Below are positions 1 to 64,000 of a stretch of 64,000 bases of DNA, piece after piece. A program made the translations under genes and the position numbers. The notes under the pieces are model-generated. The model saw nothing but the letters and a program-made list of their open reading frames with translations, ran no database searches and was not told the origin of the DNA. Source of the stretch: Citrus sinensis (lineage: Eukaryota; Streptophyta; Magnoliopsida; Sapindales; Rutaceae); the NCBI RefSeq assembly GCF_022201045.2, contig NC_068563.1, forward strand, positions 2,852,001 to 2,916,000, in the 5' to 3' direction. The stretch's first letter is position 1, and each line of letters starts with the position of its first letter.

Positions 1-266
1 CTTGGTTTCTTAAGTTGCGAGCTGCAGTATTTCAAAAATGCTAGTTTTGAATTTATTCTAGATGTGGCTTGGTTACGGTTATAAGACTTGGAAGTGGATG
101 ATTCTATAGGCTAGGTTACTGTTTTGGTTTTGGTTTTTATTTTTATTTTTATTTTTTTGGGTTTAACTGTTGAGAGTTTCAGGATTTATTTGAGGATTTG
201 TGACATTGAAGATTTACGATTGTTGTGTGCGCGTGCGATATTTTATTTGCTGTGTTTTGGTTATTA

Positions 267-408
267 GGGTCCAGCTATGTTGCAACAGTGGTACGGTATC
301 ATTGTTGCTTTCAGTCATTAGATCTTGTTAATACAACTGTACAACTATAGATTTAATGGCTGGTTGCAACTGTGGTACCATACCACTGTTGCAACATAGT
401 ATTGCCCT
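267..408. mobile_element. hAT-type MITE, 142 bp, with 8-bp target duplication
   Basis: The ends form an inverted repeat: GGGTCCAGCTATGTTGCAAC at the left pairs with the end at about 376-408, with a few mismatches. The octamer GGTTATTA stands directly before it (259-266) and directly after it (409-416), the 8-bp duplication typical of hAT transposons. It has no coding capacity, so it would be non-autonomous. A similar left end occurs at about 46,845. Confidence 0.75.
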
Positions 409-711
409 GGTTATTATCTCAATATGAGATGTGGCAGTTGCAGCCATATCAATTGGGACCTAACCCAAGTGCTGGGATCATTGGCAGTAGTCTAGATAAA
501 GACCAATAAGCTGCCAGTAATCTGGTCTCACTTGGACATGATCATGGTTTCAAGATCCTTTGGTAACTGAAACTTGAAACGAGAAGCCAGATGTTGAGTC
601 ACACGATAGAAATGGCTGTTGGGTCCAACTAAATCGGGTGGATTCTGATATTTTAACATTATTATCTCACTTGTGTTTTAGCTCATTAACATAATCATTG
701 GTTTTTTTTTA

Positions 712-1470
712 AGGGAAATTTTCAACCTACCCCCAAATAAATTGATATTTTGTCCCGCATTACCAATAAATTTGACTTATTGCACTGTACATTTAAAACA
801 ATTGACATTTTGCAGCAGTCTCCAACTCCATTATTTTTTCAGTTAAGTTTAACTGTGGAGGGGTAAAATTGAAAGTTTATTCCTGGAATTTTCTTTATTG
901 CAATTGAAATAAAAATCTTTAAAAAATTAAAGAAAAAATAATAGTGGTAACAATGTGCATATAACAAGAAATTTTTTTTATTGCAATTAAAATAAAAATC
1001 TTTAAAACATTAAAGGAAAATAATAGTGGTGACAAATGTACATGTAACAAGAATTTTTTTTATTAAAATTAAAAAAAAATTTTAAAATTAAAAGAAAAAT
1101 AATAGTGATGATAATGTACATGTAATAAGAAATTTTTTTTATTGTAATTAAAATAAAAATTTTTAAAAAAATTAAAGGAAAAATAATAGTGGTGACAATG
1201 AACATGTAAGAAGAAATTTATTTTATTGCAATTGAAAAAAAAACCTTAAAAAATTAAATGAGCTAAAAATTTTGTTTTTTAACATAGAGGAGTATTTTTG
1301 TCATTCAATCAAAAGTTAGACGGAGCCGTTAGAAATAATTGAAAAATTAACGGAATTGGGGGCACAGTGTAAAATGTCAATTTTTTTGGGTACACGGTGC
1401 AACAAGTTAAATTTGTTAGGAACGCGGTGTAAAATGTCCATTTATTTAGAGGTAGGTTGAAATTTTTTTT
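712..1470. mobile_element. Inverted-repeat transposon-like element with internal minisatellite
   Basis: About 150 bases at 712-860 reappear as a reverse complement at about 1,300-1,465, both containing the motif TTTCAACCTACC near the outer edge. The ends are diverged but clearly paired. The interior is AT-rich and made of tandem units. Open frames predicted inside it look like chance translations. I could not find a convincing target duplication, so the superfamily is open. Confidence 0.65.
888..1262 (+). repeat. Minisatellite, about 5 units of about 80 bp
   Basis: Units start near 890, 971, 1,054, 1,132 and 1,216. Each begins with a T-run then ATTGCAATT-like sequence, continues with AAATAAAAATCTTTAAAA and AATAATAGTGGTGACAA, and ends with CATGTAACAAGAA. 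Units differ by several substitutions and small indels, so the array is old. It lies inside the inverted-repeat element. Confidence 0.75.
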
Positions 1471-2718
1471 TTTAATTAAAAAAAATAAAGCGCAAGACAT
1501 CAAATTAACTACTTTATAAGTTGCCTTTCGGTTTTTAATTTGAGTCTGACATATGACGGGCCTTCCCTCGGCTGGTTTTGGCTTGTACCTCGTTTTTGTT
1601 GTATCGGTGGGAGCAGATGAAGCTGACCCTATTAGGAAAAGGGTAAAGGGGTGGGGTGGCTTCAACCCAGGAGCTCCAACATTGAAGTAGGCAGCCTCAG
1701 CTCAGTTAGAAGTTCCGCTCGAGTGATTTTTTAAAATAAAACCTATATGCAGATAATTAAACAAGCATTATAATTGGTGAGAGTATATTGGAAGTGTAAA
1801 ATAAATAATAACTGAATTAAAGGAAAGGGTAAGCCGTAAGAATAATAATATTTTAGTTCTTCGTCTGAATTTACGGGTGCCAAATAATTGTACAAAATTG
1901 AGTGATCATTTTGTGACTAATGGAAGTTGAGCCACATATGTAGGGATAAGGACGAGACGCCAACACTTGATCTGATTGTTCTTAGCCGCCTGATTTAGCA
2001 AAACAGTTCTGGTAGTTTTGGTTCTAATTTAGCTAATGTAAGCTAGTGGGCTGATGAATCTAGTAAGATGAGGTCACGCATGCAAGCGGTGGAAAGCCAC
2101 CAGTATCATCATAACGAAAGATGTTTGTCGGAGAATTTTGTGATGTTAGAACATTTTTCTTTGAAAAGTAAATGATGTACATTTATTTCTCTTTGAAAGC
2201 ATATGATGTTAAACATTGATTACTTATTTCATTTTCTGTGTCTTGTGTTTTTTGTTCTTTGGTATTGTGATTTTGTACACTTTTTGAGCTTTCTATTCAA
2301 AATTTTGATTTTGGTATTTTGACGCAATAAAAGCAGAGACTTATTTTCTTTTTATATATATAGTCAACACAACTACTAACTGTTTGGTAAGAAATATTTA
2401 GAAGCTCGAGAGAACACGGAAACAATCTTTATAAAGGTCGCAAGAAATCTTTATGGTAGGCAAAAATAAGCAGACATTGAATATTGAACATTTCACAACA
2501 ATTGTTTTATATGCTAATTTCTAAGTTAATAGTTTTCTAATTGATTGATGTATTATATGCACAAGATGGACCATATCTAGAGAGCTATTGAGGGTAAACA
2601 AAGCTATCAACATAATTTTAAAACTAAGTTATCCTCCAATATTCATCTCATAATGCCATGACCCCAAAAGGACGCACAGACTTAATACCCTATTACAAGC
2701 TGGCTGCCACCATTTGCT

Positions 2719-5700
2719 TCAGTGAGCCCGCCTCAGCCTCAATCCTACGTCAGCTTCTCGGTCGGATTGTATTAAACTAGTGCCGTGCGAACCTGAATTT
2801 TGCATTTCAGAGGAAGTCCCTTCATCGTTTTGCTTCTCTAGTAGATCTTCCCCAAAATTATGGAGTCTGCGGCCGATAAGATATCGGTCATCGCGTATGG
2901 AGTTGTGAAGGTTAGTGAACCAGACATGGAATCTTTTTGCGCAAAACCACAATACGCTGAAGCAGAGACATCCCAACCATGCAAACCGATAGACTGCTGA
3001 ATTTACAACTAGTGGGTAACCAAGCACGGGGAATACACCTCGGGCTAGGACATAAGGTACGCATAAAGCTGTTAGTAGCTTCATTATGATCGGGAACACA
3101 ATTTCACGGAGAACCCACAGACCTTGCAGCCTTGAGAAACCATCTTCTCTCACCCTTTCGAATTTTATTCGCCAGCTTTCATCTACAAGCGGCATCATAT
3201 GATCCAACATAACCTGTTAAAATAACATTGGGAAGAATCCACAATCCCTTGTTTAGAAGACATATTAAAATGTATCACAAAAGTGTGATGGAAACAAAAA
3301 GCAATAAAAGACTCACCAGCCTAGTCCAGATCTTCAGAAAGATGAGACCCAAAGCCCAATCCTGGTAAAGGAGAAAAACTGGGCTCTCATCCACGGGCAC
3401 TCGCATTGGTACAATTACCAAGAGTTCAAACAGAAGCCCAATTAACACCGGAATGACAAAAATCTGGAACATAACAGCGGCAAACGGATTGAAGAGTTAC
3501 AACTCCAATCATTAAAAAAAAAAAAATCAATTAATAAAATCTTTTAAAAGAATAATGACCAGAATAACCCTTACCCATATTGACAATAATGCAGAGCTCT
3601 TCACGACAATACCACACCACTTCCATATTTGCTTAAACAGAATCGCTGCCCTCTTTGTTCTAACATGTTCAATGGAATATCTGGCTCCAGCCACAGCAGT
3701 CCAAATAACATAGCTTCCAATGATGAAAGCATATAGATCTAATGGAAAGACAAGAAAATATGTTAGCATTTTCATCAAAAAGCATGAAGCATGGGAACTA
3801 TAAGTAACCCAATCGACAATGTTACCATTGCATTTGACGCCATGAGTAATTGGAAGCAGGGGAATGGCATTGAAGAGTGCACGCCCAAGTGAAATTGGTA
3901 CAACTATTAAGGCGGAATTAATAACAAGCAGAGTCATCCAGGCAATCACCAACAAGAGCACGATGCGAAGAACAAAGCCGTACCTGCTATAATACAATAA
4001 ACAATAGAGGGTAAGCAGAAGTGTCAGAAACCAATCAATACAGTTATGACAAGAATATTGAAAATACAAAGAATAAAAAAAGAAGTCTGGGACTAGATTA
4101 TGGCAGATCAAGGCGACAGGCATGGTCCTACAATGACAAGTGAAACTTTTCAATTATCAAAATAAGAACACAACTAATTTTAGGAAATTATTTTCACTTA
4201 TAAATGCCTTTCAAGGGTGCACTCGACAAAACTCCAATGCCAGGAAGAAATTCAGTCGAATGTTGCTCACTGTAACATATACCCACTCGTAATGTGAAAA
4301 AACAAAGTTCCTGAAACTTACTCTGAGTCAGATTGCTCATCACCATCATACTCTTCTGAAACATTAGAGTTTCCCGATACAAGAGCGCCTCTATTTATAT
4401 CATCAACAGCTGGCATTCCAATCAGGGCTCGATCAGGTCCTAATGGTATTACCTGTAGTCCATCACGTCTAATCTCAATATTTCTATCACGCCTTATGTC
4501 AATATTTCCATTCTCCTGGCCACCATTGTCCTCAGGTCTGGGCAACAAAAAGTCCGTTAGACCAAGTGCCCAGCCAACAGCTGTAAACCAATAGCGAAGA
4601 AGAGACTTGATTGTTGTGCGCAACTTAAAATGCTCAATGGCAAACGGAATGCAGATTTGAAAGAGAAGCATGTCAGCTGGTATTTCAGTAAACGGGTCGG
4701 ATACACTGCATAAACAGTTATGCATTCAGCATATAAAAGATGATATATCAACAAGGAAAGAAACTGCAGCAAAAGATGCCACTGTAAAGTGTCTGCTTAC
4801 GATATGTCAAGAGGAAAAATAGAAGTAGCCAAGCGCATAGCAAGTTTGACTGGCAAAAATACCAGCATCACAATCAAACTCCCATAAACTGCAACAGACA
4901 GCAGAACTCTGCGAGCATGCTTGTGTACAGGATCATCAATTAGATCACGGAATGGATTATAGTTTGGATCAGCAGGATCCCGTAGGAAGTACAGAACTCC
5001 ATTACGCAGAACCTGTCAATGCAAGTGAAGAAAGGTCGTAAGAATAACACACTCAGACAACAAATCCAGAACTAAAAATGAGATGGCAAGGAGTAGTACC
5101 CCTCGAAGAAGGCTGACGAATATGCTTATCTGTAACATGTAAACAATTCCTACAACCCAATGAACCAATGAACTTGCCAAAGGAGAGACTGAGAAGAACT
5201 GAACTCTTTCAGACATTGACTTCCCAAACATCCTTATGGTGCAAACATCCAACCACCAACCACACATCAAAGGGAAAACCCCAAGTTCAATGACCAAAAG
5301 GAAAGCTACCTTAATCATGGTCATTAAATGTCTCATTGCAGCCAAGAACTGCCTAAAGAGAGATGGAATTGTCTCCGCTATAGAAGCAATACCATAAAAC
5401 CTCCCCATAGTCAAAGGCTCGCCCTTGGTATACCGAATCAAAGCAACAATGCCAAGGTAGAAGAAGACTAGAGAGAATATAAACATGTATCCAATAGCAA
5501 GAGTTGTAACATCAGAAAGCCGTGATGTTCCCACCGTTGCCTCTTTCAACAGATCTGCTGAAAGTGAGGCACTTGTACTATTTGCTGCTTCAGTTATTTC
5601 ACTGGCATTTCCTTTTAACACATCTGCAACTTGGCCAAGAAGACCACCTTCTTGCCCTTCGGATGTTAAATTTGTCACAGCACTTAGTGCATTCTTCAAT

Positions 5701-8700
5701 GTGATATTTGCTAAGGAAAGGGCCGTCTCCGTAAGTGGCATGACTGATGACAGCACTGGACCACTAGCAGAGGATAAAAGCCATGATACATGGTATAGAA
5801 TAATCCGACCTAATGAGAAGGGCAGAAAGATCACAACGCCAAGGAATATCATATTGCTTGCGAGAACCTACAAAGGAGTAAAATCACTCATCATATAATG
5901 AAAATTTTCCTACCAGGTAGTCAAAAGAGGCTAAATACATATTTTATTTCTCTTGATACGAAAAGTACTAAATAGTTCTGAAAGCAATAATCCATCTTAA
6001 ATGGAATATCCAAGCAAAAGTAATTAATACCTTTCTGAAAACAAAATTATGAGGTAATGAACCAAAGTCAAAATAGACAGAAATTAAATTAGATAATGGG
6101 GATTTGTTCTATCTAATTGATACTGCTGTGACTTTATTATAAAGGTTTTCTTCTTTTAATTAATTACCATCCACCACACCCCTCCCCACCCGCAAATTAA
6201 ATGTTTCCCCTTGGGACTTGAACGCCTGACCTCTTGCTTCCACTGCAAAAGGCCAACCAACTGGACTATCCTTCAGCAATATCTTTATCCTAATGCTTGC
6301 TCCCAATGGAGTTCAAAACTCTAATTCCACAATCAAATTTAGTTTTACTTTTGAAATAGAGCAAATGATGCTAAAACCTTTGTAAATGTCAGTTAAGTCC
6401 AATTTTTCCAGTTTCAACTGCTTTTTTTTTTTTTTTTGGCGTTAAGTTCAGAAGCCTGTCAAGCAGATATTGGTTGGTCTAAAGAAGTCAACTTCCAAAT
6501 ATAACACCAAGAGCTGATGGCAAGGGGTGATAACGGTAAAATCTTAAAAAAGAAACCTAATTGACATTTAGGTCAGGTATAAGAGGTCTGAGAGCCATTT
6601 ACACATTGAAAAAGGAGCTAGTAAAATAATGCAGCTTTCATCATGCCTAACACCTACTAAAAATATATCAAACAGTAAACCTACCAGCGGCAATTCATTC
6701 TAATAGGAGAACAAACGTGATATGCTTTCAATAATATGCATTCCCAGACATTTGAAAGAACCCAAGAAAAGACAGAAAGAAAAGGAGAAAGAGTTTACGG
6801 TAAAAACCATCAAGACAAATCAATTGCGCAACAGAATAAAAGAAGACAGAATTACTGATCTATAATGATAACAAGAAAATGATAAAGAACAAATGGCAGA
6901 CTTACAGTAAAAGCATTTTCAACCAAATGAAAAACAGGGCCCTGCATGCCAACAAGCTCATCAAAGGGTACATCCTCTGCACCATCAGCATCATCCAACC
7001 CATCAAACATCTGTTCAACATGAGCCTCGAGACGAGCTGCCTGCATCTCCCATCGTGCAGCAACATTTTCTGCATTCCTTCTTATCATTTGACCAGCTCC
7101 AGCAATACCTGGTGCTCCACCCGCATCTTCAGCATTTCCTTCACCAGCAAAATTCCTATTAGCTTGTCCAGGGGGTCGCCTGGCAGCACGAGCAACATTT
7201 CTGTCCCCTTCATCCTCTCTCTCAGCATCCTGTCCCCCAATCTCTCGTAAATGCCTGAAGTAATCCCTTAAAGAAGTCGCTCCAAGAAAAATAAACACAA
7301 TGCTCGCAGAAAGTAAGAAACCATGCAAACAATCAGTGAGAATAACTGTAGTGGAGATATGACTCAAAAATAATCTCTGAGCTTCTCCGAAACTCCTCAC
7401 AAAAGCCAACCGCCATATCCAGAATGTGATAAATGGTATGATGAGGAGCCAAACAGAAAGGACAAAACTGAGCCGTAGAAAGAATTGCAGGACATGGTAA
7501 GCTTTCATCGCCATCCCAACTATAAACTCCTGAAACGGAAGTCTTGCTGGAGCATTCTCAGCATAAACAGGGGAGAAGGAAAATGCATGTTTACAAACCT
7601 ACAAAAGCACCAAGTAAACTCAGTTACAGGATTAATATCTTCACCTAGAAAATAGAACTCGTCATAAACAGAATCAAAAGATGAGTTAAAAGCAACAGCA
7701 GACAACTTCCAGCACTTGGAAACTGCAAACCAAATAAATGATATTAATGGTTGCACAGTGACAGGAAACATGACTTAAAAATAAAAATAAAAACTTCTCT
7801 ATTCATTCTGGTTGTTGTCTTTGGCTTTTTGCATACATTTACAGACCTATTACAGGCTCCCTACTGACACATTTAACGTGCTAAATTTCTTGAAATACAC
7901 ACATACATCATACACACTTTTGCAATGTAATTTATCAAAGTCATGCAATATACTGGTCTGTATGATGCTATTCACCCCTAAATCATGATCTTAAAATCTC
8001 AATAATCAGCTGATATGAGACCCAAAGGGAAAGCCCGTCTAATCATCAAAATCACATTGCCAGAACCAATGGTAGGAACACAATTAAAATGTTATGCAGT
8101 AATAGTAAATTAAACATAAAGAATTTGCTGCTGCACATTTCTAAACTATACTTTCTCCAGCAGTTATCTTCATTCTCTCATTATGGTACTCAGTCCCCTT
8201 TCATTATATCATATCAATTAAGCATTAATCTCAAAACTCGAATAAATAAAATAACAGCCAACACCAACCCACTAAAAATCCTAACTGCAACTAATTGAAA
8301 TAAACCTTTTTTCCCCCCTCTTCTTCCATAAATTACATATCCAAAGAGGAATAATAAAATCCACTCGCCAAGAAAATCATACAATTCAAATATCATTAAT
8401 CCCTTCAAAAGTTACATATGTTTCTCCTAATTTTCTATCCCCAACAAATGAATTTTTTTTTAAAGAAAAATGACACATTAATAAATTTTAAATTAAAAAA
8501 AAAGAAATAGAAAAAGAACCTCGCATTGACGAGCGTTACTGTGATTGAGCCACTGAAGGAGGCAATCCTGATGAACAAACTTGATACTTCCGCTACAGGC
8601 ACACGGATACCGCAACGGATTCTCGGGATCTCCAGGATTCCGACAGATCCGACACACCTCCTCTTCCTCCTCCTCCTCCTCCTCTTCGATATCGAAGCCG

Positions 8701-8870
8701 GTCGAACTAGTCTTCTCTCTATCATCCTCCGCCCCCATCGACGCCGATTCTTCCTCTCCTCTCTTCATCGACGGCGTCGACAAAGATGGCTCGGGAGAGT
8801 TGGCCGGCAAGGAGGAGGAGAAGGAGGAGGAGGCCATGGCGCCACCCCGCGGTGACGTGGAAACGTCCAT
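2719..8870 (-). CDS. SUD1: SUD1/CER9-like ER membrane RING-CH E3 ubiquitin ligase (Doa10/MARCH6 family)
   Basis: Nine coding exons (minus strand): 8870-8520, 7598-6906, 5867-5100, 5012-4801, 4705-4322, 3983-3826, 3738-3575, 3463-3317, 3213-2719. They sum to 3,372 nt and about 1,123 aa, close to the Arabidopsis length. A complete C4HC3 RING-CH domain is visible: C73, C76, C90, C92, H100, C103, C116, C119; the last zinc ligand lies in exon 2. An acidic run precedes it. Many hydrophobic segments follow, as in Doa10 proteins spanning the ER membrane. In Arabidopsis this ligase affects cuticular wax (CER9) and HMG-CoA reductase activity; that role is inferred here. The start has a second in-frame Met at codon 12. 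The C terminus ends in RRAH, slightly shorter than I recall for Arabidopsis. No break seen. Confidence 0.95.
6140..6287 (-). mobile_element. tRNA-derived SINE-like insertion in SUD1 intron 2
   Basis: On the minus strand there is a pol III A-box-like TAGTCCAGTTG (6,258-6,268) followed 33 bases later by a B-box-like GCGTTCAAGTCC (6,214-6,225), the order and spacing of tRNA-derived SINEs. The tail towards lower coordinates is A/T-rich. Target duplications were not identified. It sits in the 1-kb intron between exons 2 and 3. Confidence 0.5.
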
Positions 8871-9425
8871 AGGAAAGAGAGCTGACTTTTGTCTCTCTGT
8901 ATTCGAGGCAATATTGAATCAATGGTGGTGGACTGATGGTGATGCCGAATGGGATCTTAATTAAAACGGGGGTTGCTAGGAAGAAGGAAATTGTTGGGTA
9001 CAGAATTTGAGTCCAGAATTGCCCCGGGTTCCAATTTTTATTACGGTTTTGTCGGTTACAATGTATGCGGCTGACTGGACATGACGTGGAGGTAAGGAAT
9101 TGGTTCTTCAGTTTTTTAATTTTTTACTAAAATTTTATGTTTTTAAGAATAAAGGTTAAAAAAAATTTTGAAATATTTTTATTTTAAAATATTTTTTGCT
9201 TATTTAATAAATTTATTTTTTAATAATATAATTTAAAAAATTATCTTTTAAAATAATTTTATAATTTTTAATAAAAATTTTCATTAAAAATCAAACAAAT
9301 AAAATTTTTTAATTAAAGTTTTATCAAAAAATTTTATTTAAATAACCTCTATTTAAAAAATTATATCAATTGAACCTAGCAGTTTGCACTTGTTGAAAAA
9401 AAAAAGCTCTTTGCAAAACAAAAAA

Positions 9426-9426
<1 letters not shown>

Positions 9427-9505
<79 letters not shown>
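9427..9505. repeat. TA dinucleotide microsatellite
   Basis: A nearly pure run of about 38 TA units, with one ACAT interruption near the left edge, in the SUD1-FPP spacer. Confidence 0.95.
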
Positions 9506-9508
<3 letters not shown>

Positions 9509-10104
9509 CTTTAATTGTAGGTCTTTTTTTTTCCTTCATCCTCAGGATTGCTTTATTGTAGTTAAAATGAAGTCATATCCTTTGGTCAAAGAGAATACAA
9601 TTCAAGCTTAGTTACTTACTTTCGATTCGCATTGGCTGAAAATTTCAATATATGATTCCTATGGGCCTAAGAACAAGACTTTAATTTTTTGGGCTAGGCT
9701 AACCCATACACTAATCTAGCAACACACCGTTACCTTTTGTTGTGCATACCCACAATTGAAAATGATAAAATTAAGACCGGTCGATACTGAAGTTAGATAA
9801 TTTTAATTTTTAAATTACACTATTAATGTGTGTGGTAAACATTTGATACTGTGAGTTGAAAGTAAAATTGATTTGATCTTTTGTCATGAAAAATTTATAA
9901 TATCTTTATTATTTTTGTTAAGATTATTATTTAAAAGTCATATTTACAACACGCTATTAATTTTTATTTATAATAATAATTTTTTATAACAGTTGTAATT
10001 TAAAAAGTACAGCGTACCTCAATACCAAAGAGGACATGAATTTAATTTCTTAAAAACGACTATAAAAATGAAAAAAAAAAGAGTATTAAGTGGTAAGGAG
10101 CAAT

Positions 10105-10556
10105 GGGCTTAGCCCGAGCTACGAAAAGCTCGTCCCAAGCCCACATCATCCAGGCCTTTCAAAAGCCCGTCCAAAATTGGACGAGCTGGGCCGGGGCATC
10201 AGCTTTTTTATTAATTATAAAATATTTTTTATTAAAAAAATAATATTTAAATTAAAGATAATCATCTAATATATAATAGAATAATAATCTAATACATAAA
10301 ATATTAGTAATACAACCTAATAAAATAAAAAATACTAATATAAAAAACTAAACAAATTTAATATTTTGAGTTTTTTCTTTTTTATTTAATTAAATTTATA
10401 ATTAAAAAAACTCGGACTAAGTCCGAGCTTTTATTAAGCCCTTGTCCAGACCTAACATATATGGGCTTTGTAATTTTTAAGCCCATATTTAAACCCACCC
10501 CTTTACGGGCCAAGCTTTAAGCCCTGGACTGCCGGGCTTTTTTTGCCACCCCTAAT
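10105..10556. mobile_element. Probable hAT-like non-autonomous element with GCCC-rich ends
   Basis: The heptamer GAGCAAT flanks the segment at 10,098-10,104 and 10,557-10,563. The right end reads TTTTGCCACCCCTA, an end common in plant hAT elements. Both sides carry GGGCTT/AAGCCC and CTCGGAC/GTCCGAG motifs in opposite orientation, and the centre is A/T-only. The outer inverted repeat is imperfect, so the left boundary is less certain. Confidence 0.5.
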
Positions 10557-12716
10557 GAGCAATATGATTAGTTATATTCTCTTAATTATAGATGTAAGTA
10601 ATTTATAATATCTTGTTAAATGGACCAGTTCCAATGATTACAGAAAAACCTTCATTACTAGTCATTATAGCTCAACGTGAATATATTTTTTTCGTTTGTG
10701 ATTTAGCAATTCCAAAGTTTTTTTTTAAATAAAAAAGAAATAAGAAAAATTAATCTTTTTACTTTTCATATCATAAATCTTGTTAAGAATCTTTCCACAC
10801 GAAAAAGGTTTGTGGCATTGTAATAAACCTCCGATGGGTAAGAAAAATTCAAAATACTCCTTTTTTTTTTAATCTCATACTACCGTTCGCCAATTGTAGC
10901 GGCACCATCTGCTAAAACTTGGCCCTTTTTAATGCATTTGCCCCGCTTAACCTGGATTTTTGATGCATACAAGTATTTTTATTTAAATGTTGATACATAA
11001 TTAATGGGATACTATATGTATTACCGTTGCCCGATAAAATAATCTTGTCAAATATCGATATAAATGATCTTTTCATATCGTATTCAAAGCACCATGCTAT
11101 TATTATTTAATGGTATTGAAAATGAAACCCTTAATTCATTGTTTTAACATGATTTCTTTGTCGGTAACATTATATTATGAAGATAAAGGATTTTTCTTCT
11201 TAAATTATATTAGGCTACTGTTTCTAACCCAATAAATAAAATAAATTCTAATAATATATTAAAATTTCTTAGTTTTTTTTTTAGCCCCTCAATACATATA
11301 AAAAGGGGAGACAGAGAGTAGACGTCATCTACCAATAAAATCGTGATCTTAAAAAGAAAATAAAGATGAAAAGAAGAAAAAAAAAAAAAAAAGATCTGCA
11401 TGCAATAGTCTAATCCACGTAATCATTATTTCATATTTTAATTCCCTCTTCGGTCTTCACGGGCGTGCACCAAAAATGTAACGGCTATCTGTCTGCTTTT
11501 TCTTTTTCTTTTTTGTTTTTTTCAGGTCTTGTTTTCTAAATATATAATTAACTAATCATAAGAATAATTAAGATAACTGATAATGATACGCACAAATTAT
11601 CATCCGTAAAAGCTTATTAGGAACTGCTAGATCCACTAATTGAATGATAAATTACTTACTTATATATAAAATTATACTTAAATCAATAGAATCTAACAAA
11701 GGCCACTTTCACTTCCTTCCATGATCAAAGCAACTCTCTTTTGTCTTTAGTGCGCCTAATCTACTCTCCTTTATGACAATTCTCTACTTTGTGCTCCTTT
11801 AGATCATTGTCAATTTGTCACACACTCACTTTGTTACAGCATTGGCCAATGGCCATGAATTCACATTATTTATTTATTTATTTATTTTTTCCACTTTTGC
11901 TTTATGCTCCATTGGGTTGGTGAGTCAATAATTTTGTTTCATTTCTGTGCCTCGCTTTTGTGGAATCGTTAATTATTACTATCAATCGCAGCAATTAAGG
12001 AGCTGTCGGTGGCATAGTGGCATCCAATGTTACAGCCTGCCCTTCCCAGCTTCTGCATTGTTTGCATGAATCTTGTGGCCTTTGTTGTTCTTTCACCGCA
12101 TTTTCAACTTCTTCAAGCAAAGCTCCCTCTCTCATTCGCTCTCGCTTTCATTCCATTGCATATGCCAAAGCAATAACTAGGTAGTGCAGGTCAGTACTGT
12201 GAACAATTTGCTTCTTTTTCTTAGTGGGATTTTGCCGTTGAGCCTCAAAAGCTTGCATTTGTTCTTATACGCTGTGTTCTAAATCAAGGTGTGTCAGTGT
12301 TATTGTGCATTTAAGGCAGTGTTCATTAGTTAATTTTTATCTGTTTACTGATCAGTATACAGAAGCGGCTTGTTTATCATTTAGAGTTTCTTTTGTTTAT
12401 GCTTTTGATGCTAAAATTTTACTAATTTATGGGTTATAAAACCAACATGAGAGTTGTAATATTACAGGAAATGTGGGATATGCCACTTTTAAGTTTTTAA
12501 CTTACTTATAATTGTTACACCAAATCATTGAAAGTTGCACCAAAATTCCAAGCAGAGGCAAATTAATTTGTGTGCTGTCTTCAGTTCACACATTAAGTAG
12601 GCATTAGCATGTATCAGTTTTTTTTAATTGAATGCTTTCATTAATTGTCACTGATAGAAGTTAATTATATTAATCCACATTTCCCACTTTTGCTGCATGT
12701 TTACAGAATCTGAGTG

Positions 12717-15700
12717 ATGGACCAGAAGGCATGGCTTTGGAGGAAAAAATCTTCAGAAAAGACAATTGTTGCAACTGACAAAGTTGGCGTTACATTCAAT
12801 CAAATTGATGAACAGGTAGTGGAAATTTACTTCTCCTTCCCCTCGCCCTCATTTTTTTGTTTTCTAGTGTATGCTGATTATTATTACCTCTTCGAGAAAA
12901 TATTTCAGGTTCCATGGTCATCTCATAGACCTTAAAATCTTCGTTCTACATTTCTTTTTCATTTGTCCTTTTTTTTTCTTTTTGAAGAATTTCTGCTATT
13001 TCGTTGTGTTAGGTACCCATAGTTCCTACGACTAAAGGAGTAGGATCAGAGAGATCCATGAAGAATCTTAATGAGCAGTTAGCTTCAGTGATCTTTGATT
13101 GTCATCCTAAAGATGAGCTTATGGCAAAACAAGCAAAGCTGGTGCAAGAAGCTGGCGCAGGTGATTTATATTTATTTGATTATCAGTCTTTTCTGACTCT
13201 TGCTTTATCACTTCCACAGTTTTTCTGATGATTCAATTGGCTGATTCGATAAATATTTCTCTTAGGCCAAGAAAAGCCAGAAGTGGCAGCGGCAGTGGTG
13301 AAAAAAGAACTTGATGAGGCTCTGAAGCCTCCACTTTCTGCAAATGAAAACTTACCTTATGCAGGTGCTGCAACAGCACCAATGAGATGTGTGAAACAAT
13401 TAAACTTTGATCAAGCAGAACAAGAGCAAAGGGTCCATGACGCTGTCGTAAAAACATCAGGTGAGTCTGAGAAGGCGCAGAAGGAATTGGAAAAGAATTT
13501 AAGAGAGGCAAATGAAAGAGTTACTAAGTTAGCTGCTGAGAATAGCCATCTGAGTAAAGCACTTCTAGTCAAAGAGAAAATGATCGAAGATCTAAGCAAA
13601 CGCAAGTCTCAGGCTGAAGCAGAATTCAGTACCTTGATGACTAGATTAGATGTCACTGAAAAGGAAAATGCATTTTTGAAGTATGAGTTTCGTATTCTTG
13701 AGAAAGAGCTTGAGATTCGAAACGAGGAGATGGAATATACCCGGAGATCTGTTGAGGCAACGCATAAACAGCATTTGGAGAGCGTGAAGAAAGTCGCAAA
13801 GTTAGAAGCAGAGTGTGAGAGGCTACGCCTTTTGGTGCGAAAAAAGCTGCCTGGGTCTGCTGCTTCGGCAAAGATGAAGAGCGAAGTCGAAATGCAGGGA
13901 AGAGATCAGATGGATATGAGAAGAAGAAAGTTGAGTCCTACTAGAGATTTGATTGTAAGACACGCCACCACGGAGAGCTCTCATGACATCAGTCTGCTTG
14001 CGCGGTTGCATGATATGGAGAAGGAAAACAGAACTCTTAAAGATATTGTGATCACAAAGAGCACTGAACTTCAGGCTTCAAGGATGATGTTTTCAAGAAC
14101 AGCTTCAAGATTATCTTATGTTGAATCTCAGCTTAGAGAGATATGCACAGGTCAAAAATCCATGGAGCTGACAGGTTGTGTACCTATATCCAGCGAACTT
14201 TCTATAATGTCAGTTGACAATGCCAGCGATGATGGGATGAGCTCATCAGGATCTTGGGCCAACGCTCTAATTTCAGAACTAGAACATTTCAGAGATGGGA
14301 AAATCAAGAATCAGCTGGAACACAAAGGCATTGAAGTTTCAGGCATGAGCTTAATGGATGATTTTGTTGAGATTGAGAAGTTAGCTATAGTGTCTGCGGA
14401 AACACCTTCAGGAGGTGGCTATCAGTCTGATGTCACTAGCAAGGAATTAGTTCCACTTGTACGAAGTGATTCCAGGCTTAGTGAGATGAAACAGGAGATC
14501 CACTCAAAAGACGTTGCAACTGAAAAATCTTTTGATTGGCTTCAGGTTGTTTTGAATGCAATGTTGAAGCAAAGGCGAATTTCAAAACAAAGTCTAGATA
14601 AGCTTCTTGAGGATATTAGAATTGCTTTGGGGTATGTAAATTATCCGACTGGTGTTGCAGCTGATTCAGTGGCAGCCTCAACGCAACCCAGAGAATCAAA
14701 ATCTCCTAATACATCTTACATTGCACATTCGTTGCCTGGAGATTGCAGAAATGGCAAAGAAAGAAGCAGCCAACATCTTGAATCTGATCTCAGTAAGTCA
14801 ATCTGTAAAATCATTGAACTGATTGAAGGAGTCAATGTGACATCTTCAGTAAGTCATCCTTACTCTGTCCATGTTTTTCAGTGGAATCCTTCTGAATTGC
14901 ATGCTGTTCTGCAAAAGTTTGTATGTGCTTGTAATGACCTATTGGGTGGGAAGGCTGACCTCGAAAAATTTGCTGAGGAAATTTCAAGTGCTTTAGATTG
15001 GATTATGAACAACTGCATTGCCCACAAAGATGCTTCGAGAGCAAGGAATAAAGTAAAGAAGCATTTTGGTTTACTTGTGGAATCAAATGAGGTTCATATC
15101 CCTGAAGAGCAACCTTCAGCTTCTTTGCAAGGCCAAAATGTCTTATCCCAAAGTAATCTTCAAGAGGAAAACAGGAGACTAAGAGATGAGTTGAAGAGTA
15201 TGGCAGCCAGGCTGGAGTCAGCAACTGATAGGAGTGAGGCCTTGGTGACACAACTTCATGAATCAGAAGAACAGATTGGAAATTTAGAAACTGAAGTCAA
15301 AGCTTTGAAAGAATCCAAGGAGATGATTGAGGATCAGATGGAAAATCAAAAATCTATCAATGAAGATCTTGATACCCAGCTAACAGTTGCCAAAGCTAAA
15401 CTGAATGAGGGCTTTCAGAAGTTCTCATCTTTGGAAGTTGAATTGGAGTACAGAAATAATTTTTGTGAAGAACTGGAAGCAACATGTCTCGAGCTTCAAC
15501 TCCAGTTAGAGAGGTAAAACCGATTTCTTTGCTTTTCCTACTGTATTAACTGGTTAAAAAATTGTTCCTTGATTAAAAAAAGTCTACACTTTTCATCATG
15601 TTGACTCACAGTGTTGCAAAGAGGGAACCACCGAGCTATGGTGTAAATCAGGGGGAAAAGCAATCCCAGAATGTAAGTTAGACATCATTATCTGTTATTA

Positions 15701-16337
15701 TCATGTTGCCTTCGCTTATAGAAGCAGACTTATAAATCTACCAGTCAACAACATCAAAAAAAATTTTTAAAAAAAGGAAAATAATTGTTGGACAATGCAT
15801 TGACATAAATGCTGCTGTTTGATTATTCAGGGTTGGGAGATGACAGCAGCTTCTATAAAGTTGGCGGAGTGCCAAGAAACCATTCTAAACCTGGGAAAAC
15901 AGCTGAAGGCACTGGCTTCACCACGGGAAGCAGTACTTTTTGACAAGGTTTTCTCAACCACCAATCCTGCCATCACTGCAACCAATAACAGGAGATTAAA
16001 CCAGCGCTTCTCCTTACGTGATCGAATGCTTGCTGACGATAGCTCTAAAACAGACCCTTTCAAGTCTTCAAATAGTAAAGCTACTTTGAGTATTAAAGAT
16101 GGTCCAAAACCATCACTTCTTCACTCCGATGATTGTAATGGTGTAGATGCCCCTATTGTCCAGGTCCATACTCCAGAAGCACATACTGCTTTAGAGAATA
16201 AAGCCAGTAACACTGCAGTTGGATCATCTCTGGCTGTTGTGCCGAGTAAAAAACGAGGAGTTGGTTTACTTTTGAAACTATTTCTGAGAAGGAAGAAAGG
16301 GAGTAGCAAGAATTCTAGATCTTTAGCCAAGGTCTGA
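12717..16337 (+). CDS. FPP: Filament-like plant protein (FPP family, long coiled-coil protein)
   Basis: Five coding exons: 12717-12815, 13013-13160, 13266-15513, 15612-15672, 15831-16337 (3,063 nt, about 1,020 aa, in frame). The N terminus MDQKAWLWRKKSSEK is the family signature. The body has long heptad-rich segments, about residues 110-230 and again from about residue 720, with the conserved block around DISLLARLHDMEKENRTLKD between. The C terminus ends in a basic stretch. FPPs were described as partners of the WPP-domain protein MAF1 and are plant-specific; some have been tied to microtubules or membranes, so the exact role here is open. The start was taken at ATG 12,717; the preceding triplet is GTG. 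Exon 3 carries most of the protein. No defect seen. Confidence 0.92.
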
Positions 16338-17175
16338 GTACAAGAAGATAGACAATCAAAGCTAAGAGCCTAAGCTTAAAGAGAAACTCCTGGTCTCATG
16401 AGAGCAGCAATACACATCTTGGAGGAGTTAATTTCCCGGAGTTTTCATGCGTTGATTGTTAACATTTGGTGCTTATAGTTCCCACCTTGATGATCGGATA
16501 AAGTGAAAACATGACTGCTATTCCTGCTTTTGTTTAAACGAGAGAGATCATCAGATAGTTCTTTTGTAATGTGCAATTGTGCAGTGAGTCCGAAGTGTTG
16601 CTTGTAAAAATACAACTGGGTTTAAAACTTTTAAGAGCTTAAATAATTCCTATAATGAAAGATGGCTGTGGAGAGTTTTATCATTTGTAAGGCTTGAATA
16701 TGAAGGTTCTAGACTAAGACTTGATTGGAATCCTAGAGTGTCATTTGATGTGAAGAGGTCATTTTTCTTCTTCCAATAAAGCAGCTGTAGCTGCAGCTTC
16801 TACATTCTTAATGGTGTAACAAATCTTATTGGCCCGTCTCTTCCTTGGTTCTAGAAATACTGATACCGTATCAAAGCAAATTATCTGGATTCATTATTGC
16901 CTCAAGATGATGCCTTGTGTCATGGAAGATGAAATGAAATTGCATTATATTCTCAAAATCAAATCTGTTAAATTCTACAATTCACACAGGCTATGGTTAA
17001 CAAGAAAATTTAAAAGATGCCTGAGAAAATGAACAAGAACTGCTTCTCTATTTCTCTCTCTCTCTCTATCATTCTCTCTTTTCCTTCTACTTCTGAAAGC
17101 CACCTGAGAAAAATTCAGAATCCCAGAACCACAGGTACCAGTCAATTTTCCAACCATTATTCTCATTCTTGGTTT
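16338..17175. other. 3' ends of FPP and the plastid-protein gene facing each other
   Basis: The two flanking genes converge here, so this 0.8-kb stretch should hold both 3' untranslated regions. A short CT microsatellite lies at about 17,048-17,070. No independent gene is recognised; open frames in it have no protein-like features. Confidence 0.55.
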
Positions 17176-19481
17176 TCAATCTCTATACAAGATAAATCTT
17201 GCAATTTCATCCAGTCCACCCTCTTTATAACAATCAGCTATGCGCTCCAGAGAGCCGGCCCAGGTTCCTTCAATAGAAGCCAAATCCAGCAGAAAAGCAG
17301 CCTCATCTAATGCAATCTGCACCGAGGTATCAGAATGAAACATTTTGTACCTTGCATAAAACTCTAAAACGAACTGTGCTGCAATAATACCTGGGCAGGT
17401 GCCTTTCCTTTCTTTAAATCCTCTTGTTTACCCTCTTCAGTTATCTTCTCCTTAATGTACTCTATTTGCTCATCCTCCCATTGTGCAATGCTGGCGACTG
17501 CCTGGTCAGGTAAAGCAAATGTTACCACATAAGGCAGCACCGCAGCAGAAACTTAAGAACAGAACCTGAAAGGAAAATGCATATGGATCAAAGAAATTCC
17601 CCGTGCCTCGTATGCACAGCCTAAGGTCCACCACGGTGATTTCAAAGCCACCCTTGCAGAATCTTTAGCTTCTGAGATACGCCCTACTCTACAGAGATTT
17701 AAAAATTCTCTTGAGAGATTTTAAAGTGCAATGCACATCTCCAAATCAGGAAAAGGATTTTTCAACTAACTTCAGCATAATCTCCGCATTGAAAACAAAA
17801 GGTCGTCCAAATCCTGGAAAGAGGTCCTTCTTTGCATAAAACTCCCCAGTCACTAGAGCTGAAACCTTCCATTTACCGGTGCAATAAAAAATAAATTAAT
17901 AGAAGCCTCAAAGGAGCAAAAATCTCAAACTAAAGATAAAAATTCAGAAAATCTTACATGATCCCCTTGCTCAAAGTGTTGTGTCACTTTATGCTCTAAA
18001 ACATCTGGAAACAGCCCAACCTGAAAGACAACAATAAAATGTTACCACAGATTTAGCAGAGTCAGTGCTAAACCTCAGCTCACACAGCTGTCCAATTACC
18101 TTACTCAGTAGATAACTGTCAAGGTTCGTTATATTGGATTCAGCAAAATCACCCCTTTGATAAAGTTTCTTACCAGCCTCAGAAGATGCATCATATAATT
18201 CACCATTATTTTTTTCCAAGTGATGGGCCTCTTCTTCAACAAGGAGCCGGTGAATATATTGATCTACCTGTGTTTCAAAGGCGGTAAATAGATTAGTCAT
18301 TTTTGTAAAAATAAGATAAATATTATGAGGGCTTGTTCAACTCTATTTTACGAACTAGGGGAAAGGAACGAGAAAAAGAAGTGAAACTTCTGAGATTCCA
18401 GATCTTAAAATGTCAAGTACACTCAACTAGTTACACACATTACGGCATGCTTTCGGTTTAATGCATTACATTTTTGCCTAAAAGCCACACCCCACGCTTG
18501 CGAACTTCCACAACTGGCATCTCCATTCTGTGTTAGCAATAGTTGTAGGAAGATTATTTAAGTATTAAAGCATTTGCCAAGGTAAGTGTTCTGTAACAGC
18601 AAAAATCATATAGCATGAATTGTTAAAGTTCAAATCACTAACCCAGATGGAGCTGTTGGCCACCGCAACAATGCTGTTACAGCACCTATTGTCAATGAAC
18701 AATAGATGTGCCACATTTATATTAGGAACTCCACATCAATTTTTTTTTTCCCAATATAAACTACTAATAAATTGTATGCAGTATTCAAATGGTCATCAAA
18801 CCTGAGCTATTTTCTGAAAGAGGTATAGCAAGGGGAATGATCCCTTGCCTGGATCCTGGAGAAACAATGGTATCACCTGTGACCAAGTGAAAAAACACAA
18901 TAATAGTTCAGGAACATGCCAAAAGAGGAAAAGAAACAGCTCCAAATTTTCAAATTTTTAAATAAGTTGTGACTGTTCCAGATTGGATAAAAAAATTGCA
19001 AATGAAAAAACTGCCACTACCTCATAATAAAAACTTAAGATGGCCGAGCTATACATTGCAGAAATCTCAAATTTCAATTAACAAGTCAAGAAATCAGAAA
19101 CTGCCCACCTCTAGTCCGAAGCACTTTTAGCAACTCATCAAGATGTTCAGGAGGATTCGCCACTGCTATATCTTTGATGAACGATACATGGCCTGCGTTT
19201 TGACCAACAGACTGTCAGATAACCCCAACGTAAAAAAACTACTCAATGACAAACATCACAGAGGATGAATTTACCAAAATTGATATCAAAACTCCATAAT
19301 GGGGTTAGCATGACAATGACGTGGTATCAGCTATGCATCATCTATTTTCAACCAAACTTCTAGTACAATTCAATCGAAATGAAAATGGGTTAAAAAAAAT
19401 TCAAATTTTATTGGCCTAGACTCATTAAATAACTGATTAAACATATTTTCTTTTTAACTAAAGTGATGACTACATAGGCTA

Positions 19482-19539
<58 letters not shown>

Positions 19540-19643
19540 CCAGAAGAGGAAGAGCATCTAATGGGCCTAGCTCTGACGTGGCGAAGAGGCAGTGCAGCGG
19601 CACAAGGAGCTCTGTGGATTGCTCCCGTTACACCCATCTTCAT
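17176..19643 (-). CDS. Conserved probable plastid-targeted protein of unknown name (about 340 aa, 11 exons)
   Basis: Exons on the minus strand: 19643-19541, 19192-19109, 18876-18802, 18685-18643, 18527-18470, 18267-18100, 18020-17958, 17865-17771, 17688-17607, 17501-17391, 17316-17176. They total 1,023 nt with every junction in phase and stop TGA at 17,176-17,178. The N terminus (MKMGVTGAIHRAP, then Ser/Ala/Arg-rich, almost no acidic residues) looks like a transit peptide. Distinctive blocks are DIAVANPPEH, LLRWPTAPSGMEMPVVEVRK, VTGEFYAKKDLFPGFGRPF, ARVALKSPWWTLGC, and a C-terminal IADCYKEGGLDEIARF. The middle has TPR-like helical character. I recognise the style of a conserved plant protein but cannot attach a name. 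Intron 9 appears to use a GC donor (GAG|GCACGG). The (TA)n tract starts five bases after the intron 1 donor. Confidence 0.8.
19487..19535. repeat. TA dinucleotide microsatellite next to a splice donor
   Basis: About 24 uninterrupted TA units lie in intron 1 of the plastid-protein gene, directly after the donor GTAAC on the minus strand. The length is likely to vary between individuals. Confidence 0.9.
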
Positions 19644-20249
19644 TTTGCTGCTGCCGCTTCTACCTCAGCAGCCACACTACGTTAAGCTTTGTATCTCTCA
19701 AGGTGACACTAAAAACAGAGGATAAGAACCAAACATACTTGATAGATAGAACCAGGGCAATTCGTGGTCTCATTTTGTTGTTTATTATACAAAAATAATA
19801 ATATTAAGAAAGACCCCCTTTTTTTTCCCAGAAATGGCAAATTTCCAAATATGTTACAATTTTACACAAAGAAGTCACTAAAATTAATTTAAAATTGCTG
19901 TTTAGAAAAACAAGCCAAAAAGGTTAAAGAAAATCCAAGTTCAAATATTGAAATGAACGCCTTATTATTAGTTATCATTTTATCTTTGAAGGGACATCTT
20001 ATTATTCACATTCTTTCTTGTTTAGTTATTTATTGAATCACATAATCGTAATTTATGCTAGAAAAACTGGTCTTTAACACAGAAGAAAAAATACAGAATC
20101 TGCTATGGCCTTAGCTTTTGCATATTGTTGATGGGGGAGTAAAAGTGGGAGCTAATCAAGTATACACTAATTTTACAGCGTGAATGAGATTTGTATATAA
20201 AATCCATCATAATGAATCATTTTGTGTGATTCAATCTACATTTTGGAAA
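19644..20249. other. Intergenic DNA between plastid-protein and WSD genes
   Basis: Short spacer of 0.6 kb, A/T-rich. It must contain the promoter of the plastid-protein gene and the 3' untranslated region of WSD, both read on the minus strand. No gene or named repeat is seen. Confidence 0.5.
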
Positions 20250-23200
20250 TCAATTATCCTTCAATGTTTTCTTGGAGGTCAAAGCTGCCTCTTTCATTTC
20301 CAGCAATGAATCTTGAAAGCACTTGGCAAGCAATTCCGGGTCAGGGATAATGTCTTTAGCTACTAGAATTTGCATGTCAGCTCTTCCTGCATAGCTCATC
20401 ATGTGCATTGTCAGCGCCTGCATAAATATCAAGTTATCAACCAAGGTGAATATTTATGTTTCACTGAGTGTATTGATATTAAAATAAAATCTATTAAAAA
20501 AAAACAACACAATCTACCAATAACGTTAAGTGTAAACAATGGACATGTAGGAGATTGAAAATTGCAAATATTGTGCACGAGGTCACCAAAAAGACTAGCT
20601 TATAAAAGTAGACTATCTCATCTTACTTATAAGTCAAATTCCACCCTCAAATAAAATCTCCACAGGTGGAGAGGCATCACCGGCCTCTACCCTTTCATCC
20701 AATGTGCTTGAGTTGTTCCACCATATTCGAACTATTAAGATCTGGCTTCAGCTTGTTATGATTCAGTCTATAACTCTAAAGACTACCAGTCCATGGTGGA
20801 GCCAAGGAGTGATTCACCCTCTTTATAAAACCCAAGTATCTTCCTTTTATAAGCTAATATAGAACACAACACAACAATAAATAGATGCTACCATACTAGT
20901 AACAAGATGAATGGTGTTAATGCAATATGTACACAAATAAATAGTAACATATTACTAACTAGACACAAAATCTTAATTGAGTAATTAATCAAGGAAGAAA
21001 AAGCTGGAGCTAGAGGCTGTACATGAGGCAAGCTAGAAGTGTTTGCCCGGAGGTAAGCCACAGGATTGTCTGCAAGGGTAATCTTCTCTGTAGGGCCAAC
21101 AATATTTGAGATTGTGAAGGTTGTATTACAAACAATCCTGTAATTAAGCAAGCACGCTACCTACAATTAAGGGAAGGGGAAAAAAAAAAGAGTTACAAAT
21201 CTGCGAGGAATGTAAAATTTGAAAATTTTAACAGAAAACTGACAAAATTCTTTTTTATAATCACCTTTGCTCCAAACCAGGACATTACAAGATTCCCAAT
21301 TTTGTATGAGAAGTGACCCTCTAGAGTTAGTTTCTTACTGTCAATCATTTTCTTAGCTCTCTTTACATAAGATAAGGGATCATCTCCACCTTTGTGATAA
21401 TAAGTTGGCAGCAGAAGCATGCCAAATTTGTTCCCCCAGCGCGTTCCTGAATTGCTTTTCATTAAGTTTGATAGATCCTGAACCAAAACCATTCAATCCC
21501 ACTACGTAACGTGTAGTCTAAGGTCACATATTAAATGAAATTGTTTAAAATAAATAAATGTACACTGCACCGTGGCTAACCTGCAGTCCTGGCTGCCGTC
21601 TTATATTAACCATGGCCAGACCTGTAATCCTAAGTCCTTCGGGCAGAGCTGATGTGATCAAAATTGAACTTAAGTTTAGGATTTAAGATCAATGTGATTG
21701 AAGTTTGATGTTGATGTAAATGTAAATGTACAAATGTAGGTGTGTGTTAGTATCAAAACTTACCATTTGGGGATCGGTGATCCAAGTACCTTGATAATCC
21801 GGATGATACAACCCCAAAGAGAACATCATTAATGGTCTGCATTGTTGAATAACTTGAAGTATCAATATAGGCAAAACACAATTAAACTATAATTTAAGTA
21901 TTAAAAATAATGGTAGTAAGTAATAGCATGCTACTGAATTAATCAAGGTTTATGAATTAAGGAGATTGATATTTAATTAAAATGTATATGGAACCAAAAG
22001 TCTTTCTTTTTTATTCTTCTGACTATACATATTTATATAGCAAAGAATATTTTGATTTTTTTTTTTTAAAAAAAGAAAGAATTTAATGCGTTCGGTATTA
22101 TTTTTCAAATGGTGTTATAGAATTTGTTTTATGAAATAAGAATGTTTAGTTTTTGTTGAAAATAAAAATGTATTTGGTAACTTATTTGAAGTACAGTACT
22201 TAAAAATTATTTAAAAAAAAAAAGCAAAAACGTGTTTAGTTGTTTGTCTCAAAAAATGAAGACAGGAAAAGAGAGTAGAGAATTATTTAATGAAACATTT
22301 TCTTAGTAGATGGATTATTTAATCAAACCTTTACAAAAGAGTAATATAATACAATGAATATAACTATATATTTTTTATCATTAAATAATTTATCTATTTA
22401 GATAAATTATATATTACTATAGATGAATATAGGTACATGGTTATTTTACTGATTTCTTAAAAACTTTTAATTATGTAAATAAAATGTAATTATAAGATAA
22501 TATTAATTAAGAAAATCTTAAATTTCTTTATAATTATCACATATTTGTTTATATTAGTTCCAAAGATGTAAATTTTTTATTGATATATTTTCATCGGTAT
22601 ATATAAAGGTTTATAGTCATTTTTGAATAGCTACATATTGGTCGAACAATATAATGATTTGCTATAATAATTATGTGATATTACTTTTTATTTAAAACAG
22701 TTTGTGTAATACATTAATGCTGCGTTTACTTTTTGGATTGGAGTGGAAATCCTGAGGAGTGGGAATCCTTGGATTAGGAGTGTGGAGTGGGAGTGGGAGT
22801 ATGGTGTTTATTTAGACTAAATGAAAGTATGGATTGTCAATCAGAATCCTAATTATTTGTTTACTTTGTCTTGGATTGGGAGTAAATTGTTTTAAATTAT
22901 AATTTTATCCTTATGTACAGAATTATAATTTGTTATTAAAAAATTAATAAAAAATATTTGGAAAATAAAATAAATATTTTATTATATTTCTAAATTAATG
23001 ATAATTACTAATATTCTTAATTATGTAAATCATAATTTTTTATTAATTTAAATTTAAATTATGTGAATAAAAATTATTAATAATAGCAACACAAATGAAA
23101 TATTATTATTGATAATATAGTACAAAATTAATATTTTTTTAGAATAAAATATTTATTATTATTAATTAAATAAATAATTAATATTTATTAAAATTAATGT

Positions 23201-26200
23201 TTAATATTATTAATTTAAATATAATATTTATTTATTTATTTTTATTTTATTAAATTTAATAAAATAAATATGATATAATTATTATTTTTAATAAATATGA
23301 TATTATTTATTTTATTAAATATTATTTATTTATTTTATTAAATATTATTTAAAATGGGAAGAGGAGGGAGTGGATTCCCACTCCCACCTCCCCCCATGGG
23401 AGTGGGAATCCCACTCCCCACTCCAAAATTAGGTGGGACCCACGGATTCCCACTCCCACTCCCTCCTTTTTTATGTTGTGTTTACTTGCTGGAGTGGGAG
23501 TGAGGAGTGTGGATTCCTCCCACTCCAGTGTTTACTTACTTAAAATGGGGAGGGATTGGGAATCCCACTCCGTGGATCCCACCCATTTTTGGAGTGGAGA
23601 GTGGGAATACACTCCCACCTCTCTCATTTCTACCCTTTTTATTTTATTTTATGTTTTATAATTAATAAAATAAAATAAATAATATTATATTTATTTAAAT
23701 AATAATATTATATTTAACTAAATAATAATTTACATTGATTCTAAGTTAAAATTATTTTAAAATAATATTATTACATTAATAGAGAATTAATAAATATAAT
23801 ATTATTATATTTATTTTAAAAATAATAGTACTATATTTATTTAATAATAATAATAAATACTTTATTCTAAGAAAATATTAATTTTGTACTAAATAATATT
23901 ATATTATTATTTTATATAATAATAAATTTAATATAATTATATTAAATAAAATAAAATAACATTTCATTTTATATTAAAATTACAATTAATAATTTATTGT
24001 TCATAATTAAGAATATTAATAATTATAATAAATTTACAAATATAATAAAACAAATATTATTCATTAAATATATTTTTTATTAGTTTTGTAATTAAAAATT
24101 ATAATTCTTTAAATAAGGATAAAATTGTAATTTGAAACTATTTACTCCCAATCCAAGACAAAGTAAACACATAAATTGGATTCTGATCTCCATTCCATGC
24201 TTCCATTCCAGTGTAAGTAAACAACCTACTCCCACTTCCACTCCACACTCCCAATCCTAGGATTCCCACTCCCCAGGATTCCCAATCCAATCCAAAAAGT
24301 AAACGCTACCTTCTGGTAAGTAAACACGGTAGTGGGAGGAATCTACACTCCACACTCCCACTCCAGAAAGTAAACACTACCTAAGTGATTAGACTATAAG
24401 GTATGGAATAAATTCTTGTTATTGTTGTTATGTTAAATATTTGTTATAATAGTTTATTTATTAAATTATTTCTTCATTCATAAGGGTAACATAATCTACT
24501 ACACTATGTTATAAAGTCAGGACGGCTATTGGCAGAGCGTAAGAAGTGAAACAAAATGGAGAACGCTAACTAATATAGTGTCCTTGTTTTCTACCATACT
24601 AGTTTTCTGCATTTTCCTTTTCACAAAACGAAAAACAACAGAGTGAAAATAATACCAAATGCACTCTTAGAGTTTTTGTAGAGTATTTTAAGTGCTTTTA
24701 TATATACACACATATATATGTAAAAGAAAAAAGTTTTAAAAATATTGCCAAACAACAACTCAAATACTTCCATTTAAAAGTTGACAGAATTAATGAAATG
24801 GACCACAAAAATAAAAACTGAATCTTCCATTATTTCTTTATTCACAAGGCTAACGTAATCTATAGTCAAGATGGTAGGGCTATTAGCAGAGAGCAAGAAG
24901 TGAAACAAAAAGGAGAATGCTAATATAGCGTTCATGTTTTCTACCATACTAGTTTTCTGCATTTTCCTTTTCACAAAACGAAAAACAATAAAGTAAAAAT
25001 AATACCAAACGAACTCTTAACCTTTTTTTTTTTAAAAAAAAGCATTTTAAGTGCTTTTATAAATAAATATACATAAATATAGAGTACTTTCTTAATCCAA
25101 AATTTTAAAATACAGAAAAAATCAAAAAAATAAATAAAACCACAAAATTTTAAAGACTTAAAATTTATATATATTTTCAAAACGTTCCCCACTTTAAAAT
25201 TCTAGAAGATTTTTTAAAATATTACCAAACAATAACTCAAATACATCCATTGAAAAGTCGCCGGAATTAATGAAGTGGACCACAAAAATGAAAACTGACT
25301 GTTCCAGTATTGTTCTACTGACTTTCTGCTCCTCCTGTTGACTTGGTGCACAAACTCAGCCACGTGTCCTAAGGTGAACGGCCATATTTATTTGCACCAT
25401 TTCTTAAAATCTTGACTAGTACACGGTCCAAGTGTCCAACTACACTCACGTGATCGCGTGCAGTTTGTCGAATGCGATATCATCAAAACTAATAATATTT
25501 TATGTATATTATATCACTAACACTTTAATAAATAAATAAAAAAAGACGTTGTAGTTTTACGTCGTCAGGGAGATTTGAACTCGCAACCTTCAGAATAGGC
25601 CAACTGCTAATCATCAACATTCGACTCAATCTACTTAATTTTTTATTTTACAAAAAGTGAATAGAGTACGGACATTTATCGTCGGTGAGAGTTATTTATT
25701 TAGATATATATTTTATAAATTTTAATTATATATGTTTAATTATAAATATCAGTATAATATTTATTATAATAATAATTATAAACATCTATATAATATAATA
25801 ATTTTATGCGTGATCAGTATTTAAAAAAACTCAATCTACTGGACTAAGAATCATAAATAAATGAATATTAGTAATAATAATAGAATTTAATTTTTCTTAA
25901 AGGAGTAATATTATTATTTACTTGCTTACCGCGCCAGCAATAGCCTTTTTGACCGCCTTCATGTCATCAATCGAGAAAGTAGCCGTCGCCAGCTTCCTCG
26001 GCCAGAGCTCGACCCCAGCGCCGCCGCTAATCGCCGTCTTCCGATCAGAAACCCACAGAGCCCTTAACAAAAACTCGAAAACGAATACGATACTAAGCAA
26101 AACCATCTTCAACAAACCCCACAAGCTCCCGATCCTCCCCGCACTCTCCGTCCTCTTCCCGCCGGCCACCGCCGGCAGAGCCTCCGGGTCGTCCGCCAGG

Positions 26201-26628
26201 CGGCAACTCGCGAGCAGCATCGACACCAGCGAAATCCCATCGCCCAAGGCATGGTGAATCCTGAACACGGCGCACCTGTGCTCTGCCAGCACGTGAACCT
26301 CCCACAGGGGCTTGTCTTCGCTGAGGGGAGAGCTGAACGACAGGCCGGCCACGTAGTCGTTGACCGAGGTGGAGTCGTGGACTTCGACGAAGTGTCGGTC
26401 GATGTCGATGCCGGTTTCGCGCCAGTGCTCGAGGCCGCGCTTGTCTCTGACCAGGACGCTCCGGAAGCGCGGGTGCCGGACCATGATGGAGCTCATGACG
26501 GCGTCCTTCGATTTGGGCACGTCAATGGGGCGTTCGAACCCGACGACGCAGTGGATTATCGTGTTCATGTGCGGCTGGAGGAAGAGGCGGCCGGCGGGGG
26601 TCAGTGGCTCGTCGGGGTGGGACCCCAT
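20250..26628 (-). CDS. WSD-type O-acyltransferase (wax ester synthase/diacylglycerol acyltransferase)
   Basis: Six exons: 26628-25930, 21836-21764, 21648-21581, 21477-21265, 21160-21023, 20417-20250 (1,359 nt, 452 aa, all phases consistent). The acyltransferase active-site motif HHALGDG is at residues 125-131, preceded by PLWE at 107-110. A hydrophobic segment at about 171-192 probably anchors it in the ER membrane. Exon 2 carries TINDVLFGVVSSGLSRYL, and the C-terminal half (MSWFGAK, NIVGPTEKI, MHMMSYAGRADMQILVAKD) is the WS_DGAT C domain. WSD enzymes join fatty acyl-CoA to alcohols to make wax esters for cuticle. Length is slightly below the usual 480 or so. Exon 1 is GC-rich, unlike the DNA around it. 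Intron 1 is 4,093 bp and full of repeats. Family certain; member and substrate not. Confidence 0.92.
22722..24381. mobile_element. Long fold-back (inverted-repeat) element in WSD intron 1
   Basis: The left arm begins GCGTTTACTTTTTGGATTGG (about 22,725). Its reverse complement ends near 24,305, and several hundred bases inward also pair, including the motif TCTTGGATTGGGAGTAAA and the A/T-rich interior. The centre (23,355-23,620) is a dense set of GGAGTGGGA/TCCCACTCC palindromes. A second end, GTGTTTACTT-CTGGAGTGGGAG, occurs at about 23,477 and, inverted, at 24,340-24,378. This suggests two related elements joined or nested head to head. No transposase is visible. Target duplications were not resolved. 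Confidence 0.75.
24463..25320 (+). repeat. Diverged tandem duplication of about 370 bp in WSD intron 1
   Basis: The segment from about 24,463 recurs from about 24,829. Shared stretches include GAAGTGAAACAAAA, TTTTCTACCATACTAGTTTT and the following CTGCATTTTCCTTTTCAC. The trailing part (AACAACTCAAATAC ... GAAATGGACCACAAAAAT at about 24,750-24,810) returns at about 25,228-25,290, with an extra A/T-rich piece inside the second unit. Confidence 0.75.
25558..25640 (-). repeat. tRNA-like (SINE-related) fragment in WSD intron 1
   Basis: On the minus strand a B-box-like GCGAGTTCAAATCTCC lies downstream of TTAGCAGTTGGCC, which resembles an A box with one mismatch. This is the layout of an old tRNA-derived SINE. 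Ends are not defined. Confidence 0.35.
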
Positions 26629-27805
26629 TTGTAGCTGTGTATGTTCCTTATTGAAGATGTCGTACAGAGAATTTTATGACGCCGGTTCCATCCAACTAAC
26701 TGGCTTTAACCTTTGCCTTTATTTCACGTCCGCTTAGTTTTGTCGGTTTTTTTTTTTTAATAGGTCAAAGTCCACTTTCCGGAGGGTCTTTGTCTGAGGA
26801 AGAATGTGGATTTTTTTTTAATTGAATCGCAATAACTAACTATAATTATAATTTTAAATAATGATTGATTAACTAGCTGATTTAACTCATACTTTCAATT
26901 TTTTTTTTTTTAACCACGAAGTATTTTGGAGAGGGCTCCAACTGTGGGAGGCACCTTTAAACTTGTACCACAACCCAGATTAAAAGTATCTCCTCGAACC
27001 GAGAGGCACAAGTTCTCCCAACAAAAATGACTTTCCTCTGATTCAAACTGGGGAGTAAACTCAGTCAAGCCACTTAAGGGGACTCCATTACCAGTGGAGA
27101 CAACACTTTGTTAGTAGCTCATACTCTCAATTTTAAGCATGCACAAGTTCATCCTCATGAATTTTCAATTATACTTGCATGCTTTTACAAGGTTCGATGA
27201 TATCTTCAATATTAAATATTTTTTAATATGAAAAATGTGTGAGTACGTAGTGGTAAATTTGAGACGGTTGGTATTGTTGATAAAAAGAAATGGTCATAAA
27301 TGTCAATATCTAAACCGTGAAGAATATAATACTTTTTCAAAGTATTAAAAAAGAATGAACTTTAAAATTATTATTATATGAACATAGAGTCATAGTTAGG
27401 GGGGGGGGGGACTTTTCTTCCTTTTTGATTTAATTTTTTTTATCATCAAAACAAAACATACGTTCCATTAATTTGTCTTATTTTGATGATCAAAGAATTT
27501 GTTTTGTTACTTTTTTTTTTCTTGAATCATGAGGTGGTCCTAATTGGACTCCAACTGAGAGATGTATCTTTAAATTCATATCACAACTTAGATTAATTCC
27601 TGCTTATACCGGATCGACCCGTAAAGAATAAAATATTATCCAAAGTGGTGATAATTGATTGATGGTCTAGGCAACAAGTATTACAAACTTTGTTTAGATA
27701 ATTAATAAATAGTTGGGAATATTAATTATGCCACTTGGGTTTAGCTGTTGAGGACCGATGCTTTCCTTTCAAACTTCTATTGATAAGGGGATTAAAATAA
27801 TGATT

Positions 27806-27836
<31 letters not shown>

Positions 27837-29240
27837 ATACACACATGTGTATACATATGTACATACATCATACATATATATATATATATATATATGGAAA
27901 ATTTGAAAGATGGAGGATTACTTTTTAAATTGATTGGTTGTTTTAGTCATTAGCGCATTAGATGCTCCTTCAACAATAGTCATATTAACTAGCGTATTCA
28001 TTAATGTATATCTTCTTTGGACGTTCGTCGAGTAAGAAAGGACAATTGGATAATATTGTAGTTTTTGAATTAATTTATTAATTATACTGTATAAATAATT
28101 AACTGTAAAGAGAATTAATTAAACATTTAGTCAAATTTATTTTTAAAAATACTATAACTTTTAAAAATAGATGTATTTAGTAAATTTTACTGTTAAATTA
28201 CTGTTAAAACATAAATGATTGAATTGGAGATAATGTTGAATAAAATTTATTTAAACATTTATGGGTATGAATATAAAATATTTTTGATTGTGTACGTAAA
28301 TAATTGACGAATAAAATGAATATTTTATAATATTAAATTTTTTTTTATCTCAATATAATTACTAATAATAATAATTTATTTAAAGTTGATGATTTTATTT
28401 CCTAATTAAGAAGGATGATTTTAGATTTTTATAAAATATATGAGGATATATATGAAATTGTATTATGTATAAAAGTAATTCTCAAAATTAGATTTTAAAA
28501 AACTACTAATTTTGTTGCTTTTCAAATTTGTTATAGGATGAGATAATTTTATCAAAAGTAATTTATTAAAAAAAATTAGCAAACATCAAAATTAAATTCT
28601 AGGTTTTTGAAATCACATTTGAACTTCCTAAAAGTAATCCCAAAACGTGTCCTAAGGATGTAGTATATATTTTGTATTAGATTATTTTCAAGCTGGTTAA
28701 TTAAATAACTCACTAATCAGACACACTTTCAAATTATGTTCAAGCACCAATCACTAAAGTTAAGTAAAATGAAAATTAAAATTTACAAATTCTCAAAAAA
28801 ATTGAAAAAACTTCAACCCTTAATAGTCGAATCATACAAGAAGTGATTGGTGAGGAGATCTTTAATCCGATTCTTAATCCAATAATGTCTGATTAATACA
28901 CCAATGATTCGGTTTCAGCAAAATATGGTGATACAGTCTACAAATATTTCCTGACTGGCTGAGAACGAAGCCACATTTGAACCTTAAAATTCATTTTTCG
29001 AGTCAAAGCCGAAGAAGTAAAGTAACAGAAGACAAAATTGAAGCGTTTAATGTCTATACGAAACGATTCGTCAAAGGCTGTGGACGCAAATGTAAGGATG
29101 CTTCCACATGGTACCACTTAATTCAGACAAAATAATAACCCAGTATTACAAGGCTTTAATTCCCACCACAGATTTTAGAGCTCAATAACATAAATAAGAT
29201 GGAGGGAAGGGATTACTCAATCTAGCCAGGACCCTTGCAA

Positions 29241-29564
29241 CCACTTGGGCTAAGGCTAGAGCCACTCCCTCACAAATGTGAGGAAAGTGGTTCGAGCCCC
29301 CGCAGATGTATTGTAGGAGTTTAATTTAAATTTCTTTCCTCGGAGTTTCATAACTTGAGTGAATGTAATCTTTCTCATAAGAAGAAAGGTGACGTCCCTC
29401 GAACATTTGAGAGAGTTAAAAATATTAGAGGTGTCATATCAACGTCCCTCGAATATTGAGAGGATTAAAAATCTGAGCGGTGTCATATCATAATTAATGT
29501 AAACGGTCTCAGTATTTGTATGATTATAAATATCATGAACAATAGTTCTCATTAAAAAAAAAGC
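29241..29564 (+). mobile_element. tRNA-derived SINE with 13-bp target duplication
   Basis: The 13-mer AGGACCCTTGCAA occurs at 29,228-29,240 and again at 29,565-29,577, enclosing 324 bp. A near-perfect pol III B box GGTTCGAGCCC lies at 29,289-29,299, about 50 bases into the element, and it ends in a run of nine A. These are the marks of a SINE inserted by reverse transcription. The A box is weak. It carries an internal 51-bp duplication. Confidence 0.8.
29391..29491 (+). repeat. 51-bp tandem duplication inside the SINE
   Basis: ACGTCCCTCGAACATTTGAG followed by a GTGTCATATCA end at 29,391-29,441 is repeated with a few changes at 29,442-29,491. Confidence 0.8.
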
Positions 29565-32169
29565 TAGGACCCTTGCAAAAATGGCATCTATCAAGGCCGG
29601 CATAAAGTCATTTGTGTGATGTTAACATAAACCCACCACGAATCAATCATTTTGTGCAATTTGCAAATCACTTTTCCTTCTGTGTATATAGAAATTAATA
29701 ACATATAATAGTGTCATAAGACAAAAATTTGTAACATATAACGTCAGACTAGTAATATGAATATAAAGAAGAACAGTGTAGTTGGGGGCTAGCAGAGGCG
29801 GATACACCTCGTGATTAATGGGGGCGCGCGTCCCTGCTGCTGGAGAAAATAATTTCAAAAAAAAAAAAAAGAGAAATTGATTTAAGTTAAATCTATTAAA
29901 GTAGTCCTATTAATTTATAAAAATAATGGGGGCTCAAGTCCCTCCATCTTTCAATTTATTTGTGAAATTTTAACGGATTTTTTTATTAATTTATGAAATG
30001 TTCATTCATTTATTTTAAATTATAAATAAATATGAAATTAAATAAATTTTATTCATTCAATTATAAATAAATTTGGCATAATAAGTGTTGCTTGTAATGA
30101 TAAATTATTTATCATTTTGGTCATTATACCTATATATAGTCAACACACTAATCATTAGTTTACCAAACATGTAATGCAAGTTATTTGAAATGTGATTTTT
30201 CAAATGATCTTGATTATCCAAACACCTTTCTAAATTATTTACAAAATTGACTTTATAAGGATCTATCTACAAAGAATTGATTATTTGGAAAGTTAATGCA
30301 ATCCCAAACATACCTTCAGTCTTTACTGTATGCGTGAATTCCAAAATGCATACCTACCAAGTTGTTCGAAGAAAATTAAAAATATTGTTCCCGTATTTCT
30401 AATTATATCAAATGCTTCTTCTATTAACATAATAATAATAATAATAATAACGACGATAATTCAGCAACGTATTTTAAATGATTTTGACATTAAAATTTTC
30501 AAAATAACCATTAAACGAGCCAAGAATTCACAACTTCATATGAAGTGATGAAGTATGAACATGTATAGGCATAGCAATTATAAGTAAAACAGATGTGGAA
30601 TAGCAATTATCGAATACTTCTTCCCTCATCCTATAAATTTTTTTTTTTTTTTTGACCTTTAACATCGGACAAGCTGATCGTTTGACATAATTATCTAACA
30701 AACAGATGTGACATGTAACAAATAAATCGCTTGTTATAAGTAAACTTTTCCTCCACATAATATTATTGATAAAGAGTATTGATAATAGTGAATAGTTGTT
30801 GAGTGCTTTTAAATGAGCATAAGGGTGAGGGAGGGACGATGGAAACAGAACACATGTTGTCATTTCATACACTCTTCTCTCTCTTACTTATGGCCCACTA
30901 GCACTATTATTATTATAATAATAATAATAATTAAAAATGAGCCAAAATAATGAAAAAAATTAAATTAAATAAAAAAGCAGCCGTTATCCCCAAGTACGGG
31001 ATCTGCTGACGGTGCCGATGACGACCGCGCCAACAACAGAGGCGGCTTCTAAGTTGACGAAATTATGAAATTGTCGTTGGTTAATTGGTAGCTCTCTCTC
31101 TCTCTCTCCAATTACATTGAAATAAGGCAAACACTATTGAATCCGTCATAAGTTATAAGCACACGAGAGATTGAGTACTCGATAACAAGCTCAATGATAA
31201 TTATTGAATCCGTCATAATTTGAATTTGATTGAGCTTTTTTTTTTTTTTATAATTGGAGAAGACCTTTTGGACACAATTGGATCACTGTTAACCTCAATC
31301 GGTTTGTTGTTCTGACTTGTTCCTAGTAACCATTATGCTGAATTTTAAATTATTGGATCACTATTTAGTATAGTCGGATTACCGTTTAATTCCAAAAAGT
31401 TCACTAATCAAAGTCAAATCACCGTTTGCCATTTTCAGTTTACCGTTTTATTCCAGAAGCTCACCTCTGCGAAGTCGGCTTGTTATTTGTAAATAACGGT
31501 TTGCTGTTTTCAAATAATTTTTTTTTGTATTTTATTGGTTACCGTTTTCTCACTAACAGTTAACCATTAACTTCCAGAAGCTATTAATAACTCAACTACA
31601 AGTTATTGGTTTACCCTTTTTAAGCTTAACGGTTATCCATTTATTTTCAGAAACTTGAATTTGTCGAAAACATCATACGGTCTAAAGAAATTATCCAAAC
31701 TTAAAGACTCTAACTTTCTTAATCTAGTTTGTTATTATCAAAATCAATGTCATGGTTATGTCAACACTTCCTTTGCAATTGTAGATTAGTGAAAGTGTAA
31801 AAAAGCAAACTAAAATGAGTGATTGTGCGAGAATTAAAAGTATTGCATCAAATTGATATTATAAGCCCAAATTGATATTTGCATTCCCAATTATAAAGTA
31901 TTGCATCAATACAAAAAGGCAACATATATGTAAAATTAAAACTGGTGCATTTGACAGTAGCAAATTGAAAAGACTTTTACATCTTGCAATTTGGGTCAAG
32001 GCCATTAGCAAGCTTTTACAATTTGCTTGTTATGCATCAGTACAATATTTTCCAAATCAAGTTATCATAAAAAATTATCATAAATCGCCTAATTGAATTT
32101 TTTTACAAAATTATCATAAACCACAGAACTATTATTTTTACTTATTTGACAGATAATTGATCGTATACA

Positions 32170-32170
<1 letters not shown>

Positions 32171-32214
<44 letters not shown>
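32171..32214 (+). repeat. GA dinucleotide microsatellite
   Basis: About 22 uninterrupted GA units roughly 600 bases upstream of the RPS16 promoter. Confidence 0.95.
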
Positions 32215-32217
<3 letters not shown>

Positions 32218-32754
32218 ATGAGACCTTTAGCAATGGCAGTATTGGCATTATGGCGATGGCTTTGTTAGACCTGTGATGCATTGGCATGGTGGCGGTGGCT
32301 TTATTGGCTCTTTATACATCAGCATCATGGTGGCAGCTCCATTGAATGCAAGGTTATGGCTTTTCTTCTTCTTCTTCTTCTTCTTCTTTTATAAGAGATC
32401 ATTAGTTGATCATCGTCAGTCGTTTTTTAACAAAATAATCCTTTTTTTTTTTTCCAACAGAATAGATGTGCAGAGCTTTAGGAGAGAAGTGCTGCTAAAC
32501 GAAGATGATAAGGTTTAGCAAAAAAGCTCGATTTTCCTACTTTTTTATTTTTTTAATTATAATTTTAATAGTTATTGTGGGTCACAAATAAGAGAGAGAA
32601 TGGCGCATGAAACAGCAGCAAGTGCTACCATTTTGGTCGTCCTTCCCTCGTCCTTACGGCTATTTACTTATTTAGCATTTTTCATAGTTGTTTAGTTTTA
32701 AATTATAAAAATTATATTGAAACGCACCGTTTCAAGCATAAATGTAATTATCCA

Positions 32755-32905
32755 AAACCCTAAGGGCATTTCCAAAAACTGAGAAAACCCTAAACACTAA
32801 CTATATAAGCCCCACGTAGTCCCTCGCGCTCCTCCACTGATAGTCATTTTAGGGTTTCTCTGTGTGTCGCGCGCGCGCTACCCTCATAGCAAACCCTAAC
32901 AGAAA
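32755..32905 (+). promoter_or_regulatory. RPS16 promoter and leader with telo-boxes
   Basis: Telo-box motifs AAACCCTAA occur near 32,756, 32,786 and 32,891, and one inverted copy (TTAGGGTTT) at about 32,849. A TATA-like TATATAAG is at about 32,802-32,809, roughly 100 bases before the start codon. Telo-boxes are a known feature of plant ribosomal protein promoters. Confidence 0.75.
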
Positions 32906-33352
32906 ATGGCGACAGCAAAAGCAGGTCCAGTGGAATCTGTACAATGCTTCGGCCGCAAGAAGACTGCGGTCGCCGTGACTTACTGCAAGCGCGGTCGTGG
33001 GTTGATCAAGATTAACGGCTGCCCGATCGAGTTAGTCGAGCCGGAGATCCTCCGCTTCAAGGCATACGAGCCAATTCTCTTGCTCGGGCGACACCGATTC
33101 GCCGGCGTGGACATGAGAATCCGCGTGAAGGGCGGGGGACACACGTCGCAGATCTACGCCATCCGTCAGAGCATCGCCAAGGCTCTCGTGGCTTTCTACC
33201 AGAAGTATGTTGACGAGCAGAGCAAGAAGGAGATTAAGGACATTCTCGTTAGGTACGACAGGACCCTGCTTGTGGCAGACCCACGCCGGTGCGAGCCCAA
33301 GAAGTTCGGTGGACGTGGCGCTAGGGCTCGGTTCCAGAAGAGTTACCGTTGA
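32906..33352 (+). CDS. RPS16: 40S ribosomal protein S16 (uS9)
   Basis: A single open frame of 148 aa. The sequence is a full-length match to plant S16: [19 protein letters not shown] near the N terminus, [20 protein letters not shown] in the middle, and the basic tail [14 protein letters not shown]. In the ribosome this tail reaches the P-site tRNA in the small-subunit head. There is no intron, and GC content is higher than in the flanks. The frame is intact and the promoter is typical, so it is probably an active gene and not a retro-copy. Confidence 0.97.
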
Positions 33353-36300
33353 GCGGGAATGCAAGGAAGCGAAACGAAACGGCTTTTCGTTTTGCTATTT
33401 TAGTTTGTTTGTTTTACTTTTTTATGAAATTTTGGTTATTTTGAGACTGGATCATTAAATGTTAGTAGTTTATGAGATATTAAGGCTTTGGTGAGGCGGT
33501 AATGAATTACTGTTGAAGGTTAAATTTTGTAATGGATGATATGGTTGTCTAATGCATGTTTTAGTGTCAATTAATTTTCATTTGGGATGTTCTTAGTTTA
33601 AATTTAGTTTAATTGTTATTATAATGTTCAGGTTTAATTCTATTGAATGTGTGATGACTGGTTGTTATGTCGAAGATTAGGCATCTTGTGAGGCATAATA
33701 TTGGTTTTTTATTTATCTACGAGACCTAAAGAGTTGTCAATTGAATGTTATTTTCATCAATATACGGGAAGTAGATCCATCTAGAGTAATTTTTTTCAAA
33801 CGATGTTAGTATCTAATTTATATAAATAATGTCTAATACACTTTTATTTTGCTTGATTGATATGTTGCTGTATCTCTTGCTTTTGTCTGGTCTGGCATGG
33901 TTTTGAGAACATCATGGTGATTCTTTAGTGATATGGTAATTAGGCTATAATTTCAAGTAGTTTGATTGCTACTGCTTTGCTCCTTGCTAAAAGAAAAAAG
34001 GAACAAAAAAAGGGGTAAAGAAAAAGAATGGTCTGGTGATGTTTGCATTTTAGTTGATTTTCGTCATTTTGGTGATTTCAAATTTGAAGTAATTCAGTGG
34101 ATGAATTCTATCTTGCCCGTTTTACCAATGTCAAGAATCCTTATTCTTGAAGTGTTTATCTGGATATAATGTGGTTTATTGTGGTTTTAACAATCAAACC
34201 TTCTAGAATTTGTTTGTTTCTGCAGCCTAGTCATTGTTGAAGGTTTATTGCAACCATTGCGTTAGTAGAAATTCCCCGTGCTTTTATTTCTGACAATTTT
34301 TTTTCTCTTAATACATTAGACCAAATTTTATTTTTCTTCTGATTCGCCTTTTTATATTTGTTAGTCCACCTTGGTATGATTAATAACTCTTGTTTGATTG
34401 TCTGACATTCGTTTGTTGTCAATTTATCTGTTTTGGAATATGCTATAACCTATTCATTGTTGAAGGTTTGTTGCATTCGTTGTTCTGATTCACCTTTCTA
34501 GATTTTAGCTGTCCCCAGCTCTCTACTTTAGAATCTAATATGTTGTAACACTTGAAATATGACCCGGAGTTTTTTTCTTCTATTTTGTTACCGATTGCTT
34601 GTATGTTTGATGCACATTTCTTTTGTCTCATGCTTCATTGGTCTAGTGTTTTGGGTAAACCTTCTCAAGAAGGTATTTCAGCTGTTTGTTTTATTACTGT
34701 TGGGAGGTTAATGTTCATGTAATAATATTATCCTCATCGATTATTGTTTCTTTATATTTACTTCTTGAAAATAATGCTTTTTGCTTGTATTGGATTTGAT
34801 TGCTATTAGTGAATTAATTTTGTCCAAGTATACTGAAGTTATATTATTCACTTCTATGATTTATATTGAGACTTTAGCTTGGATTGTTGCTCCTTTCTTG
34901 GTAGAAAGAAAGTTCATATAAGATTGCCAAGTAGAATATTTTTGAAGTACAACAAGGGCTTGTTAAAAAATGTTATGGCAGACTATTCAACTAGTGAAGT
35001 CTTGATGCATTGCGAGTTTCCAACACGGCTCTGTTTCTCATTGGATGTTTCATTGTAGTTTAGTTTGCATTGTCGCAGTCTCACAGATAAGCCATTGTGC
35101 TGCATTTCCAATTTCCCTTGCGGAATGATGTAGATTGAGTTTAGTTTGCAAGTTTCTGCACAATTTAAATAGGTACCTCCTTGACCTTGAGAATCAACAT
35201 TTCTATCTAGTGTATGTATTTGGGTTGGGAATTTTTAGATTGGGTCGGTATTTCTCTCCAAACAAGCCAGGAATGGAGTCGAGTCAAAGCTCCATCAATT
35301 CGGAAAATTGATACCGCTTTTTCTTTGGCCCATAGGTGAAAACTATGAGATATATACCAGGAAAGTTTGATCGATGTCAAGTTGTTGCTGTTGAAGTCGA
35401 TGTAAAGTTGTTGCTGTTGAAGTGAAAGGGGTTTTATCCTCCACATGCATTTGTCCTTCGCATGCATTCTAGTTCATTAATCGCTTGTGGAGTCGAAGAG
35501 AGCCACCGTTACTTCAAATTGGCATCACTTGTAGGTTGTGGAGTTAAGGAGAGCCACCGTTGCTTCAAATTGGCATTGTGGTTGCTTTATCAGCTTTTAA
35601 GCTATATGGCCTAATCACAATACCAAACAATGCGGCCGTAATAAGCATTGCTTCAAATTGGCATTGTGGTTGCTTTATCAGCTTTTAAGCTATATAGCCT
35701 AATCACAATACCAAACAATGCGGCCATAATAAGCATTTGCATTCAATGACGACATCAAATGTCTCGCTCGTACTAGGCAGGTCTCTTACTGATGGAAATC
35801 ATGGGCACATCGGAAAGTCTCGGTACGTCGTTCTCAATTTTATTAATGAGTGATATCGCGAGTGGGCCAAACTCCATTCTTGAAGCAACATTTTCTACAA
35901 GTACTCGTGTTGACAGGACAACGGGTTGCACTCGACATTAAAGATCCATTGGAATTGAGATTGAACAATTATAACTTAAAAGATACAATATTAAAGTATA
36001 TTTATTATATTTTTAATAATTTTATTAAAATTATTATTTAAAAATAGTATGTACTATATATACTATTAATTTTTATTTCATAGTTACTTTTTTTTTTCAC
36101 AACAGCTATAATTTAAAAGTTACATCATCTCAATTCCAAATAAAGTCTAATTCGGTGGATGGACGGTGGGTTTCTTTTATCTATATTTACAACGAGCGAC
36201 TCCTTTTTGAAACCATTAGAGTGAAAACTTAAAGCCATAGAGACACTTTGAAAGTATTTTTTTCATTCTCTTCATTCTTAGGTGGTGCGGATTTACCATT

Positions 36301-37681
36301 TCATTGCATACCATTATTTGTACTTGTTCCATGGTGTGTATATAAAACCCGTTTATTAATGATAAAATTACCTGAGATTAAGGTACGTGGCTGGGTAGGT
36401 GAGGTGCCAGAATCAAGGAACGGGCCATGCGAGGTCCACCACCATCATGGGATTTGTTGACATAGTATTCAACACTATGCTTTTTACTTTCTCAGAATTA
36501 AACACAATCACAATGTAGTTCTATAAATTGACTTGTATAATATAAAAAGCAAGCATACAATGATAGCGCGTTACATGTCCTCTTCTGTCTTTATTCTTTT
36601 TTCATTTTTTTCCCTGAAAAAGGGCATATTATCAAGTTGATGCAGGTAAAATGAGATGATACTTAACTAACGATGTGTTCATGTTTGACAATGAAACTTC
36701 AATTACCCACACAGGGAACTTATCTAAAATAAAAATATATCACAAAATGAATTTCTCCATTTTCGGAAATTTTCTGATTTACTTCCACAAATAACTAACA
36801 GTATAAATAAATCTCTTGAGAAGAGTCCAAATCTCACTATGCACTAGCCGTGATATTTTTTTAATATCCCATATTAAATCGGGATAATTTCATATAAGAT
36901 TTAGGGCCCGTTTGAGATTATTTTTTGGAGGCTTAAAAGTGATTTTGAAATTTTAAAAATTAATTTGAGTGTTTGTTAAAAAAAAAAAATTAAAATCACT
37001 TTTGTCAAAATAAATCCCTCGTACAACTGATTTTGAAAAATAAGAAAGGAAATAACTTTTAAATTCTGATTTCAAGAATCAATTTTATCCTTTAATACAA
37101 TTCCAAAATTATTACATAAGCCCAAAATTATCCTTATTCAAATTGGAAACAAAATCAATATTTTAATAAATTTTTATTATAATTCATCAATATAAATTTA
37201 TTAATATCAATTTGTTGGTTGAATTATTATTAAACTTGTTTCACTATATTATAAATTTAATTATCAATTGTTTTAAGACAAAAAAAATCAATATATCATA
37301 AAAAATTAGGTTAACATTATTATAATACACAATTAAAAACATTGTATGTACATATTTTTATATGTAGAAGTAAACTTTATCCTACATAATGTACATTTCA
37401 GTTATTTGTTTCTCTCGACAGTTTAACAGTGCTTTCAAAACTCATAATATTTCTAAAAATAAAATCTACCAAACATTTAATTGATTTTCTTCACAACTGA
37501 TTATTTTTAAACTAGCCTTAGCCAATAGTCCATTTTGCATCGATAAAATAAAGTACAATAATTTGCATTAAAAAGAAAAAAGCACGAGAGAGGGGAAAAA
37601 AATGGTAAAATCACATGTAGCATTATCTTCGAGGTACCGGTCATCTGCGGCGGACCCCCTCAGAGAATTGGTTTAGGCATT
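33353..37681. other. Intergenic DNA between RPS16 and CCoAOMT
   Basis: The genes converge. The first 300-400 bases should be the RPS16 3' untranslated region. Local repeats exist: a phrase around ATTGTTGAAGGTTTATTGCA at 34,228 returns at about 34,455, and nested tandem repeats lie at 35,380-35,735. A segment starting GGGCCCGTTTGAGATT at about 36,903 resembles a transposon end, but its partner end is unclear. No gene recognised. Confidence 0.45.
35380..35738 (+). repeat. Three adjacent tandem duplications (21, 51 and 88 bp)
   Basis: Units of 21 bp (AAGTTGTTGCTGTTGAAGTC and its copy) lie at about 35,380-35,422. A 51-bp unit starting TTGTGGAGT lies at 35,485 and 35,536. An 88-bp unit starting CTTCAAATTGGCATTGTGG lies at 35,563 and 35,651; its two copies are almost identical, so that duplication is recent. 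Confidence 0.85.
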
Positions 37682-39309
<1,628 letters not shown>

Positions 39310-41658
39310 TGACGCAAGTCTTTTCTTTTGATGTTGGATTTTGGAGTTTTAAAGAGTAACTTGAGTTGGAAAATCTGAAGGCTGTGATGGGGTTTATATG
39401 GGAAATTGAGAGGCCGGTTTGCTTGCCCGGGCTGGATGGAAAACCCGGTCGGGGGTTGGTGAAGTCCAAAGTTAGACAGCATGAGTCTTTTTGTTCGCGT
39501 CAGGCTTCGTGGCCCACGCTCCAAATATTTGTTCCCCAACATTTTTTTCATCATTATTTCATCACTCTCTCTTATAATAATTAATTGTAGCCAACGTTAG
39601 ACTTATTTTCTCGTCAATTAAATGTTTTCATTTCTTTAATCAACATAAATTCTTAGCATATTTTTAAAATTGTAGTCGTCCTTTTTGTTTATTTAAGTTG
39701 GGATTTATGTATATCGTTATGAGATTACCTTGGGGGTAATTAGGTGATTGTAGGTACGTTTGCTAGAAGATTAGGCTCTCTTTGAGGGTGGTGGGGGGCA
39801 TATTATTTTGTAATTAGAATAAAAAAAATGTGGCTAAGGAAAGTTGGTAAAGGGTTGGTGAAGGGAAGAAGATTAGAATTTTCACACATGGCCCCATGTT
39901 GGTTCGGTATATGCAGAAAGCAGAGTTGGTGGCCACCTCACATTTCTTGACAAATAAGAGTGACGCTTTTCATGTCTTTTAGATAATACAATTCTTTTCC
40001 TTAAAAAATAAGAAAGGGGTTCGTTCAGTAAAATCTCAATTTGACAGTTGGTCTTATTTTTAGTGATTATTTGGGTATTTACAAGAGATTTTGCTCAGTT
40101 GAGTGAGATACGGCCGACGAGTACATAAATACGACGGTGTGTGATTTTTATTCGAACTATTGATTAGAATTTGAATCTATGATTAATTTGGTGGGTGCTT
40201 AATAATATGTAAACTACATTATTATTCATATTGATTTTTTAGTGTTTGTAAAGGTTTCTGCGTAGTTGATACATGGACGAATTTATAAATATGATGGTGC
40301 TTGATTTTATTAGAACTATTGAATAGATTCAATTGGATTTATTGAACTCCCAATAGAAATATAACTACATAGATATTAATATTTGAATCTATTATGACTA
40401 GATATATACGGTGGGTGCTTCTAAATAGTGACATGCATAAATCCTAGCCCATAGGAAATAATCGTGCAACACAAACTTTATACTAAATATAATATATGAT
40501 AACCACAGAATCATTTTATATTCCAAAAATTAACATTATCACATGGATAAAGTAAATTACACATGTTAATATGTATATACAGAATACCTAATGAGAATGG
40601 TACATATTTGGTGATTCACAATCACATCTCATGACATAATTAATCATATAACATACACATATATAATCATAACATATTACTAGGCTATTCTATTATTTAT
40701 ATTTATTTCACGGAATATTATTTATATTTATATTTATTGCTAGGGAATAGGGATCTTGGGTATGTAAATTTCTCCGGCTTGTCTTCACTCTTCTTCTTTC
40801 TCTTTTCTCATTTTCAATTACTTTTCTCTTTTATATTCTTCTTTCTCTCTTCACTTTGGCTTTCACTCTCCTATACTGCTCTGACGTTTGCTTCCAATTA
40901 ACAAAGAAACAGCTTTTGATAAAAAAAATTATCTAATACCCAAAAAAAAAATTAAAAATTTTCATTCACCGAATTAAGCTCACTAGTGGGAAACTTGATG
41001 AAGCATGCTGCTGTTACTCGGTGAAGCAGGAGCTGGATGTTTCAAAGTCACCAAGCCACGCTGGCCTTCTTAGGCAGCTTATTGGCACAAGCTTGTTCAT
41101 TACGTCACCTTTCTTGATAATAAGAGATACCTTACATGTCTTTTGGATTTAATTCTCTTCACTTATAAAATAAGAAAGGGGTAGCTAAGTAAATTTCAAT
41201 TTGACTATTTAGTATTATATGACTAGTGTGATTATTTGAGTTAATCAGTATAATGGTGTATGATTTTATTTGATAATAATAGGATTTAACTAAATATGAA
41301 TATGAAGATAACTATTAATAGATACTAATGTTTAAATCTCTGACTAATTAATTTAGTGGGCGATTGTGATTTAAGTAGTAGCATAAATCATTGGAAATGA
41401 GACATAGGGTTACCCAAAATATTCTTGAAGGAAACTTCAAAGTTTGTTGAGGGTTTGAGAGAGCATATTTTCTTAGAATCAAAGCCTTGAGATTTTGAGC
41501 TTAACAACTCCAATAAAAGAAAGTGCAAATATGGTGATAGTGGGTACTGTTGTTGCCAAATTTTTCTCCACTTTGGTTACTCAGAGTTGGTTGGTCCACA
41601 TCGACATCCACTAGAACCTCACCCACCCTCCTTATCATTGACTCTTCCAGTATCACTT

Positions 41659-41766
41659 ACTCTTTTGTCTTTTTGGTCATGGGAGATGCTAATTTTTCTC
41701 TAATAATTTAGTACTCTTTTGTCTTTTTGGCCATTGGAGATGATAATTTTTCTCTAATAATTTAGT
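41659..41766 (+). repeat. 54-bp tandem duplication
   Basis: The unit ACTCTTTTGTCTTTTTGG ... TTTCTCTAATAATTTAGT occurs twice in succession, starting at 41,659 and 41,713, with only a few differences. Confidence 0.85.
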
Positions 41767-42659
41767 ATTTGTTCTAGGTAATTTTTATTTGGTCCCCGTG
41801 TACCTGGAAATAAAACTATAAAAGGCTGCTACTAAAGTAGCTTTGGCTGCTTTGCTTTATTGAACAATTTGGACTGCCTTCTGTCACTCAATTGCAGACG
41901 CTATCTATTGTTTAGAATATTTTCCTTTGCACATTTACATGCCAAGTTTACTGTTGCCCCTTATGTGCTTGGAAAATGTTCAGAAAATTGAAGAAATGTC
42001 TCATGTGCACATCATTTTTTAACACTGAATGCATATAACTTAAGAGCATGACCACTAACCAATCTGAAATGGACAGATCTTTTGGTAGCAGAAAGAGGCC
42101 ATGGGTAGTTATTCCTTGAACAAAGGGCCGGAAAGAGAAGAAGAGAAACAAACATATGCACACAGCATGCTCCAACTCGGTTCAACGTAACCTTGTCCAA
42201 GCAATTTGAGGACTGATATACATCCTATTCTGTGTACTCCATGACTTCATCTGCCGATGGCTTCTTTGATCTTGGCTGTGTTTTCAGTGATATATAATAT
42301 TGTCCTCTATTGCTGGTACCTGTACAGTATAAGTAGAACTAGCATTCCTACTTCTGTACATGTCTCAAACTCATCCATTTCAAAGTTTCACTTAACTATA
42401 ATAAATCAGCAAACAAGTTTCTTGACAGGAATGTGAATAGATACCATAGAAAATATAGTGTTTTAGAATTTTAGGCCGTAACAAAGTCTATCGTTTGCAA
42501 AACTGAATAATGTCACACTGTAACATTCAGTTGTCATCTTTGTTACAAAAGAAAAGAAAAACACAAACATATCAAACATGACCATATCATAGCAAATTGG
42601 GGAATGATGCATTTTATTTTGTCCAGTCTATCAACAATCATATTTCAGTGAAATGATGC

Positions 42660-42800
42660 CCCTAGGGCCTTGGCCAAGTAGTTTTGAAGCAGTTTTATAC
42701 GGCTAGTCACCCGAGTTCGAATCATGGGGGAGGTAGGGAGATAAAAAAAAAAAAATTATTTAAACTTTGCCCACCCTTATATCTTTTTTGGAGGAAAAAA
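42660..42800 (+). mobile_element. tRNA-derived SINE-like insertion
   Basis: A consensus pol III A box TGGCCAAGTAG lies at 42,671-42,681 and a B-box-like GAGTTCGAATC at 42,713-42,723, 31 bases later. An A-run follows at about 42,743. Ends and target duplication are not resolved. Confidence 0.55.
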
Positions 42801-45188
42801 TTGGGTCAAATATAGGCCAAAATAACTTCCGCCACTGTATCCACCCCTGCCTTGCTCTCTTCCTTCAGCTGGCAATAGCTCTTGGTTAGTTTCTCATGCT
42901 TTTCTCCTATATGGGTGCTAACTCTACCGTCTAAACAAAACATATGCTTCTAGATCTGAGACAATCATATGATCAGAAAACAAGTTTCTCAACAGGCTCA
43001 CAAAAAGGACCATAAAACATAAAGTTTTTAGGCCGTCAATGAAGTCTGTTGGTTTTTAGAAGTTAATGACACGACAATGTAAAATTCTCATGTCATATTT
43101 ACCAGAAAGATGCAGCAAAAGAAGAATACAAGTGAACCTATAATGCAGTTAGATAAAAATGGAGCTCGGACACCTCAAAAAAGAAAGTTCGCTTCCTGCA
43201 TTCACTGAAGCATCACTGAGCTTCTGTATAATTCTTTATCCTGGAATTCCATATGGAACTTCTAAATTAAGTTATTTAACAGAATTAAGGGCATTAAACC
43301 AAACATAAGTAACCCTTCTCTCTTAAAGAATTTGATTTTGATTTTTTTAAAAAAAAGGTCAAGAGTATTCTTCCTGAATTACATGGATCAAGTAATAGTT
43401 AGATTTTTATTAACTAATTCTATGGTCCGAGTCTGATGCAACAAGCTACTCCTGTTTACTGCATCACTAGTATATCGGAATCAGCTTTGAGACTAGAACT
43501 CACAGCTTCACTGATGACTTGAAATCTGATTACATTTCAGTTTGGTAGTTATACAGTATATTGGTCTTGAGAATGCAGGCCCATCAACTGTAACGATAGC
43601 TATTCATATATATTTAGATCATTTCTCTTCATAAAAGAACAAGAACCAAATATACTACTCAAATGTGTCTTGAGTATCATTAAAATAATAATAATAAATA
43701 AATAAATCTAAATGTTTTCTAACATCTAATAAAACCACCCAAAAAAAGCATAATAATTATTAACCTTATTATAGACTTTTTTCAATATTTCTGTTCATTG
43801 CAAAATCGATAGAAAACGAAAAGGAAAAAGGAAAAAAAAAAGTGGATTTTATTGACTGAAGTAACATTATGTTAATATCTGCTGTCAAACTTCTAGAATT
43901 GCATGCTATGCTTCTAGTGCCCGATATGACCAATGGGTATATCCTTCCAAGTCGTTTCCTTGAATGGGTGGTGAAAACATCACATGATATTATCCATGTA
44001 TTAACAATAACCAACTCAAATGTATGTTTATACTTTATGCATACAAAGGAGAACAAGAACAACTCCACTGCTCAAAAACATATTGTACTCGGTTTAACTT
44101 GGTTCTACAAAACTTTGTTAGTCTTACATTTCATCCGAGGTTGAATCTTAAGTTAGGAACCAATATTTTTCATATAAAGAATCGCTGCTCCAGACCCCCA
44201 AAAGAACATTTCTTTGATTGTCAGAAAAACTAAATGCAGCTAGCAAACCATGTCCGTCATCCAAAGATCAGCCAAAGCCCATGCAAAAGGGACCTATAAG
44301 CAATGATAATCATCCTAAGCAATTTTTAAGAGATTCCTAGTATCATATATCAGTACACACACAAATCTATCGCTTTGTAGATTGAATGGCAGCCAAGGAA
44401 GACTTGGTGGAGAGATTTTCACCTTAAAGGTCCTCTGAAAAAGGTCTTAATACACAGATGGATAACAACCCAGACCAAAAGTTGCAGGAGAATTTGTTGG
44501 GAAGATGCTTATTTACAGAGTCTTTGAAAAGGCCTCTATACCCAAAGGTGGACACCACCTCAACCCAAAAACTCACTATTTTTATCTAAAAAGTGAGACT
44601 CAACACTTATAGTCCGCACACAATCAGTGTAGATACTTGTCAACACTCATTCAGACCAAATGAATGTTATACCATTTCTTAGGAAGATTGTCTCACTGGG
44701 AGTTTTTGGAAATAGCCTTTATACAAATATGAGAACAACACATCAAATCCACAAAATAAATCACTTACTATGTTCTTTATGACATGGATGCATCACTAAC
44801 ACAAGAATTCTGATAAAATTTCATTTTGGTGTGGTACGAAATTAGTCACAATCCAGATTTTATATTATTATCAGAAAGGAAGTTAAGATATTAAGTTTGA
44901 GGACTAATTGCAGGAGAAAAGGAAAGAAAAAGCTTTCACTTGATTAAGCAATGAACAACCGATGCTAAATTGATGGTGTCTACATTAATAGGACGTTAAA
45001 ATGGTTACATTTCAAAAAAATAAAAAATAAAAAATAGGTTGAAGTATAAACAATACTTGCTAGGACAAGGGGGTACAAGCGTAATGGGAGGGGAAAAAAT
45101 AATGAATTCAAATGGACTTCATGATAGTTGTTAAATAATCCTCTATTGACTATCTAAAATTAAGTCTGATCTCTTACTTGAAAGGCAA

Positions 45189-46496
45189 TCATTGTACCGA
45201 ACTGCTGGGATCCCTATGATAACTTGAGTCATGTTGAACTCTTGCTCTGGTAGCTAATGCACTTCGTATAGCAGAAGCCTTTTCCTCCAAGCTAGCATCA
45301 CTATAATACTGAGAGCTTTCATCATGCAATGAGTAATCTCCCAACTCGTCAAACAAACCAGAGAAATCCTCTCTCATTAGTAGAGCGTTGTGTAGAATTG
45401 AACAAGCACCAATAAGAGCAACTGCAGTCTTAAAATCCTCATCAATTGGCCTACTCAAAACACCCCAGTTCTTCAAACTAGCAATGGCTTTCAATGCCGG
45501 AACACGCATCAAATTATGCGCTGCATTGAAATTCTCTTCACTTGACCCTGGATTTGCATCAACAAATGGCACCATTAGCCATGGAAGCAAAGGGTACCCT
45601 CCATCACCAATCAAATACTGATCCACGGCCACCCCATTAACGCAAATTGGACTAGAATTCAATAACTTCTTTTCTTCAATATCTTTATACAAAGTTGAAG
45701 ACTTCAGGACTCTTGAATCACCCTTATCACCACGAATGCCGGCAACAATGCTCAATATTCTTGAAGATGAGTCAACAACAATTTGCACTGCAATGCTATC
45801 TTCGTCTTTTGAAGAATTTGATCCATCAATTTTAATAATCTTGAACCTAGTACAATCAATAACACCACAACAATTAGGCAACCCTGTGAGTTCCTCAAAG
45901 GATTTTGATATCAATCCAAGCTCTTCTGGTCCAGGAAACGCAACCCAGAATCGAAAATTGGTGCAAAGGACGCGACACAACTGTTTAACACAAAACCGAG
46001 TCACCGACTCAGTGACTTCAAATCTGGTTGCAATTTCACTGTAAGTTGACCCATTAACTAACCTAAAGAGCCCAATACCGAGCCGAATATCAGCCGAGAG
46101 ATTCAAGGGCAAACCAACCGGGTCACGGCAGTCCAGTAACGGCTCGAGCAAACCAGATAGCCATCTGAATGTGGAAGAGCTCATTTTGAAAGAGCCCCTG
46201 AACGAGTCAGGTAGCCGAGTAAAACCGAGTTGACTCAGCCCATGTCCGAGTCTGGAGGATTTGTCATCATGGGTCGGCTCAAGCTCTTCTTCCGACGAAT
46301 GGGTTCGCTTTCTTTTCCTGGAAATCGAAAGAAAAGTCAAAGAAGCAGCGACCTGTTGTGATGAAATAAAATGGGAAATTAGAGGGAAAAGGTTTGTCCT
46401 TTGAGTGGCATCAGAATCCGGGAACAAAAGGAGGAGGAGGAGAAATAATTGAGAGACTAAGGAAGAGAGAAAAGCTGACAATTTCTGGGAATCCAT
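45189..46496 (-). CDS. Harbinger-transposase-derived protein (ALP1/HARBI1-like)
   Basis: One exon of 435 aa from ATG at 46,496. An upstream in-frame extension to 46,745 exists, but it looks like leader sequence. The protein has a hydrophobic N terminus, a basic KRKR patch at about 60-64 (possible nuclear signal), a helix-turn-helix region at about 135-172, and a DDE nuclease fold. D214 in VIDCTRF and D260 in KGDSRVL match the first two catalytic positions, and GDGGYPLLPWL follows. Where active family members have Glu (VERAFGRLK-type block), this protein reads PALKAIASLK, with Leu near 335. No terminal inverted repeats flank it. In Arabidopsis ALP1 is a domesticated member that associates with the Polycomb complex PRC2; a like role is inference. 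Confidence 0.85.
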   Translation of the reverse strand: MDSQKLSAFLSSLVSQLFLLLLLLFPDSDATQRTNLFPLISHFISSQQVAASLTFLSISRKRKRTHSSEEELEPTHDDKSSRLGHGLSQLGFTRLPDSFRGSFKMSSSTFRWLSGLLEPLLDCRDPVGLPLNLSADIRLGIGLFRLVNGSTYSEIATRFEVTESVTRFCVKQLCRVLCTNFRFWVAFPGPEELGLISKSFEELTGLPNCCGVIDCTRFKIIKIDGSNSSKDEDSIAVQIVVDSSSRILSIVAGIRGDKGDSRVLKSSTLYKDIEEKKLLNSSPICVNGVAVDQYLIGDGGYPLLPWLMVPFVDANPGSSEENFNAAHNLMRVPALKAIASLKNWGVLSRPIDEDFKTAVALIGACSILHNALLMREDFSGLFDELGDYSLHDESSQYYSDASLEEKASAIRSALATRARVQHDSSYHRDPSSSVQ

Positions 46497-46808
46497 GATC
46501 TTTGTCCCTGAATCTGATTGGGATTTTTGTGTTCTTGGGAAAAGAGCTGTGCGTTGTGTCAGAGTTTTCTTGTCAGAGTGAATCTGTGAAGACAAAACAG
46601 AAAGAGGCACCTGGCCATGTTTTTGTCTTTGTGTTAATTTTACAATCATGGAAGTTTCTTTTTGGGCGCGGCGCACGTGAGTAATCTGCTGCATTATTCT
46701 ATTTTGGAGACTTTTGATTTTCTCTAATTTTGGATTCAGATTCACTGCAGCTTTTGGTCAACTTCGCTTTTTTATTTATTTCTTTTCTTTTCTTTTCTTT
46801 CAGTTTGC

Positions 46809-46847
<39 letters not shown>

Positions 46848-46864
46848 GTCCAGCTACGTTGCCG

Positions 46865-47244
46865 TAGGGATGGTAATTTTTTTCGATGGATGGGATCTTG
46901 CGGGATCTCATTCCATTTGAGACGGGATTGTGACATATTTTTATCTCATAAAAAAATTTAGGGACAGGATTGAGATATTTTTTTATCCCAATTACATATG
47001 CGGGACGGGAGTGAGATTGATAAATTTCATCCCATCCCATCTCATTACCGATTAAGAATGAAAATTTTTCCAATTGGAATGGGATCCCGCAAGATCCCAT
47101 CTCTTTTGGGACGGGATTGTGACATATTTTTGTTCTAAAAAAAATATAGGGACGGGATTAAGACTTTTTTTTATCCTATTTACATATACGGAATGAGACT
47201 GAAATTGATAAATCTCATTCTATCCTGTCCCATTGCCAACCCTA
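46865..47244. mobile_element. hAT-like non-autonomous element with internal duplication
   Basis: The left end TAGGGATGGTAAT and the right end ATTGCCAACCCTA form a terminal inverted repeat with two mismatches. The interior consists of two similar tandem halves; GACGGGATTGTGACATATTT appears at 46,921 and again at 47,111, a period of 190 bp. The flanking base string GGGTCCAGCTACGTTGC just to the left matches the end of the MITE at 267, so this element may sit inside an older copy of that family. Confidence 0.65.
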
Positions 47245-50200
47245 CTATGGGGTTTGGTGCCCTATTTTTTATCTTTTTCAAACTCACCGTTGGATACAAC
47301 GCAAGACTTGCATAATGGCTTAGATTTGATTCTAGGATATTAATATTCAAGGCCCCTCTTGTTCATGTAAAATAAGAAAAATCAAAAGTTTTATAATTAT
47401 GACATAAAAGTCCACAATATATATATATATATTTTACACTATTGAACTAGATTTCCAATTAAATGACTTATTCTTACATGTATTAATATCTATTTAAATT
47501 AATAAATTTACTTATTAATTAAAAAATTAACTAGTTATTATATAGTTAAACTATGTATATTATTTACGAACCATAATTAATGATAAATATAAAATTGATT
47601 TTTTTTAATTTAACATAACGGCAACTAATTTCCTCTCACTCATGTGACCAAGTTTCAAACCCCATAATCTTTTTTATTCCAACACAAAAGATTTTACTAT
47701 CTAAAGCAAATGTAATGTACAAAATATGAAAATAAATTTAATTTGATATTCGATGTAGTTACTTTTTTTTTTTGGTAACATAAGGTTTATTTAACATATT
47801 ATCAATTATTTAATTATGTAGTAAAAATATTTAATTTACTAATAATAATAAACTGTTAGTTTATGAATTTGTAAAATAATTTTTGTTTGTTTGAAAAAAG
47901 AGTTTGCATTTTTGGTTGAGTTTTTGCCCTTAAATAAAATAATAAATTTAATTGCACACTTAAATAAATTAATATTTGTTACTCCACCTCAACAACTTAA
48001 ATAGTTATTAGCACACGTCCATATGGTTGAGATCTTTCAGTAAAAAAATTCTAAATAATTACTCTATTTGAAAATAATTTAAATATTTCCTTAATTTTCT
48101 TTTATTTAAAATAATTTAAATAATTCAAAAAAAATCTTTTAATTTACTAGTGTTTGTGTGTATATAGAGAATAAGTGCTTGAATTCTAAACAAATCATGG
48201 CTTCCAAAAGCATTAATACAATTGAAAATCTTTAGGTGCAGGACTAATGTGTGAAAATTTAAAAGTTTTTAGTGTTTTTGTTTTTATAACTAACAGCAGG
48301 ACTTTATTGTAATTGACCTTGAAAAAGACAAAAGAAAAGGGTATCAAACCCGTGATGCAACGTAGTTTTGCCATATATATATATATATATGAAAAATTCA
48401 TATTTAAAACCCGACATGGAAGACAGTAAAGCCCAACATAATAAAACTTCGAGATATAAGTAGAAATTCACATGAGCTTAACATGGAAAAATATTGGAGA
48501 AAATATTTTTACCGTCACACGAAAGGACTTAAATTCTCAAATTCTTTATCCTGTACAACTTTATTTATGAAGTTATAGGAGGTCGAAAAAGTTTCAAGTA
48601 GTCCAAACTACTATCTTATCTGTTATATCCGTGGAAAAGAAAACCATCAATTTGTTATATATATATTTTTAAATTTTATCCATATGTTTGACACCTAGCG
48701 TGATCCTTTTTTGCGAGCAATAGTCAATTAATTTGCTAAGATTTCTTAAATACTGTAGGTGTTGTATTCCAAAACGCACATAACCATGCCACGTGTCCGT
48801 CTTATCAGATAACATAATATATTATGGGATAAATAATATCTAAGATATTTTGGGATAAATAACACTCGAGTTATTCTAGGATAAACAATACTTAAGTTAT
48901 TTCAGAGTTATATGAGTAAGGAAACATATAGAGCCAGAATAATTCCTTAGATCATATTCACCTCCATGTGTACAAGAATGATGAGTGACACATGTCATTC
49001 GATTGAGGGTTCAAAGAAAAATCATAAATTCACATCACTCATCATCTATAAATAAACACTTATCTCTAAGAGAAAATGGGTCTTTGGCCTCCAAAAAAAG
49101 TATTGTTCATATCTAGCGAGAGAAACTAATATTCTCCAATTTTTTATTTTTTTAATCTTAATCAAACAATAACTTAGGCGTCGGAGTGCCTTTTACAATT
49201 ATTCATCCCTTCGAAATCGAGGCCAACGGTCGTGACAAGTTCTTCACAAGGTACAAATACGTGTGAAGGTAAAAAAATCCAGCCACCTTCAAATACTACA
49301 ATAAATTTTGAGTTTGATATTTCCTCACCTAGCCATCTTTTTGTTAGTGAACAAAAAAAAAAATTATTGGCCTTACTGTCTTTTGATTGAATAGAAAGCA
49401 ACATGTCCTCTCATTGTAGAGGGAGTAACTCATGTTTCATACGGGTGAATCCAATTTTTTTTTTTCTGAAAAATTAGAAATAAATAAATATGTTTCTAAA
49501 TATTAGTGGGACAGACATATTGCAAAAACTTAAAAAAAAAAAAATTGGATTGTTTCATAATAATAGTTCTTTAGCTTGGTTCCAGTAGTTCTAATTATAA
49601 ATATTAGTGTTAAAGAAACAAAAAAGACGTATCACTGGTAATTTCACCTTTTATAAATTATTGTTTTCATTCTTTTAACCCTCACTTTTACATGTTGTAT
49701 ACAATTCACATCACGGAAACGTTCATCTTTCTAAACTCTAAACCCTACAAATCTTGTTGGCTCCCCATGGCCAACTTGCTAGTAGCCTGTTTGGATGCTT
49801 TTGACACCTCTTTAAAATCCTTATAAAATCCTCCCCACCCCCACCCTTTCCATTCTTTTTTTTTTTTTTTTTTATCATAGTTCTATTATTTTAGAAATTA
49901 CATTGATGGCGTGCTTAGAATTAAAATGATAGGCCCCATCTAAAATTTGAAATTATTAGTAGAGTTCTTATTTCATGGGAGAGGTTGGAATAGAAATCTC
50001 AATCTCTAAAGTGATCACATCGTTCCCACTTAATTTTTGAAATTTTCATTTTTTTATTATTATTATAAATAAATAATGATAATAATCAACAAATGTTAGT
50101 TTAGTAACTTGTAACAATTTATTTTGATTTCAAAATAAAGTAAATATATCAATGGTAATACAGTTTATTATAATTCTAATTCATACAATTAAAATAAATA

Positions 50201-50879
50201 ATTTACGAGCCCTCCCATATATACATCTTTTTTTTTTAATTCAAAATAACTTTGAGACAGTTAAAAAAAAAGTTACCTGATGATAAAATTTTTATTATAA
50301 AAAAGTATGTTTAAAATTTGATTACCTGTGTTATATTATTTTATCTTTTTCGTAATTTTCATAAAACCAAGTGTTACAAAATATAATAATGAGACTTCAT
50401 AAAAAATTTTAAAATGACGTCAGGAGCCCAACTCCTCAAATAAACATCGCGCTCACATAATCTCCTTGTATGGGCTGTCTCCTGTCTGTAGTCACAAAAA
50501 AGTCGGCCCATCAACTTCAAAACACCCAACCAATTCCAAAAAAAAGGCTCATATTCAATTTCGTCACTTTTCACATTTTTCTTTGAAATGTGTGGGGGCA
50601 CCTCCTTCCCTCCTCCGGAAGCTTGAATCGCCTGCCTGCATATGGATATGGGTATGTATTAATTTATTTGTTCATTAAGATTCAGGATTTTCAGAAAAAA
50701 AAAATCTAATAAGTACTGAACTATGATATATAAAAATAATAATGATTTATTTTGTGTAAATAAAAAATACTTCTTATATTTTTTAATATTATATTATTTA
50801 TTTTTAGACTACACGAGACTAATATTCAGATTACAACTCATATTACATTCACTTAATTATATACCATAATTAAGGAAAG

Positions 50880-51000
50880 AAATAAATCTCTACATACATC
50901 GCAGGACTCGAACCCCATTCTCGGAACTGTGAGAGTAAGATTCTAAAAAAGACTAGTGATTTTTTTAATATTACATTATAATCTACCTAAACTGTTTAAT
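50880..51000 (-). repeat. SINE-like fragment with perfect B box
   Basis: On the minus strand GGTTCGAGTCC (50,904-50,914) is an exact pol III B box. No convincing A box lies at the expected distance and no tRNA cloverleaf can be drawn, so this is probably part of an old SINE. Confidence 0.4.
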
Positions 51001-51499
51001 TTGATACGGTATAGCAATATGGCTTGAATATCTGAGCTTAAAATAGGCACTACCGCATTAGAACCTTGCATCCAAGCGTGATTTGCTTACTACCCAATTA
51101 ATAAGTGACTGCAATTCCATATATATATATATATATATATATTTAAAAAATCTTATTTTTAATTGCATATCGAGTATCTGAATTATGTTTTATCTTTGTG
51201 TAGATATTTAAGTGAAAGATAATCACTAAAAATAGTGATAATTGAGTCTAAGCGAAAAAACAAAAGAAAATGGGACCCGCTCCATTGCATGAAAGCTACG
51301 TGTACAACAACATGGCTGTAAGGAGACATAAGACCAAAGCTAAGCAAACACGGCCACTAAACACAAACTCACAACAAAATCTTTAAAATCAATTTTCTTT
51401 TTTTTCTTTTTTTTTTTTTTTAATTTTTTCACAGATTACATTCATTTGGACCATCACAAATTTTACTTTTGTTTACATTTAATTTCATTTCTTTCTCTC

Positions 51500-53240
51500 T
51501 CTGTGTCTTTTCCTTTCCTCTCATCTCGTCCATGGCTGATGGCTCCCCAGTTTCTTGTTCTGGTCTCTGTTTAATTTCCATTATCATTATTCTTCATCTC
51601 TTCTCTCTTTTATTTGGTAAAAAATTACAATAAAAAAGTAACTGAAAGAGAGTAACACCCCCCCCCCCCCCCCCCCCCCAACACACCAAAAAAAAAAAAA
51701 AGAAACAAATCCCCACAAAAATTTCCAACAAAACTCAATGAAACGCTTCTGGGTTTCTAATTCTTTCAGGAATTAGTGACCCCATTTCATTTCTTGGTTT
51801 CGTCGATCTTCTCTCTGTCTCTTTCAGGTGATTATCTTTTTTTTTTTTGTTAATTCTCTATTTTTTTAATTGATCTTTGATTGTATTGGATGATTATGCT
51901 GTTGTTTTGATGTATTTTTTCTGGGTTTCTTTTCTTGATTTTTTATCTTTATTCTTTGAAGAGTTTGTGAGGGATCGAGTTGACCGATGTTGGTTTTTTG
52001 ATTTCATTGGTTCTTTCTTCTTCTTCTTCTTTAATCTTTCTTTTTGTGGATGTACTAGTTTGATTTGGCCATCGTGATTATCAAATCATTTGATGCTGAA
52101 CTTCTTTTTGTGGTTAATCAAAATAAGTTGGTTAAATTGGTACTTTGATTGTCCAAGGACTGGCCTTGGCGATTTTTCTGATGTTTTTTCAGACACAGTT
52201 TCATTTTTTCTATGTTTTGAGTTTGTTTTGTAGATGTTTCAATGTTCCAAAGTCTCATGGTTGACAATGTAGATATCTAATTTTGTTCATAATTTCTTAT
52301 TGATGTTTAATAATCCTGTTTTTCACTGTTTGATTTGGGGTTTCAGGTATAATTTTTGAGCTTTATGAATATAGTTCTTGCTGCCAGGCATTTGGTATAA
52401 GAGGCCAGGTGTTCTCTAATTAGATATTTAACTTCTATTGTTCAGTCAGCTAAAGGTAATACTTTGTATCATGAGCTTTTTGTGTTGATAACTGGTAATT
52501 CAATATTCGCAAGTACATTGTATGCTGTTTTTAGTGATCATATATTATTCTATGATATAATTGCAGTTTGCAATGAAAATGTTATGTTCTGGAACTTTTT
52601 GGCGAATTAATGGCTCACTTGTTGCAATATCTCAGTTTTTGTACGCTGTTCTTAAGTTTCAGTGTAGTGAGATTCCGATCAAACTGTTTGAACTTTTGTG
52701 CTAAGTGCACACAAGTGTACCAGTCGGCGATAGCAATTGGTCCTAGATGCAACAAATGCTGTACTTGAGAATAAACGGTTTGGAATAGAGCCCCATTTTA
52801 ATATAGGAATAGAGTGAAAAGTACATGGATAGAGAGTCAGTGTGGTAAATAAATAATTGTGAATCTTTGTGATAGAACTAGAAACATTTGGAATAAGATT
52901 TGCATGGAAATAATCATCTTATTCACTGGTTGTGGTTGAAGATAGATAACGTGGAAACCTTGGACCAATGACCATAACTGGATAGTGCAATTTTTGAAAT
53001 TTTCTACTAAATAAGTTTTATTTATTTTGTCTATCTAGTTTGGTGGCCTTTTTTTCTTCTTCTTCTTCAATCATACAGCTACTTGACATTTCCCACAATT
53101 TTCTGTTTTTCAGCTATCATTTGAATCGACGGTCATCCTTTCATCCCTTGGGTGCTGTAACTTGTCCTCCCATTTGTGTTTGAAATTTGGATCATTGTTT
53201 AGCATTGTGTTCACTCGTTCTGGTTGGAATATTTTCCCCG
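51500..53240 (+). promoter_or_regulatory. Promoter and multi-exon 5' leader of the first RING gene
   Basis: Probable leader exon ends at TTTCAG|GTGATT near 51,828; further splice-like sites follow near 52,347, and an acceptor TTTTTCAG at about 53,114 precedes the start codon at 53,241. A run of about 21 C lies at 51,658-51,678. The same order of motifs (AAGTAACTGAAAGAGAG, AACGCTTCTGGGTTT, CCCATTTCATTTCTTGGTTT, TCAG|CTATCA) recurs before the second copy at 59,568-61,090, so the leader was duplicated with the gene. Confidence 0.6.
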
Positions 53241-56200
53241 ATGCAAGGTCAAGGGAGTACCATTGATTCTTTCCCTGAATCTGTTAATATTGATCAGGAT
53301 TCTGTTTCCAGTAACACCAGTATGAGTCAGCAGATTTCTGTGGATAGTATTCTTCAGCCTGTCGAAAGCCGCTTGTCTAATTACACGGTAGCTTCTGGTG
53401 GCGCAACATGTGTAAATGCTGTTACTCATGATGTTCGGAACTTAAGTACCTGGAATTCGGGTGAACCTAGCTGTAGATTGAGTTTGCAGAATCAGAAGAA
53501 TGATGATGAAATGAAAATGGAACATGGTTGGTCTGCTTCTTGTAGTGCTCGTACTGGGGGTGGGCCTGTGTCAGAAGAAAGGCAGCGTGAATCAACTAGT
53601 ATCCTTTTTCCTGGTAGGCATGGTATTGGCCACAGTGGCAATCAGGACAGAAGTGGGCCTTCGTTTTCGCTAGGTTCAAGCTCCAGTCATTCCCCGCAAA
53701 ATTTGGATCTTGATGCAGGATATGTGGATAACAGTGGTTTTGGTGGACAGAGTATGGAAGTAGGATTAGGCCCAAATCTCCGCAACTCTGGTGGACTAGA
53801 AACAGAGCAGGCATATCTTGCCAGTGCTTCTTCTGATAAAGTTGGGACTTCATCTGGAAGCTCTGGTTTTATGTTGGAAGAAAACAATGGCGAAGCAGGT
53901 TCGCCTCTGGGTGGTTGGGGTTTATCCTGCAAGAGGAAAGCCCTTGAAGGCACGTCTGCACCGTCTTGTTCAGCAGGAAGTTCAAGTCGCTTTCCACAAG
54001 CTGAAAGTGGTGTCTCCGCTCGTTATGAGGCGTCTAGTAGCTTAAGTTTGTCTCCACCTTTGCAAAATTACCCTAGTGTATGTCCTCCTGAGCAGTCAAA
54101 TCCTAGGTTTGGGGTTGCTATGAGAATAGTAGAAGATGGTTTTCCTTCAGGTATCAGTGGAAATACAGAAAACCGCCTGAGAAGTTTTGGTAGGAGAGGG
54201 GACCCCCGACATCAGCAGGAATCTGTGCCATACAATTTATCATCAATAGGGGGTAGCGGGCACTCAAATATTGCTCCCCCTCATCCACCACCAATATCTC
54301 TTCCCTTTAGTGATGCTCTGGAATTGAGGGCGGCAGCAGCAGTTGCTGCAAATACAAATGCATCCCAGAACCAGGCTCACTCTGCACCTGTTTCTTCCTT
54401 TTCAAGAAACGCGCATCCTTTCCGTTGGGATGGTGCTTCCAGTTCAAGAGCTGGCAATTTATCAAGTTCATTTATCTCTGGAGAGAGAGGTGCTACACTG
54501 CGAGAGGAAAGAAACACAAGAAGCATACAAAGAAATAATGCTGAGCATCCAATGCTTGTTCCTTCAGCTGAGATGAGAAACATGGTGCAGGATCCAACTA
54601 GTTGGAGTTTGGCCACTGGAAGTTCTTCTGGAGGCGTTTCCTCAACTGCTCGAATTGGATCAAGTTCAAGTACCCATCCTTCACCAGCTTCTGCCTGGGT
54701 TCCTCACCACAACATCTCAATACATAGTCAGCAAAGATTATTAGAATATTCTCCTTGGTCTTTATTTCCATCTGTCAATTCTGATTCTGGAGTTCGTACT
54801 GGTCATTTTCCTCCTTTGTCTTCAGGTCCTTCCTCATCCTCACAGGAACCAGTCATGCCATCTAGTTCTAATAGCCAGGTCCATCACCAAACACAACGAA
54901 GGTCATCATTTCTGATGGAGAGACAAGGTGACAATGTTCTTGGTTTGCCCCGTTCTTTGCAGGTTTTAGCTGCTGACATTGAAGGGAGACACCGGTTGAT
55001 ATCTGAGGTTGGTGTTATTTATTTTCTCTTCTTCAAATTTATTGTCTGTATATATACTGTGTTAAGGCTTTGGGACTGGATAGGAAATATTTTCTCTATT
55101 GTGGTTTGGCTGTAACAATTTCTTTGAATAGTCATAGGTTCCATAAAGATAGATATTTGTGTAGACCTTCAGATAGCTCTCATATGTGTTATGAAATTGC
55201 ATGCAGGAAGAAATAATAGTATTGAACTTATTGATAACTCAAATAGCTTTTCCATTTAAGTTTCATACAGATGCAACTTGGATATAAACTATTTAATGCA
55301 ATCTTGGGTTCTGCATTTATGGTCTTATGCACATCAGATTTCTGAATCCTCTTTTACTTTGATCTTCTTTTATTTCAGTCTGTGTTGACTTGATTTTTAT
55401 GTTCATTTTTTGTTTGGCTGTGTGTTTAGATTCATTTTTGGTATTGTCAGAAGCATCGTAACTACATATCAGTGAAATATTGCATTGATTGGAAGCATAG
55501 GTTGCAATAAGTAGATATAAATTCCAAAATAAGTAGATATAAATTCTGAAAACAGAATACTTATTTTCTTTCTCAATTGCTGATATTTTTTTTTGGGGGT
55601 TATTGTGCGATTTTGATTAGATCAATGAATTTTGCATTGATTGCATTGGGCTATTGTGGAAGTGTCCACTGTTTTCTTGTCTATTATTAACATGGTATAT
55701 TTAGACTATCAAGTTCCAATATCAAAATTACTTTTTGGATTATGCTGATTATTATAATGATTGTTAGTTAGTAACTTTAGCACGGTATCATAAGGACTAA
55801 ATGTTAATCTTCTTTTCTGTGGCCCAGATTCGTCAAGTCTTGAATGCCATGCGTCGGGGGGAGAACTTACGAGTTGAGGTTTGCATTTGAATTAACATTC
55901 TTGTCGTCATTTTATGCTCTTCCTCCAACTCATTATTTTTGTGAAATGATGGCTTCTATCTTGCTAAAATTTAGTTGAGAATCATGTTTCTTCCATAATG
56001 ACATATGGTTATGAAAGGTCAAAGCGATGTCTTGTGCAAGAACTCACCATCGATGATGATCAAAGATCAAATGGCAGTGAAACTGATTTTTGTGGAAATT
56101 TAATTAAAGTTTAGTAGCTTCAGACAATTAAATCTATATTTCTAATAGAAAATAAAAAGGAAAAGGTGATTAATTTGTCTTACCCTGTAAGGAAAACAAT

Positions 56201-57619
56201 AGAGGTGATGACAATCCCTAGTGCTGAATATTTAAGTCCTTTCATCTCACATGATCATATTTGGGGCATGATCCAGGAATCTAGTTTTTTGTTATTATAA
56301 AGTGGACGTTATTCAGCTTATCGCTGAGACTTGAATAATATGTCAAAAAAGTATTTCTCCGTGCCGTAAACATAACTTGCATGAATTTTGAGTGGACACA
56401 CGAATGTGTCTGTGTAGCGAAAACATGTGACCTGCTCTTGGTGGATGTATGTCATTCTCTTCCTCGACCTTCTACCGAGCATGATTTATACTTTCCTCTT
56501 AAGTGGGGTTTTTGTTAGATGAAGGCCAAAGAGTTCTTTTAGTAATGCAGTATCTACAGTATTCTTATTTATGAAATGAGTTTATGGATAACTTCGATGA
56601 CTTGGAGATGAATGTCAAACCGGGGTCTCATCAATTTATGGTGCTGTGTATTTGTCCTACCTTCAAAGGCCAACAGCTGGCTGCTTCAATTGTTGAACAT
56701 GCTAAAAGCTAGGTGACGTGTCCTATTTTCGTGCCTGGAACATGTAGATAAATTAATTTTCTGAATTTTTTTTGGAAGGATCCTTAAGGTTAAATTAAAA
56801 AAAAAATTGTAATTTAGCATCTGGCACCCCTAGAAGAAAGGAAAAATTTACAGATCTGGCTTTTCTGCTTTTCTACCATCACATGATTTGACTAAGCTGC
56901 TAGCAGATACTCATTGCAAACTTGAGGGCATATGAGATGCTCTAAAGATCTTGGCTTTCACCATATTTTCTGCTTTTGTATAGCAAATGACTATTATTTA
57001 TCTTTCAGGATTATATGCTTTTTGAGCCGTTCATATATCATGGGCTGGCAGAAATGCATGACAGGCATAGAGACATGCGCCTGGATGTTGATAACATGTC
57101 TTATGAGGTAAGAGAGGAAGTTATGTCCTTGTTAGTTTTTTTTTTTTTTTTTAATCTCCCCCCGCCCAGGCGGTCGCTGTTAGTTATTTCTCATTGAAGG
57201 CTGTCGGCTTACATAAGACGTTGGAATGTTAGGAATTGTTGGCGCTTGAAGAACGCATAGGAGATGTGAGCACTGGACTGAATGAGGAAACCATTATGAA
57301 CATAATGAAACAGAAAAGGTACACATCCTTGGAAATAGAAATCCCATCTGACCAGGAGCCTTGCTGTATTTGCCAGGTACGTGTTAGAGAAAAGAAAAGC
57401 AAATATTTCTTCTACTTTAGATGATGTAAACTCACCTGACTAATTGGTACTAACTTTGTCTATCTTGCTCGTGCTTTCTTACGGCAGGAGGAATATACTG
57501 ATGGAGATAATCTTGGGATCTTGGACTGCGGACATGACTTCCATACGAACTGCATCAAACAGTGGCTAATGCAGAAAAACTTATGTCCCATTTGTAAGAC
57601 AACAGGGCTTCCCACATGA
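53241..57619 (+). CDS. MBR/RHG1A-type RING-H2 E3 ubiquitin ligase (first copy)
   Basis: Exons 53241-55007, 55828-55878, 57009-57107, 57233-57376, 57488-57619 give 2,193 nt and 730 aa, all in frame. The start ATG begins MQGQGSTIDSFPESV, as in plant RHG1A/MBR2 relatives; a frame-open ATG at 53,187 upstream is not needed. The first 590 residues are Ser/Gly/Asn-rich and probably disordered, with the conserved block WGLSCKRKALEGTS. The C terminus is a full RING-H2: C683, C686, C701, H703, H706, C709, C720, C723. MBR1/MBR2 in Arabidopsis ubiquitinate the Mediator subunit MED25/PFT1 and promote flowering; a similar nuclear role is inferred. A damaged tandem copy follows about 8 kb downstream. Confidence 0.92.
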
Positions 57620-60328
57620 GAGGGAAGATCATCATTCTTGGAGCGAGGAGTTCAAATTCATGCCTATTGAATATTAAATCAGATAGTCAGGTGGATGATA
57701 TCATATTTCTAACTCTTCTTGGGTCTGAAACCTTCCTTCTCCAAACCCCCCCTCCCCCCCCTCTTTCTCTCTTTATGTTTTTTCTTGTTCATGAACTGCA
57801 TTAGTTTATGAAGTGGAGCGGCCAAGCAGCCGATAAAGTGTCATGAAATTACAGCATGTGTGGGAAAAAGGGTATGCTTAAAGCATTATGACAGTTACAA
57901 ATTTGAAAATAATATTAATGACATTTTCAAGCTCCTAGAATGTTGAAGCATTTCAGTTAAAACTTCAATTTTTGCTATTTCTTTTGGCTTGTTTTTGTTA
58001 TCCCCTTTGTCCCGGCGGCAACAGGAGTGTTTTTGTCCAATTATATTTCGCAATGTGATATGTCAAGAATTGTATTGAGTCATTGTATTTTCAGTTTAGT
58101 TGTTGATTTGATAGGTCATTTGCTTAATTTATTCACCTATTCTCCGGTTACAAGTGAATTAAAAATGAAAGATTGTTAGGAATTTCAACCTTTTACCATC
58201 ATGTTTCTTATCTTGTAAGAATAGTCATGCATTCTTGTTCAAATTCAGTGAATTAAGTGAATTTGATTTTTTTTTTTTTTTACAAGTTATATTGGATTAA
58301 AACATCACAAAATTCGCGCATCATTTTTGTTATTTTATTGATCTTGTACGTCGAACAAAACGTGCATCTTCTTCTTTACACTCAAAATGGTTAATTGGGC
58401 CCAGCGGGCTAAGCACATCTCTGTTGTGGGCTGAACATCATAAAATGTCGGCCCCATTAATGTGAAAGACCAAGCGTGCTGCTAGTCAAAAACATCCTTG
58501 AATAAACACTACTCCGAACGGGTTGGTTTCGGAAATTGACTAGAATTGAAAGGGTAATGATTTTATACAAATTTATTTTATATAAATTGATGTAATATGA
58601 TAAAATTGATTAAATTAAATATCTCTTGGTTCATATGATTTATTTTTATTATTAACGACAATAATAATTAAAAAGTAAGAATAATAATAATAACAATAAA
58701 AATAATATAATAATATTTTATTTGAGAACAAAGAATGGAATGATAAAACTTATGTAGGATAAAATGAAGAGTTCAGGAAACAAAAACTTGATTCCCTATT
58801 CTTTTCATGGGAATTAAGTTTTTATTCTTTAATCTCATAAATATGTGGCCCAACATATTTTATTTTCATTCTTACTTCTATTTTAATAAATAAAAACTAT
58901 CGAGATTATTTTTATTCTAGATTCTGATTCCTTAATATAAGAAGTAAACGCACCACCAATTAATTTTAATTGCTCATTTACAATTTTTTGACGTTTTCTT
59001 TGAAAAATGAAAATGAAAAAACTAATTGTATTTTAAAAAAAATTTAAGTAATGTTTCATAAAATAATATCAAACAATTATTTTAAAATATTCTTCTTTTT
59101 TTAAACTTTAAAATTTAAATTATTGGGAAATAATAAAAAAAAATTTAGAAAGTTTACGTTATACCAAAAATTATTCCTATGTAAGAGATAGACTGTGACT
59201 GCGATTATGGTATACAGACAAAAAGTGAAAAATGAATTTTCTTTATGTATCAAAGTGAAAATATACGTAGTGTTTAAAGAAAGAGAACAATTACTTTCCT
59301 CATCTTATTACCTGTTTGAACCGATTATAATTATTAATTATGTTTATTGGTGTTTTTATAAATAAAATAATATTACTTAAATGGTAATTTTAAATCTAAA
59401 TGAAAATGAAAAATAAATTAACATTATTGACGAATAAACTCTCTCTCTTAATATTAAATTTCGTCAGTCTTCTCCCATGTCATCCATGGCTCAGGTGCTT
59501 GTCCGCTTCCCATTTCTATTATCACATGTTTCCTCTATTTCTCTGCTAAAAAGACAATGAAAAATAAAAAAGTAACTGAAAGAGAGAGAGAGAAGAGGCC
59601 AAGTCAAATTTTATTTTAACAAAATATCCCGCAAAAATCCAACCAAAAAAAAAAAAAATCAATGAAAACGCTTCTGGGTTTTTCTGATTCTTTCAACTAC
59701 TAGCTAGTGTTTGTGTTCATATCACTTACTCTAACCCCATTTCATTTCTTGGTTTCACCGATCATCTCTTTCTCTGTCAGGTAATTTTTCTTCTTCTTCT
59801 TTTTTTAATGTCTTCTATTGATTATTTTTATTTTTTTATATGATCATGTTACTGCATGGATTTTTTTTTAATTTTATTTTAGTTTTTGTGCCTTTTTGTG
59901 AGGAATCGAGTTGACCCAGGTTGCTTTTTCGAATTTCATCGGTTTTTCATTTTAAATTTCGTATTTTTATGTAATGTTTTGATTTCAACAACGTCTATAT
60001 CAATTTATTTGATACATAACTTATTGGAGTGTTTTTTTTTTTAAGTACATTTGGAGTGTTTTTTTTTTCCCAATAACATGGTGAATTTGTTCCTTTTCAT
60101 TTTGGGTACTTTGACTCTTTGGGCAATTTCTTTTTCTATGAGGTTTTAATCTCTCATTGTTTTGAGTTTGTTCTGTGGATGTCTGTGGATGTTTCAATGT
60201 GCAAAAGTTTCACGCTTGACAATGTAAGTGTTTAATTTAGCTCATATTGATGTTTATATTTTGGGGTTTCAGGTCAATTTAATGGACATTACAATATATT
60301 CTTGCTGCTAGGCATTTGTTATTGCAGG

Positions 60329-60359
<31 letters not shown>

Positions 60360-61207
60360 GATGTTTAGCTTATATACTTCTGTCTGTTGAAAATAATTTT
60401 TGGCATAATGAGCTTCGTACGGTTGCAATTTGATATTGGCATGTATATTGTTATAGTGGCAGCTTGCAAATTGTGTTGAAAAAAACAATCTAGACTTAAA
60501 TTGAAGTGGTGGTGGAGTCATAAAAATGTTGTGTTATGGAATTTGTTGGCGAGTTCATAGCTCAGTCATGTTAATATCTCATTTATATGCTGATCTTTAG
60601 TTTTAATGTAGCTAGATTTTGATCAAATTGTTTGAAATTTTATGCCAAGTGCACACAAAATGTTAGCCAAAATGGTCATAATAGTTGGTCTTTGATGTGA
60701 AGGATATTGAGGGTTTGTAAATGAAGGATATGAAGGATTTGTAATAGATCCCACTTTGAGTGAAGAATAGAATGCAAATTATATGCATAGAAAGTTATCT
60801 GTAGAAAGCTGGTCTTCCTGATGGTGCAGCCAAGATTATGTGAATAGTTATGAACTTTTGTGATAGAATTAGAAATGTTTGGAACAAATATTGCATGGAA
60901 TAAAATTTTGCATACTTTTATCCCATTTGAAGCTAGATATCATGGGAGTGTTGCAACCATGATGATGAGGGGAGACAGCATGTTGCAATTCTGAATTAGT
61001 TTTAATTTATTTTTTTTACTGTTTTAGTCCTTTTTATTATTTAATTATTTAGCAATTTGACATTGCTCACATATTTTCGGTTTTCCAGCTATCAAAGAGT
61101 CGATGATCATCCTTTCTTCTGTTGGTTGCACGAAAATTCCCCTGGCATTCATGTCTGAAATTTGGATCACTGTTTAACATTGTGTACACTTGTTCTGGTT
61201 GGCCCTC
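57620..61207. other. Spacer and 5' leader of the second RING gene
   Basis: 57,620 to about 58,100 is likely 3' untranslated region of the first copy. 58,500-58,960 is A/T-rich and ends AGAAGTAAACGCACCACC, similar to the fold-back ends in WSD intron 1. From about 59,460 the sequence parallels the leader of the first copy, including intron-like borders near 59,780, 60,270 and 61,089. No other gene recognised. Confidence 0.5.
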
Positions 61208-63651
61208 ATGCAAGGTCAAGGGATCACCAGTGATTCCTTCCCTGAATCTGTTAATATTGATCAGGGACTGTCCAATAATACTAATATGAATTAGCAGACT
61301 TCTTGGCATAGCTTGCTGCATCCTATGGAAAGCCGTATATCAGATTATGCAGTAGCTTCTGGTGGTGCAGCATGTGTAAATGCTGTTACCCATGATGTTC
61401 GGAGCTTGAGCGGCTGGAATACGGGTGAACCTAGCTCCAGATTGAGTTCACAGAATCAAATGAATGACGATGTTATGGAAATGGAACAAGGTTGGACTAC
61501 CTCCTATGGTGATCATACTGGGGTTGGTCCAAGGTTAGAAGAAAGGAAATTAGAACCAACTAGTGCCCTTTTTCCTGGAAGGCGTAATTTTGGCCACAGC
61601 GGGGATCGGGACAGAAGTGGGCCTTCTCTTTTGCTAGGCTCTAGCTCTAGTCATGCTCCACAAAGTTTGAATCTAAATGCAGGATATATAGGTAACAGTG
61701 GTAGTGTTGGCTCTTTATCTGGAAACTCTGGTTTTATGGTGGAGGAGAACAATGATGATGCAAGTTTGACTCTTGGTGGGTGGGGTTTATCCTGCAAGAG
61801 GAAGGCTCTTGAAGGTACGTCTGGGCAGTATTGTTCTGCAGGAAGTTCAAGTTGCTTTCAACAAGGTGAAAATCATGCATCTGCTTGTTATGACACATCT
61901 AGCAGCTTAAGTTTGTCTCCACCTTTGCAAAACTCCCTTGGATTTGGTATGAGAGCAGTAGAAGATTGTTTTCCTTCTTCGGGTAGCATTGGAAATACAG
62001 AGAACTGCCCGAGAAGTTTTGGTAGGATAGGGGTTCCCGGACATCAGCAGGAATCTGTACCATTCCATTTGTCATCAAGAGGGACTAGTGGGTACTTGAA
62101 TAATGCTGCCCCTCATTCGTCACAAATACCTCTTCCCTTTAGTAATTCTCTGGAATTGAGATCGACAGGTGCAAATACAAATGCAGCCCAGAACCTGCCT
62201 CAAGATGTGCATGTTTCTGCTTTTACAAGAAATGTGCATCGTTTCCCTTGGAGTGGTGCCTCCAGTCCAAGAGCTAACAATTTATCAAGTTCTTTTACAT
62301 CTGGAGAGAGAGATGCTGCATTGCAAGAGGAAGGAAACACAAGCAGCATCCCAAGAAACAATGCAGAGCAGCATCCCATGTTTGTTCGTTCAGTTGAGAT
62401 GAGAAACATGGCGCAAGATCCAACAAGTTGGGGTTTGGCCACTGGAAGCTCTTCTGGAGGCATTTATTTGACCGCTCAAGTCGGTTCCAATTCAAGCAGT
62501 CAACCATCACCCCCTCCTGCCATGAGTCCTCACCACAAATACTCAACTCATAGTCAGCAAAGATTATCAGAATTTTCTTGGCCTTTATTTCCATCTGCCC
62601 CTCAAAATCCGAATCTAAATGCAGGATATGCGGGCAACAATGGAAGTGGTGGACAGGGTATGGGCATAGGTTTAGGCCAAAATCCATGTAACTCAAGTGG
62701 ACTGGAAACAGAGCAGGAATCTCTTGCAAGTGCTGCTTCTGATAAAGTGGGGACATCATCTAGAAGCTCTGGTTTTATGGTGGAGGAAAACAATGGTAAC
62801 GCAGGTTCATCCCTGGGTGGTTGGGGTTTATCCTGCAAGAGGAAGGCCCTTGAAGGTACGTCTGCACAGTCTTGTTCAGCAGGAAGTTCAAGTTGTTTTC
62901 CACTAGCGGAAAATGGTGTCTCTGCTCGTAATGACCCGTCTAGCAGCTTAAGTCTGTCTCTGCCTTTGCGAGATTCCCCTACTGCTTGTCCTCTTGAGCA
63001 GTCAAATCCTAGATTTGGGGTTGGTATGAGAATAGTAGAAGACGGTTTTCCTCCTCCTGGGATCACTGGAAATTCTGAAAACTGCCTGAGAAGTTTTGGT
63101 AGGAGGGGGAATCCAAGACATCGGCAGGAATCTGTACCATTCAGTTTATTATCAAGGGGGAGTAGCAGGCAGCCAAATATTGCTTCCCCTCATTCGCCAG
63201 CAATACCTCTTCCCTATAGTGCTTCTTTGGGATTTAGATCGGCAGCAGCACAAGATGCAAATATAAATGCACCCCAGATCCAGCCTCATCCTGTGCACGT
63301 TTCTTCTTTTTCACGCAACATGCATCATTTTCCTTGGAGAGGTGCTTCCAGTTCAAGAGCTGGCAGTTTATCAATTTCTTCTACCTCTGGAGAGAGAGGT
63401 GCTACATTGCGAGAGGAAGGAAATGCAAGAAGCTTCCCAAGAAACAATGCAGAGCATCCTATGTATGTTTCTTCAGCTGGCATGAGAAACATGGTTCAAG
63501 ATCCAGCAAATTGGGGTTTGGTCACTAGAAGCTCCTCTGGGGATGTTTCTTCCGCTCGAATTGGATCCAGTTCTAGCATTCATCCTTTGCCTGGTTCTGC
63601 CTGGATTCCTCACCCAATCCCCTCAACACATAGTCACCGCCTGATGTCTGA
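61208..63651 (+). pseudogene. Second, rearranged copy of the RING-H2 gene (partial at window end)
   Basis: The ATG equivalent to the first copy is at 61,208 (MQGQGITSDSFPESV), but codon 29 is TAG (61,292-61,294), where the first copy has CAG. After the stop the frame stays open for about 785 codons from ATG 61,325 to the donor at 63,651, so a shorter N terminus could still be made. The block WGLSCKRKALEGTS and its surroundings occur twice (about 61,666-62,600 and 62,602-63,645). The segment corresponding to first-copy FPPLSSGPSSSSQEP ... VLAADIEGRH is missing before LMSE. RING exons would lie beyond 64,000. It may be a pseudogene or an active shortened paralogue; the sequence here cannot decide. 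Confidence 0.75.
61666..63645 (+). repeat. Internal duplication of about 1 kb in the coding exon of the second RING copy
   Basis: AATCTAAATGCAGGATAT at about 61,670 returns at about 62,612, and all later blocks (GGWGLSCKRKALEGTS, RSFGR, PRNNAEHPM, MRNM.QDP) appear in the same order in both halves. The halves differ by many substitutions and by two segments absent from the first half. The second half is closer to the first gene copy. Confidence 0.9.
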
Positions 63652-64000
63652 GGTTTGTGTTTTAGTTATTTTTTCTCTTTGTCAATTTATTGTTTCTATA
63701 CATTTGCTATTTTCCACTTTTGTTACTGGAGGTGGAATTTTCTTGATCATTGTGGCAGAGCTGTGTGTTTCTGGATTAATGTGCTTTGATTTCTTGCTTA
63801 CTATTACTCAGTATATATATATATGTTATTTTTATAGTTATTTTGGTGTTGTATATCTGATTTGAGTTTAACCTCATGTATAGAATGTAGTTCTCATGTC
63901 ACCATTGAGTAGTTGACCTTCCTGTCATCAATTTCCTTATTTTAGCGAACAATCTTTTTAGTTTATTTTGTGGGAGCTTAATGTGTATTAGGGTAAGTAT

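Follow-up and report, generated by a model that had tools for sequence, protein, structure and literature searches.

A long-maintained, reshaped tandem copy of a predicted citrus RING-H2 ligase gene carries one early stop, probably young

The window analyzed here, a stretch of 64,000 nucleotides of the Citrus sinensis genome (C8:2852001-2916000), contains a RING gene, copy 1, at 53241-57619 and, downstream on the same strand, the first part of a second. Comparison of the pair bears out the proposal of an earlier note that the second gene, copy 2, is a tandem copy. Both gene models were predicted by comparing the two copies with each other. To read the remainder of copy 2, which runs on past the window, we took from the genome 9.9 kb starting at window scale 63001 (L004). 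Genome searches covered the 299.7 Mb assembly in its 11 contigs. Table 1 collects the features of the locus. Elsewhere in the window, a 188-codon stop-free frame (26068-26634, plus strand) lies antisense to a 251-codon frame (25918-26673, minus strand), which by its motif we take to resemble an acyltransferase.

Table 1. Features of copy 1 and copy 2, in window positions except for the last row
Feature	Position	Strand	Remarks
Copy 1 exon 2, intact tandem paralog	53241..55007	+	from copy comparison
Copy 1 further exons	55828-55878, 57009-57107, 57233-57376, 57488-57619	+	from copy comparison
Presumed 5'-leader intron of copy 2	59781..61088	+	donor GTAATT, acceptor TTTTCCAG; colinear with copy 1; predicted from sequence
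24-codon upstream ORF, copy 2 exon 2 leader	61103..61177	+	matching part of copy 1 leader lacks it
Coding part of copy 2 exon 2	61208..63652	+	28 codons, the TAG, 786 stop-free codons; GT donor follows 63652
Premature TAG, codon 29 of copy 2	61292..61294	+	next codon CAG; aligned copy 1 codon is sense (Gln)
In-frame ATG, codon 40	61325..61327	+	30 nt past TAG; G at +4; Val in copy 1, Pro in C5 paralog
Internal unit A (first)	61658..62599 (about)	+	dN/dS ~0.9, relaxed
Internal unit B (second)	62600..63634 (about)	+	dN/dS ~0.42, constrained
Start of copy 2 intron 2	63653..64000	+	gene runs on past window
Copy 2 RING-side exons, window scale	65954-66004, 66675-66773, 66852-66995, 67106-67237	+	past window end
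Copy 2 RING-side exons, L004 scale	2954-3004, 3675-3773, 3852-3995, 4106-4237	+	from copy comparison

According to both the sequence and the list of open reading frames, ATG 61208 starts the frame in which, as the earlier note had observed, codon 29 is TAG. The frame is open from 61295 up to the exon border at 63652; the stop-free run that the note had described is thus real, at 786 codons rather than 785, its reported extent falling short by one codon and one base. From stop to stop the frame spans 61295-63865, or 856 amino acids. The 786-codon run lies far beyond chance, because resampling that sequence 500 times with a first-order Markov model gave no open run above 202 codons; these resamples held 36.4 stops per frame on average and 13 at minimum. 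Across the whole 957-codon frame of copy 2 (957 including the end stop), the TAG is the sole stop or frameshift.

Beyond exon 2, all inner exon borders of copy 2 are GT-AG, the normal end stop is in place, and the 2,871 coding bases contain zero frameshifts. The last four exons encode a complete RING-H2 domain, scoring 52.5 bits against PF13639 (cut-off 27.3), compared with 51.7 bits for that of copy 1; the translation contains the pattern CxxC...C-x-H-x2-H-x2-C...CxxC, which we take to be the C3H2C3 set of metal ligands. Copy 2 is accordingly described here as a predicted RING-H2 E3 ubiquitin ligase gene (Pfam zf-RING_2). For the earlier note, RING exons found disabled past 64,000 would have marked a plain pseudogene; those exons have now been read, and they are intact with GT-AG borders. 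The product of copy 1 is 730 amino acids long, with zero inner stops. No Pfam family matched copy 1 exon 2 or copy 2 codons 30 to 813 (E up to 1), and no NCBIfam model matched the RING part of copy 2. Intron 2 measures 2301 bases in copy 2 versus 820 in copy 1. It includes an insert at L004 ~2077-2265, seemingly bounded by caggggcgga...tccgcccctg, ends that the repeat search, with its 14-base minimum, did not report. About 190 bases past the stop codon of copy 2 lies an inverted repeat (L004 4425-4903, window scale ~67425-67903; 131-nt arms, 89% complementary, spacing 217 nt), a MITE-like insertion in or near the 3' UTR.

The genome search placed copy 2 at a single position, leaving no second haplotype for comparison. 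Copy 1 exon 2 matched one other locus, on C5 (7 of the 7 first-look candidates scored), and the RING part matched other RING genes of the genome 138 times (150 of the 189 candidates scored). Several RING matches on C3 come in pairs: 48106468/49457777, 48529638/49881296 and 48725122/50077591 are offset by ~1.35 Mb, and 49226339/50549706 and 49311091/50635234 by ~1.32 Mb, which suggests that the assembly contains either a large segmental duplication or a haplotype that was not collapsed. In a search of viral contigs for other alleles or relatives of the TAG site, one (L046) matched the 20 fixed bases; blastn of it against the locus was empty (E up to 0.01), and we attribute the match to chance.

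Copy 2 has been reshaped in two ways. The first, a point absent from the earlier note, is an internal duplication: codons ~152 to 513 of copy 1 are matched twice in copy 2, head to tail and in frame, and the resulting units A and B make up most of its open frame. It accounts for the greater length of copy 2. The dS between A and B is 0.38, and that of A and B versus copy 1 is 0.31 and 0.38. Divergence between the units thus resembles that of either from copy 1, so the internal duplication would date from roughly the same time as the tandem one, or else copy 2 would be a fusion of two formerly tandem copies.

The second change is a loss. A 71-codon linker just upstream of the RING exons is present in copy 1 and in the C5 paralog, where 29 of 69 aligned residues are common to the two and both end in ...ERQ-VLG-P-L-LAA-EGR; copy 2 lacks it, this ending included. 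A tblastn search of copy 2 intron 2 returned no match to the linker sequence. The claim that copy 2 keeps all blocks of its family does not hold in this respect.

We estimated pairwise maximum-likelihood dN/dS between copy 2 and copy 1 region by region. The ratio was 0.29 in the N region (149 codons; 2dlnL versus 1, 20.4), 0.60 in unit A (312 codons; 7.4), 0.42 in unit B (344 codons; 23.6) and 0.21 on the RING side (147 codons; 27.6). When copy 1, A and B were fitted on a star tree over 296 codons, their omega values were 0.36, 0.90 (0.895) and 0.42, respectively. The two units therefore evolve unequally, B being constrained and A near-neutral, its omega alone indistinguishable from 1 (2dlnL 0.16). 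With C5 as the reference, derived residues numbered 37 in unit A against 14 in copy 1, 23 against 19 for unit B, 7 against 5 on the RING side, and 3 in copy 2 against 5 in copy 1 for the N region from codon 40. Three-sequence branch fits with C5 as outgroup were poor, with copy 1 branch omegas of 11.9 and 1.98; silent sites are saturated in these fits, and the split between the copy 1 and copy 2 branches is for that reason unreliable. Subject to that saturation, they reject omega 1 for the RING side on the copy 2 branch (2dlnL 9.74), give only 3.53 for the N region on that branch, and have no power for codons 1-40 (2dlnL 0.16).

Two further lines of evidence concern reading frame rather than substitution rates. 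In 9 of 9 internal coding gaps (3 to 99 nt) the length is divisible by three, compared with 12 of 55 intron gaps; at the intron rate, nine in-frame gaps out of nine would have a probability of 1.1e-6. Neutral simulation over the copy 2 branch produced a mean of 21.0 stops and a minimum of 7 (2000 runs, none with one or fewer), which agrees with the earlier expectation that a dead gene should have collected more stops than the one present. Halving the branch lengths still gave a mean of 12.0 and a minimum of 2 (again none with one or fewer). These simulations are approximate, since copy 1 segments served as the ancestor proxy (1013 codons, ~6% above copy 2) and branch lengths were partly half the pairwise dS, but the margin is large. 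Unit A has 0 stops where 6.0 were simulated (P(0)=0.0005; 360 codons simulated, A having ~314). That a near-neutral unit is stop-free suggests that ribosomes had to cross A from an upstream start to reach B and the RING.

Together these results show that, through most of its history since the duplication, copy 2 was under selection for the protein it encodes. It has one stop, zero frameshifts and omega values of 0.21-0.42 outside unit A (A alone being close to 1, at 0.895). An old plain pseudogene is ruled out by the intact RING exons, the gap pattern, dN/dS and the stop count.

How old, then, is the stop? If the gene had lost all constraint with the stop, each unit of divergence (one substitution per site) would bring 115.7 further stops and, with indels at the rate of the introns, 101.3 of frameshift size. 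The probability of no second lesion then falls to 0.5 at 0.0032 and to 0.05 at 0.0138 substitutions per site, compared with a copy 2 branch length of ~0.15-0.3. A single lesion on so long a branch implies either that the stop is young or that the part behind it is still under selection; if that part has been unconstrained since, the stop is very probably younger than ~0.014 substitutions per site.

The codons ahead of ATG 61325 bear on this choice. Codons 1-39 share 26 of 38 comparable residues with copy 1, and the stretch from codon 40 to the internal units 76 of 111. Within the former, identity is 21 of 27 residues over the first 28 alignment columns and 5 of 10 over codons 30-39 (stop column excluded), too few to decide. 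Pairwise omega over codons 1-39 is 0.18 (2dlnL 8.6), a value from a short stretch that pools both lineages. This N-terminal likeness to copy 1, over a short stretch, would fit a young stop better than a start long in use at 61325. The earlier note had offered just these two accounts, a recent loss or translation from ATG 61325. Its interpretation is partly supported: copy 2 was maintained and its RING is intact, and N-terminal identity leans toward the recent stop without settling the choice.

Copy 2, then, is a tandem duplicate of a predicted RING-H2 E3 gene, reshaped but long maintained, with one early stop that is probably young. The account we prefer, and think rather likely to be correct, is that it represents an early stage of duplicate loss or truncation through a young nonsense mutation, and not an old pseudogene. 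Under this account, the gene duplicated in tandem would encode a plant RING-H2 E3 ubiquitin ligase whose long N part has no known domains and whose C terminus carries the RING. As the results show, copy 2 diverged from copy 1 yet retained its open frame, its GT-AG borders and an intact RING, and it has the in-frame internal duplication and has lost the linker in frame. The nonsense change at codon 29 would have arisen lately, and may be newly fixed or still segregating. With the TAG 84 nt into the frame and an in-frame ATG 30 nt farther on, output would be strongly reduced, a few ribosomes perhaps reaching ATG 61325 via leaky scanning or reinitiation. The predicted product would be an E3 without its first 39 residues that keeps units A and B and the RING. 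Several points go against this account: the ATGs ahead of 61325, listed below, may let little protein be made from it; the branch fits with C5 were poor; and the linker loss and the accelerated unit A would also fit a gene that was already drifting.

The main competitor, which we judge unlikely, holds that the shortened E3 is established and selected, translation from ATG 61325 being achieved by leaky scanning, reinitiation, or a downstream transcript start or splice. ATG 61325 is indeed, as the earlier note had it, the next in-frame Met after the TAG (codon 40). It is peculiar to copy 2, occurring in neither copy 1 nor the C5 paralog, and its +4 base is G; the frame from it and the RING are both intact; and the context of ATG 61208 is weak (c at -3, C at +4). 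Codons 30-39, which would then be untranslated, are also those that match copy 1 at merely 5 of 10 positions. However, the 21/27 identity and the omega of 0.18 farther upstream (short stretch, both lineages pooled) are unlike a long-untranslated stretch, and ATG 61286, with A at -3 and two residues ahead of the TAG, obstructs the path to 61325. Five ATGs lie upstream of it in all (61103, 61151, 61208 and 61286, plus 59662 in the presumed leader exon), and because these come first, little protein may reach the 61325 start. Any product begun there would lack the MQGQ... segment, conserved as judged from copy 1 and the C5 paralog, which codons 1-28 encode.

Less probable still is a plain recent null, in which the transcript is removed by nonsense-mediated decay or never made and zero protein results. 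Coding-exon junctions downstream of a stop are the usual trigger of decay, and four lie downstream of the TAG. An upstream ORF is present in the leader of copy 2 and missing from the matching part of copy 1, and the intact copy 1 could cover for the loss. Against complete decay, stops less than 150 nt from the start with a nearby in-frame AUG are described as often escaping it, with reinitiation a main reason; such escape yields an N-terminally truncated protein, the examples given being mostly from animals and yeast (PMC9661723). Our reading is that the present output of copy 2 would be a little shortened E3, or none.

The remaining explanations are weaker. In one, which we hold to be improbable, the TAG is functional: the upstream ORF of copy 2, its 28-codon ORF and a 917-codon ORF from 61325 would form a split-ORF control that sets a low dose of the reshaped E3, and copy 2 would have become a competitor of copy 1 or a variant of it under regulation. 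An error of assembly or base calling, or the capture of a minority haplotype by the assembly, is marginally less probable again: the whole case turns on one substitution, at a gene found in one place with no second haplotype, but no other sign of error lies nearby, frameshifts being absent from the entire coding sequence. Last and least credible are splicing that takes the TAG out and programmed readthrough. For splicing, TAGCAG sits behind tactaat, which we take to resemble a branch point, and 65 GT-AG pairs 60-450 nt apart would restore an open frame (a figure that has no control count), but these candidates are too numerous and weak, and from ATG 61208 the TAGCAG acceptors yield zero in-frame candidates. 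For readthrough, the CAG after the UAG fits CAR in the leaky motif of type I, UAG-CARYYA (PMC5382211), but the ACT that follows departs from YYA, and the site is not a type I leaky UAG.

To return to the preferred reading: if the stop is young, the locus presents an E3 gene that arose in tandem and, long afterwards, is losing its product or having it shortened; if a shortened protein is made, it would reveal which part of this type of ligase is dispensable. Either case belongs to a common kind of biology, a fairly ordinary phase that gene duplicates pass through. There is also a practical side, in that automatic annotation may miscall copy 2 as a pseudogene or omit its first residues.

The literature searches made returned no work on the copy 2 locus, and comparison is with related proteins and with a general class of genes. 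We take the architecture of copy 2, a long N part free of known domains followed by a C-terminal RING, to be of the MBR/HIP1 type, and its N-terminal start and layout to resemble those of Arabidopsis MBR1 and MBR2 (MED25-binding RING-H2; AT2G15530, AT4G34040). The C-terminal RING-H2 is shared; unlike MBR1 and MBR2, copy 2 has the codon-29 stop, the internal duplication and the lost linker. MBR1 and MBR2 are described as binding MED25, through its vWF-A domain, and promoting its turnover by degradation, an activity linked to FT activation and flowering (PMC5467580). Solved structures offer a narrower likeness. The query matched 39 PDB sequences, the best being ZNRF3, RLIM, RNF13 and Arkadia/ARK2C (E 4e-12 to ~1e-7), and for these the resemblance is limited to the RING and a short stretch ahead of it, the proteins being otherwise different; RLIM aligns with query residues 63-146, extending upstream of the RING.

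At the level of the gene, tandem duplicates that are "dying" and nonsense alleles of recent origin form a known general kind in plants. Copy 2 resembles them in having one early stop in an otherwise kept frame with kept splice borders. It differs in the age of the pair, which is old, with dS of ~0.3-0.6 by region; the loss, if real, therefore came long after the duplication.
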